From contig NZ_REEZ01000003.1 in assembly GCF_003990445.1 (NCBI RefSeq), forward strand, positions 468,635 to 532,634: a DNA stretch of 64,000 bases, in the 5' to 3' direction. Positions 1 to 64,000 of this stretch are shown in pieces (position 1 is the first letter of the stretch; the number at the start of each line of letters is the position of its first letter). Below the pieces are notes generated by a model. It did not search any database. It was not told the origin of the DNA and saw only the letters and a program-made list of their open reading frames with translations. This DNA is from Pararhodobacter zhoushanensis (GTDB lineage: Bacteria; Pseudomonadota; Alphaproteobacteria; Rhodobacterales; Rhodobacteraceae). The position numbers and the translations under genes were made by a program.

Positions 1-324
1 ACCCTTTCGCCCGTCGTTCTACGCTATCTGCGCGAGAGCTTGGGCTTTGACGGGTTGCTGATGACCGATGATCTGAACATGAACGCGCTGGGCGGCACCT
101 TGCCTGACCGCGCGGCGAAGGCCATCGCGGCGGGTTGCGATATCGTGCTGCATTGCTCGGGCGAGATGGGCGAAATGCCGGGCGTCGTGGCGGCCTCTGG
201 AACGCTGAGTGCCAAGGCAGCGATCCGCGCCGCCCGGGCGCTTGCCGCGCGCCGCGCGCCAGCCGCGATTGACATTGCCGCCGCCACCGCCGATTTTGAG
301 CGCCTCAGCAACGCAAGGGCCTGA
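1..324 (+). CDS. nagZ: Beta-N-acetylhexosaminidase NagZ, C-terminal part (partial)
   Basis: The reading frame is open from the first base of the window, so the start lies outside. NagZ is a cytoplasmic glycoside hydrolase family 3 enzyme that removes GlcNAc from recycled muropeptides. The fragment holds the family segment GFDGLLMTDDLNM, whose Asp lies in the GH3 nucleophile region, followed by a Gly/Ala-rich C-terminal helix region. The stop is 6 bases before scpA, so the two are probably co-transcribed. The nagZ-scpA-scpB order is common in Rhodobacteraceae. The family call is secure; only about 107 codons are visible. Confidence 0.9.
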   Translation, partial: TLSPVVLRYLRESLGFDGLLMTDDLNMNALGGTLPDRAAKAIAAGCDIVLHCSGEMGEMPGVVAASGTLSAKAAIRAARALAARRAPAAIDIAAATADFERLSNARA

Positions 325-330
325 TGCGCA

Positions 331-1125
331 ATGAGTGACGCCGAGGCGACGCAGAGCGGTGACTCGGTTGCCGCCCGCCTCGAAGACGAGGCGTTGATCG
401 TCGATGTCGACGGCTATGAAGGGCCGCTCGACCTGCTGCTGACCCTGTCGCGCCGCCAGAAAGTCGACCTGCGCCGCATCTCGGTGCTGCAACTGGCCGA
501 GCAATACCTGCGCTTTGTCGAAGCCGCGCGCGCGCTCAGGATCGAGCTGGCGGCGGATTATCTGGTGATGGCAGCATGGCTCGCCTTCCTGAAATCGCGC
601 CTGCTGCTGCCGCCCGACCCGTCCGAGGAAGGCCCCAGCGCCGAAGACCTTGCCGCGCATCTGGCGTTCCAGCTGGAACGTCTGGAAGCCATGCGCGAGG
701 CCTCGGGGCGCCTGATGGGCCGCGACCGGCTGGGGCGCGAGTTCTTTGCCCGCGGAGAGCCGGAAACCCACGCCATCGAAAAACGCACCCAGCACACGGC
801 AACGCTGCTGGAACTGGTGCAGGCCTATGCCCGCCTGCGCACCCGCGACGAATTTCGCCCCTATGCGTTCGATCGCACCGATGTCTACCCGCTGGAACTG
901 GCGCTTGAGCGGTTGCGTGGCATGATCGGCGAGGCGATCAACTGGTCGGATCTGGCGGGTTTCCTGCCGCCCGGCTGGCGCGCTGCCGGTGGGCGGCGGC
1001 GCTCGGCGCTGGCCTCGACCTTTGCGGCGTCGCTGGAAATGGCGAAACAGGGGCAACTGGAAATCCAACAGGGTGAGACTTTCGCACCAATCCGGGTGCG
1101 GTTGCGCCCGCAGGGGGATCGATGA
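331..1125 (+). CDS. scpA: Segregation and condensation protein A (ScpA)
   Basis: ScpA is the kleisin subunit of the SMC-ScpAB condensin, which compacts and helps segregate the chromosome. The 264-residue length is normal. The N-terminal kleisin signature YEGPLDLLL is at residues 29-37, followed by the helical SMC-head-binding segment (RRQKVDLRRISVLQLAEQYL). The C-terminal winged-helix part ends near residue 250. The ATG follows nagZ by 6 bases. The 3' end overlaps scpB by 4 bases (ATGA), indicating translational coupling of two proteins that work in one complex. Confidence 0.95.
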   Translation: MSDAEATQSGDSVAARLEDEALIVDVDGYEGPLDLLLTLSRRQKVDLRRISVLQLAEQYLRFVEAARALRIELAADYLVMAAWLAFLKSRLLLPPDPSEEGPSAEDLAAHLAFQLERLEAMREASGRLMGRDRLGREFFARGEPETHAIEKRTQHTATLLELVQAYARLRTRDEFRPYAFDRTDVYPLELALERLRGMIGEAINWSDLAGFLPPGWRAAGGRRRSALASTFAASLEMAKQGQLEIQQGETFAPIRVRLRPQGDR

Positions 1126-1778
1126 CCGACGAAACCGACCTCGACGATGACGACGCCCCCGGCCTGTTCCCGGTGCCGCCGATTGCCGAGCAAGAGCGCA
1201 TGATCGAAGCGATCCTCTTTGCCAGCGCCGAGCCGGTGACCGCGGCCGAGTTGACGCGCCGGCTGCCCGAGGGTTCCGATGTGGGCGAGGCGCTGGTGCA
1301 TCTGCGCTCGCGCTATGCCGGGCGCGGGGTGCATCTGGTGCGGGTGGGTAGCGGCTGGGCAATGCGCACGGCCCCCGATCTGGGCTGGCTGATGCGCACC
1401 GAGCAGGTCGAAACCCGCCGCCTGAGCCGCGCGGCCATCGAGACACTGGCAATCATCGCCTATCACCAGCCGGTGACGCGGGCCGAGATCGAGGAAATTC
1501 GCGGTGTGTCGCTTTCGCGCGGCACGATTGATCAGCTGATGGAGCTCGACTGGATCCGCTTTGGCCGTCGCCGCATGACACCGGGCCGTCCGCTGACCTT
1601 TGTAGTCACCGACGGGTTCCTCGACCATTTCGGGCTGGAAACCCCGCGCGATCTGCCGGGCGTCAAGGAACTGCGCGAAGCCGGGCTGCTCGACAGCCGT
1701 GGCATGCCGGGCCAGCAACGCAGCAGTGAGGACGAGGACGAGGAAAATCCCGGCCAGACCGAGCTGTTCGAAGATTGA
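1122..1778 (+). CDS. scpB: Segregation and condensation protein B (ScpB)
   Basis: ScpB is the winged-helix partner that dimerises and binds ScpA in the SMC condensin complex. The protein has 218 residues. The family segment RAAIETLAIIAYHQPVTRAEIEEIRG and the following RGVS-type wing are clear. The N-terminus is acidic, and the tail after about residue 195 is rich in Glu and Asp. It starts inside the scpA stop region (ATGA overlap), and a strong stem-loop follows about 50 bases after its stop. In many relatives tatABC comes next; here a lipoprotein gene follows instead. Confidence 0.95.
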   Translation: MTDETDLDDDDAPGLFPVPPIAEQERMIEAILFASAEPVTAAELTRRLPEGSDVGEALVHLRSRYAGRGVHLVRVGSGWAMRTAPDLGWLMRTEQVETRRLSRAAIETLAIIAYHQPVTRAEIEEIRGVSLSRGTIDQLMELDWIRFGRRRMTPGRPLTFVVTDGFLDHFGLETPRDLPGVKELREAGLLDSRGMPGQQRSSEDEDEENPGQTELFED

Positions 1779-1826
1779 TGAAAGGCAAGGGAACTGCGGC
1801 CAATCTTGTACCCTAGGGGCCTGTTT

Positions 1827-1846
1827 CCCAGCGGTTTTCCGCTGGG
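1827..1846 (+). terminator. Stem-loop after scpB
   Basis: A perfect 8-bp stem (CCCAGCGG / CCGCTGGG) with a TTTT loop lies about 50 bases after scpB. There is no long T-run, so it may be a weak or Rho-assisted terminator, or a 3' processing hairpin separating nagZ-scpAB from the next gene. Confidence 0.5.
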
Positions 1847-1882
1847 TAACGTTTCCGTGTCTCGCGTCCGTGATCATTTCGT

Positions 1883-1907
1883 GGAACCGATAGGCGACCT
1901 GTGCGTT
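1883..1907 (+). promoter_or_regulatory. Candidate ECF-type promoter (GGAAC-N16-CGTT)
   Basis: GGAAC at 1883-1887 and CGTT at 1904-1907 are separated by 16 bases. This matches the general form of alphaproteobacterial EcfG/ECF promoters. It lies 31 bases before the ATG of the lipoprotein gene at 1939. The match is short and was found by eye. Many Rhodobacterales lack a classical EcfG system, so the sigma factor is unknown. Confidence 0.4.
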
Positions 1908-1938
1908 TGCCCGGGGAACGCCATTTAGGAGACATTCT

Positions 1939-2208
1939 ATGAAAGCTTTGATGATCGCCGCTGCTGTCGGCACCCTTACCCTTGGTGCGTGCACCATGAG
2001 CTCGAACGAGCGCACCGCCGTGGGTGGTCTTGCTGGCGCTGCCGGTGGTCTGCTGCTGGCTGATGCGTTCGATGCGAATGACAACTGGACCATCGTTGCT
2101 GCTCTGGGCGGCGCTGCTGCTGGCGCTCTGGTCGCGCGTAACTCGGCGCAGGGCGATTGCGCCTATGCGGATGGCCGCGGCGGTTACTACCGCGCTGCTT
2201 GCCCGTGA
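1939..2208 (+). CDS. Small glycine-zipper lipoprotein
   Basis: An 89-residue protein with a signal peptide ending in a lipobox (LTLGAC, Cys18), so it is expected to be lipidated and membrane-anchored. After the Cys come two Gly/Ala-rich hydrophobic segments (about residues 29-42 and 53-66), resembling the glycine-zipper motif of SlyB/Rcp-like envelope proteins. The C-terminus carries two Cys in a Tyr/Gly-rich tail. RBS AGGAGA precedes the ATG. It is a single gene with its own candidate ECF promoter, suggesting an envelope-stress role. The exact function is unknown. Confidence 0.8.
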   Translation: MKALMIAAAVGTLTLGACTMSSNERTAVGGLAGAAGGLLLADAFDANDNWTIVAALGGAAAGALVARNSAQGDCAYADGRGGYYRAACP

Positions 2209-2258
2209 TCTGACATTGCGTGATCTGTCAGCCTGACTGACCGGCGCCCCTCGTCTGG

Positions 2259-3356
2259 TCAGAACAGGCTGAGTTGATCACCCGCGCGCGGCGGCTTGCG
2301 GAATTGTCCGCAGTCGAGGTCTTTGCTGGCCTCGGCATAGCCAAGCCGCGCGCGGGTTTTTCGTATGCGCTGCGCGAGCAGGTCGGCATAGGGACCGGCC
2401 CCCCGAAAGCGGCTGTGGAAATTGCTGTCATTATCCTGACCGCCGCGCATCTCGTGTAGCAGTTTCATCACCTTCACGGCGTGGTTGGGCCGTTTGCGCT
2501 CCAGCCAGTCCTGAAACAACGGGCTGACCTCACGCGGCAAGCGGATCAGACCCCAGCGCGCGGTATCCGCCCCGGCCTCGCGCGCGGCTGTCAGGATTTT
2601 CTCTACTTCATGATCGGTCAGGCCTGGAATGATCGGCGCCATCATCAGCCGCACCGGAATTCCCGCCGCCCGTAGAGCCCGCATCATGCCCAGTCGCCGC
2701 TCAGGCGTGGGCGCGCGCGGTTCCATGTCGCGCGCCAGGACCGGGTCGAGCGTGGTGATGCTGATCCCCACCTCGCAAAGGTTCAGCGCTGCCATCGCCG
2801 ACAGGATATCCATGTCGCGTTCGATCAGCGCGCCGCGTGTGGTGATCATCACCGGATGCCGCCAGTCGTGCAGCACCTCCAGCACCGACCGGGTGATGCG
2901 GTATTGTGCCTCGATCGGTTGCCACAGGTCGGTGTTGGTGCCCATCGCCATCGGACGCACCACATAGCCCTTCTTGCCCAACTCACGCTCCAGTACCTTG
3001 GCCGTGGTCGGGCGCGCGATCAGCCGGGTCTCGAAATCCAGCCCCGGCGACAGGCCCAGATAGCCATGCGAGGGGCGGGCGAAGCAATAGATGCACCCAT
3101 GCTCGCAGCCCCGATAGCTGTTGATCGCCCGGTCAAAGCTCAGATCCGGCGACTGGTTCCACGAGATCACGCTGCGCGGCTGCTCGATACTGACCTCGCG
3201 CCTGAGCAGGCGCTCCTCCTCGGGGATGTCCCAGCCGTCATGCTCCCAGCTGCGCGTATGCTTGTCGAAGCGGGTGGCCGGTTGCGCCATCGTCGCGCGG
3301 GCGGGGGCACGCAGCGTGGGGTCCGTGGGGGGCAAGGCGGAAGGGGGGCGCGACAT
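2259..3356 (-). CDS. PA0069-family radical SAM protein
   Basis: A radical S-adenosylmethionine enzyme related to the spore-photoproduct-lyase-like PA0069 family; its substrate is not established. The cluster motif CEHGCIYC binds 4Fe-4S through Cys84, Cys88 and Cys91 from the chosen start. The motif is followed by a TIM-barrel-like region. Length is 365 residues. I chose the ATG at 3356 (MSRPPS); an upstream in-frame ATG at 3392 would add 12 residues without family-like sequence. It converges on the lipoprotein gene and is divergent from the corrinoid protein gene. Confidence 0.85.
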   Translation of the reverse strand: MSRPPSALPPTDPTLRAPARATMAQPATRFDKHTRSWEHDGWDIPEEERLLRREVSIEQPRSVISWNQSPDLSFDRAINSYRGCEHGCIYCFARPSHGYLGLSPGLDFETRLIARPTTAKVLERELGKKGYVVRPMAMGTNTDLWQPIEAQYRITRSVLEVLHDWRHPVMITTRGALIERDMDILSAMAALNLCEVGISITTLDPVLARDMEPRAPTPERRLGMMRALRAAGIPVRLMMAPIIPGLTDHEVEKILTAAREAGADTARWGLIRLPREVSPLFQDWLERKRPNHAVKVMKLLHEMRGGQDNDSNFHSRFRGAGPYADLLAQRIRKTRARLGYAEASKDLDCGQFRKPPRAGDQLSLF

Positions 3357-3513
3357 GAGTCTGATGATGAACAGATCATGAACAATTTTCAAGGGAGGCT
3401 GGATAACAAAGCCTTGCTGTCGCCTTTCAATCGGAGCATGTCGGGAATGGATCAGTCGCGGCAGGGCTTCTGCCGCATTCAGGCTTTAAGTCACTCTTGC
3501 GAGGAAACGCCCC

Positions 3514-4218
<705 letters not shown>

Positions 4219-4239
4219 AACGGTTGCTGCGGTGGAAAG

Positions 4240-4270
4240 AAAGGCCCTCACTTTGCGGTGGGGGCCTTTG
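4240..4270 (+). terminator. Rho-independent terminator after the corrinoid gene
   Basis: AAAGGCCC and TCAC pair with GGTG and GGGCCTTT around a short TTTGC loop, starting 22 bases after the stop at 4218. It ends in a short T-run, so the corrinoid gene is monocistronic. Confidence 0.75.
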
Positions 4271-4296
4271 TCATTCGTCGCCATGCGCGGGGTGTC

Positions 4297-4559
4297 CTAA
4301 CGCGCGAAACGCGCGACAGGGGGCTCGGCGCTGCGTCCAAGATAAATCAGACGCCGCCCCGGGATCGCGACGATGACCCCGGCGTACCCGGCCTGCGTCG
4401 CCTGCGCGCTGAACCCGGCATAGCTGTATCCCGGCGCGTTGGGTTGCGCGGCATGGATCGCCGCCTCGAGCGCTGCGGTGTCGAAGACCTCGGCCACAGC
4501 AGCGGTCAGCGCACGCAGCATGGGGGGAAATCCATCGTGCCGTCATAGGCCGCGTCCAT
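4297..4559 (-). pseudogene. DUF1398-like small protein, frameshifted
   Basis: The minus strand opens with an ATG at 4559 (MDAAYDGTMDFPP) but runs out of frame at a run of six C (plus-strand G run 4522-4527). The coding sequence continues in another frame as MLRALTAAVAEVFD and ends near IPGRRLIYLGR plus a short tail. The C-terminal pattern (AGFxxxATxAGxAGxIVxIPGRR) reminds me of DUF1398 proteins; this is a memory-based match, not a search. It lies directly downstream of the broken MarR gene. One missing base in the homopolymer would restore the frame, so a sequencing error is possible here. Confidence 0.5.
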
Positions 4560-4595
4560 CGCGCCGGTCCGTTTGTTCGGGGGGAGCGGGCTAAA

Positions 4596-4982
4596 TCAAC
4601 GGAGGTGCCGGTCAGGCCGTGCCGGATGACAAGCGCCTTGATCAACTGGTCGAGGGTGGCTTTCTCGGTTGCGTCCAGCACGTCGAAGAACGCGGTGTCA
4701 TTGGCGTCGGTGATAGCGGCAAGGAGCGGCACTACCGCCCGTCCGGTCGCGATCAGGTCCAGCAAATGCCCCCCGCTAGTCGACAGGATGGTCTGCGCGG
4801 GTCAGCAGACCCTTGGACTGCAGGCGGTCGGAAAGTTTTCTGATCGCACCCTTGGTCAGGCCCATCCGCGCCGCCCGGTCCGAGGGGACGATGGCAGGCC
4901 CGTCATAGAGGAGACGCAGCAGCGCCCATTCCGCGACCGTCACCCCCTGATCCGCAAGCCTGCGGGCAAAGCCCTGCGACAC
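4596..4982 (-). pseudogene. MarR-family transcriptional regulator, disrupted
   Basis: From the GTG at 4982 the frame encodes a winged-helix MarR segment (VTVAEWALLRLLYD, then MGLTKGAIRKLSDRLQSKGLL). It then meets TAG at 4776-4778. The wing and dimerisation helix continue one frame over (GGHLLDLIATGRAVV) after a G6 run (plus-strand C run 4769-4774). Two lesions are needed to break it: an in-frame stop and a one-base insertion. An in-frame stop also sits just upstream of the GTG, so the N-terminus looks shortened as well. The end at about 4596 is my estimate. Confidence 0.75.
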
Positions 4983-5054
4983 AGCGTTCGAAGCGGCGCG
5001 CTTTCAATAGCCAAGATGATCGTTCGGGGCAGAAACCGGAATCACGGTTCCTTT

Positions 5055-5066
5055 GTGGTTAACCAC
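5055..5066. promoter_or_regulatory. Palindromic operator candidate GTGGTTAACCAC
   Basis: A perfect 12-base palindrome lies about 70 bases upstream of the decayed MarR gene. A second inverted repeat, AACCG-N6-CGGTT, is next to it at 5035-5050. MarR dimers bind short palindromes of this kind, so this may be the old autoregulatory site. Function is inferred from position only. Confidence 0.35.
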
Positions 5067-5123
5067 GGCGCTGGTCTCGAAAGGCTTCCTGCTCAACCAC
5101 GAAACCCGTCCCCGAAACGAGAA

Positions 5124-5145
5124 GGCCCCCGCCGAAGGCGAGGGC
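5124..5145 (-). terminator. Terminator of the YqiJ-flotillin operon
   Basis: On the minus strand a GC-rich hairpin (GGCCCTCGCC, TTC loop, GGCGGGGGCC) followed by TTCTCGTTT lies 22 bases after the flotillin stop. Confidence 0.65.
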
Positions 5146-5167
5146 CATGGCGGCACCATATCACAGG

Positions 5168-6814
5168 TCAGTCGTCACTCGCCTCGGCGACTGGCTTGCC
5201 GTTCAGTGCACCATCAGCCATTCCGGCGATGCCGCCCTCCATCGACAGGCCCAGTTCCTCACCCAGCTTGCGCAGCGCGGGCATCTGCACGGCCATGCCC
5301 ATGATGGAATCCAGCGCCTGATTGACCACCGGTTTCTCGCCACCGGCGCCGGTCATGCCGCCGCCGTTCTGGCCACCCAGCCCGCCAACGTAGTGGATCT
5401 TGATCGAGTCGATCTTTTCCACCGGCTTGACCATCTGCGCCATGATCTCGGGGAAGGCTTCCAGCCGCGCGAGGTCGATTTTCATCTGCACGATGGCCGG
5501 AGACAGGGCATTGTCGGCCTCGGTGATCGCGCGGCGACCCTCAGCCTCGGCCAGCATATCCAGCTTCTTGGCCTCAGCCCGGATGGTGATGGCGTCAGCG
5601 TCAGCCCGCGCTTCCTCACGCCGCGCTTCGGCCCGATCCTGCGCCGCTTCGCGCTCGGCCTGCGCGGCAACCCGGACGCGGGTCGAGTCGCGCTCGGCCT
5701 CGCGCTGGGCTTCGATCAGGGCGATCTGCTTGGCCCGTTCGGCCTCGGCCACCTGCCGCGCCGTGGTGACCGATTCCATCGCCTTGGTCGCCTCGGCCCG
5801 CGCCAGATCGGCCGAGGCCCGCGCTCGGCTTTCCTCTTCCGACTTCTTGGCAACGATGATCTGGCGTTCCTGATCCGCCACTTCCAGCTCGCGTTCGGAA
5901 CTGATCTCGGCATCGCGCAGCGTGCGCTCGCGCTCGATCTCGCGCGAGCGGATCGATTCCTCGCGCGCGATCCGTGCGCGTTCGCGTTCGCGGGCCGAGT
6001 TCTCGTTATCCGTCGCCGTTTGCGCCTCTTGCAGGGCGCGCAGGGTGGCGATGCGCTGGGTCTGCTCGATGCGGGCCTGTTCCTCGTCCTGCTCGATCAC
6101 CAGCTTCTGGCGCTGCGCCTCCATCGCCGCGCGGCGCACCGAAACCTCGGCGTCGGCGTCGATCTGGGCGCGCTCTTTCTTCGAGGTGGCGATCACCTCG
6201 GCCAGCCGCCGCATCCCCACCGCGTTGAAGGCGTTGTTCTCATCGAGCGCCTCGAACGGCGTCTGGTCGAGTGCTGTCAGCGAGACGGATTCCAGCGACA
6301 AACCGTTCTTGAGCAGATCCTCGGACACCGCGTTCTGCACTTCCTGCACAAAGATCGAGCGGTTCTCGTGCAGCTCATCCATCGTCATCTGTGCCGCGAC
6401 CGAGCGCAGGCCGTCAATCAGCTTGCCCTCGATCATCTCGCGCAGCTGATCGACGTCAAAGATGCGCTGACCCAGCGTCTGCGCGGCGCGCGCGATGCCC
6501 TCGTCGGTCGGACTAACCGAGACATAAAACTCAACCCCGACATCGACGCGCATGCGGTCCTTGGTGATCAGCGCGGCCTCATTGTTGCGCTGCACTTCCA
6601 GCCGCAGGGTCTTCATGTTGACCGGGCTGACCTCATGCAGCAGCGGAATGACGATGGTGCCGCCGTCCATGATGACCCGCTTTCCGCCCGCGCCGGTCTT
6701 GACCAGACTGATCTCACGCGTGGCGCGGCGATAAAGGCGGCCCAGAACAAGGCCCAGCAGAACGAGAAAGGCCAGAATGGCCCCGACAATGATTAAGAGC
6801 GATGTGAATGGCAT
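5168..6814 (-). CDS. Flotillin/YqiK-family membrane scaffold protein
   Basis: A 548-residue SPFH/band-7 protein thought to organise membrane microdomains. Residues 3-25 form one transmembrane segment, and the SPFH domain follows to about residue 190. A long charged coiled coil (about 215-430) is rich in Glu, Arg and Ala heptads (EREREARIAREES-like). The tail carries GGLGGQNGGGM. The ATG at 6814 was chosen because AGGAGTTCCC precedes it and the membrane anchor follows at once. It lies 31 bases downstream of the YqiJ-like gene, the usual partner, and ends at a terminator. Confidence 0.9.
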   Translation of the reverse strand: MPFTSLLIIVGAILAFLVLLGLVLGRLYRRATREISLVKTGAGGKRVIMDGGTIVIPLLHEVSPVNMKTLRLEVQRNNEAALITKDRMRVDVGVEFYVSVSPTDEGIARAAQTLGQRIFDVDQLREMIEGKLIDGLRSVAAQMTMDELHENRSIFVQEVQNAVSEDLLKNGLSLESVSLTALDQTPFEALDENNAFNAVGMRRLAEVIATSKKERAQIDADAEVSVRRAAMEAQRQKLVIEQDEEQARIEQTQRIATLRALQEAQTATDNENSARERERARIAREESIRSREIERERTLRDAEISSERELEVADQERQIIVAKKSEEESRARASADLARAEATKAMESVTTARQVAEAERAKQIALIEAQREAERDSTRVRVAAQAEREAAQDRAEARREEARADADAITIRAEAKKLDMLAEAEGRRAITEADNALSPAIVQMKIDLARLEAFPEIMAQMVKPVEKIDSIKIHYVGGLGGQNGGGMTGAGGEKPVVNQALDSIMGMAVQMPALRKLGEELGLSMEGGIAGMADGALNGKPVAEASDD

Positions 6815-6845
6815 GGGAACTCCTGAACAAAAGCGGTGTTGGAAA

Positions 6846-7517
6846 TCACTCCACGGGCAGCAGGCGATACAGCCCCAGCCGATGGTCACGCAGCACCAGA
6901 ACGGTGCTGCCCTGAACAAGACGGGCCCCGTCTTCAAGCGGTTCGGCGCGTAGATAATGGGGGTTGCCGTGGCGGTCGGTAACGCGCACTTCGGCGGGGC
7001 GGCCGCGCTCGGCGGTGCCTTGGGTAATGACGCCGCGACGTCGGCCAAGGGTTGCTTCAGAGACCGATTGTGTTTCGTCTTGGGGGATCAGCCGGGCAAA
7101 AAACCCGCCAAAGCCCCGCGCAAAGGCGCCGCCCGCGACCAGAGCCGGGATCGCCGCCAGCCAGCCGGGCAGGGCGCTGCCCAGCGTGCTCAAAAGGACC
7201 GATTGCAGCAGGACACCGCTGACACCAAAGCCCAGCAGGGCAGAGGCCAGCCAGATCATGAAGGGCGTCTTGCCCAGACCGAGCACCGATGACACGCCCG
7301 ACACGTCAGCGGGTTCGCCATGCCCGAAACCGTCGGGGGAAAGATCGGGCGCATCGAGATCCGGAAGGTCGAGTTCGGGTGCGTCAAGCTCGGCCCCGCC
7401 CGCAAAGATCGAGCCGCCGACAAGCGAGAGTGCCAGTTCAAGCGCCAGCAATCCCACCAACAGCGCCAGCGCAACGCTGAACGGTGCCAGCGACCCGGAC
7501 AGTAGAAATTCCAGCAC
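6846..7517 (-). CDS. YqiJ-family (DUF1449/OB-fold) membrane protein
   Basis: A 223-residue protein paired with the flotillin gene as in yqiJ-yqiK operons. Hydrophobic segments at about residues 12-35, 85-108 and 115-135 surround an acidic, Pro/Asp-rich loop (APELDLPDLDAPDL). The C-terminal 80 residues form an OB-fold-like domain (RRGVITQGTAERGRPAEVRV). It starts with GTG at 7517, supported by a strong GGAGG 7-10 bases upstream. It probably partners flotillin in membrane organisation; the molecular role is not known. Confidence 0.82.
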   Translation of the reverse strand: MLEFLLSGSLAPFSVALALLVGLLALELALSLVGGSIFAGGAELDAPELDLPDLDAPDLSPDGFGHGEPADVSGVSSVLGLGKTPFMIWLASALLGFGVSGVLLQSVLLSTLGSALPGWLAAIPALVAGGAFARGFGGFFARLIPQDETQSVSEATLGRRRGVITQGTAERGRPAEVRVTDRHGNPHYLRAEPLEDGARLVQGSTVLVLRDHRLGLYRLLPVE

Positions 7518-7636
7518 AGCGAACCTCCTCCGCCGCTACATCCTTGCGTTGAAAGATAAGAGCTAATTCCACAGACACAAGAAAATCCCGGCGCAAATCA
7601 CCCCGTTGAGAGCGGGGAAGGTGGGCCTTCAGCCCC

Positions 7637-7688
7637 CCTCGGCCCCAAGGGGCCTCACCCCCCGAGGATATTTGGCGAGCAAAGAAAG
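7637..7688. repeat. GGATATTT intergenic element, copy A
   Basis: GC-rich stem (GGCCCCAAGGGGCC) followed by the core CCCCCCGAGGATATTT and a GAGCAAAG tail, on the plus strand. It is one of 11 related intergenic copies in this window. Confidence 0.65.
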
Positions 7689-7714
7689 CGCGGTTTACCT
7701 TTTGTTAACCGGCA

Positions 7715-7787
7715 TCATCTGTCCAGAAATATCCTCGGGGGGTGAATTCGGCGTCAGCCGAAGAGGGGGGCAGAAGGCCCCCCTTGC
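7715..7787. repeat. GGATATTT intergenic element, copy B (inverted)
   Basis: Read on the minus strand it runs from a GGGGGG/CCCCCC stem through TTCGGCTGACGCCGAA and ATTCACCCCCCGAGGATATTT to GGACAGATGAT. It lies immediately downstream of truA and could act as its transcription end. Confidence 0.7.
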
Positions 7788-7794
7788 GGCGTGT

Positions 7795-8565
7795 TCAGCG
7801 GTTGAAAGGGTCGGACGGATAGCCGACGCCGGTCAGGCTCAACCCCTGCGGGGGTGACACCGGCCCGCAGGCTGCCCGGTCGCGTGCGGCGAGGGAGTCG
7901 GCCACGCGTTCGGAGGGCCAGGCGCCTGCGCCGACCCGTTCGAGCGTGCCGACAATCGAGCGGACCTGATTGTGCAGAAAACTGCGCGCGCGCAGGTGGA
8001 AGCGGAACTCGCGGCCCGCCGGATAGTCGACCTCTTCGATGGAGATTTCATCGAGGGACTTCACCGGCGATTTCGCCTGACACAGGCTGGCGCGGAAGGT
8101 GGTGAAATCATGCGTGCCGATCAGCGCCGCAGCCCCTTGGCGCATAGCCTCAAGATCCAGCGGCTGACGCACCTGCCAGACGCGGCCCGCGTCGATCACC
8201 ACCGGCGCGCGGCGCGAGACCACGCGGAAGGTGTAGCGCCGCTCGCGGGCAGAGAAGCGGGCGTGGAAGTCCTCATCCACAAGGGCGCAGGCGGTCACCG
8301 CGACCGGGTGCGGCTTGAGGTGATAGTTCACCGCCTCTTGCAGCCGGTAGGGCGTCCAGGGGCGGGTCAGATCGGCATGGGCGACCTGTCCTGTCGCATG
8401 AACCCCGGTGTCTGTGCGCCCGGCGGCAGCGATGCGCGGCTCGGCGGGTTCGATCTTGCCAATTGCTTCCTCTATGGCCTGCTGCACCGTCGGTTGGCTA
8501 TCCTGCCGCTGCCAGCCGTTGAACGGTGCACCAAAGTATTCGATGAGAAAGGCGTAGCGGGGCAT
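7795..8565 (-). CDS. truA: tRNA pseudouridine(38-40) synthase TruA
   Basis: TruA converts uridines 38-40 of the tRNA anticodon stem to pseudouridine. The protein has 256 residues, normal for the family. The catalytic loop GRTDTGVHA holds the nucleophile Asp52, and the N-terminal [12 protein letters not shown] and C-terminal [14 protein letters not shown] segments are typical. Upstream on the same strand is a YeeZ-like gene, but a repeat element of about 70 bases separates them. A second copy of the repeat lies just after the stop. Confidence 0.96.
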
Positions 8566-8589
8566 CGGCGGCTCGTGGGTTAGCGGGGG

Positions 8590-8660
8590 AAGGGGGGCCT
8601 TGCCCCCCCTCTTGGCCTGACGGCCAATTCACCCCCCAGGATATTTAAGGACAGATGATA
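8590..8660. repeat. GGATATTT intergenic element, copy C
   Basis: Plus orientation: GGGGGGCC/GGCCCCCC-type stem, TTGGCCTGACGGCCAA hairpin, ATTCACCCCCCAGGATATTTA and GGACAGATGAT. It sits between two minus-strand genes, so here it is antisense to the transcript. Confidence 0.7.
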
Positions 8661-8665
8661 AGCGG

Positions 8666-9475
8666 TCAGGCGGTTTGGGCGTGGATCGCACTCAGGCCGG
8701 TTCGGTAGTCGGGGTAGAGCAGGCTAACGCCCAGCTCGGGGCCAAGGCGGTTTGAGCGCAGGCGTTTGTTTTCGGCGTAAAAGCTGCGGGCCATGGGCGA
8801 GAGGTCAGCGCTCTCGAAATCGACCAGCGGGGGCGGGGTGATGCCCAGAAGCCCGGCGGCGAAAGTGGTGACATCGGCCATGGGCGCGGGTTCGTTGTCG
8901 GACAGGATCAGCGGCCCGGCAAGCCGGGCTTGTGCTGTGGCGGCGGCGATGCGGCCCAGATCGGTGACATGGATGCGGTTGAACACCTGCCCCGCCTTCA
9001 CCACCCGGTGGGCGCGTCCCGCCCTCAGCGCGTCCAGCGCCGAGCGGCCCGGGCCGTAGATCCCGGCGATCCGCAGCAGCGCCAGCGGCACGCCGCGCGC
9101 GTCGGCAAAGGCTTGCCAGTCGCGCTCGGCCTGCTGGCGGGCGAAGCCGCGCTCGGTCGTGGGCTGCTCGGGGGCGCTTTCGTCGATCCACGCACCGTCT
9201 GCGTCGCCATAAAGGCTGGTGGCCGAGGCGTAGCCGATCCATTCGAGCCGGGGCGCGGGCAGGTCGCGCAGCACGGGCAGCACCGGGTCGCTGTCGCCCG
9301 GTGACACCCATGAGATCACATGCGTCGCCTGCGCCAGCGCCTGCGCCGCCTGATCGGGCCACAGCACTGCCGCCCCGGCCTTGCGCGACGTGCCCAGCAC
9401 CCGCCAGTCCGGCCCCAGCGCGGCCTCGGTTGCGTGGCCGGAATATCCGTGCCCAATGGAGAGAAGCGTGTTCAT
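8666..9475 (-). CDS. YeeZ-like NAD-dependent epimerase/dehydratase
   Basis: A 269-residue extended SDR-type protein. The N-terminal dinucleotide-binding loop is SIGHGYSGHA (a GxGxxG variant near residues 5-14). The middle has YASATSLYGD with the SDR Tyr region, followed by GIYGPGRSALD and the FNRIHVTDLGRIAAA segment of the YeeZ/SDR_a5 group. Substrate unknown. I take the ATG at 9475; a GTG three codons earlier is possible. Confidence 0.8.
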   Translation of the reverse strand: MNTLLSIGHGYSGHATEAALGPDWRVLGTSRKAGAAVLWPDQAAQALAQATHVISWVSPGDSDPVLPVLRDLPAPRLEWIGYASATSLYGDADGAWIDESAPEQPTTERGFARQQAERDWQAFADARGVPLALLRIAGIYGPGRSALDALRAGRAHRVVKAGQVFNRIHVTDLGRIAAATAQARLAGPLILSDNEPAPMADVTTFAAGLLGITPPPLVDFESADLSPMARSFYAENKRLRSNRLGPELGVSLLYPDYRTGLSAIHAQTA

Positions 9476-9579
9476 AGCCTGCACCTAACGGTCAGTTGCG
9501 CAGCTCGGCAAGGGGGTGCCCTTCAAAACCGTCGCCGCGATGCCTATTGTGTGACCGACACAACCCCGGAGCCGCCCCC

Positions 9580-10989
9580 TTGATCAACGCCATCGCCGGA
9601 CGGATCGCCCAATCCATCGAGACCGTCGGTGACACGGTGTCCGAGGCGTTCTTCGAGCCCGTCCTGCGGCTGGGCGTCACCGGTCTGAGCCGGGCGGGCA
9701 AGACTGTCTTCATCACCGCGCTGGTGCATAATCTGATGGAACCGGGCCGCATGCAGCGCCTGCGCGCCGTGCAGCGCGGGTTGATCCGGGGCGCTTACTT
9801 GCAGCCGCAGCCGGACATGACCCTGCCGCGCTTCGACTATGAGGCGCATCTGGCCTCGCTCACCGGCGACAGCCCGCGCTGGCCGGATGGCACGCGGGCG
9901 GTCAGCGAGCTGCGGTTGTCGTTCCGGCTGGATCGGACCGGGCTGCTCGGCGGCCTTGGCGGGCCGCGCAAGCTGCATCTGGATATTGTCGATTATCCCG
10001 GCGAATGGCTGCTCGATCTGGGTCTGATGGGCAAGACCTATGCCGACTGGTCGGCCGAGGTGCTCGCCCGTCTGCCGCTGCGCACCGAGGCGGCGGCGTT
10101 CCGCGCGGCGCTGGACGGCGTCGATCCGCAGGCCAAACACGATGAGAGTCAGGCACAGGAACTGGCGCGGCTGTTCACCGGCTATCTGACGCAGGCGCGC
10201 GAGAATGGCTGGTCCGACTGTACGCCCGGGCGGTTCCTGCTGCCCGGCGATCTGGCAGGCTCGCCCGTGCTGACCTTCGCGCCCCTTCCGGGGGCCGAGG
10301 GCAGGCGCGGCAGCCTGTGGCGCGAGATGGCGCGGCGGTTCGAGGGCTATAAGACGCAAGTCATCCGCCCGTTCTTTGAGACGCATTTCGCCCGCATCGA
10401 CCGGCAGGTGGTGCTGATCGACGTGTTGGAGGCCGTGCACCGTGGCCCGATGGCGCTGGAGGATCAGCGCCGGGCGATGGCCGAGGTGCTGGCGAGCTTT
10501 CGCCCCGGTGCCAACGGGTTCTTCTCATCCCTGCTTAGAGGCAAGCGCGTCGAGAAAATCCTCTTCGCCGCGACCAAGGCCGACCATCTGCACCACAGCC
10601 AGCACCCCCGCCTGACCGCACTGGCCGAGGCGATGCTGCGCGAGGCGCGCGACCGGGCGCGGTTCTCGGGCGCCGAGACGGTGGCGATGTCCATCGCCGC
10701 CCTGCGCGCCACGGTCGAGGAAACCCGCAGCCACGGCGGGCAAGAGATCGACACCGTGCGCGGGCGGCTGATCGATGGGCGGCAGGCGGCGGTCAATGCC
10801 GGGATGCTTCCCGAAGACCCCGCGCGGCTGCTGGCCCCGGCGCGCGAAGGCGCGCAGAAATGGCTGCAGGGCGATTACGGCGTGATGCATTTCGCGCCGC
10901 CGGTGCTGAGCCGGTCGCCGGGCATGGGGTTGCCGCATATCCGGCTGGATTCGGCGGCGGAATTCCTGATCGGCGACAAGCTGATCTGA
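9580..10989 (+). CDS. YcjX-family (DUF463) P-loop protein
   Basis: A 469-residue NTP-binding protein of the YcjX family, linked in other bacteria to stress and envelope functions. The Walker A motif GLSRAGKT is at residues 35-42, and the segment VDYPGEWLLDLGLM gives the family's switch-like region. I chose the TTG at 9580 because GGAG lies 8-10 bases upstream and the family begins close to this point. The next gene is a TIGR01620/DUF697 membrane protein, the counterpart of YcjF, 10 bases downstream, so they form an operon. Confidence 0.85.
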   Translation: MINAIAGRIAQSIETVGDTVSEAFFEPVLRLGVTGLSRAGKTVFITALVHNLMEPGRMQRLRAVQRGLIRGAYLQPQPDMTLPRFDYEAHLASLTGDSPRWPDGTRAVSELRLSFRLDRTGLLGGLGGPRKLHLDIVDYPGEWLLDLGLMGKTYADWSAEVLARLPLRTEAAAFRAALDGVDPQAKHDESQAQELARLFTGYLTQARENGWSDCTPGRFLLPGDLAGSPVLTFAPLPGAEGRRGSLWREMARRFEGYKTQVIRPFFETHFARIDRQVVLIDVLEAVHRGPMALEDQRRAMAEVLASFRPGANGFFSSLLRGKRVEKILFAATKADHLHHSQHPRLTALAEAMLREARDRARFSGAETVAMSIAALRATVEETRSHGGQEIDTVRGRLIDGRQAAVNAGMLPEDPARLLAPAREGAQKWLQGDYGVMHFAPPVLSRSPGMGLPHIRLDSAAEFLIGDKLI

Positions 10990-10999
10990 GGGGGCAGAG

Positions 11000-11950
11000 A
11001 TGAGCGACCACCGACCGATCCTGATCGAACTCGACGCTAGCGAGCCGCCTGTCGATGTGGGCGCGGCCCCCGAGATTGACGCGCCCGACGGCCACGCCAT
11101 GCAGATGGCGGTGGCAGGGATGGCGCGTGGCGGCTCGGGGCCGGGGCGCTGGGCGCTTTGGGCGGGCTCGGCGCTGGTCTCGCTGGTACTGGGCGTCGCG
11201 GCCTATGATTTTGCGGCGCGGCTGGTCGAGCGGGTGCCGGTGCTGGGCTATCTGGCGGCTGTGCTCTCGGCGGTGCTGCTGCTGGCACTGCTCCTGTGGG
11301 CCGGGCGCGAGGCGCTGGGCTATCGGCGCGTCCGACGGCTGGATGCGCTGCGCGGCCGGGCGGAACTGGCGCTGGGCAGCGGTGATCTGGCCGAGGCGCG
11401 GGCGGTGGCGGCGTCAGTGGCGGGCCTCTACAACGCGGCAGACCCGACGCTTGAGGCGCTCGATGCCGAGGCGGTGATCGAGGGGGCCGAGGCGCATCTG
11501 CTCATCGGGCTGGATGCCCGCGCGCAGATGGAAATCCAGAACGCGGCGCGGCAGGTGGCGATGGCGACGGCGCTGATCCCGCTGGCCTTTGCCGATGTCG
11601 CAGCGGCCCTGACCGCCAATTTGCGCATGATCCGGCGGATCGCCGAAATCTATGGCGGCAGGCCGGGCGCGTTCGGTAACTGGCGGCTGGCGCGCTCGGT
11701 CGCGGTGCATCTGATGGCGACGGGCGTGGTGGCGGTGGGCGATGACCTGATCGGCTCGGTCGCCGGGGGCGGGCTTTTGTCCAAACTCTCACGCCGCTTT
11801 GGCGAGGGGGTGGTGAACGGCGCGCTGACGGCGCGGGTCGGGCTGGCGGCGATGGAGCTGTGCCGTCCGCTGCCCTTCCGCATGGGGCGCAAGCCCTCGG
11901 TCAGCGTGGTGACGGCGACGGCGCTCAAGGGGCTGTTTGATCGCGGATAG
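11000..11950 (+). CDS. TIGR01620 family (YcjF-like) membrane protein
   Basis: A 316-residue inner-membrane protein that pairs with the YcjX protein just upstream. It has an acidic N-terminus, two transmembrane segments at about residues 50-70 and 80-97 (ALWAGSALVSLVLGVAAYDF, LAAVLSAVLLLALLLWAG), then a DUF697-type helical domain (RMIRRIAEIYGGRPG near residues 210-225). The family function is unsettled; the paired P-loop protein suggests a membrane-linked stress or division role. Confidence 0.85.
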   Translation: MSDHRPILIELDASEPPVDVGAAPEIDAPDGHAMQMAVAGMARGGSGPGRWALWAGSALVSLVLGVAAYDFAARLVERVPVLGYLAAVLSAVLLLALLLWAGREALGYRRVRRLDALRGRAELALGSGDLAEARAVAASVAGLYNAADPTLEALDAEAVIEGAEAHLLIGLDARAQMEIQNAARQVAMATALIPLAFADVAAALTANLRMIRRIAEIYGGRPGAFGNWRLARSVAVHLMATGVVAVGDDLIGSVAGGGLLSKLSRRFGEGVVNGALTARVGLAAMELCRPLPFRMGRKPSVSVVTATALKGLFDRG

Positions 11951-12085
11951 GCCGGGACTTGTTGCGCGTTTGCAAGGATACTATCGCACACCGCGCCTGA
12001 GGGCCGGTGCGGCGTTTGTGACGCTTTTCTTGCACCCGGGGATGGTCCTTAGTGGCCAAAATCCCTTGCGAGACAGCGATCTGCC

Positions 12086-13384
12086 ATGCCCCCGATCCAG
12101 GACCACCCGCTGCGCTACGCGCTGACCAACGAGCTGCATGCCCGCCCGTCGCCGGTGATCCCGGTGCCCGCCACAGCGGTGTTTCTGGCGCTGAAACCGG
12201 CACAGGACGCGGCGGCGCGGGACCGGGAGGCGGACCGCGCGCATCTTCTGGACCTGCTCGACCGGCATGGCGCGGCGCATCCGGCGCCCGAGGCGACGCA
12301 TCATGCGACCATGGCCGGGCGTCACGGGGTGAAATGGGAGAACCACACCGAGTTCACCACCTGGGTCGGCTTTTCCGACACGCTGACGGACCGGCCGTTT
12401 GATCCGGCGTCCTTCGATGTGTTTCCCGCCGACTGGCTGGACAAGGCACCAGGGGTGCGGGTGACCTCGATCCTGTTCCGTATCGAGGAAATGCCGCTGA
12501 TCGACGGGGCCTGCGATACCCCCGCGCTGCGCCGCAAGCTGGACGACTGGTTCGTCGGCGAAAGCCTGGCAGTGGCCTTCGTGCTGGACGAGGCGGCCAT
12601 CGTCGCATCCGATTTCCGCATTGATCCGGCGGGCCATGTGCGCATGGCGATCTTTGCGCGTCCGGGGACCGGGGCGCAACGGGTCGGGCGCGTGGTGCAG
12701 CGGCTGTGCGAGGTCGAGATGTACCGCGCGATGTCGATGCTGGGTCTGGCCCGCGCGCGGCGGGTGAATGGCGAGATGGCGGTGCTGGAGCGGCGGTTGT
12801 CCGAGCTTCAGGCCGAGATGGGCGGCGGGGCGAGCCGGGCGGAGTCGGTGCTGGACGGGCTGATGGGGGTCTCGGGCGAGCTGGAGCGGCTTGAGATGGC
12901 CTCGTCCTTCCGGTTCGGCGCGACACGGGCCTATGAGGCGATCGTGCATGACCGCATCGGCGTGCTGCGCGAGACGCGGTTTGACGGGCGGCAAACCCTG
13001 GCGGAATTCATGCGCCGCCGCTGGGATCCGGCGATGCGGACGGTGAAGGCAGCGGAGAGCAGGCTGGCGCTGTTGTCGGAACGTGCGATGCGGGCGGGGC
13101 GGCTGTTGTCGACTCAGGTGGAGGTGGCGCGCTCGGCGCAGAGCCAGGCGCTGCTGCAGAGCATGGACCGGCGGGCGGATCTGCAGCTGCGGCTGCAGCA
13201 CACGGTCGAGGGGCTGTCAGTGGTGGCGATCAGTTATTACGCGGTCGGGTTGCTGGCCAATGTGGTGCTGCCGCTGGCCGAGCCGGTGGGGCTGCACAAG
13301 ACCGGTGTGGCGGCGATGCTGACGCCGCTGGTGGTAGGCGCTGTCTGGCTGGGGCTGCGGCGGATCCGGTCGCGGCTGCATTGA
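12086..13384 (+). CDS. DUF3422 family membrane protein
   Basis: A 432-residue protein with the conserved N-terminus HPLRYALTNELHARPSP and the HGVKWENHTEFTTW motif of DUF3422. The middle (about residues 230-370) is helical with coiled-coil character, and two hydrophobic helices near residues 380-425 anchor it to the membrane. Function is unknown; it is widespread in alpha- and betaproteobacteria. It follows the YcjX/TIGR01620 pair by 135 bases, which hold no other gene. A repeat element lies after the stop. Confidence 0.87.
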   Translation: MPPIQDHPLRYALTNELHARPSPVIPVPATAVFLALKPAQDAAARDREADRAHLLDLLDRHGAAHPAPEATHHATMAGRHGVKWENHTEFTTWVGFSDTLTDRPFDPASFDVFPADWLDKAPGVRVTSILFRIEEMPLIDGACDTPALRRKLDDWFVGESLAVAFVLDEAAIVASDFRIDPAGHVRMAIFARPGTGAQRVGRVVQRLCEVEMYRAMSMLGLARARRVNGEMAVLERRLSELQAEMGGGASRAESVLDGLMGVSGELERLEMASSFRFGATRAYEAIVHDRIGVLRETRFDGRQTLAEFMRRRWDPAMRTVKAAESRLALLSERAMRAGRLLSTQVEVARSAQSQALLQSMDRRADLQLRLQHTVEGLSVVAISYYAVGLLANVVLPLAEPVGLHKTGVAAMLTPLVVGAVWLGLRRIRSRLH

Positions 13385-13440
13385 GCGGGGTGACGGGGGC
13401 GCGGCGGGACGCAAGGCCCCGCCGCGCCCCCGCCTGTGTT

Positions 13441-13523
13441 GCGCAGGGCGTGCGCCCTGCTTGGGGGGCGCTGCCCCCCATCGCGCTGCGCGCGTCCCCC
13501 CGGGATATATAACGAGCAAAGAG
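13441..13523. repeat. GGATATTT-type intergenic element, copy D (variant core)
   Basis: Consecutive stems GCAGGGCG/CGCCCTGC and GGGGGGCG/CCCCCC, then CCCCCCGGGATATATAA and GAGCAAAGAG. It is a divergent member, downstream of the DUF3422 gene. Confidence 0.6.
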
Positions 13524-13589
13524 GCGCTCTGTCAGACAGTCATCTTTGCGAGATTCGCATGGGTTGAATGGACTGATGGGGGCGCTGCC

Positions 13590-14249
13590 CTACCACTTTT
13601 CCGCCAAGACGCAGGCTGCGACGGCTTCGGCGCGGGCGCGGTCGGTGGCGTCTTCGGGGCCGGTATGGCCGGGCCGGAAGCGCAGGCGGAAGGCAGAGAG
13701 GCGCAGAGCGGCGGCCACATCAGGGTAGCCGATGGCGTCGAGGGATGTTTTCAGCGGGACGTCCGGGTCACCCGTCGTGGCGGGCCAGAGTGCCAGACCT
13801 TGCCGGGCGAGTCGCTGCCAGTCGAAGCGCGGGCCGGGGTCGATCTTGCGGGCAGGGGCCATGTCGGAATGGGCAATCACGCCCGAGGGCGGGATGGACC
13901 AGCGGGCGAGGATGCCGGACAGAAGCGCTTCGAGCCGCGCCATCAGCGGCGCGGAGAAGGGGGTCTGGCCGTCATTATCCAGCTCGATGCCGATGGAACG
14001 CGAGTTCACATCGACACGCCCTTGCCACGCGCCTGCGCCCGCGTGCCAGGCGCGCAGGGGTTCGTCCACCAACTGCCAAAGCTGCCCGTCGCGGCCGATC
14101 AGGTAATGCGCCGAAACCTCGGCGGCGGGATCGCACAGGCGGTCCAAGGCCGCTTGGGCCGAGCGCATTTCGGTGAAGTGGATCACGACAAGGTCGGGCC
14201 GCAACCCGTTGCGGCGCGGCCCGAAATTCGGCGAGGGGTGTCTGATCAT
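13590..14249 (-). CDS. N-acetylmuramoyl-L-alanine amidase (AmpD-like)
   Basis: A 219-residue zinc amidase of the amidase_2 family, cleaving the bond between muramic acid and the peptide stem. Zinc ligand segments are visible: VVIHFTEM (His), VIAHSDMAPARKIDPGPRFDW (His and Asp). SAHYLIGRDG is also typical. A C-terminal extension of about 60 residues lies beyond the core domain. There is no signal peptide, so it is probably cytoplasmic and acts in peptidoglycan recycling. The ATG lies one base after the upstream lipoprotein stop. NagZ, another recycling enzyme, is at the start of the window. Confidence 0.87.
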   Translation of the reverse strand: MIRHPSPNFGPRRNGLRPDLVVIHFTEMRSAQAALDRLCDPAAEVSAHYLIGRDGQLWQLVDEPLRAWHAGAGAWQGRVDVNSRSIGIELDNDGQTPFSAPLMARLEALLSGILARWSIPPSGVIAHSDMAPARKIDPGPRFDWQRLARQGLALWPATTGDPDVPLKTSLDAIGYPDVAAALRLSAFRLRFRPGHTGPEDATDRARAEAVAACVLAEKW

Positions 14250-14250
14250 C

Positions 14251-15141
14251 TCAGCGGCTGGCGAGGGCCTGACGCAGCGGGGTGGGATCCCACCAGCAGG
14301 CGTAGCCGTCGCCATCGGGGTCAAGGTTGTTGCGGTCGCGCTCGGGTCCGCCATCGGCAAGGAAGGCGGATTGCGCAGCATCCTGATTGCGGTATTGCAG
14401 GCAGGCATTTTCCCAGCGCGACCAACGCAAGGGATTGATCCGGCGGTAAACTTCCGTCCCCGGCGCATGAGAGACGCTGAGTGCGTAGGCGACGATATTG
14501 GGGCCGCCGTGCTCAGAAGGCGCGGGCACCGAGTCGACCTCGATCACCTGATACTGGGCGCGCTGGCGGGCCAGGCGTTCGCGGTCGCTGGCGATGGTTT
14601 CGCGGGCCGAGACGGCCTGGAAACTCTGCTCATCGGACACGCCGGGGCGGGCGGTATCGCCCGCTTCAAAGGCAGGGGTCGTGCCAAAGCCTGCGCCAGT
14701 GTGCACCGTGCGAAGCGCGGCGTCTTGCGGTTGTGGCGCGGGTTGCGGAGCCGGTTGCCGCGCGGCGGTCTGCATCGGTGCGGCCAAGGGAGCGGCGGCG
14801 ACAGGGGCGAGGGTCTGCGTGTTGATCGGCGCGACGGTAGGGGCCGGTTGGCCGAAGGGCGCAGCCACCGTTTGCACCGGGCGCGCGCGTTGCGGCACGG
14901 CATCCAGCGTCGACGGCGCGGCGGATGGCATGGCGCTTGGCGGCAGGATCGCGGGCTGCGCCACCTCGGGCGGGACGGAATAGGGCGCGGAACTGCTGCG
15001 GGCGGACTCGCGCTCGTGCAAATACCGTTGGTAATTGCCGAACCCGACGCCGTTGGTCATGGTCGCATAGCTGTCAGGGCCAGCGGAGCAACCCGCCAGA
15101 CCCAGCAGGGCCAAAGGGCCTGCCAGTGCCAAAATCCGCAT
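14251..15141 (-). CDS. Lipoprotein with excalibur-like calcium-binding tail
   Basis: A 296-residue lipoprotein. Signal peptide and lipobox (LLGLAGC, Cys18) are followed by a long Pro/Ala/Gln-rich unstructured spacer (about 50-170). The C-terminal domain (about 220-296) ends in DPDGDGYACWWDP, the DxDxDGxxC pattern of excalibur calcium-binding domains, preceded by a Cys in ENACLQYRNQ. I chose the ATG at 15141 because the signal peptide begins there. It lies between gatA and the amidase on the same strand, suggesting an envelope role. Confidence 0.8.
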   Translation of the reverse strand: MRILALAGPLALLGLAGCSAGPDSYATMTNGVGFGNYQRYLHERESARSSSAPYSVPPEVAQPAILPPSAMPSAAPSTLDAVPQRARPVQTVAAPFGQPAPTVAPINTQTLAPVAAAPLAAPMQTAARQPAPQPAPQPQDAALRTVHTGAGFGTTPAFEAGDTARPGVSDEQSFQAVSARETIASDRERLARQRAQYQVIEVDSVPAPSEHGGPNIVAYALSVSHAPGTEVYRRINPLRWSRWENACLQYRNQDAAQSAFLADGGPERDRNNLDPDGDGYACWWDPTPLRQALASR

Positions 15142-15176
15142 ATCTGCCTCTGCTCGGTTCTTCTTTTTTGAGCAGA

Positions 15177-16661
15177 TTACCACCATTTTCCGGGTTTGGA
15201 AACAAATCCGGCAGCGGACTCAAGAACATGCGCGGTGTTGAGCAAGTCGGCCTCACCCCAGGGCTTGCCGATCAGCTGCAGGCCCAGCGGCAACCCGCGC
15301 GTGTCCAGACCCGTCGGCAGTGCGATACCGGGCAGACCGGCAAGGTTCACGGTCACGGTGAACACGTCGTTGAGGTACATCGCGACCGGGTCCGCATCGG
15401 CCATTTCGCCCAAGCCAAAGGCGGCCGAGGGGGTGGCCGGGGTCAGGATGCAGTCGACGCCAGCCGCGAAGGCCTCGTCAAAGTCGCGCTTGATCAGCGC
15501 GCGGACGCGGCGGGCGCGGTTGTAATAGGCGTCATAGAACCCGGCGGACAGCACATAGGTGCCGACCATTATGCGGCGCTGCACCTCGGGGCCGAAGCCT
15601 TCGGCGCGGGTTTTCTCGTACATCTCGGTGATGCCGTCGCCGGCCGACAGCGTGGCGCGGTGGCCATAGCGCACGCCGTCATAGCGCGCGAGGTTCGACG
15701 AGGCTTCAGCGGGCGCGATGACGTAATAGGCGGGCAGGGCGTATTTGGTATGCGGCAGCGAGATATCGACGATCTTTGCGCCTGCGTCCTTGAGCATCGC
15801 AGTGCCGTCGTCCCACAGCTTGGCGATCTCGGTCGGCATGCCATCCATGCGGTATTCACGCGGAATGCCGATGGTCTGGCCGCGGATGTCTCCGGTCAGC
15901 GCGGCCTCGAAATCGGGCACGGCGATGTCGGCGCTGGTAGAATCCTTGGCGTCATGGCCCGCCATCGCGCCCAGCATGATCGCCGCGTCGCGCACGGTTT
16001 TGGTCATCGGCCCGGCCTGATCCAGCGACGAGGCGAAGGCGACCACGCCCCAGCGCGAGCAGCGGCCATAGGTCGGCTTGATGCCCACGGTGCCGGTGAA
16101 GGCGGCGGGCTGGCGGATCGAGCCGCCGGTATCGGTGCCGGTGGCCCCGAGGCACAGGTCAGCGGCCACTGCCGCGGCCGAGCCGCCCGAGGAACCGCCG
16201 GGGGTCAGCGGGGTGGCATCATCGCCGCGCCGCCACGGGTTGACCGCATTGCCGTAGCTTGAGGATTCGTTGGACGAGCCCATGGCGAATTCGTCCATGT
16301 TCAGCTTGCCCAACATGACCGCGCCCGCGTCGCGCAGCTGGCCCGAGACGGTCGATTCATACTCGGGCACGAAACCCTTGAGGATGTTCGACGCCGCCTG
16401 TGACGGCACGCCCGCCGTGCAGAAGAGATCCTTGATGCCAACCGGGATGCCGCACATCGCAGGCGCATCGCCCGCTTGCAGCCGCGCATCGGCGGCGGCG
16501 GCGCGTTCGAGCGCGATGTCGGGCGTGTGGTGCACAAAGGCGTTCAGCGCCCCGGCGCCGTCGATGGCGCTCAGGCAGGCCTGCGTCAGCTCGACCGAGG
16601 TGACGTCACGGCTGCGCAGACGGTCGCGGGCCTCGGCGATGGTCAGGGTATTGAGGGTCAT
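15177..16661 (-). CDS. gatA: Asp-tRNA(Asn)/Glu-tRNA(Gln) amidotransferase subunit A
   Basis: GatA releases ammonia from glutamine or asparagine for conversion of misacylated Glu-tRNA(Gln) or Asp-tRNA(Asn), used by most alphaproteobacteria. The 494-residue protein has the amidase-signature triad: Lys77 in [10 protein letters not shown], cis-Ser157 in [10 protein letters not shown] and nucleophile Ser181 in [11 protein letters not shown]. The start overlaps gatC by 4 bases. GatB is not in this window, as is usual in this group. Confidence 0.97.
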
Positions 16662-16948
16662 TCCACCACCTTCGGCACGGCAAAGAAACCCTCGCGGGCA
16701 TCGGGAGCATTCGACAGGATCTTGGCCTGCATGTTGCCGTCGGTCACGACGTCCTGACGGCGTTTCAACCGCATCGGCGTGACCGAGGTCATCGGTTCGA
16801 TGCCTTCGACGTCAACTTCGTTGAGCTGCTCCATGAAAGTCAGGATGCCGGACAGCTGGTCGGCCAGCTGCGGCAGGTTCTCTTCGGGCACACGAATGCG
16901 GGCGAGTTTCGCCACGCGGCGCGCGGTCTCGATGTCGATGGTGGACAT
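16658..16948 (-). CDS. gatC: Asp-tRNA(Asn)/Glu-tRNA(Gln) amidotransferase subunit C
   Basis: A 96-residue GatC, which wraps around and stabilises GatA in the GatCAB complex. Family features are the N-terminal [17 protein letters not shown] helix and the central [17 protein letters not shown] segment, with the closing [12 protein letters not shown]. The ATG at 16948 gives the normal family length. The stop overlaps the gatA start, so the two subunits are translationally coupled. Confidence 0.96.
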
Positions 16949-17088
16949 GGGTTTCTCCGGCAGGAACGGGGCCGGTTTAGCCGCGCCGGGCGCGGGGTGC
17001 AAGCGCGTGGGTGCGCTTGCGGTTTGTTTCAGGGCGGGGCGGCGCGAAAGGGCTAGTGGAACGTCGCCTTGCCTGCGTGCCGGAGCGC

Positions 17089-17436
17089 TCAGCGGCCCTG
17101 CGCCAGCCGCAGCTCCAGCCGCCGCAGCGCCAGCAGCACGCGGTTGGCCTGCATCACCGGCATCAGCGCCATTTTCAGCTGCGTCGCAACGATCGCCAGC
17201 GTCGCGGCGCTGAGCCCCCATTTGAGCGCGGCCACGGCCTCGGTGGCGGTGTAGAAATGCCAGCCGGCCCAGACGGCGGCGACAAACATCACCACTTGCA
17301 CGACCATCACCACCCAGGTGGTCCAGCCCGTGCGGCCCCCAAAGATGCTGAAGGCCAGTGCGAAATAGCCGGGGTCTACGGGGGCGGTGTCGTCGTCGGC
17401 CAGTGCCTCGGCGATCATGCGGTCCAGGTTATCCAT
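17089..17436 (-). CDS. DUF6768-like membrane protein, possible sigma-factor partner
   Basis: A 115-residue protein with an N-terminal cytoplasmic segment of about 35 residues and two hydrophobic helices (about 40-62 and 68-90), then a basic C-terminus. I recall this pattern as DUF6768. Its start overlaps the end of the ECF sigma gene by 8 bases, the usual layout for a sigma factor and its membrane regulator. It has no zinc-finger (HxxxCxxC) motif, so it is not a standard ZAS anti-sigma factor. The regulatory role is inferred from position only. Confidence 0.7.
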   Translation of the reverse strand: MDNLDRMIAEALADDDTAPVDPGYFALAFSIFGGRTGWTTWVVMVVQVVMFVAAVWAGWHFYTATEAVAALKWGLSAATLAIVATQLKMALMPVMQANRVLLALRRLELRLAQGR

Positions 17437-17980
17437 TGTCGTCTCCTTCCAACAACGCCCTCAGCCGGGCGCGGGCATGCATGAGCCGGGTCTTGACCGT
17501 GCCCGGCGGGATGTCGAGGGCCTGAGCGACTTCAGCGACGCTCAAACCTTCAAGGTAAAACAGCGCCAGCGCGGCGCGCTGATGCGGGGGCAGTGCGGCG
17601 ATTGCTGCCTGCAAGGCACCTGTTTCGACCGACCCATCGGGGCCTGCGGTATCAACGGGTTGCGCCTGCGCGAAGCCGTCATCGGCCTGACGCCGCCTGA
17701 GCTTGCGCCGCAGATCCCGGGCCGCTGTCCGCGTCACGATGCGCAACGCGAAGGCGATGAACGCACCCTCATCGCGCAGACCGGGCAGGGCGCGGGCAAG
17801 GGCGATCCACGCGTCCTGCACAATGTCGCGCGCCGTCTCGGCATCATCACACAGCCGACGCGCGTGGGCGCGCAGCACCGGATCGCACAGCCGCACCAGT
17901 GCCGCAAAGTCACCGGCGCGCCCCAGCCGTGCGCCGGCGGCGTGATAGGCGATCAGGGCTTTGCGTTTTTCCTGCGACAT
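17429..17980 (-). CDS. ECF-type RNA polymerase sigma factor
   Basis: A 183-residue sigma-70 family protein with only regions 2 and 4. Region 2 includes [20 protein letters not shown] (about residues 45-64). Region 4 includes [19 protein letters not shown] followed by the helix-turn-helix [20 protein letters not shown] (about 147-166). It would direct RNA polymerase to a special promoter set. The DUF6768 gene overlaps its 3' end. The shared intergenic region with serS contains GTGAACC and CTCTATA about 19 bases apart on the minus strand, a possible autoregulatory promoter. Confidence 0.9.
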
Positions 17981-18117
17981 GCAGTCGGTCCTTGGGGTTC
18001 GCTATAGAGTGCCTCGGCCAACCGGTTCGGTTCACAGCCCGCGCAAAAAAAACCTCGGTCTTTTCCCGCGCGGCGCTTTGGTGCATATCATGGCGCGATC
18101 CAGACCTGAGGACGACC

Positions 18118-19410
18118 ATGCACGACATCCGCGCCATCCGCGAGAACCCGCAAGCCTTTGACGCCGCCCTGGCCCGCCGTGGGCTGGCACCGCTCTCGGC
18201 CGGGCTGTTGGCCCTGGACGAAGCGCGCCGGGCCAAGATCCTTGCCGCCGAAACCGCGCAGGCCGAGCAGAACCGCGCGTCCAAGGAAGTCGGCGCGGCC
18301 AAGGCCAAGGGCGATGACGCCGAATTCGAGCGCCTGCGCGCGCTTGTGGCCGAGAAAAAGGCCGAGATCTCGCGGCTGGGTGTAGAGGCGGGCGAGGAAG
18401 ACGCCAAGCTGACAGCCGCGCTCGAGGTCATCCCGAACCTGCCGCTGGACGTGGTGCCCGACGGCAAGGACGAGGCCGACAACGTCGAAATCCGGCGCTG
18501 GGGCACCCCACGCGCGCTGGACTTCGCACCGGTCGAGCATTTCGACATCGCGGGCGTCAAGCCCGGCCTTGATCTGGCGACGGCGGCCAAGCTGTCCGGC
18601 TCGCGCTTTATGGTGCTCAAGGGCGCCGTGGCCCGCGTCCACCGGGCGCTGGCGCAGTTCATGATCGACACGCATACGACCGAGCATGACCTGCTGGAAT
18701 GCTGGACCCCGGTTCTGGTCAAGCCCGAGGCGATGTATGGCACCGGCAACCTGCCCAAATTCGCCGAGGACAGCTACGAGACGACCAACGGCTGGTGGCT
18801 GATCCCCACCTCGGAAGTCACCATGACCAACTTCGCCGCCGGTGAGATCCTCGACGGGGCCGCGCTGCCAGTGCGCATGACGGCGCATACCCATTGCTTC
18901 CGCTCCGAGGCGGGCTCGGCGGGCAAGGATACGACCGGCATCCTGCGCCAGCACCAGTTCGAGAAGGTCGAAATGGTCACCCTGTGCCACCCCGACGAGG
19001 CACTGGCCGAGCACGAGCGCATGACCGCCTGCGCGCAGGCGATTCTGGAAAAGCTGGAACTGCCTTACCGCACGGTCGTGCTGTGTACCGGCGACATGGG
19101 CTTTGGCAGCCAGAAAACCCATGACATCGAAGTGTGGTTGCCGGGGCAGAACACCTACCGCGAGATTTCGTCCTGCTCGACCTGCGGCCAGTTTCAGGCC
19201 CGCCGGATGAACGGCCGCTTCCGGCCTGAGGGCGGCGGCAAGCCCGAATTTCTGGCGACGCTGAACGGGTCGGGTCTGGCGGTCGGGCGCTGCCTGATCG
19301 CGGTGCTGGAGAATGGCCAGCAGGCCGACGGCTCGGTCACTCTGCCCGCCGCGCTGCATCCGTGGCTGGGCGGCAAGACGCGAATCACGGCTGAGGGTGC
19401 GCTGGCTTAA
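18118..19410 (+). CDS. serS: Seryl-tRNA synthetase
   Basis: A 430-residue class II synthetase that charges tRNA(Ser), and tRNA(Sec) where present. The N-terminal antiparallel coiled coil (about 30-100) reads tRNA. The catalytic core has class II motif 2 around [20 protein letters not shown] and motif 3 around [17 protein letters not shown]. The ATG at 18118 ([14 protein letters not shown]) is the family start; the upstream in-frame codons look non-coding. It is divergent from the ECF sigma gene. Confidence 0.97.
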
Positions 19411-19420
19411 GCGGCGCAGG

Positions 19421-19520
19421 GCGGGGGGGGCTGCCGCCCCCCCCGCACCCCCCTGCCCAAAGGGGGTTTTCCACCCCCTTTGGAAACCCCCAAGGATATT
19501 GAGAGACAGAAAATGATAAC
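19421..19520. repeat. GGATATTT intergenic element, copy E (variant)
   Basis: After serS: a GGGGGGGG/CCCCCCCC stem, a second stem AAAGGGGGTTTTCCACCCCCTTT, then CCCCAAGGATATTG and GAGACAGAAAATGAT. It probably ends serS transcription. Copy F lies about 110 bases on in the opposite orientation. Confidence 0.65.
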
Positions 19521-19633
19521 ACCCCGCTCCAGCTGGAACGGGGTGCCATTTCCTGTCACGGTCATCGGCATCCCTGCCTGTACCGCTCCATCACTCTCGA
19601 CGTAAAACCTTGCGTTAAGGTTAACGCGCGCCG

Positions 19634-19704
19634 GCATTTTCTGTCTGGAAATATCCTCGGGGGGTGAATTCGGCTTTAGCCGAAGAGGGGGGCCGAGGCC
19701 CCCT
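19634..19704. repeat. GGATATTT intergenic element, copy F (inverted)
   Basis: Minus-strand orientation, directly after the alpha/beta hydrolase stop. It has a GGGGGCC stem, CTTCGGCTAAAGCCGAA hairpin, ATTCACCCCCCGAGGATATTT and the tail CCAGACAGAAAATG. With copy E it fills the 293-base convergent gap between serS and the hydrolase. That gap also holds a hairpin CACCCCG...CGGGGTG near 19518-19545 and no gene. Confidence 0.7.
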
Positions 19705-20633
19705 TACCCCGTGTGCCGCTCGAACAGGTGCAGGGTTCTGGCGAGGAAGTCGTCGCGGACCTCCGGGCGTTCCATCAACAGCTCGTGCCTGGCGCCGGGG
19801 TAGTCGATCAACGCCGCGCCGGGCCAGCCGTCTGCGCGGTGTCGGATCGCCGGGTGGGCGACGATGGTGTCGTCGCTGCCCAAGCCAAAGAGGGCGGGCA
19901 CCGCAGGGGCGGGCAGGGGAGCGAGCGCGGCAATTTCGCGCAGCGCGGCGCCCATCCAGCGCAGCGACGGGCCGCCGAGGCTGAGGCGCGCATCCCCCAG
20001 GACCTGCGCCTTCATGCGGTCGAACTGCGCGCGGTCGGTGGTCAGGTTGTTGTCGTCGAAACCCATGCTGGTGAGGCCGTAGGTCGGGCCGGTGGTCGGC
20101 GCATAGCCGGTGTCGGCCCCGACCAAGCGCGCAAGGGGTGTCACAAAGCGCAGCAAGGCAGCCTGCACCGGAGGCAAGGGCAGCCCCAGCATCGGCGCGC
20201 TGAAGGCCACGGCGGGCGGGGTCTTGCCGCGCATCAGCCCGCGCAGGGCGATGCAGCCGCCCATGGAATGCGCGATCCAGGGCAGGGGACCGGGTGCCAG
20301 CGTACCGGCCACCGCCAGCACTGCGTCGAGATCGCGCTGGAACTCGGCGAAGTCGCCGATATGGCCGCAAAGCGGATCGCTCAGCGCGCGATCGGCCAGC
20401 CCCTGACCGCGCCAGTCGACGACCAGCGCGCCCCAGCCCGCTGCGCCCAGGTCGCGCACCAGTTCGCCGTATTTCTCGATGTATTCCGTGCGGCCCGGCA
20501 GGATCAGCACATGCCGCGCGCCGGGCCAATGTGCCAGCCGGATCTGCACCCCGTCCGCCGCCTTCACCCAATACGCGCGCCCGCCATCGGGGGCGCCGCA
20601 CTCGGCCAGCGGGGCGGGGGTCAGACCGGCCAT
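19704..20633 (-). CDS. Alpha/beta hydrolase, lysophospholipase (PldB-like)
   Basis: A 309-residue alpha/beta-fold hydrolase resembling PldB monoacylglycerol lipase/lysophospholipase. The nucleophile elbow AHSMGG places Ser123. The oxyanion region is LILPGRTEYIEKYGELV, and the catalytic His is in the late segment YPGARHELLME. VVDWRGQGLADR is the typical strand-4 sequence. It has no signal peptide. The SCP2-domain gene ends 7 bases upstream on the same strand, so both may be one unit for lipid handling. Confidence 0.85.
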   Translation of the reverse strand: MAGLTPAPLAECGAPDGGRAYWVKAADGVQIRLAHWPGARHVLILPGRTEYIEKYGELVRDLGAAGWGALVVDWRGQGLADRALSDPLCGHIGDFAEFQRDLDAVLAVAGTLAPGPLPWIAHSMGGCIALRGLMRGKTPPAVAFSAPMLGLPLPPVQAALLRFVTPLARLVGADTGYAPTTGPTYGLTSMGFDDNNLTTDRAQFDRMKAQVLGDARLSLGGPSLRWMGAALREIAALAPLPAPAVPALFGLGSDDTIVAHPAIRHRADGWPGAALIDYPGARHELLMERPEVRDDFLARTLHLFERHTG

Positions 20634-20640
20634 CGCACGT

Positions 20641-20925
20641 TCAGCCCAGAACCGAGGCCAGCTTCATCGCGTCGCTCATCGAGCCGTCGATCTTCAGCTT
20701 GCCCTGCATGAAGGCCATCGTCGGGTTGATGTCGCCGTTCATCATGCCCTCGAACGTCTCGGCCGAGGCGGTCAGCGTGACGTCGGCTTCATCATCGCCC
20801 GCGCGCACACCGGCGTTGTCGAGAATGATCGAGCCCTCGTCTGCAATGACGAATTTCGCCGAGCCGTCAAAGCTGGAGACCTTGGCGGACAGGGCCTCGA
20901 CGGCTTTTTCGATGATGTCGCTCAT
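20641..20925 (-). CDS. SCP2 sterol-binding domain protein
   Basis: A 94-residue protein that is essentially a single SCP2 lipid-transfer domain. The pattern SAKFVIADEGSIILDNAG, then ADVTLTASAETFEGMMNGDINPTMAFMQGKLKIDG, is characteristic. SCP2 domains bind fatty acyl or sterol-like lipids; the bacterial ligand is unknown. The ATG at 20925 gives the family length. It is upstream of the lysophospholipase-like gene and divergent from a TPR protein gene. Confidence 0.88.
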   Translation of the reverse strand: MSDIIEKAVEALSAKVSSFDGSAKFVIADEGSIILDNAGVRAGDDEADVTLTASAETFEGMMNGDINPTMAFMQGKLKIDGSMSDAMKLASVLG

Positions 20926-21013
20926 GTGTTCGTATCCTGATCGTGATCGCTGGGTAGGGACGCGCTGTCCGGGACCCCTCGCCTTTTGCCGAGGGTGCGC
21001 TATTCTGGCCAGT

Positions 21014-21586
21014 ATGAAGCAGCGGCTCTCCTTCCTCAATCCTGTCGTGGCGGCAACATTTACGTTAACGTCAATAGCGCTGGCGTGGCCGGTTTTCGCA
21101 CAACAAGATCGCACCGAGATGACGGTTTTGCTGCAGCAACTGGCCGATCCCGACGAGGAAGGCTGGATGCGCGTCGAGCGTCAGGTGCTGCGCGCATGGT
21201 CGCAATCGGGCTCGGCCACCATCGATTATCTGTTCCAGCGCGGCCAGACCGCCTTGCAGGCCGGGCAGGCCGATGAAGCGATCGACCATTTCAGCGCGGT
21301 GATCGACTATGATCCCGAATTTGCCGAGGCGTGGAATGGCCGCGCGACAGCGTATTTCCTGGCCAACCGGATGGGGCAGTCGCTGGCGGATATCGAGCAG
21401 GTGCTGCGCCTCAACCCGCACCACTTTGGCGCATTGGCCGGCTTGGCGATGATTCTCGAATCGCTGGAGCGGCCCGAGGATGCGCTGGCCGCCTATGAAG
21501 CCTCCCTCGCCATCAACCCGCACCAGCAGAACGTGATTGACGCTGTTGCGCGGCTCGCGCTTGCCTCGGCCGGGCAGGCGCTTTAG
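21014..21586 (+). CDS. Exported TPR-repeat protein
   Basis: A 190-residue protein with a signal peptide or N-terminal anchor (VVAATFTLTSIALAWPVFAQ, residues 11-30) and tetratricopeptide repeats from about residue 75 (RGQTALQAGQADEAIDHFSA, AWNGRATAYFLANRMGQSL, GLAMILESLERPEDALAAYE). Such proteins scaffold complexes in the periplasm. The helicase gene follows 39 bases on in the same direction. Confidence 0.82.
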   Translation: MKQRLSFLNPVVAATFTLTSIALAWPVFAQQDRTEMTVLLQQLADPDEEGWMRVERQVLRAWSQSGSATIDYLFQRGQTALQAGQADEAIDHFSAVIDYDPEFAEAWNGRATAYFLANRMGQSLADIEQVLRLNPHHFGALAGLAMILESLERPEDALAAYEASLAINPHQQNVIDAVARLALASAGQAL

Positions 21587-21625
21587 GTCGTCGGGCGCAG
21601 GCAACCGCCGCAGAGGCATTTCCGT

Positions 21626-24589
21626 ATGAACAGCAAGGGCCGGGTGACTGCGGTATTGGGACCCACCAACACCGGCAAGACCCATTACGCCATCGAGAGA
21701 ATGCTGGGCCATCGCACCGGCGTCATCGGCCTGCCGCTGCGCCTTTTGGCGCGCGAGGTTTATGACCGCATCGTTGCGCTGCGCGGCCCGTCGGTGGTGG
21801 CGCTGGTCACCGGCGAAGAGCGCATCGTTCCCGAGCGTACCCAGTATTGGGTCTGTACGACCGAAGCGATGCCCTTGGAGATCGGCGCGGATTTCATCGC
21901 GATTGATGAGATCCAGCTCTGTGCGGATCCCGACCGGGGGCATGTCTTCACTGACCGGCTGCTGAATGCGCGCGGGCTCTTGGAGACGCTGTTTCTGGGG
22001 TCGGACACCATGCGCGGCGCGATTGCCGCGCTGGTGCCGGGCGCGCAATTCGTGCGGCGCGAGCGGTTGTCGACGCTGACTTATTCCGGGTCCAAGAAAA
22101 TCGCCCGGATGCCCGCGCGCTCGGCCATCGTCGCGTTCTCGGTCGAAAACGTCTACGCCATCGCCGAGCTGATCCGTCGCCAGAAGGGCGGTTGCGCCAT
22201 CGTCATGGGCGCGCTCAGCCCCCGGACGCGGAATGCGCAGGTGGATCTCTATCAGAATGGCGATGTGGATTATCTGGTGGCGACCGATGCGATTGGCATG
22301 GGGTTGAACCTTGATATTCGCCATGTCGCCTTTGCCGGCACGTCGAAATTCGACGGTCGGCGGATGCGGCAGCTGAATCCGGACGAGCTTGCGCAGATCG
22401 CCGGGCGGGCAGGCCGGCACACGGCCGAGGGCAGCTTTGGCGTGACCGGAGAAGCGCGGCCGCTGCATCCTGAGGTTGTTGAGGCGATCGAGACACACCG
22501 TTTCCTGCCGATCCGCAAACTCCACTGGCGCAATACCCGGCTGGAGTTTGGCACGGCAGACCGGCTGATCAGTAGCCTTGAGCAGCATACACAGGACGAA
22601 TGGCTGACCCGTGTGCGCGAGGCCGACGACCTCATGGCGCTGAAATCCTTGGCGGCGACGCCAGAGGTTTCGGCACGCATCCGCCATGCCAAGGATGTTC
22701 GCCTGCTGTGGGACATTTGCCGTATTCCCGATTTCCGCGGAATCTCGCATACTGAGCACACCAGCCTGCTGGCGCGGCTCTTCGAGTTCGTGCATGACGG
22801 CGGTCGCATACCGACCGACTGGCTGGCGCGGGCGATCAAGGGTATCGACCGGGTCGAAGGCGACATTGATACCTTGTCGCGAAGATTGGCCTTTATCCGG
22901 ACGTGGACCTATGTTGCACAACGTGCAGGATGGGTTGATGACGAAAGCCATTGGCGCGGCGAGACTCGCGCTGTAGAAGACCGGCTGTCAGATGCGCTGC
23001 ACGCGCGTCTGACCGCAGCATTTGTTGACCGGCGCACCAGTGTGTTGTTGCGGCGGTTGAACCAGAAGGAGAGCCTTGTGGCCGAGGTGAATGACAAGGG
23101 CGAAGTGACGGTCGAGGGCGAGTTCATCGGCCGTCTTGAAGGATTCCGGTTCCGTCAGGACAAGACGGAGTCCACCGAAGAGGCGCGCACGTTGCGCCAG
23201 GCCGCTGTGGCGGCTCTCGCCCCGGCGTTCAATCTGCGCGCGGACAAGTTCTATAACGCGCCCGATACCGAGATGGACTTCACCGAGCAGGGTGGCCTGA
23301 TGTGGGGCGCCGAAGCGGTGGGCAAGCTGGTCGCGGGTTCGGACCCGCTGCGCCCGCAGGTTGTGGCCTTCGTCGATGACGAAGCCGGCACCGACGTTGC
23401 CGACAAGGTGCGTCGCCGCTTGCAGCATTTCATCGACCGCAAGGTTTCGGCGCTGTTCGAGCCGCTGTCGAACCTGCAGCGGGATGAGACGCTGTCGGGC
23501 ATGGCGCGCGGCTTTGCGTTCCGGCTGGTCGAAAGCTTGGGTGTCCTGCCGCGCGAAGGCGTGGCCGAGGATGTGAAAGCGCTGGATCAGGAATCGCGCG
23601 GCATGCTGCGCAAGCATGGCGTGCGTTTCGGTCAGTTCACCATCTTCCTGCCCGCGCTCTTGAAACCCGCACCGACCCGTCTGCGTCTGGTTCTGTGGTC
23701 GCTGGCGCAGGGGCTGGATACCTTCCCTGAAAGCCCGCCGCCGGGTCTGGTGACGATCCCCAACATCCCCGATGTGCCGGTCGAGCATTACACCCTGTCG
23801 GGCTATCGCCCTGCCGGGTCGCGCGCGATCCGCATTGATATGCTGGAACGTCTGGCCGATCTGGTCCGCACCCGTGACGCCCGTGCCGGGTTCGAGGCGG
23901 CGGCAGAGATGCTGTCGATCACCGGCATGACGCTGGAGCAATTCGCCGATCTGATGCAGGGTCTGGGCTATGCCGCCGAGCGCGGCGAGCGCGTCAAGCA
24001 GCGTCCGGCGCCCAGCTCTGAGGCTACCGCCGAAGAGATCGCGGCGAAAGCCAAGGCGCAAGCCGACGCCTCGCATATCATCGTCGAAGAGGCCGAAGCT
24101 CCTGCCGCCGATGAGCCGGTGGCTGAGGGTGAGGCTCAGGCCGAAGCCGCCGCTCCGGCGGTCGCGCCCGAAGAGATGGAGGTGTTCTACACCTTCCGCT
24201 GGTCGCCCCGTCCGCGTCCGGCCCGCAACGATGGGCAACGCCGTGGTCCCCGCCGGGACCAAGGCCGCGATCAGGGCGCACCGCAGGGTCAGCCGCGCGA
24301 TGCCGCTGCGCCGCAGGGCGAGCGTGCCCCGCGCGAAAAGCGTGACGGCGACGCTCCGCGGGGGGATCGTCCGCGTCGTGACGGCAAGCCTCAGGGTGAG
24401 CGGAACGACCGGTCCAAGGGCGGCAAGCCCGGTGGGAAGTTCGGTGGCAAGCGGGACGGCGAGCGCGATCAGCGCCGCGACAACCAGCAGCCGCGCAGCT
24501 TCACCTCGGGCCCCGAGCGCAAGCGTGACAAGATCGACCCTGACAACCCCTTCGCCGCCGCGTTGATGGGGCTGAAGGACAAGAAGTGA
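21626..24589 (+). CDS. SUV3-like DExH helicase (MgpS type)
   Basis: A 987-residue superfamily 2 RNA helicase related to mitochondrial SUPV3L1. Walker A GPTNTGKTH is at residues 12-20 and the Walker B region AIDEIQL near 90-97. The C-terminal RecA motif DELAQIAGRAGRHTAEGSFG lies around 252-271. Long accessory helical domains follow. The last 140 residues are disordered and rich in Arg, Gly, Gln and Asp, typical of RNA-binding tails. It overlaps the S4-domain gene by 4 bases, supporting a role in RNA metabolism. The substrate is not known from the sequence. Confidence 0.88.
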   Translation: MNSKGRVTAVLGPTNTGKTHYAIERMLGHRTGVIGLPLRLLAREVYDRIVALRGPSVVALVTGEERIVPERTQYWVCTTEAMPLEIGADFIAIDEIQLCADPDRGHVFTDRLLNARGLLETLFLGSDTMRGAIAALVPGAQFVRRERLSTLTYSGSKKIARMPARSAIVAFSVENVYAIAELIRRQKGGCAIVMGALSPRTRNAQVDLYQNGDVDYLVATDAIGMGLNLDIRHVAFAGTSKFDGRRMRQLNPDELAQIAGRAGRHTAEGSFGVTGEARPLHPEVVEAIETHRFLPIRKLHWRNTRLEFGTADRLISSLEQHTQDEWLTRVREADDLMALKSLAATPEVSARIRHAKDVRLLWDICRIPDFRGISHTEHTSLLARLFEFVHDGGRIPTDWLARAIKGIDRVEGDIDTLSRRLAFIRTWTYVAQRAGWVDDESHWRGETRAVEDRLSDALHARLTAAFVDRRTSVLLRRLNQKESLVAEVNDKGEVTVEGEFIGRLEGFRFRQDKTESTEEARTLRQAAVAALAPAFNLRADKFYNAPDTEMDFTEQGGLMWGAEAVGKLVAGSDPLRPQVVAFVDDEAGTDVADKVRRRLQHFIDRKVSALFEPLSNLQRDETLSGMARGFAFRLVESLGVLPREGVAEDVKALDQESRGMLRKHGVRFGQFTIFLPALLKPAPTRLRLVLWSLAQGLDTFPESPPPGLVTIPNIPDVPVEHYTLSGYRPAGSRAIRIDMLERLADLVRTRDARAGFEAAAEMLSITGMTLEQFADLMQGLGYAAERGERVKQRPAPSSEATAEEIAAKAKAQADASHIIVEEAEAPAADEPVAEGEAQAEAAAPAVAPEEMEVFYTFRWSPRPRPARNDGQRRGPRRDQGRDQGAPQGQPRDAAAPQGERAPREKRDGDAPRGDRPRRDGKPQGERNDRSKGGKPGGKFGGKRDGERDQRRDNQQPRSFTSGPERKRDKIDPDNPFAAALMGLKDKK

Positions 24590-24999
24590 GCGCGGATACG
24601 GGCCTTCGCTTAGGCGAGGGCCCGATTCGGCTGGACAAATGGCTGTGGCACGCGCGGTTCTTCAAATCGCGCAGCCTCGCCGCCGGGGCCTGCGGCGGCT
24701 CGATGCGGGTCAATGGCCAGCCGGTGTCCAAGCCCTCGACCGCGGTCAAACACGGCGATGTGCTGACCTTCGCACAGGGCCATCAGGTCCGCGTGGTTCG
24801 GATTCTGGCCCCCGGCCTGCGGCGCGGTCCCGCGCCTGAGGCGCAGGCGCTTTATGACGATCTCACGCCACCACCCACAGCCGAGGACATCGCTGCCCGT
24901 GCCGCCGAGCGCGCCAGCCGTCCGCACGCCGATCAGGGCGGGCGACCCACCGGCAAGGCGCGCCGCACGCTGGATGCTTTGCGGGGCGGTGAGGGCTGA
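24586..24999 (+). CDS. S4-domain RNA-binding protein (Hsp15/HslR-like)
   Basis: A 137-residue protein with an S4 domain at about residues 14-75 (IRLDKWLWHARFFKSRSLAA, then SMRVNGQPVSKPSTAVKHGD). E. coli Hsp15 of this family binds stalled 50S subunits carrying nascent chains. The C-terminal part is basic and Ala-rich. It starts with GTG overlapping the helicase stop (GTGA), so the two are translationally coupled. Confidence 0.88.
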   Translation: MSADTGLRLGEGPIRLDKWLWHARFFKSRSLAAGACGGSMRVNGQPVSKPSTAVKHGDVLTFAQGHQVRVVRILAPGLRRGPAPEAQALYDDLTPPPTAEDIAARAAERASRPHADQGGRPTGKARRTLDALRGGEG

Positions 25000-25112
25000 C
25001 TGCGCGCGATCAACGGTCAGATCGCGGTTGCTTTGCCGCAACTTGCCCGACCTGCCTTGATTGATCGTCCCAAGGACGTTAAGTCCGCATCGAGTTAACT
25101 GCGAGATCAGCC

Positions 25113-25451
25113 ATGACCTATGTCGTGATCGACAACTGCATTGCCTGCAAGTACACCGACTGCGTCGAGGTCTGCCCCGTCGACTGCTTCTACGAGGGTG
25201 AAAATTTCCTCGTTATCCACCCGGATGAATGCATCGACTGCGGTGTCTGCGAGCCGGAATGCCCGGCGGACGCGATTCGCCCGGATACCGAGCCGGGGCT
25301 GGAAAGCTGGGTCGAACTGAACCGCAAATATGCCGAGGTCTGGCCGGTGATCACCCAGCGCCGCGAACCTCTGCCCGACGCGCCAGATCGCGACGGTGAA
25401 GCCGACAAGCTGTCCAAATACTTCTCGGAAAAGCCGGGCGAGGGCAGCTGA
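25113..25451 (+). CDS. fdxA: 7Fe ferredoxin FdxA
   Basis: A 112-residue FdxA-type ferredoxin carrying one 3Fe-4S and one 4Fe-4S cluster, a cytoplasmic electron carrier. N-terminal cysteines are at 9, 12, 17, 21 and 25 in [18 protein letters not shown], and the second motif is [12 protein letters not shown]. The C-terminal extension [19 protein letters not shown] is typical. A terminator-like hairpin follows. It precedes carD, a common order in Rhodobacteraceae. Confidence 0.95.
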
Positions 25452-25494
25452 CGTAACGGAATGCAGGTGCAGCGCATGATGGCGCTCACAGTCA

Positions 25495-25516
25495 CGCTGC
25501 TGTGCAGCGGGCGTTT
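25495..25516 (+). terminator. Terminator after fdxA
   Basis: CGCTGC and GCAGCG pair around TGT, followed by GGCGTTTTATT. It lies 43 bases after the fdxA stop and before the carD leader. Confidence 0.6.
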
Positions 25517-25637
25517 TATTACGTGCTTTGATTCGGACCATTTTTGTGTTACAAGAGTGCCACAACAATGATCTGCCCGGCATCCGCAGTGCTGCTCGCC
25601 TGTGCGATGTTTTTTTTGGCCTCAGTGATTGATCCGG

Positions 25638-25656
25638 CGGGAAACGACGTTTCCCG
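25638..25656 (+). promoter_or_regulatory. Hairpin in the carD 5' leader
   Basis: A perfect 8-bp stem CGGGAAAC-GAC-GTTTCCCG lies 48 bases before the carD ATG. It is too far from the start to mask the RBS directly. A T8 run precedes it at about 25609-25617. It may stabilise or control the leader. No known riboswitch is recognised. Confidence 0.35.
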
Positions 25657-25703
25657 TGGGTGTCTCTGTCGCTGAAAACCGGCCCAACTTGAGGAAGCCC
25701 AGC

Positions 25704-26213
25704 ATGAGCAAGACCCGCAAGGCCGAATTCCGCCCGAACGAGTTTGTTGTCTACCCGGCCCATGGGGTCGGCCAGATCGTCTCGATCGAAGAGCGTGAAA
25801 TCGCCGGGATGCAGCTCGAACTTTTCGTCATCTCGTTCGAAAAGGACAAGATGACGCTGCGCGTGCCGACCGACAAGGCGACAGCCGTTGGTATGCGCTC
25901 GCTCAGCTCGCCCGACATCGTGTCCAAGGCTCTGGCCACTCTTAAAGGCAAAGCCCGCGTCAAGCGTGCCATGTGGTCGCGCCGCGCGCAGGAATATGAG
26001 CAAAAGATCAACTCGGGCGACCTGCTGGCCATCGCCGAAGTCGTGCGCGACCTGCACCGCACCGACGACCAGCGCGAGCAGTCTTACTCGGAGCGTCAGC
26101 TCTACGAGGCCGCGCTTGAGCGTCTGACCCGCGAAGTCGCTGCCGTTTCGGGCATCGACGAAGCCGGGGCCGCCAAGCAGGTCGGTGAAGTGCTGGTCGC
26201 CCGCGCGGCCTGA
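25704..26213 (+). CDS. carD: CarD-family RNA polymerase-binding regulator
   Basis: A 169-residue CarD protein. The N-terminal Tudor-like RNAP-interaction domain (about 8-65) contains NEFVVYPAHGVGQIVSIE. The helical C-terminal DNA-binding domain (about 75-160) contains the Trp in KRAMWSRRAQEYEQKI. In Rhodobacter, CarD activates promoters lacking T at -7. The ATG at 25704 follows a GAGGAA RBS. A terminator follows the gene, so it is monocistronic. Confidence 0.95.
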   Translation: MSKTRKAEFRPNEFVVYPAHGVGQIVSIEEREIAGMQLELFVISFEKDKMTLRVPTDKATAVGMRSLSSPDIVSKALATLKGKARVKRAMWSRRAQEYEQKINSGDLLAIAEVVRDLHRTDDQREQSYSERQLYEAALERLTREVAAVSGIDEAGAAKQVGEVLVARAA

Positions 26214-26246
26214 TTTCTCGGCGCTTTAAAGGCTGATGATTGATTT

Positions 26247-26281
26247 CCACACCCCGGGCACAGCCTGGGGTGTTTGCGTTT
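26247..26281 (+). terminator. Terminator after carD
   Basis: ACACCCC and GGGGTGT pair with an additional GGGC/GCCT inner stem, followed by TTGCGTTTG, 34 bases after the carD stop. Confidence 0.7.
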
Positions 26282-26384
26282 GTGCCGTGTAACGGCCGCA
26301 AAACAACGCGGATTGCAGGCCGGACTTGCCAGCCGAGGTGTGACTGCACTATAGCCTGCCCGATCACGATTATCGGAGACGACC

Positions 26385-27125
26385 ATGGCAGGCCACTCAA
26401 AATGGGCCAACATCCAGCATCGCAAGGGCCGGCAGGATGCTGCGCGCTCGAAGATGTTCTCGAAGTTCTCGAAGGAAATCACCGTCGCTGCCAAGATGGG
26501 CGACCCTGACCCCGACAAGAACCCGCGCCTGCGGCTGGCGGTCAAGGAAGCCAAATCGCAGTCGATGCCCAAGGATAACATCGAACGCGCGATCAAGAAG
26601 GCGATTGGCGGCGACGCCGACGCCTATGAAGAAATCCGCTATGAGGGCTATGGCCCCAATGGCGTGGCGGTGATCGTCGAGACGATGACCGACAACCGCA
26701 ACCGCACGGCGTCCAACGTGCGCTCGGTCTTTGCCAAGAACGGTGGCAATCTGGGTGAAACCGGCTCGGTCGGGTTCATGTTCGACCGGATGGGGCAGAT
26801 CGTTTACCCCGCCAAGGTCGGCAGTGTCGATGCGGTGATGGAAGCCGCGATCGAGGCCGGGGCGTCGGATGTGGAAAGCTCGGAAGACGAGCACGTCATC
26901 TGGTGCGAGTTCGAGGACGTGAACGAGGTCTCGACCGCGCTGGAGGCCGCTTTGGGCGAGTCGGAGTCGACCAAGCTGGTCTGGAAGCCGCAGACCACGA
27001 CCGAGCTGGATCTGGACGGCATGCAGAAGCTGATGAAGCTGATCGACGCGCTGGAAGACGACGATGACGTGCAGACCGTCACGGCGAATTTCGAGGCGTC
27101 GGACGAGGTGATGGAACAGCTCTGA
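26385..27125 (+). CDS. yebC: YebC/PmpR family protein (TACO1-like)
   Basis: A 246-residue YebC protein. It starts with the diagnostic [19 protein letters not shown] and continues with [16 protein letters not shown] and [14 protein letters not shown]. YebC proteins have been described as transcription regulators and, more recently, as ribosome-associated factors that help translate proline stretches. It stands alone with an element of the GGATATTT repeat family downstream. Confidence 0.96.
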
Positions 27126-27153
27126 GCTGGTTCTGACAGCGCTGGACGGGAAG

Positions 27154-27221
27154 AAGGGGGGCCTTGCCCCCCTCTTTGCTGCGCAAATTCACCCCCCAGG
27201 ATATTTATCGACAGATGATGG
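27154..27221. repeat. GGATATTT intergenic element, copy G
   Basis: Plus orientation after yebC: GGGGGGCCTTGCCCCCC stem, AAATTCACCCCCCAGGATATTTA and CGACAGATGATG. It abuts the 3' end of the converging NYN gene and could terminate yebC. Confidence 0.7.
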
Positions 27222-27223
27222 GG

Positions 27224-28144
27224 TCAGCGTTTCGACGCCAGCGTGAAGCGGGTGTCGTTGCCGGTTCCGGTGATGGTGATCTGGGGTAGCTTGCTGGCGA
27301 GATATTTCGCCCACGGGGTGTTTGGTGCTGCGCGCGCGAGGTTGCTGGCCTTGAGATGCTTGCCGAGCGTCAGCGGCGTTTGTGGGGCTTTTGTGATGAG
27401 CGCGAGGATCTCGGCATCAAGGGCAGACAGGGCGGCGGTTGGGGGTGTCTGAGTTCTTGAGGTCACACGCAAGAGCGTGGTGTCGCCGGAACCGGTGATC
27501 GCAAAATCAGCGATCTTGGCGCGAAGAAAACTGCGCCAGCGGGGGTATCCGTCAGGCAGTGTATGGCCTGCGGCCCGCATCGCATGCCCGAAGGCGGCAG
27601 GATCCATTGGCGATCTCAGGAGCAGGGTGCGGGCGGCTTGTGCAATCGCAGCCTCGGATTGCGCATCAGGTCTGGCAGGTTGACGGGGCGGAGCGGGTTT
27701 CTGGTCGGGCGCCGTGAGGCAGGCTGTGGCGCTACAGGCGCGCAGAAACGCGTCGGGCACTTTGGCACCGGCAAGCCCCAGCACCGGAAAGCCGCGGGCG
27801 CGCAGGGATTGGGCGAGGGGGGCGAAGTCGCGGTCATTGCTGGCCAGCGCGAAGCCGTCGACTGAACCGGAATAGCTGAGCTCCACGGCCTCGATCGCCA
27901 GCAGCATGTCGGTGACATTCTTGCCCGAATGCGCGTGCATCAGCCGGAAGTCAGGCCGTTCATGCCACGCGCCCAGTCGGCGCGCGTCGCCATAGACGCG
28001 CAGAACCGTCAAGGTTCCCAGATTGCGGGCCAGTGACAGAATCCTGTCAGCCTGCGCGGCGGCGATATTCTCGCCATCAACCAGCAGGGCGACGGCCTGA
28101 CAGCGGGCGGCGGCCGGCACCGCACGATTGGGGGAAAAATCCAT
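27224..28144 (-). CDS. NYN-domain ribonuclease-like protein with LOTUS-like domains
   Basis: A 306-residue LabA/DUF88-type protein. The N-terminal NYN (PIN-like) nuclease domain (about 15-145) shows VALLVDGENI, the SGKNVTDMLLAIEAVEL segment and ASNDRDFAPL, supplying the acidic metal-binding residues. Two related C-terminal modules (about 165-230 and 240-305) end in similar strands (FAITGSGDTTLLRV, ITITGTGNDTRFTL), as in OST-HTH/LOTUS RNA-binding domains. The start at 28144 follows GAGGG. It is divergent from an aldo/keto reductase gene. RNA targets are unknown. Confidence 0.85.
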   Translation of the reverse strand: MDFSPNRAVPAAARCQAVALLVDGENIAAAQADRILSLARNLGTLTVLRVYGDARRLGAWHERPDFRLMHAHSGKNVTDMLLAIEAVELSYSGSVDGFALASNDRDFAPLAQSLRARGFPVLGLAGAKVPDAFLRACSATACLTAPDQKPAPPRQPARPDAQSEAAIAQAARTLLLRSPMDPAAFGHAMRAAGHTLPDGYPRWRSFLRAKIADFAITGSGDTTLLRVTSRTQTPPTAALSALDAEILALITKAPQTPLTLGKHLKASNLARAAPNTPWAKYLASKLPQITITGTGNDTRFTLASKR

Positions 28145-28271
28145 GAACCCTCGCAAAGCAACAAGAGCCGCAACCCTGCCGTGCACGAATGGCGAAAGTG
28201 AGGCGCATCATGGGCTTGACCCTGCGACATCAAGGCCGCAGGTAAAGGGCAACAGCAAAGCGGAGACTGCC

Positions 28272-29270
28272 ATGAAGACGCGCAAACTGGGATCGTCGGG
28301 GATCGAGGTTTCGGCCATCGGCTATGGGGCAATGTCCTTTGCCGATTTCTACGGGCCGACCGATGAAGCGGCCTCGCATGCCATTCTGGACATGATGCGC
28401 GAGCGGGGGGTGACGCATTTCGACACCTCGAACGTCTATGGCATGGGCCGGTCCGAGCGCTGGATGGGCAGCTATCTGGCCAGGAACCCCGGCGCGCGCA
28501 GTGAGTTCGTCATCGCCACCAAGGCCGCGATCAGCCGCGATGCCGAGGGCAAGCGCTTGATCGACAACAGTGCCGCGCATCTGGAAGCCGAGCTGGACAA
28601 GAGCCTTGAGAAGCTGGGCGTGGACCATGTGGACCTGTTCTACGTCCACCGCCGCGAGGCGGATCGCCCGATTGAAGAGGTGGCTGAGACGCTGGCGAAG
28701 CTGCGCGCCTCGGGCAAGACGCGCGCTGTCGGGTTTTCCGAGATTGCGCCGGCCTCCCTGCGCCGGGCTGCGGCGGTGACGCCGATTGATGCGGTGCAGT
28801 CCGAGTACAGCCTGCAGACCCGCGCGCCCGAACTGGGGCTGGTGCAGACCTGCGCCGAGCTGGGCACGTCGCTGGTGGCCTTCTCGCCGGTGGGGCGGTC
28901 GATGCTGACGGATAACCCGGTGCGGCCGGACCGGATCGGCGACATTGCGTTCCTGCACAGCAATCCGCGCTTTGTGGGTGAGAATTTGGTGGCGAACCTG
29001 AAGATCACCGACGCCTTCCGCGCCTTGGCCGCCGAGATGGGCGAACCGGCGGCGGCGCTGGCGAACGCATGGCTGCTCACGCGGGGCGAGCATATCCTGC
29101 CGATCCCCGGCACCCGCTCGACCGCGCATTTTGCCGAATGCCTGCGCGGGGCCGAGATCATGCTGTCGGCCGAGGCGCTGGCGCGGATCGACGCGGTGCT
29201 GCCGGTAGGCTGGGCGCATGGTGACCGCTATGACGTCACGCAATGGATCGGGCCCGAGCGCTTCTGCTGA
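28272..29270 (+). CDS. Aldo/keto reductase
   Basis: A 332-residue NADPH-dependent oxidoreductase of the AKR superfamily (AKR12/13-like). The tetrad Asp, Tyr, Lys and His is visible in FDTSNVYGMGRSE, IATKAAI and LFYVHR. The C-terminal cofactor region has ILPIPGTRSTAHFAEC. The ATG at 28272 (MKTRKLGSSGIEVSAIGYG) is the family start. The trpS leader promoter begins within 10 bases of its stop. The natural substrate is not predictable. Confidence 0.92.
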   Translation: MKTRKLGSSGIEVSAIGYGAMSFADFYGPTDEAASHAILDMMRERGVTHFDTSNVYGMGRSERWMGSYLARNPGARSEFVIATKAAISRDAEGKRLIDNSAAHLEAELDKSLEKLGVDHVDLFYVHRREADRPIEEVAETLAKLRASGKTRAVGFSEIAPASLRRAAAVTPIDAVQSEYSLQTRAPELGLVQTCAELGTSLVAFSPVGRSMLTDNPVRPDRIGDIAFLHSNPRFVGENLVANLKITDAFRALAAEMGEPAAALANAWLLTRGEHILPIPGTRSTAHFAECLRGAEIMLSAEALARIDAVLPVGWAHGDRYDVTQWIGPERFC

Positions 29271-29276
29271 GCGCGC

Positions 29277-29305
29277 TTGCGCGGCGCGCGGCCCTGCGCT
29301 AGGGC
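29277..29305 (+). promoter_or_regulatory. Candidate promoter of the trpS leader
   Basis: TTGCGC (29277-29282), a 17-base spacer and TAGGGC (29300-29305). The -10 box ends only 7 bases before the leader ATG at 29313. Transcription would start at or next to that ATG, making the leader peptide mRNA leaderless. The boxes are imperfect, so this is a prediction. Confidence 0.45.
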
Positions 29306-29312
29306 TGCGCGC

Positions 29313-29360
29313 ATGACACGGGTAACGCGCATTTCCAACACTTGGTGGCTGGCCTCCTGA
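29313..29360 (+). CDS. Trp-rich leader peptide of trpS (TrpL-like)
   Basis: A 15-codon open frame, MTRVTRISNTWWLAS then TGA, with two adjacent Trp codons (TGG TGG at 29343-29348) near its end. AGGG at 29302-29304 lies 8 bases before the ATG, unless the transcript begins at the ATG itself. Tandem Trp codons in a short frame just before an antiterminator/terminator pair are the hallmark of ribosome-mediated attenuation. Ribosomes short of Trp-tRNA would stall at 29343-29348. The frame is too short for automatic gene finding and was found by reading the leader. Confidence 0.75.
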   Translation: MTRVTRISNTWWLAS

Positions 29361-29363
29361 CAA

Positions 29364-29431
29364 GGCGGCTTGCGACACAGGTTTTGAAACCTATCCTGTC
29401 ACGACAAGGCCGCCGCCATGGGCGGCCTTTT
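29364..29431 (+). promoter_or_regulatory. Transcription attenuator of trpS
   Basis: Region 2 is GGCGGCTTG (29364-29372). Region 3 is CAAGGCCGCC (29405-29414) and pairs with region 2 over 9 bp with one bulged G, forming an antiterminator. Region 3 can instead pair as AAGGCCGCC with GGCGGCCTT (29421-29429), a 9-bp terminator stem with a 6-base loop and a TTTT run at 29428-29431. A ribosome ending at the leader stop (29358-29360) would cover region 2 and allow termination; stalling at the Trp codons would free it. A smaller hairpin (AGGTTT/AAACCT, about 29378-29391) sits in the loop between regions 2 and 3. Confidence 0.75.
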
Positions 29432-29481
29432 GCATGAATGCTTCCCCTTCGGCGGCGGTCTCTTATCCCCAAGGAGAGACC

Positions 29482-30483
29482 ATGACCAAACCCGTTATCC
29501 TGACCGGCGACCGCACGACTGGCCCGTTGCACATTGGCCATTATGCCGGATCGCTGAAAAGCCGGCTTGAGATGCAAGACAGCCACGAGCAGTTCCTGTT
29601 GCTGGCCGACACGCAGGCGCTGACCGACAACGCCAATGACCCCGACAAGGTGCGCCGCAGCGTGCTGGAGGTGGCGCTCGATTATCTGGCGGTGGGGATT
29701 GATCCGGCGAAATCCACGATCTGCTTGCAATCGCACCTGCCCGCACTGGCCGAATTGTCGATGCTGTATCTGAACTTCGTCACCGTCGCCCGGCTGGAGC
29801 GCAATCCGACGATCAAGGACGAGATCCGCGCGCGGGGCTTTGGCCGCGATATTCCGGCGGGGTTCCTGTGTTACCCGGCGGCGCAGGCCGCTGACATCAC
29901 CGGCTTTCGCGCCACGGTGGTGCCGGTGGGTGAAGATCAGGCCCCGCTGATCGAGCAGACCAACGAGATCGTGCGCCGGGTGAATGCGGTGGCGGGCCAA
30001 TCGGTGCTGCCCGAGGCGCGGGCGGTGATCCCAAAGGCCGGGCGGTTGCCGGGGATAGACGGCAAGGCGAAGATGTCGAAGTCGGGCGGCAACGCGATTG
30101 CGCTGTCGGCCTCGCCAGACCAGATCGCGGCGGCGGTCAGGGCGATGTTCACCGATCCGGGGCATCTGAGGGTGAGCGATCCGGGTCGGGTGGAGGGGAA
30201 TGTGGTGTTCACCTATCTCGACGCGTTCGACGAGGACCACACTGAGGTCGCGGCGCTCAAAGAGCAGTATCAGCGCGGCGGTTTGGGCGATGGGGTGATA
30301 AAGCGGCGGCTGGACGGGGTCTTGCAGGCTCTGATCGGACCGATCCGTGACCGGCGGGCGGAGCTGGCGCGCGATCCGGGCTATGTGCTCGACGTGATCC
30401 GGCAGGGGACCGAAGTGGCGCGGGCGCGCACGCAGGACACGCACCGCGCGTTGGTTCAGGCGCTGGGGTTGTTCCGATTGTGA
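29482..30483 (+). CDS. trpS: Tryptophanyl-tRNA synthetase
   Basis: A 333-residue class Ic synthetase that charges tRNA(Trp). HIGH motif variant PLHIGHYAG at residues 15-23 and KMSKSGG near 197-203 are present. The ATG at 29482 follows a strong AAGGAGAGACC RBS. The gene sits behind the leader peptide and attenuator at 29313-29431, so its expression is expected to rise when charged tRNA(Trp) is low. Confidence 0.97.
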   Translation: MTKPVILTGDRTTGPLHIGHYAGSLKSRLEMQDSHEQFLLLADTQALTDNANDPDKVRRSVLEVALDYLAVGIDPAKSTICLQSHLPALAELSMLYLNFVTVARLERNPTIKDEIRARGFGRDIPAGFLCYPAAQAADITGFRATVVPVGEDQAPLIEQTNEIVRRVNAVAGQSVLPEARAVIPKAGRLPGIDGKAKMSKSGGNAIALSASPDQIAAAVRAMFTDPGHLRVSDPGRVEGNVVFTYLDAFDEDHTEVAALKEQYQRGGLGDGVIKRRLDGVLQALIGPIRDRRAELARDPGYVLDVIRQGTEVARARTQDTHRALVQALGLFRL

Positions 30484-30522
30484 GCCGGGGCAGGGGCGCG
30501 GATGCCGCGCCCCCCCTTTGCG

Positions 30523-32073
30523 TCAGGCGGTCTCGGCCATCTTGTCGCGCAGCAAACGGCGCAGGATCTTGCCCGAGGCAGATTTCGGGATCGCGTCCAC
30601 CACCTCAAGCCGCTTGATCTGCTTGTAATGCGACACCTGCGGGTCGAGGAACGCCTGAACCTCGGCCAGACTGGGCGCGCTGGCCGATACGATAAACGCC
30701 ATCGGTACTTCACCGGCATCCGCATCCTGTACGCCGATCACCGCGGCGTCCGTGATCGCCGGGTGGGTGAGCAAAAGCGCCTCCAGCTCGGCCGGGGCAA
30801 CCTGGAACCCTTTGACCTTGATCAGCTCTTTCAATCGGTCGGTGATGAACAGATAGCCGTCGTCATCGAAATGCCCGATGTCGCCGGTGCGCAGCCAACC
30901 GTCGACGATGGTCTCGGCGGTGGCTTTGGGGTTGCCCAGATACCCTTTCATCACCTGCGGCCCTTTCACCCAGATCTCACCATCCTCGCCGGTGGGCAGA
31001 TCGCGCAGCGTGACGGGATCGACAATGCGGCACTGGGTGTTGGGGATCGTCACGCCCGACGCCCCGGCGCGCCCCTTGCCGCGCGGGGTGATGTGGGTCA
31101 CCGGGCTGGCCTCGGTCATGCCATAACCTTGCGTCGCGGCGGTGTTCAGACGGGTGCCCATGGCCTCGGCCACATCGGCACCCAAAGGCGCGGCGGCAGA
31201 GTTGACCTGAACCAGTGTCGACAGATCAAAACGCTCAACGATGGGGTGCTTGGCCAGCGCCAGCGCCACCGGCGGGACGATCCACATGCGCGGTGTGCGG
31301 TGGGTCTGGCACAGGGTCAGGAACTGCTCCAGATCGAAACGCGGCACGGTGACGAGCGTCCCGCCTGACCCGAGATAGAAGTTCATCAGAACCTGCAACC
31401 CGTAGATATGGAAGAACGGCAGGAAGGCGACGGTGTGCTCGCGCTCGACCAGCGGGGCCAGGGCCAGCGACTGCGCCATGTTCACGCTCAGGTTGCGATG
31501 GGTCAGCATCACGCCCTTGGGCAACCCTGTGGTGCCCGAGGAATAGGGCAGGCAGACGAGATGGTCGTCCAGATCGACAGGCGCCTGTTCGGCCAGCGGC
31601 TGGCCCATGAAGGCGGCAAGACCGCGCGTTTCGCCGACATCCGGGCCGATCAGGATGATTTCCCGAACCCGCGTGCCCGCGACCGCTGCCTTGGCCGTGT
31701 CGAGGAAAGGCGCAATGGTCACCAGCAGCTCGGCCCCTGCGTCGATCAGCTGATGACGCAGCTCGGGCGCTGTGTAGGTCGGGTTAACCGTGGTCACCGT
31801 GCCGCCCGCCCAGGCGACGGCGTGAAAGACGGTGCAGAACTCGGGGATATTGGGGGCCATCAGCGCGACGCAGCCGCCCGGCGCATAGCCGCGCGCGGTC
31901 AGCCCGCCTGCCAGTGCCTTGACGCCGCTCATAAACTGCGCGCCGGTGACGGCACGGCCGGTCGGGCCGTCGATCAGTACGGTGGCCTCGGGGTCTATCC
32001 CTTCGAAAACGTACTCGGTGATGCTGATGTCGCGGATCGCTACATCCGGGTACGGGCTAGTATAGATGGTCAT
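30523..32073 (-). CDS. AMP-dependent acyl-CoA synthetase (4-coumarate-CoA ligase-like)
   Basis: A 516-residue ANL-superfamily ligase that activates a carboxylic acid with ATP and transfers it to CoA. The P-loop-like motif is CLPYSSGTTGLPKGVMLTHR, followed by GYGMTEASPV, the WLRTGDIGHFDDDG hinge segment and the C-terminal catalytic Lys in PKSASGKILRR. I chose the ATG at 32073, preceded by GGAGGAACC. The acid substrate (aromatic or fatty) cannot be decided by eye. It has no operon partner except a small DoxX gene upstream on the same strand, 93 bases away. Confidence 0.9.
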   Translation of the reverse strand: MTIYTSPYPDVAIRDISITEYVFEGIDPEATVLIDGPTGRAVTGAQFMSGVKALAGGLTARGYAPGGCVALMAPNIPEFCTVFHAVAWAGGTVTTVNPTYTAPELRHQLIDAGAELLVTIAPFLDTAKAAVAGTRVREIILIGPDVGETRGLAAFMGQPLAEQAPVDLDDHLVCLPYSSGTTGLPKGVMLTHRNLSVNMAQSLALAPLVEREHTVAFLPFFHIYGLQVLMNFYLGSGGTLVTVPRFDLEQFLTLCQTHRTPRMWIVPPVALALAKHPIVERFDLSTLVQVNSAAAPLGADVAEAMGTRLNTAATQGYGMTEASPVTHITPRGKGRAGASGVTIPNTQCRIVDPVTLRDLPTGEDGEIWVKGPQVMKGYLGNPKATAETIVDGWLRTGDIGHFDDDGYLFITDRLKELIKVKGFQVAPAELEALLLTHPAITDAAVIGVQDADAGEVPMAFIVSASAPSLAEVQAFLDPQVSHYKQIKRLEVVDAIPKSASGKILRRLLRDKMAETA

Positions 32074-32166
32074 GGTGGTTCCTCCCTCGGCGGGCAGCTT
32101 AGCAGCAAGCGGGCTTGTGCCTAGTCCTGCCGGGGCAGGGCTCACGCAGTCGGGAAGGGGTGTTTG

Positions 32167-32523
32167 TCAGCCGCGCCGCAGCGGGAACAAGCGCCGCAAG
32201 GCCGGGTTGCGCAGCCAGAGCCCGGCCCACATCAGCGCGCCCAGATAGATGCCGAACAGCGTGTGGCTGGCAAGGGGCGAGCCCGCGCGCAACTGGGTGG
32301 TGATCGCGCCGCCAAGGATCGCCATCATCAAAACCGCACCCAGAACGCTGGTGGGGGGCCACAGATAGAGCAGGGTGCAGAGCAGTTCGAGCCCGCCGAT
32401 CAGCAGTACCGGCGCATCGGGCCAGCCCAGATCGGTCAGTGTCTGCGTGGCCACGGGCAGGCCCAGCAGCTTGGGCGCGACCGAGGCCCCCAGCATGAAC
32501 AGCGCAAACAGCGACGAGAGCAC
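32167..32523 (-). CDS. DoxX-like small membrane protein
   Basis: A 118-residue protein with four hydrophobic helices (about 1-20, 38-58, 60-80, 88-106), matching the DoxX-like family. The only in-frame start after the upstream stop is the GTG at 32523, next to a run of eight G, so a small sequence error could hide a better ATG. Function is uncertain; DoxX-like proteins are tied to redox or thiosulfate metabolism in some organisms. Confidence 0.75.
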   Translation of the reverse strand: MLSSLFALFMLGASVAPKLLGLPVATQTLTDLGWPDAPVLLIGGLELLCTLLYLWPPTSVLGAVLMMAILGGAITTQLRAGSPLASHTLFGIYLGALMWAGLWLRNPALRRLFPLRRG

Positions 32524-32648
32524 CCATCCCCCCCCGGTTCAAAGTGGATTCGCGCATTTCGACCCCCTTGTTCGCCGCGCCGATACGGCGCGCAAGCCGC
32601 CTGAGGCCGTCAAGGGACTCCGGACCCCGCAAAACAAGGCCGGAACGC

Positions 32649-32677
32649 TTGCCAGCCGGCCACATTCGGTCTATAGC
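32649..32677 (+). promoter_or_regulatory. Predicted rpsA promoter
   Basis: TTGCCA (32649-32654), a 17-base spacer and TATAGC (32672-32677), 134 bases before the rpsA start. This is a good sigma-70 match and leaves a long 5' leader that could carry S1 autoregulation. The 287 bases between DoxX and rpsA hold nothing else I recognise. Confidence 0.55.
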
Positions 32678-32810
32678 CCGCCCCATCCCGAGGCGAGCTT
32701 GCAACGGGCGTCCGTTCTGGCGCCCGCTTTCGGCTTTCTTGAACGGGCAGGATAAGACCGGCGGAGCCAACCGTCTGGCCAGTGAAACAGACCCAAAGGA
32801 ACTGACATAC

Positions 32811-34487
32811 ATGAGCGCTAACAGCATGGCTGAATTCGAAGCTCTTCTTGAAGAGAGCTTTGAAATTGACACCCCCTCTGAAGGGACGGTTGTCAAAGGC
32901 AGGGTCATCGCCATCGAGGCGGGCCAAGCCATTATCGACGTGGGCTACAAGATGGAAGGTCGCGTCGACCTGAAAGAATTCGCAAACCCGGGCGAAGCCC
33001 CCGAGGTTGAAGTCGGCGACGAAGTCGAGGTTTACCTCGAGCGCGTCGAAAACGCCCGTGGCGAAGCCGTTGTGAGCCGTGAGAAGGCCCGCCGCGAAGC
33101 CGCCTGGGACCGTCTGGAAAAAGCTTACGAAAAAGAAGAACGTGTCGAAGGCGCGATCTTTGGCCGCGTCAAGGGTGGCTTCACCGTCGATCTGGGCGGT
33201 GCTGTTGCGTTCCTGCCCGGCAGCCAGGTCGATGTGCGCCCCGTGCGCGATGCCGGCCCGCTGATGGGTCTGAAGCAGCCGTTCCAGATCCTGAAAATGG
33301 ACCGTCGCCGTGGCAACATCGTTGTCTCGCGCCGCGCCATTCTGGAAGAGAGCCGCGCCGAACAGCGTGCTGAAGTCATCGGCAAACTGGCCGAAGGTCA
33401 GGTGCTGGATGGTGTCGTCAAGAACATCACCGAATACGGTGCCTTCGTTGACCTCGGCGGCGTTGATGGCCTGCTGCACGTCACCGATATGGCCTGGCGC
33501 CGCATCAACCACCCGTCCGAAGTCCTGTCGATCGGCCAGAGCCTCAAGGTTCAGGTCATCAAGATCAACAAGGAAACCCACCGCATCAGCCTGGGCATCA
33601 AGCAGCTGCAAGCCGATCCGTGGGATTCGGTCGAGGCCAGCTATCCTCTGGCGTCGGTCCACAAAGGCCGCGTGACCAACATCACCGATTACGGCGCGTT
33701 CGTCGAGCTGGAGCCGGGTGTCGAAGGTCTGGTCCACGTCTCGGAAATGAGCTGGACCAAGAAGAACGTGCACCCCGGCAAGATCGTCTCGACCTCGCAA
33801 GAAGTCGAAGTCATGGTGCTGGAAATCGACAGCGCCAAGCGCCGCGTGTCGCTGGGCCTCAAGCAGACCCAACGCAACCCGTGGGAAGTGTTTGCTGAAT
33901 CGCACCCCGCTGGCTCGGGTATCGAAGGCGAAGTCAAGAACATCACCGAATTCGGTCTGTTCATCGGCCTCGACGGCGATATCGACGGCATGGTCCACCT
34001 TTCGGACCTGTCGTGGGATCAGCGCGGCGAAGAAGCCATCCAGCAGTACCGCAAGGGTGACGTGGTGCAGGCCGCCGTTCTGGAAGTCGACGTCGAGCGC
34101 GAGCGTATCTCGCTGTCGATCAAGGCTCTGGGCGCCGACACCTTCTCGGAAGCCGTTGACGGCGTGAAGCGCGGCTCGATCATCACGGTCGAAGTCACGA
34201 TGATCGAAGAGGGCGGCATCGAGGTCGACTACAACGGCATGAAGTCCTTCATCCGTCGTTCGGACCTTGCCCGTGACCGCGTCGACCAGCGTCCTGAGCG
34301 CTTCGGCGTCGGCGACAAGCTGGACGTGCGTGTGACCTCGGTTGATTCGAAGACCCGCAAGCTGGGCCTGTCGATCAAAGCCCGCGAGATCGCCGAAGAG
34401 AAAGAAGCCGTGGAACAGTACGGCTCGTCGGATGCCGGTGCGTCGCTGGGCGACATCCTCGGCGCCGCTCTGCGCGACCGCACCTAA
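32811..34487 (+). CDS. rpsA: 30S ribosomal protein S1
   Basis: A 558-residue S1 protein with six S1/OB repeats. S1 binds the 30S platform and unfolds mRNA leaders for initiation. Repeat signatures recur, for example VKNITEYGAFVDLGGVDGLLH, VTNITDYGAFVELEPGVEG and VKNITEFGLFIGLDGDIDG (parts shown). The ATG at 32811 gives the family N-terminus (MAEFEALLEESF a few residues in). A terminator follows, and ihfB comes next as in many proteobacteria. Confidence 0.98.
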   Translation: MSANSMAEFEALLEESFEIDTPSEGTVVKGRVIAIEAGQAIIDVGYKMEGRVDLKEFANPGEAPEVEVGDEVEVYLERVENARGEAVVSREKARREAAWDRLEKAYEKEERVEGAIFGRVKGGFTVDLGGAVAFLPGSQVDVRPVRDAGPLMGLKQPFQILKMDRRRGNIVVSRRAILEESRAEQRAEVIGKLAEGQVLDGVVKNITEYGAFVDLGGVDGLLHVTDMAWRRINHPSEVLSIGQSLKVQVIKINKETHRISLGIKQLQADPWDSVEASYPLASVHKGRVTNITDYGAFVELEPGVEGLVHVSEMSWTKKNVHPGKIVSTSQEVEVMVLEIDSAKRRVSLGLKQTQRNPWEVFAESHPAGSGIEGEVKNITEFGLFIGLDGDIDGMVHLSDLSWDQRGEEAIQQYRKGDVVQAAVLEVDVERERISLSIKALGADTFSEAVDGVKRGSIITVEVTMIEEGGIEVDYNGMKSFIRRSDLARDRVDQRPERFGVGDKLDVRVTSVDSKTRKLGLSIKAREIAEEKEAVEQYGSSDAGASLGDILGAALRDRT

Positions 34488-34511
34488 GCTTCGGTTGCCA
34501 GAACAAGCACA

Positions 34512-34544
34512 GGGCTCCGCGAAAGCGGGGCCCTTCGCTTTTTT
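34512..34544 (+). terminator. Rho-independent terminator of rpsA
   Basis: GGGCTCCGC-GAAA-GCGGGGCCC (one G-U pair) followed by TTCGCTTTTTT, 25 bases after the rpsA stop. Confidence 0.85.
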
Positions 34545-34651
34545 GGGAAACGATTCGCGACGCAACGTCACAAAAGCGACAGCGCTCTGCGGGCCAAATG
34601 CCTGCCAAACGAGATTTGACGGCGCAAACATGCGGATTCGTGCAGTTTTCG

Positions 34652-34679
34652 TTGTGTGTGTGTTTGAAAGTCCTATAGT
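34652..34679 (+). promoter_or_regulatory. Predicted ihfB promoter
   Basis: TTGTGT (34652-34657), a 16-base spacer and TATAGT (34674-34679), 69 bases before the ihfB start. It overlaps a GT-repeat tract. Confidence 0.45.
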
Positions 34680-34747
34680 CGACAAGACTTCGCGGTGTCC
34701 TGAAAAGGCATCATTTTTTCAACTATGTGCCACCTGGGGGGGAGGCA

Positions 34748-35035
34748 ATGATCCGTTCAGAGCTGATCCAGAAACTAGCCGAAGCCAACCCGCACCTCTA
34801 CCAGCGGGACGTTGAGCGAATTGTTAACACCTTTTTTGACGAGATCATCGAGGCGCTCTCGCGCGGCGAACGGGTCGAGTTGCGCGGTTTTGGCGCATTC
34901 TCGGTCAAACAAAGAGATGCGAGGGTTGGGCGTAATCCGCGGACCGGCGACACCGTCGAGGTCGAGGAAAAATGCGTCCCCTTCTTTAAGACCGGCAAGC
35001 TGTTGCGTGACCGGCTGAACGGGCTGGAGCCCTGA
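34748..35035 (+). CDS. ihfB: Integration host factor subunit beta
   Basis: A 95-residue HU/IHF-family DNA-bending protein. The conserved arm motif [12 protein letters not shown] and the start [15 protein letters not shown] identify the beta subunit. The partner IHF-alpha is not in the window. The ATG at 34748 is preceded by GGGGGGAGGCA, a strong RBS. It is followed 9 bases later by a LapA-like gene and then trpF, so the three are probably one operon. Confidence 0.95.
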
Positions 35036-35044
35036 TCTGACCTT

Positions 35045-35407
35045 ATGAAATACCTACGCTACGCTTTTCTTGCCATCATCCTGCTGCTCTGTGTCACCGT
35101 GGCGCTGGCCAACCGTGACCCGGTGACGCTGGCCCTGTGGCCGGACACCGTAACCGCATTCATCGGGTTTGGTTATTCGCTGACCTTGCCGCTGTTTGTG
35201 ATCGTCGGGCTGGCAGTCGGGCTGGGTCTGGTGCTGGGCCTGATCTGGGAATGGCTGCGCGAGCGTGGCCAGCGGGTCGAGGGCAAGAAGGCGCAAAAAG
35301 AACTGGCGCGGGTCAATGCGGGCACCACGCCCGCCGCGCCAGCCAACACCACCAGCACTGCGCCGCGCGATCAGGTTCTGGCGATCCTTGACGACAAGGA
35401 CACATGA
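35045..35407 (+). CDS. LapA-domain (DUF1049) membrane protein
   Basis: A 120-residue protein with two transmembrane helices (about 4-22 and 40-65) separated by a short loop with [12 protein letters not shown], the LapA/YciS pattern. A charged coiled segment ([18 protein letters not shown]) follows, then a Thr/Ala-rich tail. E. coli LapA acts with LapB in lipopolysaccharide assembly. It lies between ihfB and trpF, a layout seen in relatives. Confidence 0.85.
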
Positions 35408-35414
35408 GTCCGCG

Positions 35415-36059
35415 ATGTCTGCGAACGTTCGAGTGAAGATCTGCGGCCTGACCCGGCCGCAGGACATTGACGCCGTGGTTGCAGCGCAGGCCGCCTATGG
35501 CGGTCTGGTGTTCTTCCCCAAATCCCCCCGCGCGGTGAGCATCGCACAAGCGCGCGACCTGTCGCTGGCGTCCCCGGTCGGGCTGGCGCGTGTCGGGCTG
35601 TTCGTCAATCCTGACGACGCGCTGCTGGATGCTGTACTGGCCGAAGTCCCGCTGGATATTCTTCAACTGCACGGCACAGAATCGCCCGGGCGCGTGTCCG
35701 AATTGCGGGCTCGTCACGGGTTGCCGGTGATGAAGGCGGTCGGCGTCGCCGGGCCCGAGGATCTGGGCGCGCTGACGACTTACGGCAGCGTGGCCGACAT
35801 GCTGCTGGTCGATGCCAAACCGCCGCGCGATGCCGTCCTGCCGGGCGGCAACGGTCTGGCGTTTGACTGGCGCCTGATCGCCGGTCGGCGCTGGCCGGTG
35901 CCGTGGATGCTGGCCGGGGGGCTGACGCCAGACAATGTGCGCGAGGCGATTTTGCTCACCGGGGCGACGCAGGTCGATGTCTCGTCGGGCGTTGAAAGCG
36001 CGCCGGGCGTCAAGGACGCCGACGCGATTGCCCGCTTCACCGCAGCCGCCAAAGGCTGA
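35415..36059 (+). CDS. trpF: Phosphoribosylanthranilate isomerase
   Basis: A 214-residue (beta/alpha)8 barrel that converts phosphoribosylanthranilate to CdRP in tryptophan synthesis. It shows [12 protein letters not shown] with the catalytic Cys, [17 protein letters not shown] with the catalytic Asp and [11 protein letters not shown]. The ATG at 35415 lies 7 bases after the LapA stop. trpB is 2.1 kb downstream and trpA at the window end, all on the same strand but with unrelated genes between. Confidence 0.96.
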
Positions 36060-36085
36060 GGCGCGCGGGCATCGCGGCGCAGGCG

Positions 36086-36862
36086 TCAGCGCGTCGGAAC
36101 GATCGCCAGATCGCGGATCTCACCGTCGACGCCTTGCAGTTCCCACGACTGCGTCACCGCGCCGGTCTCAAGATCCACGACATTGAGCGCGCCATTCGCC
36201 GCCAGCCACGCGGTGTTTTCCCCCTCGACTGAGCTTGCAATGTCAAAGCCGATGAGCCCCGACAGCTGTTCGCCCAGCATCCCGATCACAACATTGGTGC
36301 CATCATTGGGTGGGCTCTGCATCAGGAGTGCGCTCATCTCGGTGTCGATGTTGTACATCGCCGTCTCGGACGGGCGACCAACGCTGTTGATATAGGCGCT
36401 GCCCACGACCATCGGCGTCTGGGTGTTGTGCTCTCCCTGCGGGTCGAAGCTGAGCGGCCCGTCCATCTCGACCGCGCCCGACGTCAGATCGACGCGTTGG
36501 TTGACCGTGCCGGACATGAAGCGCAACGCATCGGCTTGCGGGTTGATCTCGACGATCACCGGCACGCCGTCTTCGATTGGCAGGCGCTCGTTCACGTTGA
36601 CGATGGTGCTGATTCGGCCGGTGCGCCAGTCGATGTTGACCACTTGCCAGTCATTGGTCACGCCGATCAGCTGCTCGGTATTGGGCCGCCAGTCGATGCC
36701 CAACAGCCGACCCGAGGTCAGCTCGACCGTGTCGGTAACCGTTGCGGTTGTTGTGTTGATCACCACCAACGTGCTGTCGCCGGTCAGGCCAATGGCGGTC
36801 TGCGCAGAGGCTGCAGTGCCCGCCACAAGCGCGGCGGTCGAGAGTGTCAGGATCAAACGCAT
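36086..36862 (-). CDS. DUF4394 secreted beta-propeller-like protein
   Basis: A 258-residue exported protein with a signal peptide (LILTLSTAALVAGTAASAQ) and repeated short strands such as AIGLTGDSTLVVINTTTATV and LLGIDWRPNTEQLIGV, matching DUF4394. The start at 36862 follows GAGG; an ATG four codons earlier lacks an RBS. It interrupts the plus-strand trp region in the opposite direction, with a small secreted protein gene upstream on the same strand. Function unknown. Confidence 0.8.
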   Translation of the reverse strand: MRLILTLSTAALVAGTAASAQTAIGLTGDSTLVVINTTTATVTDTVELTSGRLLGIDWRPNTEQLIGVTNDWQVVNIDWRTGRISTIVNVNERLPIEDGVPVIVEINPQADALRFMSGTVNQRVDLTSGAVEMDGPLSFDPQGEHNTQTPMVVGSAYINSVGRPSETAMYNIDTEMSALLMQSPPNDGTNVVIGMLGEQLSGLIGFDIASSVEGENTAWLAANGALNVVDLETGAVTQSWELQGVDGEIRDLAIVPTR

Positions 36863-36952
36863 GGGAAACCTCATCAGAGTGGGCTGGCTGCCGCGTACCG
36901 GCGCCTTGCCAAACCAACGGGGGAGGCGTGTTAGGGTTTCAACACGCGGTGA

Positions 36953-37162
36953 TCACAGACCTGTGACCGGGCGGTCTTTCGCTGCCTCATCAAGCGATGC
37001 ATCGGGAACGCGGGGTGTCATGACGAGCGTGCCGACAAGGCCCACGGTGATCGAGGCCGTGGCGACCGAGCCGCTGGCTTGCGTGCTGCGTGCCGGAGAC
37101 GCCGCCAGCGCCCCCTGCGCGAGCAGAGCGATGAAGGGGAGGACGAGAAGGCGGTGGGCCAT
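36953..37162 (-). CDS. Small secreted or membrane protein
   Basis: A 69-residue frame with a clear signal-peptide-like N-terminus (MAHRLLVLPFIALLAQGALA) and a second hydrophobic stretch (TASITVGLVGTLVM). GGAG lies 7 bases before the ATG. It could be co-transcribed with the DUF4394 gene, 90 bases downstream. No family recognised; a real gene is likely but not certain. Confidence 0.5.
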   Translation of the reverse strand: MAHRLLVLPFIALLAQGALAASPARSTQASGSVATASITVGLVGTLVMTPRVPDASLDEAAKDRPVTGL

Positions 37163-37354
37163 GAGGGACTCCAGAGTGCGGGGCCGTCTTGCGCGGGTTA
37201 CAGGTGATAACGCGCGCGTGTTCAGATAGTTTCACGCAGCTGTGAAGTTTTTCCGGCGCTCGGCGGAATATTCGCCGAAAAGATGGCCGCGGGGGTGAAA
37301 AGAGTTACGGGACGAGGGGTTGAACCCGGTCCGTGCGGCGCTACCGTGGCCCCC

Positions 37355-38125
37355 ATGACGCAAGACCGGAAAAAAGGCCCGGTGCAAGGCCCTGAAGGGG
37401 AACGCCCGTCGCGGCGGTTGTCATCTGTTGTGATCGTTCTCGTTGGGGTCGGGGTGACGGCGGGCGGGTTGGTTGCCTATTGCAGCCTCGAACAGGCACG
37501 CAGCCCTCCCGCGCTGGACGCCGCGCTGCGCAGCGCGCTCAGCACCTGCGATGCCGATGGTGTGCGCCGTGCCCTGTCGCGCGGTGCCGATCCCAACGTC
37601 AGCCCCTTTGTCAGCGCCGCCGCGCCGCAAGCAGACATCCCTGCCGTGCGCCCGCTCGCAGGGACAAGCCGACGGCCTGTTATGGCGTTTGGCTCGTGCC
37701 CCACGCCTGCCGTGCTGCAAGCGATGGTTGATGGAGGGGCCGATCTGACTCCGGACCTGCGACGACTGGCTGACCGCGCCATGCGTCCGCCGCGTCCGCA
37801 GGTTATCGCCTGGCTGCTTGACAACGGGTTGTCGGCGCAGACCCGATGGCCCAACGCGGAAGGGTGGGAAACCCTGTGCCACCGCGCGGCGCGCAGTGCG
37901 CAGGCCGAGGTGTTGCGCGTCGTTCTGGACGCGGGTGCCGATCCCAACGGCCGAGACAGCGGCGGGCTGACGCCACTGGCGCGCTTGCGTCACGACATGG
38001 CGCGGGCGCTCGCGAACCGTGGACGTCCGCAAAGCACCCGCGACCCCGGTAATCTGGCAAATGACCCCGATGAGCGCTTTGCGGATGTCATTGCCATGTT
38101 GCAGGAGGCAGGCGGAACAGAGTAG
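37355..38125 (+). CDS. Membrane-anchored ankyrin-repeat protein
   Basis: A 256-residue protein with one transmembrane helix (about residues 23-44, [20 protein letters not shown]) and ankyrin-like repeats after it ([49 protein letters not shown]). The start is uncertain: an in-frame ATG at 37283 would add 24 residues, and neither has a strong RBS. It ends 28 bases before trpB and is probably read through into it. The binding partner is unknown. Confidence 0.75.
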
Positions 38126-38153
38126 GCAGAGACAAGCCACGAGGGGGATCCCC

Positions 38154-39386
38154 ATGCCTGATGACCTGAAAAATTCCTTTATGAGCGGCCCCGATGATGC
38201 GGGGCGGTTCGGTATCTTTGGCGGACGTTTCGTCTCGGAAACGCTGATGCCGCTGATCCTTGAACTTGAAGAGCGCTACGAGTTCGCCAAGACCGACCCG
38301 AGCTTCTGGGCCGAGATGGACGATCTGTGGAAAAACTACGTGGGTCGCCCCTCGCCACTGTATCTGGCACAGCGCCTGACCGATGAGCTGGGCGGGGCCA
38401 AGGTTTACCTCAAGCGCGAAGAGCTGAACCACACCGGCGCGCACAAGATCAACAACGTGCTGGGCCAGATCATTCTGGCGCGGCGCATGGGCAAGACCCG
38501 GATCATCGCCGAAACCGGCGCGGGCCAGCACGGCGTGGCCACGGCCACGGTCTGCGCCAAGTTCGGGCTGAAATGCATCGTCTATATGGGCGCCACCGAC
38601 GTCGAGCGTCAGGCCCCCAACGTGTTCCGGATGCGCCTGCTGGGGGCCGAGGTGATCCCCGTCACCAGCGGTCGCGGCACGCTGAAAGACGCGATGAACG
38701 ACGCGCTGCGCGATTGGGTGACCAATGTGCGCGACACGTTCTATTGCATCGGCACGGTCGCCGGGCCGCACCCGTACCCGGCGATGGTGCGCGATTTCCA
38801 GTCGATCATCGGCAAGGAAACCCGCTGGCAGCTGGAAGAGCAGGAAGGCGTTGGTCGTCTGCCTGACACCATCGTCGCCTGTGTCGGCGGTGGCTCGAAC
38901 GCGATGGGGCTGTTCCACCCGTTCCTCGATGACGAATCGGTGCGTATCATCGGGGTCGAGGCCGGCGGCCACGGCGTCGACGACCGCATGGAGCATTGCG
39001 CCTCGCTGACCGGCGGGCGCCCCGGCGTGCTGCACGGCAACCGGACGTATCTGTTGCAGGACGCGGACGGTCAGATCCTTGAGGGGCACTCGATTTCGGC
39101 GGGCCTCGATTATCCCGGCATCGGGCCGGAACATTCGTGGCTGCACGATATCGGCCGGGCCGAGTATGTGTCGATCACCGATGACGAGGCGCTGGAGGCG
39201 TTCCAGCAGCTGTGCCGGACCGAGGGCATCATCCCCGCGCTGGAAAGCGCGCATGCGATGGCCCATGTCGCCAAGATCGCGCCGGGTCTGCCCAAGGACC
39301 ATATAATCGTGGTGAACCTGTCGGGTCGCGGCGACAAGGACATCTTCACCGTCGCCAAGCATCTGGGTTTCGAGATGAAGGTCTGA
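38154..39386 (+). CDS. trpB: Tryptophan synthase beta chain
   Basis: A 410-residue PLP enzyme that joins indole and serine to make tryptophan. The PLP lysine is Lys98 in [10 protein letters not shown] and the phosphate loop is GGGSNAMG. The N-terminal [17 protein letters not shown] is typical of TrpB1. RBS GAGGGGG precedes the ATG. Its alpha partner starts at 63830, 24 kb away, so the synthase subunits are not co-transcribed here. A repeat element follows the stop. Confidence 0.98.
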
Positions 39387-39390
39387 GACC

Positions 39391-39502
39391 GGGCGCGGCG
39401 GGCCTCGGGGGCATCGAGCCCCCTCGGCCCGCTCGGGGGGCGCTGCCCCCCGCCGGGCCTTGCAGGCCCGCCCCCCGGGATATTTAGGGCATAAAGTTGG
39501 AG
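39391..39502. repeat. GGATATTT intergenic element, copy H
   Basis: Plus orientation after trpB: successive stems (CTCGGGGGC.../GCCCCC, GGGGGGCGCTGCCCCCC, GGGCCTTGCAGGCCC) then CCCCCCGGGATATTTAGGGC and ATAAAGTTGG. It is very close to copy I after glnE, including the ATAAAGTTGG tail. Confidence 0.7.
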
Positions 39503-39527
39503 CGCCGTGAGGTGCTCCTTTTGCGTT

Positions 39528-39923
39528 TCAGCGCAGGATCGGCGGGCCGTCGTTGTGGCGCTCGACCAGACCGGCGCGCAGGCTGGAGCCGATGCGTTCG
39601 GCCATCGTGAGCCAGGCTTTGGCGATGTCGGGGGGAAGCTGGCGGTTCAGGGCCAGTTCGAACAGCCCCAGCCAGGCGGAGAACATGCCGGGCCGGACGT
39701 TGCCGGCGGCTTTATGAACCAGCATCGGATTGCCGTCATAGCTGCGCTCATACAGGATCGCGTTGCGCCAGAAGCCGGCGATCCTGGCCTCATGCGCAGG
39801 CCAGTCGGTGACATGGGCGGCGAAGACCGGCCCAAGGCCCGGATGCTGGCGGATGAGCGCGTAGAACTCGGCGACGACGGCGTCGATCTGTTCAGGGGTG
39901 ATGTCGAAACGGGGCGGTATCAT
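39528..39923 (-). CDS. Group III truncated haemoglobin
   Basis: A 131-residue globin of the 2-on-2 group III type. Family landmarks are the N-terminal ITPEQIDAVVAEFYALIRQHP, the YERSYDGNPMLVHKA segment with the proximal-side His in the F-helix region, and FSAWLGLFELAL with the conserved Trp. It binds haem and probably oxygen or NO; its physiological role is not settled. The ATG at 39923 gives the usual length. It may be co-transcribed with the DUF2237 gene 46 bases upstream. Confidence 0.87.
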   Translation of the reverse strand: MIPPRFDITPEQIDAVVAEFYALIRQHPGLGPVFAAHVTDWPAHEARIAGFWRNAILYERSYDGNPMLVHKAAGNVRPGMFSAWLGLFELALNRQLPPDIAKAWLTMAERIGSSLRAGLVERHNDGPPILR

Positions 39924-39969
39924 GCACGGTATCTGCGCCGCGCCTTGCGTTGGTGCAAGAGACACATGG

Positions 39970-40353
39970 TCACAGGCCGCTACCCTCATCCACTGCGCAG
40001 CTTTGCAGCACGTCCAGCGGCACAATCGCCAGCGTGGCAAGGTGGGTGGCGCGCAGGCGGACGCGGGGCGCGGCCCCTTCGTCGTGGGCCTGCAGGAAGC
40101 GCGCGGCGCACAGGCACCACTGGTCGCCGGGCTTGAGACCGGCAAAACCGTATTCAGGGCGCGGGGTGCTCAGGTCATTGCCGAGGTATTTGGAGAAGGC
40201 AAGAAACTCGGCCGTCATCTCGGCGCAGACGGTATGGCGGCCGGTGTCCTCGTCGCCGGTGTCGCAGCAGCCGTTGCGATAAAAGCCGGTCACCGGGTCC
40301 AGCGAACAGGCTTCCAGCGCCCCGCCGAGCACGTTGAGTGAAGCGTCGGGCAT
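39970..40353 (-). CDS. DUF2237 family protein
   Basis: A 127-residue protein with the DUF2237 pattern NVLGGALEACSLDPVTGFYR, GCCDTGDEDTGRHTVCAEMT and GLKPGDQWCLCAARFLQA. It has five or more conserved-looking Cys residues. Function is unknown but the family is highly conserved. Start at 40353. It lies upstream of the truncated globin gene. Confidence 0.9.
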   Translation of the reverse strand: MPDASLNVLGGALEACSLDPVTGFYRNGCCDTGDEDTGRHTVCAEMTAEFLAFSKYLGNDLSTPRPEYGFAGLKPGDQWCLCAARFLQAHDEGAAPRVRLRATHLATLAIVPLDVLQSCAVDEGSGL

Positions 40354-40449
40354 GTCGTCTCCTTTTGCCGATACGGGCTTTGGCAGGCAGCCTAGCACAA
40401 ATCCAAAGCCCGTGGCGGGTCACAATACCTTACGCATGCCGGCCCTTGG

Positions 40450-41628
40450 CTATTCCTCGGGCTGGGGTGTGGCCAGAGGCGAAAGACTGTCGGCAATGGC
40501 GCGGAGCATGGCGATGTTGGCATCCATGACCCCCGGCTCACGGAACGCGCGGTCGGCACTGTTCACGGCGATCACCACATTGCGGTCGCGGTCGATCCAG
40601 ATGAACTGGCCATAGACGCCGCGCGCGTAGACTTCACCCGGCGCAGCCGCGGGGGGTATCCACCACTGATAGCCATAGCCGACATCCCCCGGCGCGCTGG
40701 CGGCGGTGGATTGGGCAACCCAATCGGCGGGGATGATCTGGCGGCCTTGCCAGACGCCGCCCTGTTCGACAAGCTGACCCAGCCGCGCATAATCGCGCGT
40801 CGTCAGGTTCAGCCCGCCCAGCACAAAGGCGACGCCGTGGCCGTCGGTGACGTAATAGGGCGCACGCTCGAGCCCAAGCGGGATGAACAGGCGTTCCTGC
40901 ATCAGATCGGGGATCGTGCGGCCCGTGGCACCCCGGATCACCATGCTGATCACATGCGTATCAATCGACACGTAATGCCATTCGGTGCCCGGCGGGGCGA
41001 TGCGACCGGTCTGCCCGGCGGAGAACCCGTCCATCGAGCCGCCCAGTGCCAGCACCCGGCCCATGCGGTTGATGTCGGACCAGAAGTCGAGATAGTCCTC
41101 ATTGAACGCCACGCCCGACGCCATGTTCAGCACGTTGCGGATGCTGGCCCCGTCATAGGCCGAGCCGCGCAGTTCAGGCGCGTATTGCGTCACCGGGGCG
41201 TCCAGATCGGGGATCGTGCCGTCAGCGACCAGCGTGCCCAGCAGCAGCGACAGTGCACTTTTCGCCACCGACCACGAGACGCGCAGATCCTGCGGATCGG
41301 TGCCAAGTCGGTAATTCTCATACACCAGCGCGCCGTCGTGCAAGACCACGGTGGCGGTCACATGGCGGGCCTCTTGCCACGCGTCGAACCCCTCGGGCAT
41401 CTGCGCGGGCGTGCCCTGCGGCAGGACCGAGGGCGTGCCGCCCTGCATGGCCGCGCTGTGGAACAGCGTGTCCATATGCGAGAAGTTCTGCACGATGCGG
41501 TCCTCGGCGAACAGCGAGTTGACCGCCATCAGCCGCGTCAGATCCTCGCGCTTCCAGAAGCCCACAGCGGCGGCCAGCACCACAAGCACCAAGACCACCC
41601 AGCCCAATCTCTTGAAAAATTTGCGCAT
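40450..41628 (-). CDS. Membrane-anchored serine hydrolase (beta-lactamase/class C type)
   Basis: A 392-residue beta-lactamase-fold serine hydrolase. An uncleaved N-terminal anchor (about 9-24) precedes the domain. The active-site SxxK is Ser120-Lys123 in SWSVAKSA, the YxN-like motif is HYVSID, and the late segment GVYGQFIWIDRDRNVV is typical of the 6-aminohexanoate-dimer hydrolase/EstB group. It probably acts in the periplasm on an ester or amide; resistance function is not implied. RBS GGGAGGAGCG precedes the ATG. Confidence 0.87.
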   Translation of the reverse strand: MRKFFKRLGWVVLVLVVLAAAVGFWKREDLTRLMAVNSLFAEDRIVQNFSHMDTLFHSAAMQGGTPSVLPQGTPAQMPEGFDAWQEARHVTATVVLHDGALVYENYRLGTDPQDLRVSWSVAKSALSLLLGTLVADGTIPDLDAPVTQYAPELRGSAYDGASIRNVLNMASGVAFNEDYLDFWSDINRMGRVLALGGSMDGFSAGQTGRIAPPGTEWHYVSIDTHVISMVIRGATGRTIPDLMQERLFIPLGLERAPYYVTDGHGVAFVLGGLNLTTRDYARLGQLVEQGGVWQGRQIIPADWVAQSTAASAPGDVGYGYQWWIPPAAAPGEVYARGVYGQFIWIDRDRNVVIAVNSADRAFREPGVMDANIAMLRAIADSLSPLATPQPEE

Positions 41629-41833
41629 GATCGCTCCTCCCGCTGCCACTGTGACACGAGCGCGCTGCAAGACAAGCGTGACGAGGCGGCAAAGCCTGCG
41701 ATCCCTCTTGACGGCTGGCCCCGCGCCGCCGTATCGCAGCGCTTGCAACGCGGGCCTGACGGGCCGGGCGCTGTGCTCGGGTCCGTCGTGCGGCCAGCTG
41801 GCCAACGGCCGATCCCCTTTTGAAAGCGTGAGA

Positions 41834-42772
41834 ATGGCAGCGTGGGGCGCGTCCTCGGGCGACCTGATCGTGGATCGGCGGTTCGCCTTTGCCGAAGGGC
41901 TGGCGGCCGAGGGCGATCTGGCGGCGGCGATCGAGCTGTTGACCGAGGCGTTGGAGCGGGTGCCCGACTGGGCAGCGGGCTGGTTCCGGCTGGGCGAGTG
42001 GCATGAGGGCGCAGGCGCGCAAGATGCCGCTTGTGCTGCGTGGGAACGCGCCTTGGCGCTGGACCCGGCGGACCGGCTGGGGGCGGGCATCAAGCGCGAT
42101 CTGGCACGCCGGGTGCCGGTGATCGAGACGCTGCCTTCGGCCTTTGTCGAGACGCTGTTCGACCAATACGCCGCCAAGTTCGACACCGCGCTGGTGGAGA
42201 AACTGGAGTATCGCGCGCCCGATCTGTTGCAGGCCGCGCTTGAGGGGCGGCATTTTGCCCGCGCCATGGATCTGGGCTGCGGCACCGGCCTGGCAGGAGA
42301 GGCGTTTCGTGGCGCTGTCGGTTGGCTGGCGGGCTGCGATCTGTCGGCGGCGATGCTGGCGCAGGCGCAGGCGAAGGGGGTCTATGACCAGCTGGGCAAG
42401 GCCGATCTGGCCGAGCTGGCACTGGGCGCGCAGTATGATCTGATCCTTGCCGCCGATGTCTTCGTCTACCTCGGCGCTCTGGAGCGGATCGTTGCGTGGT
42501 GCGCCGGGTCGCTGACACCTGAGGGCGTGCTGGCCTTCACCGTTGAGGCGGGCGAGGCGCCGCTGACCCTGCGCGAAAGCCGCCGTTTTGCCCATTCGCG
42601 GGACTACGTCGAGGCCGTGCTGGCGGCGGCGGGGTTCACGGCGGTGCAGATCACGGATGCCGTGCTGCGCCGGGACCGGGGGGCGGCGATCCACGGGTTT
42701 GTCGTGGTGGCGCAAGGTCTTGTACGGCAGGCCCGCTGGCAGAGTGATGGCGAAGATGCGGTGCTGGCCTGA
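41834..42772 (+). CDS. TPR-containing class I SAM methyltransferase
   Basis: A 312-residue protein. The N-terminal 90 residues form TPR-like helices (AEGLAAEGDLAAAIELLTEA, AWERALALDPAD). The methyltransferase domain has the SAM-binding motif AMDLGCGTGLAGEAF (near 150), ending in a C-terminal sheet. The segment ETLFDQYAAKFDTALVEKL resembles the small-molecule or protein methyltransferases near TPR modules. Its substrate is unknown. It is divergent from the serine hydrolase gene; the 205-base gap holds no gene. glnE follows. Confidence 0.83.
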   Translation: MAAWGASSGDLIVDRRFAFAEGLAAEGDLAAAIELLTEALERVPDWAAGWFRLGEWHEGAGAQDAACAAWERALALDPADRLGAGIKRDLARRVPVIETLPSAFVETLFDQYAAKFDTALVEKLEYRAPDLLQAALEGRHFARAMDLGCGTGLAGEAFRGAVGWLAGCDLSAAMLAQAQAKGVYDQLGKADLAELALGAQYDLILAADVFVYLGALERIVAWCAGSLTPEGVLAFTVEAGEAPLTLRESRRFAHSRDYVEAVLAAAGFTAVQITDAVLRRDRGAAIHGFVVVAQGLVRQARWQSDGEDAVLA

Positions 42773-42801
42773 GGGCTGGCGTTGACCTCAGCCGCTGGCC
42801 G

Positions 42802-45594
42802 ATGGCTAATCACGCTATGAATGATTTCGCGCACCGACTCACCCGCTCGCCCTTGCCCTTCGATCCCGCCGCCGGGCGCGATGCCGCCGAGAGCTTCGCC
42901 GATCTTGCGCCCGAGCTGCGCGGGCTGCTGGCGGGCGCGGCGGGGTGCAGCCCGTTTCTCAAGCAGATCATGGGGCAGGAACAGGACTGGCTGCGCGAAG
43001 CGCTCGCCACCTCGCCCGAGGCGGCGCTGAATGGCGCGCTGGGCGCACTGACCCCGGATGGACCCGCCGCCACCGGCTCTGCCCTGCGCCGCGCGAAACG
43101 GCGGGTGGGGCTGTTGGCGGCGCTGGCCGATCTGGGCGGCGTGTGGTCGCTGGAACAGGTGACCGGCGCACTCACCCGCCTTGCCGATACCGCCGTGCAG
43201 CGCGCGCTGGCCACGCATCTGGCCGAGGAGATCCGCCGTGGCAAGATCCCCGGCGCGGAACCCGGCGATGAGGAAAACGGCGCGGGCATGGTGGTTTTCG
43301 CCATGGGAAAGATGGGCGCAGGCGAGCTGAACTACTCGTCCGACATTGACCTGATCTGCCTCTTTGACGAGAGCCGCTTTGAGCCGGATACGTGGCACGA
43401 GGCGCGGCAGGCCTTCATCCGCGCCACGCGCAAGATGGCGGCGATGCTCAACGACCCGACGGGCGAGGGCTATGTGTTCCGCACCGATCTGCGCTTGCGG
43501 CCCGATGCCAGCGTGACGCCGGTCTGCATCTCGATGGAGGCGGCCGAACGGTATTACGAAAGCCTCGGGCGAACGTGGGAACGTGCCGCGTGGATCAAGG
43601 CACGGCCTTGCGCGGGCGATCTGATGGCGGGCGAGAAATTTCAGGAGGTGCTGCGGCCCTTCGTCTGGCGGCGGCATCTGGATTTCGCGTCGATTCAGGA
43701 CGCGCATGAGATGATCCGCCGTATCCGCGAGCATAAGGGGCTGGCGGGCGCGCTGGTGCTCGATGGCCATAACCTGAAGCTGGGGCGGGGCGGTATCCGC
43801 GAGATCGAGTTCTTCACCCAGACCCGCCAGCTGATCGCCGGGGGCCGTGACACCGACCTTCGCCGCCGCGATACGGTCGGCGGGCTGGCGGCGCTGGCGC
43901 AAAAGGGCTGGGTGCCTGAGAACGTCGCGCAGGAGTTGACGACGCTCTACCGCGATCACCGGCAGCTGGAGCACCGGCTGCAGATGGTCCATGACACGCA
44001 GACGCAGATCCTGCCCAATACCCGCGAGAACTGGGACCGCATTGCCCGGTTCGAGGGCGAGGGAGACACCGACGCCTATCTGCGCGGTTTGCGCGGGCGG
44101 CTGGAACGGGTCGCGGCGCTGACCGAGGAGTTCTTCCAACCCGGCGAGGCCACGCCGCGCCCGGAACTCAGCGACCAGCAGCGCAACATCGTGCGCGGCT
44201 GGCGCTCGTATCCCGCCCTGCGCTCGGCCCGCGCGCAGGAGATCTTCACCCGGCTCGAGCCTGATATCCTGACGCGCCTGCTGCGTTCGGCCACGCCGGA
44301 CGAGGCAATCGTCGGGTTTGACCATTTCTTGTCCGGCCTGCCTGCCGGGGTGCAGCTGTTTTCGCTGTTCGAGGCCAATCCGACGCTGATTGACCTGTTG
44401 ATCGACATCCTGACCACCTCGTCCGTGCTCAGTCAGTATCTGGCGCGCAACGCAGGGGTCTTCGACGCGGTGATCGGTGGCGGGTTCTTTGCCGACTGGC
44501 CGGGGGCGGCAGCGCTGACGGCGGATCTGACCGCCAAGCTTGAGGCCGCCGGGGATTATGAGCGCAAGCTCGATGCGGCGCGGGTCTGGATGAAGGAATG
44601 GCATTTCCGCGTCGGGGTGCATCACCTGCGCGGACTGATCGACGCTGCCGAAGCGGGCGGCCAATACGCCGCGCTGGCCGATGCGGTTATCGCCGCTGTC
44701 TGGCCCGCCGTCACCGCCGATTTCGCCCGCAAACACGGGCCCAAGCCGGGGCGCGGGGCGGTGGTGCTGGGCATGGGGTCACTGGGGGCAGGGCGGCTCA
44801 ATGCAGCGTCGGATCTGGACCTGATCGTGATCTATGACGCGGCGGGGCAGGAAGCCTCGGACGGACCGCGCCCGCTGGCGGCCCGGGCCTATTACGCCCG
44901 GCTGACACAGGCGCTGGTGACGGCGCTGTCGGCACCGATGGCGCAGGGGCAGCTGTACGAGGTCGACATGCGGTTGCGGCCTTCGGGGCGGCAGGGGCCG
45001 GTGGCGACCTCGCTGGAGGCGTTCAAGACCTATCAGCAGACCGAGGCCTGGACCTGGGAACACCTCGCCCTGACCCGCGCGCGGCGGGTGGCGGGGTCGA
45101 TTGACCTGGCTGACGAGGTTGAGGCGTTCCGCGTCGCGCTGCTGGCGCAGAAGGCGGGCGGGGCGGGCGTGGCCAAGGATGTCGCCGACATGCGCGGACG
45201 GCTGAAAGCCGCCAAGCCGGGTCAGGGCGCGCTGGAGGCCAAGGACGGGCCGGGACGGCTGCAGGATATCGAGCTGCTGGCGCAGATGCTGGCCCTGCAG
45301 GCCGCGTCCCCGGCGCGCCGGGTCGAGGCGCAGATCGCGGCGGGCAAACGCGCGGGGCTGATCGCGGGTGACGCGGCAGAGGCGCTGTTGGCGGGCTACC
45401 GGCTGCTCTGGCGCGTACAATGCTGCCTGCGGCTGCTGGCGGAACGCATCACCGATCCCGAGGCGCTGGGCGAAGGGGCGTGCGGGTTCCTGCTGCGCGA
45501 GACCGGGGCGGAGACGATTGAGGCGCTGCTGGAGCGGCTGGGTGCGGCGACGGAGGCGGCCTCGGGGGTGATCGACGCGGTGCTGGAGAGGTAG
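42802..45594 (+). CDS. glnE: Bifunctional glutamine synthetase adenylyltransferase/deadenylase
   Basis: A 930-residue GlnE that adds and removes AMP on glutamine synthetase under PII control. Both nucleotidyltransferase domains are visible: GAGELNYSSDIDLICLFD near residue 175 (deadenylylase half) and GAGRLNAASDLDLIVIYD near 658 (adenylylase half). The length is typical. The first ATG is at 42802; a second in-frame ATG at 42817 is also possible, and neither has a clear RBS. It lies 29 bases after the methyltransferase gene. Confidence 0.95.
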   Translation: MANHAMNDFAHRLTRSPLPFDPAAGRDAAESFADLAPELRGLLAGAAGCSPFLKQIMGQEQDWLREALATSPEAALNGALGALTPDGPAATGSALRRAKRRVGLLAALADLGGVWSLEQVTGALTRLADTAVQRALATHLAEEIRRGKIPGAEPGDEENGAGMVVFAMGKMGAGELNYSSDIDLICLFDESRFEPDTWHEARQAFIRATRKMAAMLNDPTGEGYVFRTDLRLRPDASVTPVCISMEAAERYYESLGRTWERAAWIKARPCAGDLMAGEKFQEVLRPFVWRRHLDFASIQDAHEMIRRIREHKGLAGALVLDGHNLKLGRGGIREIEFFTQTRQLIAGGRDTDLRRRDTVGGLAALAQKGWVPENVAQELTTLYRDHRQLEHRLQMVHDTQTQILPNTRENWDRIARFEGEGDTDAYLRGLRGRLERVAALTEEFFQPGEATPRPELSDQQRNIVRGWRSYPALRSARAQEIFTRLEPDILTRLLRSATPDEAIVGFDHFLSGLPAGVQLFSLFEANPTLIDLLIDILTTSSVLSQYLARNAGVFDAVIGGGFFADWPGAAALTADLTAKLEAAGDYERKLDAARVWMKEWHFRVGVHHLRGLIDAAEAGGQYAALADAVIAAVWPAVTADFARKHGPKPGRGAVVLGMGSLGAGRLNAASDLDLIVIYDAAGQEASDGPRPLAARAYYARLTQALVTALSAPMAQGQLYEVDMRLRPSGRQGPVATSLEAFKTYQQTEAWTWEHLALTRARRVAGSIDLADEVEAFRVALLAQKAGGAGVAKDVADMRGRLKAAKPGQGALEAKDGPGRLQDIELLAQMLALQAASPARRVEAQIAAGKRAGLIAGDAAEALLAGYRLLWRVQCCLRLLAERITDPEALGEGACGFLLRETGAETIEALLERLGAATEAASGVIDAVLER

Positions 45595-45596
45595 CG

Positions 45597-45703
45597 GCGG
45601 CGCTCGCCCCCATCGAGGGGGCTCGCGCCGCGCGGGGGGCGCTGCCCCCCACCGGGCCGTTCCGGCCCGCCCCCCGGGATATTTGAGGCATAAAGTTGGG
45701 TCG
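45597..45703. repeat. GGATATTT intergenic element, copy I
   Basis: Plus orientation after glnE: stems CGCTCGCCCCC.../GGGGGCTCGCG, GGGGGGCGCTGCCCCCC and GGGCCGTTCCGGCCC, then CCCCCCGGGATATTTGAGGC and ATAAAGTTGG. It is nearly identical to copy H. Confidence 0.7.
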
Positions 45704-45769
45704 ACAGGGTGGCGGTAAGGCGGGCATGCCCCCTTGGCGCGGCGGGCTGGCGGGCATAGCCTTGGGCGC

Positions 45770-46633
45770 ATGCAACCCGAGCAGATCGACACTTTTCTGG
45801 ACCTGTGTGAAACGCGCAGCTTTCACCGCTCTGCCGAGCGGCTGGGGGTGACGCAATCGACGGTGTCGGGCCGCATTGCCGCGCTGGAGCGCGCGCTGGG
45901 CGTGTCGGTGCTGCGCCGCTCGCGGGCGGGGTGCGAGCTGACCACCGAAGGCCTGCGGTTCGAGCCGCATGCGCGCGCATTGCGCCACGCGATGGTCGAG
46001 GCGCGCGCGGCGGCGCGCGGTGCTGGCGGGCAAGCGATGACGCTGCGGCTGGGTCTGCAGAACGACCTTGCCGCCGAAGACCCGGCGCGCTGGATTGCGC
46101 GCTTGCGGGCGCTGTTGCCGCAGGCCGCGTTCTATATCGAGGCCGATTACTCCGCGCAGATGTGTCGCGATGTGCAGGGCGGCGGCCTGGATCTGGCGTT
46201 GATCTTCACGCCGCAGCCCTCGCCCGACATCCATTTTGAGACGCTGGGCGAGTTGTCCTACCGCATGGTCGCGCCGCCCGAGGCGGGCTTGATCCGGCTG
46301 GATCAGGTGACGCCCGAGCGGTACGCGCTGGCCAACCTCTCGCCGGCCTTTACCCGCAGCCATGATGCGCTTCTGCCGCATCTGGCGGCACCTGAGCTCG
46401 CCGCCGGGCAGGGCGCAACCGTGCGCGGGATGATCCTGTCGCTGGGCGTGGCGGGCTATCAGGAAGACCGCGTCGCCCGGCGGCTGGCCGAACGCGGGAC
46501 GGCGCAGCTGGTGGCCGACGCGCCGGTCTTGACCCAGCCGATCTATGCCGCGATCCATTACCGCAACCGACACCGTGCCGTCTGGCGCAAGCTGATTGCG
46601 ACATTACGTGATACCCTTGGAGAGACCCCATGA
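45770..46633 (+). CDS. LysR-family transcriptional regulator
   Basis: A 287-residue LysR regulator. The N-terminal winged helix (about 1-60) holds ETRSFHRSAERLGVTQSTVSGRIAALE, and the effector-binding domain follows. The inducer is unknown. The start at 45770 (MQPEQIDTFLDL) fits the family. Its 3' end overlaps the esterase gene by 4 bases (ATGA) in the same direction, so it is co-transcribed with its likely target rather than divergent, which is less usual for LysR. Confidence 0.9.
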   Translation: MQPEQIDTFLDLCETRSFHRSAERLGVTQSTVSGRIAALERALGVSVLRRSRAGCELTTEGLRFEPHARALRHAMVEARAAARGAGGQAMTLRLGLQNDLAAEDPARWIARLRALLPQAAFYIEADYSAQMCRDVQGGGLDLALIFTPQPSPDIHFETLGELSYRMVAPPEAGLIRLDQVTPERYALANLSPAFTRSHDALLPHLAAPELAAGQGATVRGMILSLGVAGYQEDRVARRLAERGTAQLVADAPVLTQPIYAAIHYRNRHRAVWRKLIATLRDTLGETP

Positions 46634-47544
46634 AACCCCTCACCAACTACAGCTGGCTGCCCGCCGACATCCGCGCCTTCATCGACAAGACGCTGGCTGC
46701 CTATCCCGCCGATGCCGTTGAGGCCTCGATTGCCCAGCAACGCGACTATTACAATGCGATGTGCGCCGAGTTTGATCAGCCGCATCCGGCGGGCCTGACC
46801 GCTGAGGATGTGCGCATCGCCGGTGTCTCATGCCGCCGTTACACACCGTTGGTGGCGCGACCCGGCGTGACGGGGATCTATTTTCACGGTGGCGGCTTTG
46901 TCGTCGGCGGGCTGGAAAGCCATGACGCCATCGTGGCCGAACTGGCCGAGCAGGCGCAGCTGGTGATGATCGCCGTCGATTACCGGCTGGTGCCGGAACA
47001 CATCCACCCCGCCGCCTATGACGATTGTCTGGCCGTGGTCGATGCGGTCAAGGGGCCCAAGGTGCTGGCGGGCGACAGCGCGGGCGGGACTTTGGCGGCC
47101 TCGGTTAGCGCGGCGCGGCCCGGCGATGTTGCGGGGCAGGTGCTGATTTATCCGGGGCTCGGTGGCGACAAGTCCATGCCCAGCTTCACCCGCCACGCCC
47201 ATGCGCCGATGCTGACGGCGGCTGAATGCGAATTCTATGAGACGGTGCGCTATGGCGGCACGGTGCCGGTGGGGGATGTGACCGCGCGGCCGATGGATGC
47301 CGAGGAATACGGCGATCTGCCGCCAACCGCGATCTTCACCGCCGAGGCCGATCCGCTGGCCTCAAGCGGTGTGGAATACGCCGCGCGGCTGGCCGAAGCG
47401 GGTGTCGCCGTGTCGCTGGTCGAGGAGCCGGGCATGGTTCACGGCTATCTGCGCGCGCGGCATATGGCCAAGGGCGCGCGGGAGTCGTTCACGCGCATCG
47501 CCAAGGAACTGCGCGCGCTGGCCGGGCAGGCAGTCGAGGGCTGA
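46630..47544 (+). CDS. Alpha/beta hydrolase of the HSL esterase family
   Basis: A 304-residue hormone-sensitive-lipase family (bHSL) esterase. The oxyanion motif HGGG is at 86-89 and the nucleophile motif GDSAGG places Ser150. The triad Asp is in AEADPLASSG and the His in MVHGYLR. It has no signal peptide. It is coupled to the LysR gene upstream (ATGA). The natural ester is unknown. A terminator hairpin that serves the converging lipoprotein lies after its stop. Confidence 0.88.
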   Translation: MKPLTNYSWLPADIRAFIDKTLAAYPADAVEASIAQQRDYYNAMCAEFDQPHPAGLTAEDVRIAGVSCRRYTPLVARPGVTGIYFHGGGFVVGGLESHDAIVAELAEQAQLVMIAVDYRLVPEHIHPAAYDDCLAVVDAVKGPKVLAGDSAGGTLAASVSAARPGDVAGQVLIYPGLGGDKSMPSFTRHAHAPMLTAAECEFYETVRYGGTVPVGDVTARPMDAEEYGDLPPTAIFTAEADPLASSGVEYAARLAEAGVAVSLVEEPGMVHGYLRARHMAKGARESFTRIAKELRALAGQAVEG

Positions 47545-47551
47545 GCGCAGG

Positions 47552-47578
47552 AAAAAAAGGGGCCCCGCTCGGGGCCCC
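47552..47578 (-). terminator. Terminator for the minus-strand lipoprotein
   Basis: A perfect GGGGCCCC-GCTC-GGGGCCCC hairpin has seven A on its left. Read on the minus strand this gives a hairpin followed by TTTTTTT, 22 bases after the lipoprotein stop at 47601. On the plus strand it has only TT after it. Confidence 0.8.
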
Positions 47579-47600
47579 TTGCATCGGTATCGCGGGTCGC

Positions 47601-48167
47601 TCAGTAGCGAACGATGGTCTCGAAGGTCTCGGGCAGAACCATGTCGGGGTTCAGGATCTCGACCAGCGGGAAGGTGAAAGCGGCCGACGTGCCGTCATCC
47701 GAAATCGTACCGTTCGACGAGACAACTTCTTGCCCCGCGATGCGGATGGTGAAGGTGTGACCTTCGAGCATCGGGCGCATCATCGCCGACATCTGCGGGT
47801 CCGCGCGCATTTCAGCCGATTGCGCGGTCATGTCGCCCAGCGGGAAGACCACGCGCACGGTGCCGTCGCCAAGATCGGTCGCGGTCGGGGTGGGTTCGCC
47901 CGGCTCGCCCTGGAACACCTCGGCGAAGGTGCCGCTGCTCAGCACATCGCAGCGCGCCTCGGTTTCGGTCAGGGTCAGCGTGCCGCCCTCATCGGCCGGG
48001 CAGAAGGCTTCGCCGCCGCCCATCATGTCCAACATCTGCCGCTGGACGGTCATGTTGCCGCTCACCGTGGCGCTGTCCGCGCCGTCGATGGTCGCGGTCA
48101 TGTCGACGTCAATACAACCCGACAGGGCCAGAGCCCCGACCAGAGCGGCAGCTTTTATCATGCGCAT
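47601..48167 (-). CDS. Periplasmic lipoprotein of unknown function
   Basis: A 188-residue lipoprotein with lipobox ALSGC (Cys18) and an N-terminal strand IDVDMTATIDGADSATVSG. The body is Thr/Asp/Met-rich, with two Cys (FCPADEG and ARCDV) that may form a disulfide. The start at 48167 follows AGGGAG. I do not recognise a family. It ends in a good terminator and is expressed alone. Confidence 0.78.
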   Translation of the reverse strand: MRMIKAAALVGALALSGCIDVDMTATIDGADSATVSGNMTVQRQMLDMMGGGEAFCPADEGGTLTLTETEARCDVLSSGTFAEVFQGEPGEPTPTATDLGDGTVRVVFPLGDMTAQSAEMRADPQMSAMMRPMLEGHTFTIRIAGQEVVSSNGTISDDGTSAAFTFPLVEILNPDMVLPETFETIVRY

Positions 48168-48192
48168 TGAAAACTCCCTAAGCGAAATGATC

Positions 48193-48226
48193 GGCACCAG
48201 ACTAGCCTTGGGGGCTAGCTGGTGCC
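48193..48226. other. Long stem-loop, terminator or operator candidate
   Basis: GGCACCAG and CTAGCC pair with GGCTAG and CTGGTGCC, with one bulged A, around a G-rich loop. It lies between the micro-protein stop (48295) and the lipoprotein start (48167). It could terminate the sulfur unit read from upstream or serve as an operator. There is no T-run. Confidence 0.5.
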
Positions 48227-48294
48227 AGTGACAATACGTCGGTGGAAAGGGCCCTACGGTTCAAATGGGCGTTCTCTTGCCGGTTGAGTCCGCG

Positions 48295-48456
48295 TCAGTT
48301 GGCCGTGCAATGCGCCCCGGTCGGGGCAGCACCCGATCCCAGCGCGATGGCGGCGGGGAAGCGGAAGGGCTCGGGCAGACCTTGGGCAGCGGCGTCCCAC
48401 AGGACGAGCGCGGCGACGGCAGCCAGCGCGAGCGAAGCGACAACGGGGCGGGTCAT
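48295..48456 (-). CDS. 53-residue exported micro-protein coupled to YeeE
   Basis: A small frame beginning with ATG at 48456, overlapping the YeeE stop by 4 bases (ATGA). It encodes MTRPVVASLALAAVAALVLW and then a short tail with a Cys near its end. The hydrophobic N-terminus suggests a membrane anchor or signal peptide. The coupling and shared strand make it likely to be real. No family is recognised. It may be a subunit of the transporter. Confidence 0.6.
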   Translation of the reverse strand: MTRPVVASLALAAVAALVLWDAAAQGLPEPFRFPAAIALGSGAAPTGAHCTAN

Positions 48457-49565
48457 GCGGCCACCGCCTGACGCGCCGGGATCAGCACGAAGGGACGCAG
48501 TTTGAGCCCCAGCGCCGAGCCGATGAAGGCTGCCACGAACCACGCCCAGCCATGCAGCGAGCCGGTCGAGATCCCCGAGAAGAATGCGCCGACGTTGCAG
48601 CCAAAGGCCATCCGGCTGGAGTAGCCCAGCACGATGCCTGCGATCAGCACCAGCACCCAGCCTTGCGGGGCCAGCGGCGCGGCGGGCGCGCCGGGGGCCT
48701 TGCGCCAGCGCATGACCAGAAACGCGCCCAGGATCAGGCCGATGTCGGTGAGCGAGGTCACATCGGTCAGAATGCTGGCATCCAGCCGTGCGGCATTGGC
48801 CGGGGCGGCCCAGAACGCGGTAGTGCTCAGATCAACACCCAGCCCGCTGGCGATTTTCGCACCCCACAGGCCCAGACCATAGACGATGCCCCACGTCTGG
48901 CCAGCAACGACCAGATTGGCGATGGCCAGCGCGGCCAGCAGCGCTGCGGCCAGCAGCAGACGCGCCGGGGGACGGCGTTTGCCCGGCGCGGCGCGCAGGC
49001 CGAACCCCACGGCCAGCACGGCAAGGCCCGCCAGCGTCAGCCACAGCCCGCCGATGCCACCGGCCATGGACTGCGCCGAGATCAGCGGCAATTGCCCGAG
49101 GCTGGCCCAGAAACCGGCGTTCAGCGTGCCCAGAAACGCACCGGCGACAAAGCCGACCAGCGCGACAAGCCCGACCATGTTGCCCGAGCCTGCGTTCACC
49201 AGAGTGCCCGAACCGCAGCCCATCACCAGCTGCATCGCTGCGCCAAAGATGAAGGCGCCCAGCACCATGCCGATGCCGATCGGGGCATGGGCAGGGGACA
49301 GTTCCAGCGGATTGGCTGCCAGCAGGGGGAAGGCAACCGCCGCCGTCAGCGCGATGGCGAGGAATTGCGCGATCAGCCCGCGCGCATCGCGGTCGACGAC
49401 CATCATCCGCCACGGCCCGGCGAAGCCGAAGCGCAGCCCTTCAAGCGTCAGGCCAAAGCCGATGCCGATGGCCATCAAAAGCCCGGCACGCGGCCCCGCC
49501 GCCAAAGCCGCGCCGCCCACCAGCAGGAGGGCGAACACGACCAGTCCAATCCGTTTCAAATTCAT
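48453..49565 (-). CDS. YeeE/YedE family transporter (TsuA-like)
   Basis: A 370-residue polytopic protein with about nine to ten hydrophobic helices. Two pseudo-repeated motifs with Cys, MGCGSGTLVNAGSG and FGCNVGAFFSGISTGSLHGW, match the YeeE/TsuA family, of which TsuA imports thiosulfate. The start overlaps the upstream rhodanese stop by one base (TGATG), so the two are coupled. With a periplasmic rhodanese this suggests sulfur-compound uptake. Substrate inferred. Confidence 0.85.
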   Translation of the reverse strand: MNLKRIGLVVFALLLVGGAALAAGPRAGLLMAIGIGFGLTLEGLRFGFAGPWRMMVVDRDARGLIAQFLAIALTAAVAFPLLAANPLELSPAHAPIGIGMVLGAFIFGAAMQLVMGCGSGTLVNAGSGNMVGLVALVGFVAGAFLGTLNAGFWASLGQLPLISAQSMAGGIGGLWLTLAGLAVLAVGFGLRAAPGKRRPPARLLLAAALLAALAIANLVVAGQTWGIVYGLGLWGAKIASGLGVDLSTTAFWAAPANAARLDASILTDVTSLTDIGLILGAFLVMRWRKAPGAPAAPLAPQGWVLVLIAGIVLGYSSRMAFGCNVGAFFSGISTGSLHGWAWFVAAFIGSALGLKLRPFVLIPARQAVAA

Positions 49566-50503
49566 CAGAAGAGGTCCGCAATCCAGTTGGTCGACGCACG
49601 CCACGCGTATTGCAGACGGTTGGGCGCGTGGTCAAGCGGACGCTCGCCGTCGGCGTATTCGGCCATGCTCTCGGCATAGAGGCGCACGTCGTTGTAGCCA
49701 GCAACCTCGCTCAGGGCGAACCAGTTGATCGCGGCCCAGTGGCCGGTGTTGCAGAAGCTCACCGTGGTGGTGTCATCGGTGAAACCGGTCTCGGACGCGA
49801 TGCGGCGGATATCCTCGGCGCCGACCAGACGGCTGCCGTCGAAGAAGTCGGAATACTCAAGGCTTTCGGCCCCGTGCACCGTGCCGGGGGCGGCGACCGA
49901 CCAGGTCAGGCCGTCAAAGAAACCCTCGGGGCGGGCGTCGAGCAGGGTGGCGCTGCCACTGGCCGAGGCGGCGGCAACCTCTTCGGTGGTGGCGCGCCAG
50001 TCGTTGTGCCATTCGCCCTCATAGTCGGACGGGAAGAACGACACATCGGCGGTCTCGGTCGGCAGACCGGCTGCAGTCCAGGCGGCAAGGCCGCCGTTGA
50101 GCAGCGCCAGATCTTCGATCCCCATCGAGCGCAGGGTCCAGTAGACCCGCGCCGCAGCACCCATGTCGGTGGCATCGCGGCCCGCGTGGACCACGACGAC
50201 CGGCGTGTCGGTGTCGATGCCCAGTTCCTGCACCACGGTGGTCAGGTGGCCCAGATCGCGCAGCGCGCCGGGGTTGGGCATATCTGAGCGCCACGAGGCA
50301 TAGGGCGACCAGCCCGAGCCGGGGATATGGCCTTCAGCGTATTCGCCGGTGATCTGCACGACACGGATGTCGTCGCCGTATTCGTCCAGCAGCGTGTTCA
50401 GCTGCGCGGGCTCCATCAGGCGGCTCCAGCCTTCGGGGGTGGCGAAGGCGGCGATGGGGGCAAGGGTGGTCACAAGGGCCGTAGCCAGAGCGAAGCGGTT
50501 CAT
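49565..50503 (-). CDS. Periplasmic rhodanese-type sulfurtransferase
   Basis: A 312-residue tandem rhodanese with a signal peptide (FALATALVTTLAPIAAFA). The C-terminal domain has the active Cys251 in SFCNTGHWA. The N-terminal domain lacks the Cys (VVHAGRDATDMG), as in the inactive half of two-domain rhodaneses. It would transfer sulfane sulfur, for example from thiosulfate, in the periplasm. It leads the coupled unit with YeeE and the micro-protein. Confidence 0.85.
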   Translation of the reverse strand: MNRFALATALVTTLAPIAAFATPEGWSRLMEPAQLNTLLDEYGDDIRVVQITGEYAEGHIPGSGWSPYASWRSDMPNPGALRDLGHLTTVVQELGIDTDTPVVVVHAGRDATDMGAAARVYWTLRSMGIEDLALLNGGLAAWTAAGLPTETADVSFFPSDYEGEWHNDWRATTEEVAAASASGSATLLDARPEGFFDGLTWSVAAPGTVHGAESLEYSDFFDGSRLVGAEDIRRIASETGFTDDTTTVSFCNTGHWAAINWFALSEVAGYNDVRLYAESMAEYADGERPLDHAPNRLQYAWRASTNWIADLF

Positions 50504-50725
50504 GAGCGCGTCTCCGTCAATAAATGCAGTGTTACCGCGCGATGTGGCACCACGGGGTCAAGCTGGCAAGGGGAGGGCCCCGGCAGTGACGGCGCGGGGC
50601 CGGATCATCTGTCTACGCAGGCGGGGGCGGGCGGAACAGGCGTTCTGCTGTGTGACGGAACGGGGAATGCTGTTGTGGGGCTGGGGCGCGCGCGGCGGTT
50701 TTAGGTCTTATTGCCCATGCGCAAC
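50504..50725. other. Intergenic region, no gene seen
   Basis: About 220 bases between the rhodanese start and the inverted repeat. It probably contains the promoter of the rhodanese unit on the minus strand, but I see no convincing boxes. No RNA gene is recognised. Including the repeat, the gap to the KpsE gene is 302 bases. Confidence 0.4.
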
Positions 50726-50798
50726 GGTGCGCTGAAGCGCACCCTACCCAGAAGGGTTGCGCCCGCGCCAGGAAGGGTAGGGTGCGCTTCAGCGCACC
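50726..50798. repeat. 24-bp inverted repeat with palindromic arms
   Basis: Arm 1 (50726-50749) and arm 2 (50775-50798) are exact reverse complements separated by 25 bases. Each arm contains the palindrome GTGCGCTGAAGCGCAC or its complement, then CCTACCC. It can form either one long stem or two short hairpins. It lies 8 bases after the KpsE-like stop, so it may end its transcription or be a REP-like element. Confidence 0.75.
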
Positions 50799-50805
50799 CT
50801 GGGGG

Positions 50806-52677
50806 TCACCCGGTGACCTGTTCGCGCAGAATGGCCGAGGTCATCGAGACCATCAGGTAAATCCCGGCAAAGATCAAAAACGCCAGCGCCGTGTTTTCGA
50901 ACGCGCGCGGATAGGTTGCCTCATCCGGCGCAATCGGACTAACGCCCGGCGACAGATACCGCACCTGACGGTTCGCTTCGATGCGCGCGCCTTCCAGCTG
51001 CTGCATGGCCTGCGCCAGCAGCATCTGCCGGGTGGCCACATCGCTTTCCGCCATCGTCTGCTCGCGTTGGAGCTGGGCGATCGACTGCGTGCCGTCGCTG
51101 CCCTGCGTCAGGCTGGCGCGCAGCGTGGCGATCTGGCGTTCCAGCGTTGCCACGCGCCGCTCGGCCTGCTCCAGCCGGGCCGGGTTCGGGCGGGCATTGG
51201 CGCGCAGGTCGGACAGGCTGAGCCGCTCCTGATTGAGCAGGCTGTCAAGGTTGCTGATCTGTTGGGTCAGCAGCGAGACTTCGACCTCGGACGAGAGCAT
51301 CTGATAGCTCTCTTGCAGGTCCAGCACGCGTTGCTGTGCCTCGCGCATCCGCTGCTCGGCCATCTGCACGCTTTCCTGCGCGTCGGCCATCTGGCTGTCG
51401 CGCACGCGCTGGGTCAGCTGATCGACCATCTGCTCGGCATAGGACACCAGCGCTCGGGCAAAGCGTTCGCTGGTTTGCGGATCGGCGGCGATCACCTCCA
51501 TGCGGATGATCCCCTCCGTCGGGTCATAGCTGACCCGCACCATGTCCTGATACAGCCGGTACGCGGCTTCGTCGGTCGTATCGGGTGCCAGGCGGCGCAG
51601 CGGGTCAATCAGATCCTGCTGGAAATAGGCCTTGAACCCTTCTTCTTCGTTGAGCCTTCGCATGGCGTCGCGCGATTGCAGATAGCTCTGCACGGTGACA
51701 GAATCCGACAGCGAGGCCCCACCCCCGCCGCCCATGAGCGACGCCAGACCACCGCCACCGCCGCCCGACTGGCCATCGACCTGCTGGATGACGAATTCGG
51801 ATTTCGTGGCGTAGAGCGGCGTGGCGATCATGTAGAAATACCACGCGGCAACCAGCGTCGGCAGCAGCACAAAGACCGAAAGCCGCGCCGCCAGCAGCGC
51901 CATGCGGCGGCGGCGGCGGCGGGCGATGTCCTTCTGGATAAGCGAGATTTCCAGCTTGCGCTGGGCGTCCGGGGCCGGGGCGTCGATCTTGGCGGGGGGC
52001 GAGGGTTGGCGGTAGGCCTTGGGCAGCTTGGGCTGCTCGGTCGTGGTCAGCGCGTGGCTTTTCGAGCCCTCTTCCTTGATCAGTTCCATCAGCGTCGAGC
52101 GCTCGAACGGGTCGATGCCCTGCTGGCGCAGCTGGCGCACAGCGTCGATGCCCGAGGTCGCCTTGATCCCGTTGCGCTGGGCGACGCGCATCGCCATTCG
52201 CAGCTGACGACCGCTCAGTTCCTCGTCCCGGGGGGCGCCATTTTCGCCCTGCGCACCGGCAGCTTTCTCAGGCGTTTCGCGCTTTGCCGTTTCAGCAGAC
52301 GGCTTGCCCTCTTCAAAAAGCGCGTCGTTGGGTGTCGGGGCCGACCCCGTCCGCGCAGCTTGCGGCGGCGTCGCGGCGGGACGGGCTGTTGGCTGTTGTC
52401 CTGCGGCGACTGGTTGCGCCGGGGGCCGCGCGGGAGCGGCGGGCTGCGTGGGGGCAGCCTGTGCAGGGGCAGCCTGTGCAGCGGCGGGTTGAGGCGCGGC
52501 AGGGCGGGCCGGGGCTTGCCCCCCGCCTTGCGTGGCCGGTGCCGCAGCCGTGGGCTGCGCTGTCCGCGTGGGCGTCGGGCTCTCGGCACGTTGCGGCGCG
52601 ACGCTGGTGCGCAGCGCGCCCGCCGTGTCGTCGCCCAGCTTGAGCCGGAATCGCCTAGCTTTGGGTTTCGTAGTCAT
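50806..52677 (-). CDS. KpsE-like capsule/polysaccharide export protein
   Basis: A 623-residue inner-membrane protein of the Wzz/KpsE (PCP-3) type. About 260 N-terminal residues are a Pro/Ala/Gln-rich disordered cytoplasmic tail. Two transmembrane helices (about 290-310 and 595-617) enclose a periplasmic domain with a coiled coil (about 425-560) and a Gly-rich loop near 330. Such proteins link the ABC exporter to the outer-membrane channel. It overlaps the KpsT-like gene by 23 bases. Confidence 0.83.
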   Translation of the reverse strand: MTTKPKARRFRLKLGDDTAGALRTSVAPQRAESPTPTRTAQPTAAAPATQGGGQAPARPAAPQPAAAQAAPAQAAPTQPAAPARPPAQPVAAGQQPTARPAATPPQAARTGSAPTPNDALFEEGKPSAETAKRETPEKAAGAQGENGAPRDEELSGRQLRMAMRVAQRNGIKATSGIDAVRQLRQQGIDPFERSTLMELIKEEGSKSHALTTTEQPKLPKAYRQPSPPAKIDAPAPDAQRKLEISLIQKDIARRRRRRMALLAARLSVFVLLPTLVAAWYFYMIATPLYATKSEFVIQQVDGQSGGGGGGLASLMGGGGGASLSDSVTVQSYLQSRDAMRRLNEEEGFKAYFQQDLIDPLRRLAPDTTDEAAYRLYQDMVRVSYDPTEGIIRMEVIAADPQTSERFARALVSYAEQMVDQLTQRVRDSQMADAQESVQMAEQRMREAQQRVLDLQESYQMLSSEVEVSLLTQQISNLDSLLNQERLSLSDLRANARPNPARLEQAERRVATLERQIATLRASLTQGSDGTQSIAQLQREQTMAESDVATRQMLLAQAMQQLEGARIEANRQVRYLSPGVSPIAPDEATYPRAFENTALAFLIFAGIYLMVSMTSAILREQVTG

Positions 52678-53314
52678 AGAGCGCTTTTGCTTCTTCCAAC
52701 GTGTCGTAGAAATTGAGCTGGCCGTCCCGCAGGACCGCCGCCGATTTGCAGTATTTCTCCAGCGTCTCGGCCTGGTGCGAGACGATCAGAACGGTGGCTT
52801 GCTCCAGCCGTTCCTTCAAGATTGCGCCGGCGCGGCGGTTGAAGGCGACGTCGGTGGTGGCAGGCATCCCCTCATCCACCAGATACAGGTCGAATTCGAT
52901 CGCCAGCATCAGCGAAAAGGCAAAGCGCGACCGCATGCCCTGACTGTAGGTGCCGACCGCCATGTCGAAGTAATCACCGATATCGCAAATCCAGCGGCAG
53001 AAGGCCTCAACCTCGTCGGGGTCGAGCTGATACAGCCGGGCGATATAGCGGGCGTTTTCCGTGGCGGTGTGGCGCGAGTTGATGCCGCCCATGAACCCAA
53101 GCGGAAAGGAAACGCGGCAATTGCGGGTGATCTGGCCTTCATCGGGCTTTTCCAGCCCGGCCATCATGTTGATCAGCGTTGTCTTGCCCGAGCCGTTCGG
53201 CGCCAGAATGCCCACCGAATGACCCAGCTCGATACGAAATGACGCTTCATGCAGGATCACCTTGCGGGTTTTCCCGGTCCAGAAGGATTTGCTGACGTTG
53301 TAGAACTCCAGCAT
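52655..53314 (-). CDS. KpsT-like ABC transporter ATPase
   Basis: A 219-residue ATP-binding subunit of the capsular polysaccharide export family. Walker A APNGSGKT at 38-45, signature YSQGMRSR and Walker B region DLYLVDEG are seen. The N-terminus MLEFYNVSKSFWTG is typical of KpsT. The start is at 53314. KpsM, the membrane permease it would need, is neither upstream nor downstream in this window. Confidence 0.88.
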   Translation of the reverse strand: MLEFYNVSKSFWTGKTRKVILHEASFRIELGHSVGILAPNGSGKTTLINMMAGLEKPDEGQITRNCRVSFPLGFMGGINSRHTATENARYIARLYQLDPDEVEAFCRWICDIGDYFDMAVGTYSQGMRSRFAFSLMLAIEFDLYLVDEGMPATTDVAFNRRAGAILKERLEQATVLIVSHQAETLEKYCKSAAVLRDGQLNFYDTLEEAKALYDYETQS

Positions 53315-53470
53315 TGCGCGTGCCTCGACTGCCTGCCCGGATTGGTAAGGCCCCAAGGTGTCTGTGTAACGGACAGGGCTCAACAGGCTTTTCTTGCGGC
53401 CGAGTAAGAGGCCGGGATCTGGGCCTTATTATGACGTAATTGGGCAAAAGACGGTAGTGAAAACTGCGTG

Positions 53471-53491
53471 TTCCCCGGTGTCACCGGGGAA
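53471..53491. promoter_or_regulatory. Perfect 21-base palindrome
   Basis: TTCCCCGGTG and CACCGGGGAA mirror each other around one T. It lies in the divergent region between kpsT and the SseB gene, so it may be an operator or a transcript hairpin. No regulator is identified. Confidence 0.45.
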
Positions 53492-53572
53492 TGCGGGGTT
53501 TACTTTGAGCGTGTAAGCGCTGAAATCCGCCGGGACCGGCACGCCCGCCGCCACGACAAGGCCACAGACCCC

Positions 53573-54403
53573 ATGACTGATACCGACCTGCCGCAGACCG
53601 ATCTGGACGCCGCCCTGCAACAGCTGGCCGCAGCAGCGGAGGACAGCGCGACCGAGACCACCGCGCGGCTGGCCTTTCATGCCGAGCTGAGCCGGGCCGA
53701 GATCTTTGTGCTGCTCACCGAAGAGATTGCCGGCGGTGCGATGATGCCCAAGGTCTTTGAGCTGTCCGATGTCCGCGCCGTGCTGGCGTTTGACAGCGAG
53801 TTGCGGCTGGCGGGCTTCGCCGGCGAGGCAGCGGCTTACGCTGCGCTGCCGGGGCGGGTGCTGGTGGCGATGCTGGCCGAGGCGGGCGAGGGGCTGTCGC
53901 TGATGCTGAACGCCGACGCGCCCCATGCCGCGCTGATGTCGCCTGAATCGATCGACTGGCTGTCGGCCACACTGTCCGGCCCTGCACCCAGCGAAGGGCA
54001 GGCGGTGCCCGAAGGCTTCGCGCCGCCCAACCTGCCCGACGCGATGCGTCTGCCGCTGGTCGCGGCGCTGGAGCGGCGTCTGTCGGGCACGCCGGGTCTT
54101 GCGCAGACCGTGCTGGCCGGGGTGCAGTGGCAGGGCGGCGCGCGCGGGCATGTACTGGCGCTGGCCGGCCTGCCTGACGCCGATCAGCCCGCCGTTGCCC
54201 GGGCCGTGGCCGAGGCACTGGCGCTGTCGGGGCTGGAGGCGGGTTCGCTGGACGTGGTCTTCCCGCCCGAGCGGGCGATGGCCGCGATTGCCGCCGTCGG
54301 CCTGACGCTGTCACCCGCACCCTATGCGATGCCAGATGAGCAGGTGGTGACGCCCGGCGGCAATCCGGGGATGGACCCCAGCCGTCCGCCCAAGCTGCGC
54401 TGA
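53573..54403 (+). CDS. SseB-domain protein
   Basis: A 276-residue protein with an SseB N-terminal domain (about 1-130; LDAALQQLAAAAEDSATET, then RAEIFVLLTEE). SseB family proteins include the E. coli serine-sensitivity enhancer, whose role is unclear. The C-terminal half is Ala-rich, with VLALAGLPDADQPAVARAV. The start at 53573 gives a good family N-terminus. It is followed 15 bases later by the YiiX-like gene, and the two are probably co-transcribed. Confidence 0.78.
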   Translation: MTDTDLPQTDLDAALQQLAAAAEDSATETTARLAFHAELSRAEIFVLLTEEIAGGAMMPKVFELSDVRAVLAFDSELRLAGFAGEAAAYAALPGRVLVAMLAEAGEGLSLMLNADAPHAALMSPESIDWLSATLSGPAPSEGQAVPEGFAPPNLPDAMRLPLVAALERRLSGTPGLAQTVLAGVQWQGGARGHVLALAGLPDADQPAVARAVAEALALSGLEAGSLDVVFPPERAMAAIAAVGLTLSPAPYAMPDEQVVTPGGNPGMDPSRPPKLR

Positions 54404-54418
54404 TCCGGGAGGCGGGGG

Positions 54419-55198
54419 ATGTTTGAGCGTCTTGGTCATTTTCTGGGCCGGTTTCTGGAACGCGACCAGCCAAGCGATCAGCCGGTCATCTCTCAGGATG
54501 CAGCGGCTCTGGCTGCATCAATCCGCGTGGGCGATGTGCTGCTTGTTGAGGGCCGGGCGCGGATCTCGACAGCGATCAAGTACCTGACGCAAAGCACCTG
54601 GTCGCACGCAGCGCTGTGTGTGCGCGATCTGACCTCGGGTGAGGGGCGGGTCGAGCTGGTCGAGGTGACGCTGCAAGAGGGCTGCCACCGGGTGCCGCTG
54701 TCCAAGTACACGCTCTATAACACCCGCCTGTGCCGTGCTGCCGGCCTGTCGGTTGAGGAACGCCAGACTGTCGCCGATTTCCTTAGCGCACGGATCGGCA
54801 TCACCTATGACACCCGCAATGTGATCGACCTTGCCCGCTATCTTTTCCCCACGCCGCCGGTTCCGGTACGCTGGCGGCGGCCTTTGTTGTCGCTGGGATC
54901 GGGCGATCCGACGCGGGCGATCTGCTCGTCGCTGATCGCGCAGGCGTTCCAGTCGGTGGAATACCCGGTGCTGCCCAAGATCGAGATGTTGCGCTCGCCG
55001 ACCGGGCGGCCGCTGGGCGCGGTCTGGCATCACCGGCATGCCTCGCTCATCGTGCCGCGGGACTTTGACCTGTCGCCGTATTTCGCCGTGGTCAAGCCGA
55101 CGCTGCACCGGGGATTCGATCACCACCGGATTCCCTGGGCCGAGAATGACGCGGACGGGGCGCACGAACGGGTTTCACAGGGCAAAATCGTGGGGTAA
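54419..55198 (+). CDS. YiiX/YebB-like permuted NlpC/P60 peptidase
   Basis: A 259-residue protein of the permuted papain-like (YiiX/LRAT-like) cysteine hydrolase group. The His segment STWSHAAL (near 60-67) comes before the Cys segment AICSSLIAQAF (near 160-170), the permuted order. It has no obvious signal peptide. Substrate could be a peptide or lipid amide. It is downstream of the SseB gene, and a hairpin follows. Confidence 0.78.
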   Translation: MFERLGHFLGRFLERDQPSDQPVISQDAAALAASIRVGDVLLVEGRARISTAIKYLTQSTWSHAALCVRDLTSGEGRVELVEVTLQEGCHRVPLSKYTLYNTRLCRAAGLSVEERQTVADFLSARIGITYDTRNVIDLARYLFPTPPVPVRWRRPLLSLGSGDPTRAICSSLIAQAFQSVEYPVLPKIEMLRSPTGRPLGAVWHHRHASLIVPRDFDLSPYFAVVKPTLHRGFDHHRIPWAENDADGAHERVSQGKIVG

Positions 55199-55214
55199 AA
55201 TAATACCTATTTCG

Positions 55215-55235
55215 CAAAGCATTGTTTTTGCTTTG
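55215..55235 (+). terminator. Weak hairpin after the YiiX gene
   Basis: CAAAGCA and TGCTTTG pair around TTGTTTT, 17 bases after the stop. It is AT-rich with no T-run after it, so it is a weak terminator at best. Confidence 0.4.
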
Positions 55236-55255
55236 TAAATACGGAAACCAGCCTC

Positions 55256-55283
55256 TTGACCTGCCCCCGCAATCCGCTAGAAC
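55256..55283 (+). promoter_or_regulatory. Predicted rplM-rpsI promoter
   Basis: TTGACC (55256-55261), a 16-base spacer and TAGAAC (55278-55283), 65 bases before rplM. The transcript would carry a leader with a GGGG/CCCC hairpin at 55312-55325, a possible site for L13 feedback. Confidence 0.6.
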
Positions 55284-55347
55284 ACGGCCATCCGGCGCCG
55301 GGATCTTCCCCGGGGTCGAATCCCCTTCTCTCTTTCAGGGCTGGACC

Positions 55348-55812
55348 ATGAAAACCTACACCGCAAAACCGGCGGAGATCGACAAGAAGTGGATCCTGAT
55401 CGACGCTGAAGGCGTCGTTCTGGGCCGCCTCGCGACGATCGTTGCCTCCATCCTGCGCGGCAAAAACAAGCCGACGTTCACGCCGCACATGGATATGGGC
55501 GACAACGTGATCATCATCAACGCCGACAAGGTGCAGATGACCGGCAACAAGCGCGCCGACAAACGCTACTACTGGCACACCGGCCACCCGGGCGGGATCA
55601 AGTTCCGCACGGCGGAGCAAGTGCTGGAAAGCGCCCACCCCGAGCGTGTTGTGATCAAGGCCGTCGAGCGCATGATTTCGCGCAACAGCCTTGGCCGTCA
55701 GCAGATGACCAACCTGCGCGTCTATGCCGGTGCCGAGCATCCGCATGAGGCACAGCAGCCGACCGTCCTCGACGTCGCGTCGATGAACCCGAAGAACACC
55801 CGGAGCGCTTGA
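55348..55812 (+). CDS. rplM: 50S ribosomal protein L13
   Basis: A 154-residue L13, a primary assembly protein of the large subunit. Family sequence includes [18 protein letters not shown] and [16 protein letters not shown], then [16 protein letters not shown]. The ATG at 55348 matches the family start. The next gene, rpsI, starts 3 bases after the stop: the standard L13-S9 operon. Confidence 0.98.
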
Positions 55813-55814
55813 TC

Positions 55815-56333
55815 ATGGCCGATGAGATCAAATCCCTCGACGCGTTGAAAGACGCCGTCGCCGGTGCTGCCGCTTCCTCGGCCGCTGTCGCGTATGACGC
55901 TGACGGTGCCGAAGCTGCCGCCCCCCGTACCCCGCAGCGCGACTCGCTGGGCCGCGCCTATGCCACCGGCAAACGCAAAGACGCCATTGCGCGCGTCTGG
56001 ATCAAGCCGGGCTCGGGCAAAGTTGTCGTCAACGGCAAAGACATCAACGCGTATTTCGCGCGTCCGGTTCTTCAGATGATCCTGAAGCAGCCGTTCGAGA
56101 TCACCAACACCGTCGGCCAGTTCGATGTGTTCGCGACCGTGGTCGGTGGTGGTCTGTCGGGTCAGTCGGGCGCTGTGAAACACGGCGTGTCGAAAGCTCT
56201 GCAGCTGTACGATCCCAGCCTGCGCGCTGTGCTGAAAGCCGCTGGCTTCCTGACCCGCGACAGCCGCGTTGTGGAACGCAAGAAATACGGCAAGCGCAAA
56301 GCACGCCGCAGCTTCCAGTTCTCCAAGCGCTGA
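55815..56333 (+). CDS. rpsI: 30S ribosomal protein S9
   Basis: A 172-residue S9, longer than the usual 130 because of an N-terminal acidic/Ala-rich extension of about 40 residues before the core ([21 protein letters not shown]). Such extensions are common in this group. It ends in [13 protein letters not shown], the C-terminal tail that contacts P-site tRNA. It is co-transcribed with rplM, and a terminator follows. Confidence 0.97.
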
Positions 56334-56351
56334 TTGCTGGTTACAGTTTGG

Positions 56352-56380
56352 AAAACGCGGTCCCTCGGGGCCGCGTTTTT
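56352..56380 (+). terminator. Terminator of rplM-rpsI
   Basis: AAAACGCGG and CCGCGTTTTT pair around a CCCTCGGGG inner stem, 18 bases after the rpsI stop. It is symmetrical enough to serve the converging minus-strand gene as well. Confidence 0.85.
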
Positions 56381-56391
56381 CGTTGGGCGGT

Positions 56392-57882
56392 TTACTCGTG
56401 CCAATACGTCCAAGGCGGCTGGCGCAGCCCGCGCAGCGCATAGCGCAGCTCATCAGTGTCATTCGCGGCGGCGCTGTGCGCACAGGCGTCTGACAAGGCG
56501 GGCAGGGGGCTGCGGGTGAAGAGCCGCAGCGTGTATTGCCGCGCCCAGACCAGTTCGCATTGCTCGGTCATGCCGGTTTCGGCGACATAGGCCCACAGGG
56601 CCGCATGGCGATCGGGCAGATCGCGCACCCCCTCAGCCGTTGCAAAGAACGCGACCACATCGGGGGCATAGGCCTGCACGACCGCCAGGGTCAGCCCCTC
56701 ACGCGCGACCAGATGGCTGGTCAGGCCAATCGTATCCAGCGCGCGGATATCCGCATGAAAGGCCGCCGCTCCGGCATCGCCCAGGGCGAAGCTGGCAACC
56801 TCGCCCTGTGCCGAGAGGGCGTTCAGTGCGCGGCCCAGGGCGACATGACTGTCCAGCAGGCGGGGGTAATAGTTGGCGATCCCAAGGTGATCGCCAAGGC
56901 TGCGCGTATGGAGGCCGAACGCGGCCAGATAGACCGCCACCCCTAGCGTAAGCCAGCCGCGCCGGGCCTGCGCCACCGGCGCGCGCGACACCGCCCAGCC
57001 CAGATACAATGCCATCGGCAGCACGATCTGGAACACAAAGCGTTGCAGGTAGTTCATCAGCAGGTCTGACGACGCATAGCTATAGCCGACCGCACCGAAA
57101 TAGAACAACAAGGCCAGCCCGGTACGCCGGTTGCCCCAGACCAGCAACGCCAGCGCAGGCAGGACATAGGGCAGGATGCGCAGCGCCTGTGCCGGGTCGA
57201 ACCCTTCGCCGGACTTGATGAAATAGGTGTTGGGCAGGGCCTCGCCGAAGTACCACAGATGAAAGCCGAAATACCCCGCCGCCATTAACCCCAGTGCCGC
57301 GCCGTGTCGCAGTACCACGGCGCGCGCGGGCCGGGTTGTCAGCAACATCAGGGGGTAAAGGCCGAACAGCAACCATGCCTCGGGCCGGGTCAATACCAAC
57401 AGCAGCACGCAGAGCAGGGCCTGCGTCCATTTGCGCTGCTCGGCGTAGATGAAGAACAGCGCCAGCGTCCCGCCGTAAAGCCAGGTCTCCAACCCCGAAA
57501 CCGCATGCGCGATGCTGGCCGGGATGGCCAGACTGAGCACCAGCACAAAGGCCATGCGCGCTTTCTCACCGGCCTCGCGCAGCAACAGCGCGCCGATGCC
57601 CGCCAGTGTGAGCAGCGAGATCAGTTTGAAACTGAGCACCATGTCCCAGCCCATCGCCGCGGGCAGAATCGAGAGCGCGGCGAAGACCGGATTTGTGTAG
57701 GCCTGCGTCAGATCGAACCCATCGGGGTTATACGCCCAGATCCCGTGCGCGATCAGGTTCTGGCCATAGCGCCAGGTGATGAAGGCATCATCAACGGTGA
57801 ACCGGGCAAAGATCCACAGATTGGCCAGCACGACCAACGACAGTAGGGCAGTGACAACGATCAGGGGGCGGGGAGGGGTCAC
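56392..57882 (-). CDS. Polytopic GT-C glycosyltransferase-like protein
   Basis: About 496 residues with roughly ten transmembrane helices in the first 350, then a periplasmic-type domain. The first loop carries FTVDDAFITWRYGQNL, with adjacent acidic residues placed like the GT-C catalytic DD/DE motif that uses lipid-linked sugars. YNPDGFDLTQAYTNPVF is a further family-like segment. I use the GTG at 57882, where the first helix begins; the start is uncertain. It may act in envelope glycan synthesis, but donor and acceptor are unknown. Confidence 0.7.
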   Translation of the reverse strand: MTPPRPLIVVTALLSLVVLANLWIFARFTVDDAFITWRYGQNLIAHGIWAYNPDGFDLTQAYTNPVFAALSILPAAMGWDMVLSFKLISLLTLAGIGALLLREAGEKARMAFVLVLSLAIPASIAHAVSGLETWLYGGTLALFFIYAEQRKWTQALLCVLLLVLTRPEAWLLFGLYPLMLLTTRPARAVVLRHGAALGLMAAGYFGFHLWYFGEALPNTYFIKSGEGFDPAQALRILPYVLPALALLVWGNRRTGLALLFYFGAVGYSYASSDLLMNYLQRFVFQIVLPMALYLGWAVSRAPVAQARRGWLTLGVAVYLAAFGLHTRSLGDHLGIANYYPRLLDSHVALGRALNALSAQGEVASFALGDAGAAAFHADIRALDTIGLTSHLVAREGLTLAVVQAYAPDVVAFFATAEGVRDLPDRHAALWAYVAETGMTEQCELVWARQYTLRLFTRSPLPALSDACAHSAAANDTDELRYALRGLRQPPWTYWHE

Positions 57883-58015
57883 GCGGGCATATCTCGATGG
57901 CTCGGGCAGGGGCGGCCACGATAGGGACGGCCCGCCGCGCTGTCCAGAATGGCCGCTTGGCGCTTTCGCTTGGAACAGGCGGCGGCTAACGTGGCGCAGG
58001 GCCTGAGAGGATCGT

Positions 58016-58636
58016 ATGTACACGCCAGCGCATTTCACCGAATCCGACGCCGCTGAAATCGAGCGCCTGATGCACGACAACCCGCTGGCTGTTCTGGTCA
58101 CGCAGACGGCGGCGGGGCTGGATGCCAACCATCTGCCGCTGATGCGGGATGGTAAGGGGTTTGTGGGCCATGTCGCGCTGGCCAACCCGCTGCACGAGGT
58201 GCTGGCGGACGGCGCCGAGGTGCTGGCGATCTTTCGCGCCGGGGACGGCTATGTCAGCCCCAACTGGTATCCGTCCAAGGCCGAGACGCACATGGCTGTG
58301 CCCACGTGGAATTATCAGGTCGTGCATGTCCACGCGACGCTCAGCTGGTCGCATGCCGAAAAGGACAAGCGCCGCGCCGTGGCGCTTTTGACGGCAAAGC
58401 ACGAGAAAGCCACCAACGGCGCGCAGGCGTGGAAGATGGGCGATGCGCCGGGCGCGTTTCTGGCCGACCTGCTGGGCAAGATCGTCGCCTTTCATCTGAC
58501 CGTCACGCGGATCGACGCCAAGTCCAAACTGAACCAGAACCGCAGCGCTGCCGATATCGCGGGTGTGGCGGGCGCGTTTGAGGCGCGGGGCAACGGCCCG
58601 CTCGCCGATCAGATGCGCCGCGCGCTCAACACCTGA
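58016..58636 (+). CDS. PaiB-like FMN-binding regulator family protein
   Basis: A 206-residue PaiB/FMN-binding split-barrel family protein. Family sequence is clear: MYTPAHFTESDAAEIERLMH, SPNWYPSKAETHMAVPTWNY and KLNQNRSAADIAGV. In Bacillus PaiB affects sporulation and protease genes; here the role is unknown and may be enzymatic. It starts 133 bases from the divergent glycosyltransferase-like gene. purF follows 108 bases on. Confidence 0.9.
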   Translation: MYTPAHFTESDAAEIERLMHDNPLAVLVTQTAAGLDANHLPLMRDGKGFVGHVALANPLHEVLADGAEVLAIFRAGDGYVSPNWYPSKAETHMAVPTWNYQVVHVHATLSWSHAEKDKRRAVALLTAKHEKATNGAQAWKMGDAPGAFLADLLGKIVAFHLTVTRIDAKSKLNQNRSAADIAGVAGAFEARGNGPLADQMRRALNT

Positions 58637-58744
58637 GCATCCGTCACACCGCCGTCGCAAAAGGCTGTAACGGCCCCGCTTGGCTCTTGCCCCCGAAGGG
58701 CCAAGCGCCTAAAGGGTGCGCAACGCAGCAATGGGGACCCAACC

Positions 58745-60205
58745 ATGCAGCCTTGGCTCAGCCATCCCTTTGACGATGACAAGCTGACAGAAGAATGCGG
58801 CGTCTTCGGAGCCGTGAATGTTCAGGACGCCGCCAATTTTGTCGCCCTAGGCCTGCACGCGCTGCAGCACCGGGGACAAGAGGCGGGCGGCATCATCACC
58901 CACAGTGCCGACCGCGGCTTTCAGTCTGCCCACCGCTTCGGACTGGTGCGCGACAACTTCACCTCGGCCAAGCTGATGGAAACGCTGCCGGGTTCGATCG
59001 GTATCGGCCATGTGCGCTATTCCACGGCGGGCTCGAAGGGCAACACCGCGATCCGCGACGTGCAGCCGTTCTTTGGCGAATTCTCGATGGGCGGTGCTGC
59101 GATTGCGCACAACGGCAACATCACCAACGCCGAGGCGATCCGCAAGGAACTGATCGAGCGCGGTTCGATCTTCCAGTCGTCCAGCGATTCGGAATGCATC
59201 ATCCACCTGATGGCGCGCTCGATCCAGCGCACGCATGCCGAACGCCTGAAAGATGCGCTGCGGCGTTGCGAGGGGGCCTTCTCGGTCATCGCCATGACCC
59301 GCACCAAACTGATTGGCGTGCGCGACAAGCTGGGCGTCCGCCCGCTGGTGCTGGGCAAGATCGGCGACGGCTTTGCGCTGGCCTCGGAAACCTGCGCGCT
59401 CGACATCATCGGTGCCGAGTTCCTGCGTGAGATCGAGCCGGGCGAGATGGTGGTCATCGACCACAAGGGCGTCGTGTCCTCGCGTCCGTTCGAGCGCACC
59501 TCGCCGCGCTTCTGCATCTTCGAGCAGGTCTATTTCTCACGCCCCGATTCGATTATCGGCGGGCGCTCGGTCTATGAAACCCGCCGCCAGATCGGTGTGG
59601 AACTGGCCCGCGAAGCCCCGGTCGAGGCCGATCTGGTCTGCCCTGTGCCCGATTCGGGCACCCCGGCGGCCATCGGCTACAGTCAGGAATCGGGCATCCC
59701 CTTTGCGATGGGGATCATCCGCAACCAGTATATGGGCCGCACGTTCATCGAGCCCTCCGAGCAGATCCGCAACATGGGCGTGCGCCTGAAGCTCAACGTG
59801 AACCGCGCGTTGATCAAGGGCAAGCGCGTGGTGCTGGTCGACGATTCGGTGGTGCGCGGCACGACCAGCCTGAAGATCAAGGAAATGATCCTTGAGGCCG
59901 GCGCGGCCGAGGTCCATTTTCGCATCGCCTCGCCCCCGACGATGTGGCCGTGCTTCTACGGCGTCGATACGCCGGAACGCTCCAAGCTGCTGGCGGCCCG
60001 GATGAGCGAAGAGGAAATGCGCGCCTTCATAGGTGTCGAAAGCCTGAAGTTCATCTCGCTCGACGGTCTCTACCGCGCGGCGGGAGAGGCTGAGGGGCGC
60101 TCGAAATCGACGCCGCAGTTCTGTGATGCCTGCTTCTCGGGCGAGTATCCGGTCGAACCCTCGGACATGATCGCCCGCGGCTTTGAACTGAAAGCGGCCG
60201 AGTAA
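58745..60205 (+). CDS. purF: Amidophosphoribosyltransferase, Fe-S type
   Basis: A 486-residue PurF, the first step of purine synthesis (PRPP plus glutamine to phosphoribosylamine). Cys18 in EECGVFGAVN would be the N-terminal nucleophile after removal of a 17-residue propeptide. The PRPP site is VVLVDDSVVRGTTS. Cys257, Cys403, Cys460 and Cys463 (in RFCIF, PCFYG and CDACF) match the four cluster ligands of the Bacillus type, so a 4Fe-4S cluster is expected. It appears to be monocistronic. Confidence 0.97.
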   Translation: MQPWLSHPFDDDKLTEECGVFGAVNVQDAANFVALGLHALQHRGQEAGGIITHSADRGFQSAHRFGLVRDNFTSAKLMETLPGSIGIGHVRYSTAGSKGNTAIRDVQPFFGEFSMGGAAIAHNGNITNAEAIRKELIERGSIFQSSSDSECIIHLMARSIQRTHAERLKDALRRCEGAFSVIAMTRTKLIGVRDKLGVRPLVLGKIGDGFALASETCALDIIGAEFLREIEPGEMVVIDHKGVVSSRPFERTSPRFCIFEQVYFSRPDSIIGGRSVYETRRQIGVELAREAPVEADLVCPVPDSGTPAAIGYSQESGIPFAMGIIRNQYMGRTFIEPSEQIRNMGVRLKLNVNRALIKGKRVVLVDDSVVRGTTSLKIKEMILEAGAAEVHFRIASPPTMWPCFYGVDTPERSKLLAARMSEEEMRAFIGVESLKFISLDGLYRAAGEAEGRSKSTPQFCDACFSGEYPVEPSDMIARGFELKAAE

Positions 60206-60210
60206 GGGCA

Positions 60211-60229
60211 GGGGCCGCGCGGCGGCCCC
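60211..60229. terminator. Convergent hairpin after purF
   Basis: GGGGCCGC and GCGGCCCC pair around GCG between the purF stop and the 3' end of the converging secreted-protein gene. No T-run is present. Confidence 0.5.
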
Positions 60230-60239
60230 GGTCCAGCGC

Positions 60240-60737
60240 TCAGCGCCGATCGATCACATTACCCTGCGCATCGACGTACCAACAGAAGCTGGCGGTGAAG
60301 GGCGCCGTGCGGCTATTTGCGCGCGCGAAGTAGCAAATCGCGACGTTGTTGCGAAGGCGGGTCACGAAATAGGTGGCCTGAGATTGCTGATTACCGTCAT
60401 TGACCGTGGGCGTACTTGGCGTCCGGAAAGGGACACCGTCCGCCGAAGTCGGGATGAACTCGCGCCGGCCGTTGGTCTGCATCCAGGCCACGAAAACGCC
60501 AGCCGGTTCGTTCTGGGGGGCGCACAGCAGCATTGCATACCCTCGCCAACCTTCGATCTGGCCAACGGTGCGCGAGATTGTGGTGATCGTGTTCCCGCAA
60601 TAGGCGTTGTTCAGCGCCGCTTCGATCTGCGCTTCGGGGATCGCCGGAAAGCGGGCTGGCGTCTGGGCAAGGGCGGGTGAGGCCGCATACAAGGCTGCGC
60701 AGAGCGCGAAAAGCGCGCGGGTCGGATGTGGGAACAT
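60240..60737 (-). CDS. Secreted protein of unknown function
   Basis: A 165-residue protein with a signal peptide (LFALCAALYAASPALAQ). The mature part has Cys in AYCGNTITT, LLCAPQN, AICYFAR and FCWYVDAQG, possibly two disulfides. The start at 60737 follows GCAGGAGG. No family is recognised. It is divergent from nothing nearby. Confidence 0.75.
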   Translation of the reverse strand: MFPHPTRALFALCAALYAASPALAQTPARFPAIPEAQIEAALNNAYCGNTITTISRTVGQIEGWRGYAMLLCAPQNEPAGVFVAWMQTNGRREFIPTSADGVPFRTPSTPTVNDGNQQSQATYFVTRLRNNVAICYFARANSRTAPFTASFCWYVDAQGNVIDRR

Positions 60738-60904
60738 GGGAACCTCCTGCAGGCGGCGTGCGAAATCTATGAGGGTGCACAACTTCAGGGGTAGCAGTCA
60801 GGTGCGTGTGCAACAACGCCAAAACCCGACCCGACCATGTGGGTTGACGTGAGGTCTGGTATGCGGAGTCCCCGACGATCGGCAACGCCAAGCGCCAGCG
60901 AGGC

Positions 60905-61030
60905 GCGGCGCTCGCCCCCATTGAGGGGCCTCGCGCCGCGCGGGGCCAGCCCCGCGCCCCGTTCAAGGGGGACGCACGCGCCCCCCTTGAAAATCCCCCC
61001 GTGGATATTTGCAGACAGAAAATGAACAGG
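60905..61030. repeat. GGATATTT intergenic element, copy J
   Basis: Plus orientation: CGGCGCTCGCCCCCATTGAG segment like copy I, GGGGCCAGCCCCGCGCCCC and TTCAAGGGGG/CCCCCTTGAA stems, then CCCCCCGTGGATATTTG and CAGACAGAAAATGA. It combines the copy I 5' part with the copy E/F tail. Confidence 0.65.
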
Positions 61031-61042
61031 GTTAAAGAACCC

Positions 61043-61112
61043 TTATCATCTGTCCTTAAATATCCTGGGGGGTGAATTGGCCGTCAGGCCAAGAGGGGGG
61101 CAAGGCCCCCCT
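61043..61112. repeat. GGATATTT intergenic element, copy K (inverted)
   Basis: Minus orientation after ychF: GGGGGGCCTTGCCCCCCTC stem, TTGGCCTGACGGCCAA hairpin, ATTCACCCCCCAGGATATTTA and GGACAGATGAT. It is almost identical to copy C, 52 kb away. Confidence 0.75.
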
Positions 61113-61127
61113 GCCTGTTTTTCTGGA

Positions 61128-62225
61128 TCAGGCGTTGAACAGGAAGTGCAGGACGTCGCCGTCCTTGACCTCATAGGTCTTGCCCTCGACCCGGAACTTG
61201 CCCGCCTCCTTCGCGCCGCTCTCGCCCTTGTGGGCGATGTAATCGGCGTAGGCGATGGTTTCCGAGCGGATGAAGCCCTTCTCGAAGTCGCCATGGATCA
61301 CCCCTGCCGCCCCCGGGGCCAGCGTGCCTTTGGTGATCGTCCAGGCGCGGGCCTCTTTCGGGCCGACGGTGAAATAGGTTTGCAGGCCAAGCAGCTCGTA
61401 GCCCGCGCGGATCAGGCGGTCGAGGCCGGCCTCTTCCAGACCCATCTCGTCCAGAAACATCTCGGCTTCTTCGCCGTCCAATTGGCTGATCTCTTCCTCG
61501 ATCTTGGCCGAAATGACCACGATCCCGGCGCCTTGCTCCTGTGCCATCTTGGCGACGCGCTCGGTCTGCGAGTTCCCCGTCGCTGCCGCGCTTTCCTCGA
61601 CGTTGCACACAAAGAGCACGGGCTTGGAGGTCAGCAGCTGCAACAGCCGCCAGGCGCGGGCGTCATCGGCGGCGACGCTCACGCTGCGGGCCGGGCGGCC
61701 CGCTTCCAGCGCGGCTTGTGCGACGGCGAGCAGGCGGTCCTGATCGGCGGCGTCCTTGTCGTTGCCCTTGATCTTGCGCGCAAGGTTGGTGCGGCGGCGC
61801 TCGATGCTTTCCAGATCGGCGAGCATCAGCTCGGTCTCGATGGTCTCGGCATCGGCGACCGGGTCGATCCGGCCTTCGACATGGGTGATGTCGCCGTCTT
61901 CAAAGCAGCGCAGCACATGGGCGATGGAATCGCATTCGCGGATATTGGCGAGGAACTGGTTGCCCAGACCCTCGCCCTTGGACGCGCCGCGCACCAGACC
62001 GGCGATATCGACAAAGGTCATCCGCGTCGGGATGATCGCTTTGGACCCGGCAATCGCCGCCAGCTTGTCGAGCCGGTCATCGGGCACAGCAACCTCGCCC
62101 ACATTGGGCTCGATCGTGCAGAAGGGGAAGTTGGCAGCCTGCGCCGCCGCCGTTCTGGTCAGTGCATTGAACAGGGTCGACTTGCCGACATTCGGCAGAC
62201 CCACGATGCCCATCTTGAAACCCAT
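61128..62225 (-). CDS. ychF: Redox-regulated ATPase YchF (OLA1-like)
   Basis: A 365-residue YchF P-loop protein of the Obg family that prefers ATP and is linked to translation and oxidative stress. Walker A is [10 protein letters not shown] near the N-terminus ([20 protein letters not shown]). The usual NKxD guanine motif is replaced by NVEE (VLFVCNVEE), the mark of ATP specificity. The C-terminal TGS domain ends in [17 protein letters not shown]. The start at 62225 fits the family. A repeat copy lies just after its stop. Confidence 0.97.
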
Positions 62226-62301
62226 CTCTCACCCTCCGGCGTCCTGTATCGGCTGCGCTTCTAGGGCCTGAGGCGTCGGGCGGCAAGCCCGCGTTGACGG
62301 G

Positions 62302-62715
62302 TCAGAAGGGTTTGACCACCACGACCCACAGGATCGCAATGACACCGATGACGCTGACCTCGTTGAAGATGCGCAAAAACAGGTCGCTTTCACGGAACTC
62401 GCCGCGTTTGGCCCGCATCACCATCATCCCGGTATAGACGTAGTGCGCGGCCAGCAGGGCCACCAGCGTGATCTTCAGATGCGTCCAGGGCGCGAAGCTC
62501 CACAGCCACCACGCCATCCACAGCCCGGTGATCAGCGCGATCACCCCCAGCCCGGCGGAAAAGCGGTACAGGCGGATCGTCAGATCGCCCAGCGGCCCAA
62601 AGGCCCCCAGCTGCGCCCATTCACGCTTCCAGTAGATCAGCGCGCGCGGCACGGCGAAGATGGAGGTCATCCAGCCCATGACGCAGAGAATATGTATGAT
62701 TTTGACCCAGTCCAT
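62302..62715 (-). CDS. HemJ/CopD-superfamily membrane protein
   Basis: A 137-residue protein with four hydrophobic helices. The start KIIHILCVMGWMTSIFAVPR, the HLKITLVALLAAHYVYTG middle and the ending FNEVSVIGVIAILWVVVVKPF resemble HemJ (UPF0093) protoporphyrinogen IX oxidase. An early His near residue 8 and the LK of HLK agree with the family pattern. It could supply haem synthesis, but a general CopD-family role is possible. It is separated from ychF by 76 bases. Confidence 0.72.
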   Translation of the reverse strand: MDWVKIIHILCVMGWMTSIFAVPRALIYWKREWAQLGAFGPLGDLTIRLYRFSAGLGVIALITGLWMAWWLWSFAPWTHLKITLVALLAAHYVYTGMMVMRAKRGEFRESDLFLRIFNEVSVIGVIAILWVVVVKPF

Positions 62716-62756
62716 GCGCCTTGGATGCCCCCGCGCGCGGCTGGATGCAAGGGGGC

Positions 62757-63704
62757 TCAGCGCGCGGCGAAGACCGACCAGCCGGTACGCCGGGCGAGAC
62801 GCTCCAGCGCGCGCGAGGCCAGTTGCGAGTTGCCGATGGTGTTAAGCCCCGGCGACCAGCAGCCGATGGAAGCCCGCCCTGGCGCGACGGCAAGGATGCC
62901 GCCGCCGACTCCGCTTTTACCCGGCAGGCCGACACGAAAGGCGAAGTCGCCCGAGCCGTCGTAATGCCCGCAGGTCAGCATCAGCGCGTTGATCTGACGC
63001 GCCATCCGGGCCGAGACCGCGCGCCGCCCGTCGGGGGCCAGTCGTCCGTCAAAGGCCAGAAACCGCCCGGCCATCGCCAGCTGGCGCACGCTCATCGCAA
63101 TCGCACAGTGATGGAAGTAGACGCCCAGCACCTTGTCGGGCTGGCCGGTGACGATGCCATAGCTGCGCATGAAATTCGCCAACGCGACATTGCGAAAGCC
63201 GCTCTGCTTTTCCGAGCGGGCCACGGCGGGGTCGATCGCGACGTCGTCGTCGCCCGCCAGAAAACGGATGAAGCGCAGGATTTCGCCAAGCGCTTCCTTG
63301 GGGGCATAGTGAGACAGGATGGCGTCGGTCACCGCGATGGCCCCGGCGTTGATGAAGGGATTGCGCGGGCGTCCGCGCTCGTGTTCCAGCTGCACGATGG
63401 AGTTGAACGGATCGCCCGACGGCTCACGCCCCACCCGCTCCCAGACCGCGTTGCCGTGCCGTCCGAGCGCCAGTGCCAGCGTGAACACTTTGGACACGCT
63501 CTGAATAGAAAAGGGCACGCCGGTATCGCCCGCAGCGATCAGCTGGCCATCCGCCGTCGCCACCGCCAGCCCGAACTGGTCGGGCCGCACGCCTGCGAGT
63601 TGCGGGATATAGTCGGCGACCACGCCGCGGTCGGTCTCGGCCGCCATTTCGGCAGCGATTTCGGCGACGATCCGGTGCAGGTCGGGGCGGGTGGGCGTTG
63701 ACAT
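62757..63704 (-). CDS. glsA: Glutaminase A
   Basis: A 315-residue glutaminase with the beta-lactamase-like SxxK motif (SIQSVSKVF). Other family sequences are [10 protein letters not shown] and [10 protein letters not shown]. It hydrolyses glutamine to glutamate and ammonia. I use the ATG at 63704 after GAGG; a start at 63740 would add 12 residues. It is divergent from trpA. Confidence 0.95.
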
Positions 63705-63829
63705 GCTGGCCTCATACGCGAGGGGCGGTGTCGTTTCCATGGGCTTTCGCGCGGTGCGGGGCGTGCTGACCCCTTGATTTCCGCCGCCCGCCCGTGCAAG
63801 CCCTCAGACGTTCAAGGACGGGGACCGCT

Positions 63830-64000
63830 ATGACCAGGATCGACGACACCTTTGCCCGCCTGCGCGCCGAGAAGCGCAAGGCATTCGTGGCTTACATGAT
63901 GGGCGGCGACCCGGACACCGAGACCTCGCTCAAGGTGATGCAGGGCCTGCCCGGCGCGGGCGTGGATATCATCGAGCTGGGCATGCCCTTTACCGATCCG
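63830..64000 (+). CDS. trpA: Tryptophan synthase alpha chain, N-terminal part (partial)
   Basis: The first 57 codons, running off the window. The sequence begins [19 protein letters not shown] and continues with [15 protein letters not shown] and [10 protein letters not shown], the TrpA barrel N-terminus with the catalytic Glu segment (the Asp follows later). RBS AAGGACGGGGA precedes the ATG. No Trp-rich leader frame is seen in its 89-base upstream region, unlike trpS. Confidence 0.95.

Follow-up and report, generated by a model that had tools for sequence, protein, structure and literature searches.

A tandem-Trp leader and probable transcription attenuator ahead of a second tryptophanyl-tRNA synthetase gene in Pararhodobacter zhoushanensis

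The auxiliary antibiotic-resistant tryptophanyl-tRNA synthetase (TrpRS) gene of Streptomyces coelicolor is reportedly the subject of work by Kitabatake (2002) and by Vecchione and Sello (2010). The title of the latter, as it stands in a reference list (PMC4787780), attributes ribosome-mediated transcriptional attenuation to this auxiliary, antibiotic-resistant TrpRS. Elsewhere in the genus, the trpS leader of S. lividans, MMTRTCTQLWRAA, is described as having one Trp, as being leaderless and as lacking a U-run (PMC8079986), and an attenuator before trpS2 of S. avermitilis is given as a predicted candidate in a source that also presents the pheST attenuators of gamma-proteobacteria as leader-peptide control of a synthetase gene (PMC1262725). 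Among alphaproteobacteria, the trpL transcript of Sinorhizobium meliloti is reported to begin at the leader ATG and to contain tandem Trp codons (PMC7298713), and a ribosome-profiled small CDS is reported before trpS of Caulobacter crescentus (PMC4117421). In Deinococcus radiodurans, NO synthase is the reported partner of a TrpRS of the II type (PMC9437257).

Here, we describe a locus within a 64,000-nucleotide stretch of Pararhodobacter zhoushanensis DNA (hereafter the window), in which a short frame with tandem Trp codons precedes a TrpRS II gene. The locus resembles the auxiliary TrpRS of S. coelicolor in combining a second TrpRS with what is probably ribosome-mediated transcription attenuation, a likeness drawn from descriptions alone and with an organism of another phylum. 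In contrast to the S. lividans leader, described with one Trp and no U-run, tandem Trp codons and a U-run terminator are found here. Leader-peptide attenuation of a synthetase gene would be shared with S. avermitilis trpS2, which is predicted only, and with pheST, which concerns another amino acid. The likeness to S. meliloti trpL-trpE(G) lies in the alphaproteobacterial host, the tandem Trp codons and a start, here predicted, at the leader ATG; trpL controls biosynthesis, whereas here a synthetase gene follows, and the trans functions reported there for peptide and RNA have no known counterpart at this locus. With C. crescentus the likeness is a small CDS before an alphaproteobacterial trpS. 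A first, sequence-only reading of the locus had regarded a Trp leader before a synthetase gene as unusual; it is less so than claimed, since trpS attenuators have been published for Streptomyces (PMC1262725, PMC8079986). In the open-licence literature, no TrpRS II attenuation in Proteobacteria was found beyond the Caulobacter remark, subscription journals being outside the scope of this search. The element would add Proteobacteria to a control known from Streptomyces.

The leader ORF (MTRVTRISNTWWLAS, 29313..29360, forward strand) can be read directly as 15 codons, from the ATG at 29313 to the TGA at 29358-29360, and contains the tandem Trp codons TGGTGG (WW) at 29343..29348 on the same strand; it thus has the form of a trpL-type leader, being short and carrying adjacent codons for the amino acid that would be sensed. 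Upstream, a -35-like hexamer TTGCGC (29277..29282, forward strand), which is a weak match where relatives mostly have TTGAC, is followed after 17 nt by a -10-like hexamer TAGGGC (29300..29305, forward strand) that ends 7 nt before the leader ATG. In an ungapped logo of 21 sequences, TTGAC occupies positions -36 to -32 relative to the leader ATG and TA positions -13/-12, the TA position being conserved in 76% of them. Given this promoter spacing in relatives, transcription is predicted to begin with the leader ATG at 29313 or immediately next to it, and the transcript would therefore be leaderless. The weakness of the window's own -35 counts against the attenuator reading. A strong GC-rich inverted repeat (29284-29312) spans the -10 region and is not evident upstream in relatives.

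Downstream of the leader stop codon and on the same strand lie region 2 (GGCGGCTTG, 29364..29372), recognised from sequence and folding as the 5' arm of a candidate antiterminator, region 3 (CAAGGCCGCC, 29405..29414), which sequence, folding and stem covariation identify as a partner of region 2 or 4, and region 4 (GGCGGCCTT, 29421..29429), which together with the U-run TTTT (29428-29431) makes up the 3' half of an intrinsic terminator ahead of the gene. The 15-codon frame with its tandem TGG, the three regions and the TTTT had all been proposed by the sequence-only reading, and each lies exactly where it was placed. The further proposal that region 3 pairs with 2 or with 4, exclusively, was reproduced with trimmed RNAs. 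RNA 29359-29418, which includes region 2 and excludes region 4, adopts the 2:3 fold (-22.9 kcal/mol, z -3.21), and RNA 29373-29433, from which region 2 is excluded, adopts a 9-bp terminator (-26.1 kcal/mol, z -3.53). The exclusive folds thus appear when the RNA is trimmed to the parts that a stalled or a terminating ribosome would leave accessible. With both arms present (RNA 29359-29433), the terminator is preferred (-29.1 kcal/mol); since it is the more stable fold of the complete segment, antitermination would have to be kinetic, the antiterminator prevailing through its earlier formation, as in classical attenuation.

RNA 29277-29440 has a folding z of -4.41, with none of 200 shuffles equally stable, a value raised partly by the strong inverted repeat over the promoter. 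Both strands of the window were scanned for the composite, defined as a short frame with WW, a U-run hairpin and a second sequence able to compete for the 5' arm of that hairpin; this leader was the one place found, and 1 of 100 dinucleotide shuffles of the window contains any such composite. Between regions 2 and 3, sequence, alignment and folding place a small hairpin, GACA..AGGTTTTGAAACCT..TGTC (29374..29400, forward strand), which is extra to the window and partly to locus L032 and absent from most relatives. A search of this genome for further leader copies, in which 150 of 2974 first-look candidates were scored, gave a single full-length match (E 9.7e-20); the remaining 16 are weak (best 0.0078) and mostly cover the terminator part alone. 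Neither the window nor any of 18 relatives matched an Rfam family (release 15) at gathering score.

The leaders of relatives were drawn from 80 TrpRS II loci and further TrpRS II loci and aligned, with start codons chosen by rule or by eye. WW is invariant in all 24 aligned window-type leaders, which are 14-16 codons long and differ from one another in the remaining peptide residues. Over the same 24 leaders, 99.4% of the 168 cells of the terminator stem are paired, two-sided changes occur in 3 of 7 pairs, and none of 500 shuffles reaches as high a stem score, these controls leaving relatedness in. A 2:3 run of 6-8 bp starts 19-22 nt past the first TGG in 17 leaders; in the other 7 (L005, L044, L047, L051, L052, L055 and L065) no ungapped run was found at the expected place. 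The conservation that had been anticipated for such an alignment is thus borne out for the tandem Trp codons, for covariation of the 3:4 stem and for the recurring spacing, and in part for the 2:3 pairing.

We consider it probable that a classical ribosome-mediated transcription attenuator controls the auxiliary TrpRS, with induction under a shortage of Trp-tRNA. The transcript would begin at the leader ATG and would be translated immediately. When Trp-tRNA is ample, the ribosome would reach the stop codon and cover region 2, the 3:4 hairpin would form and RNA polymerase would stop near 29431. When Trp-tRNA is short, whether from lack of Trp or because the canonical TrpRS fails or is inhibited, uncharged tRNA(Trp) would act as the trigger: the ribosome would wait at TGGTGG, region 2 would pair with region 3 ahead of the synthesis of region 4, and readthrough would allow TrpRS II to be transcribed. 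A spare TrpRS that is switched on when Trp-tRNA is short is the likeliest function of TrpRS II.

The gene that follows (29482..30483, forward strand) encodes a trpS product of the TrpRS II type, 333 aa in length, which contains the HIGH and KMSKS motifs and matches TIGR00233 (trpS) as a member. Its nearest solved structure is D. radiodurans TrpRS II (E 1.8e-114). A canonical TrpRS, 34% identical to TrpRS II, is encoded on another contig of this genome, giving the organism two TrpRS, of which TrpRS II is the additional one. The sequence-only reading was therefore right in placing the leader ahead of a TrpRS gene, which is however not the organism's only trpS but a second and divergent one. Of 120 genomes sampled from the family, a TrpRS match of some kind was obtained in 118 and TrpRS II in 4, each of which also has the canonical enzyme; TrpRS II is thus accessory in this family. 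In Bradyrhizobium (L083, genome G157), two TrpRS II genes (73% and 74% identity) occur together with a canonical TrpRS. TrpRS II relatives are found on 154 plasmid records, some of them chromosome-sized, including records from Roseibium, Rhizobium, Methylocystis, Staphylococcus and Klebsiella; the locus from Roseibium (L170) carries a WW leader, and no plasmid record contains DNA resembling 29277-29481.

At the position of a canonical His, Gln is present in 104 of 104 TrpRS II rows, and at that of a canonical Gln, Arg is present in 103 rows (one gap); D. radiodurans TrpRS II has the same Arg and Gln at these two positions. Numbered by match offset rather than from a printed alignment, they correspond to His43 and Gln9 of the Bacillus stearothermophilus chain, the latter being a residue that we take to touch the ligand. 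Sensitivity to indolmycin has been linked to His43, and replacement of this residue by Asn is reported to give resistance (PMC4899734). Since Gln is found at the His43 place in sole-copy enzymes too, it is no marker of a spare, and both residues describe the TrpRS II type. As judged from the Gln at the His43 place, compounds that inhibit the main enzyme may be tolerated by TrpRS II. The Deinococcus system, in which NO synthase and TrpRS II serve nitration, was also considered for this organism and was rejected because NO synthase is absent: although D. radiodurans TrpRS II is the closest solved structure, its reported partner has no match in this genome, while 2 of 14 control genomes have one.

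Across the loci counted, the occurrence of the leader goes with TrpRS copy number. Where the genome holds another TrpRS, a WW leader is present at 57 of 61 TrpRS II loci; of the other four, L095 and L125 have leaders with a single Trp codon, and at L080 and L105, both from genomes with two TrpRS, a leader is absent. Where TrpRS II is alone in the genome, a WW leader is present at 1 of 42 loci (L143). The table behind these counts leaves out L042 (contig edge), L052 (WW leader present), L093 and L122 (the same as L047), counts both L039 and L040, which are identical in sequence, and includes upstream DNA of only 435 nt at L131 and 240 nt at L141. Fisher's test gives p 6e-23 for the link, a figure that overstates the evidence, the loci being phylogenetically clustered; the tree offers only 2-3 independent contrasts, for which a sign test gives p 0.5 at best, too few for significance, which would take at least six contrasts in agreement. 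The 42 sole copies fall into three clades, namely Acinetobacter/Moraxellaceae (16), Cupriavidus (7) and small-genome alphaproteobacteria (19). Cupriavidus provides the most telling contrast: it is nested among leader-bearing Paraburkholderia, and a leader is missing from all 7 of its sole-copy loci and present at L059, the two-copy locus of C. basilensis. L039, from a Nitrospira MAG, and L040, from a Parvibaculum MAG, belong to one isolate series and represent the same TrpRS II locus; one of the two bins is probably contaminated.

The same attenuator could instead serve ordinary Trp homeostasis, TrpRS II being a high-demand enzyme for low Trp rather than a spare for a failing canonical enzyme. 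Uncharged tRNA(Trp) cannot separate lack of Trp from synthetase failure, and the sole TrpRS at L143, in a 0.9 Mb genome, carries the WW leader MINISSYFSFLVWWRR, its sister L144 showing none. We nevertheless regard this reading as unlikely, given that the leader is absent from 41 of 42 sole-copy TrpRS II loci and from all 32 canonical trpS loci examined (one from this genome, 26 from the same family and 5 from the same class). The coupling of tRNA charging to synthetase level, which had been suggested from the sequence, is less likely as a routine function, as neither the canonical trpS here nor the 31 others have a WW leader. Since the gene is a second TrpRS and canonical trpS loci are without the leader, a conditional spare is the more likely role of the circuit.

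In a tree built by a quick method, in which 28 of 98 inner branches are starred, the window falls within a starred clade of 27 rows (SH-aLRT 98). A hairpin with U-run is present at 25 of 26 WW loci of this clade, L048 being the exception, and at 0 of 31 WW loci outside it. Leaders outside the clade end in a WWRS-like sequence, and there a 1:2 stem is formed by the codons past WW and the bases past the stop, with 95.6% pairing. This stem covaries, 3 of its 6 pairs having changed on both sides, as counted in 20 group B sequences (alignment A4) from which near-copies were dropped by eye; the group B alignment A2 is without L059, L072, L075 and L087. In the window, a stem of 8 bp, GGTCTCTT/GAGAGACC (29457..29481, forward strand), lies over the trpS ribosome-binding site, with the Shine-Dalgarno sequence (SD) AAGGAGA at 29471-29477, and has a candidate role in control.

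This stem, and not the terminator, might be the main switch, and such translational control may hold for the WWRS-type relatives, where the U-run is missing, the 1:2 stem covaries and default SD pairing in group B is supported by folding. A usable SD was available in 14 of 21 sequences of group A, the window's group, and in 23 of 26 of group B, the rest being dropped; its pairing exceeds that of shuffles in 19 of the 23 group B sequences and lies above the shuffle median in 10 of the 14 of group A. In the window itself, however, SD pairing is lower than in shuffles (0.63 vs 0.73), and folding states with a stalled ribosome gave no SD release for the window or for the majority of relatives, L076 and L099 showing a partial rise. 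A translational attenuator, in which the SD would be sequestered until a ribosome stalls, was rejected for the window on these grounds, and mainly translational control of its TrpRS II is very improbable. We propose that transcriptional attenuation fits the window's clade and that translational attenuation perhaps operates elsewhere. That the hairpin merely terminates the upstream aldo-keto reductase gene, which ends at 29270 on the same strand, with the WW frame arising by chance, is scarcely credible, because WW, terminator and spacing are retained in relatives with a different upstream gene, an aldo-keto reductase match standing beside TrpRS II in 3 of 104 loci (the window's own locus, L032 with 81% and L080 with 27% identity).

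Beyond the attenuator of the window's clade, a broader picture can be offered tentatively. TrpRS II may be a portable, self-regulated spare, in which a WW leader of one lineage has served across Proteobacteria to sense failure of the host TrpRS; the tandem Trp codons would have been kept, the output would be a terminator in one clade and sequestration of the ribosome site in the rest, and the leader would have been lost once TrpRS II became the sole TrpRS, as in Cupriavidus. Being found nearly always with TrpRS II as second enzyme and nearly never with it as the only one, the leader provides a natural experiment, and the related leaders with and without terminator are useful for understanding how attenuators shift between transcriptional and translational output. 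If the attenuator works as proposed, switching a spare TrpRS on by need, as is known from Streptomyces, would be widespread in Proteobacteria.
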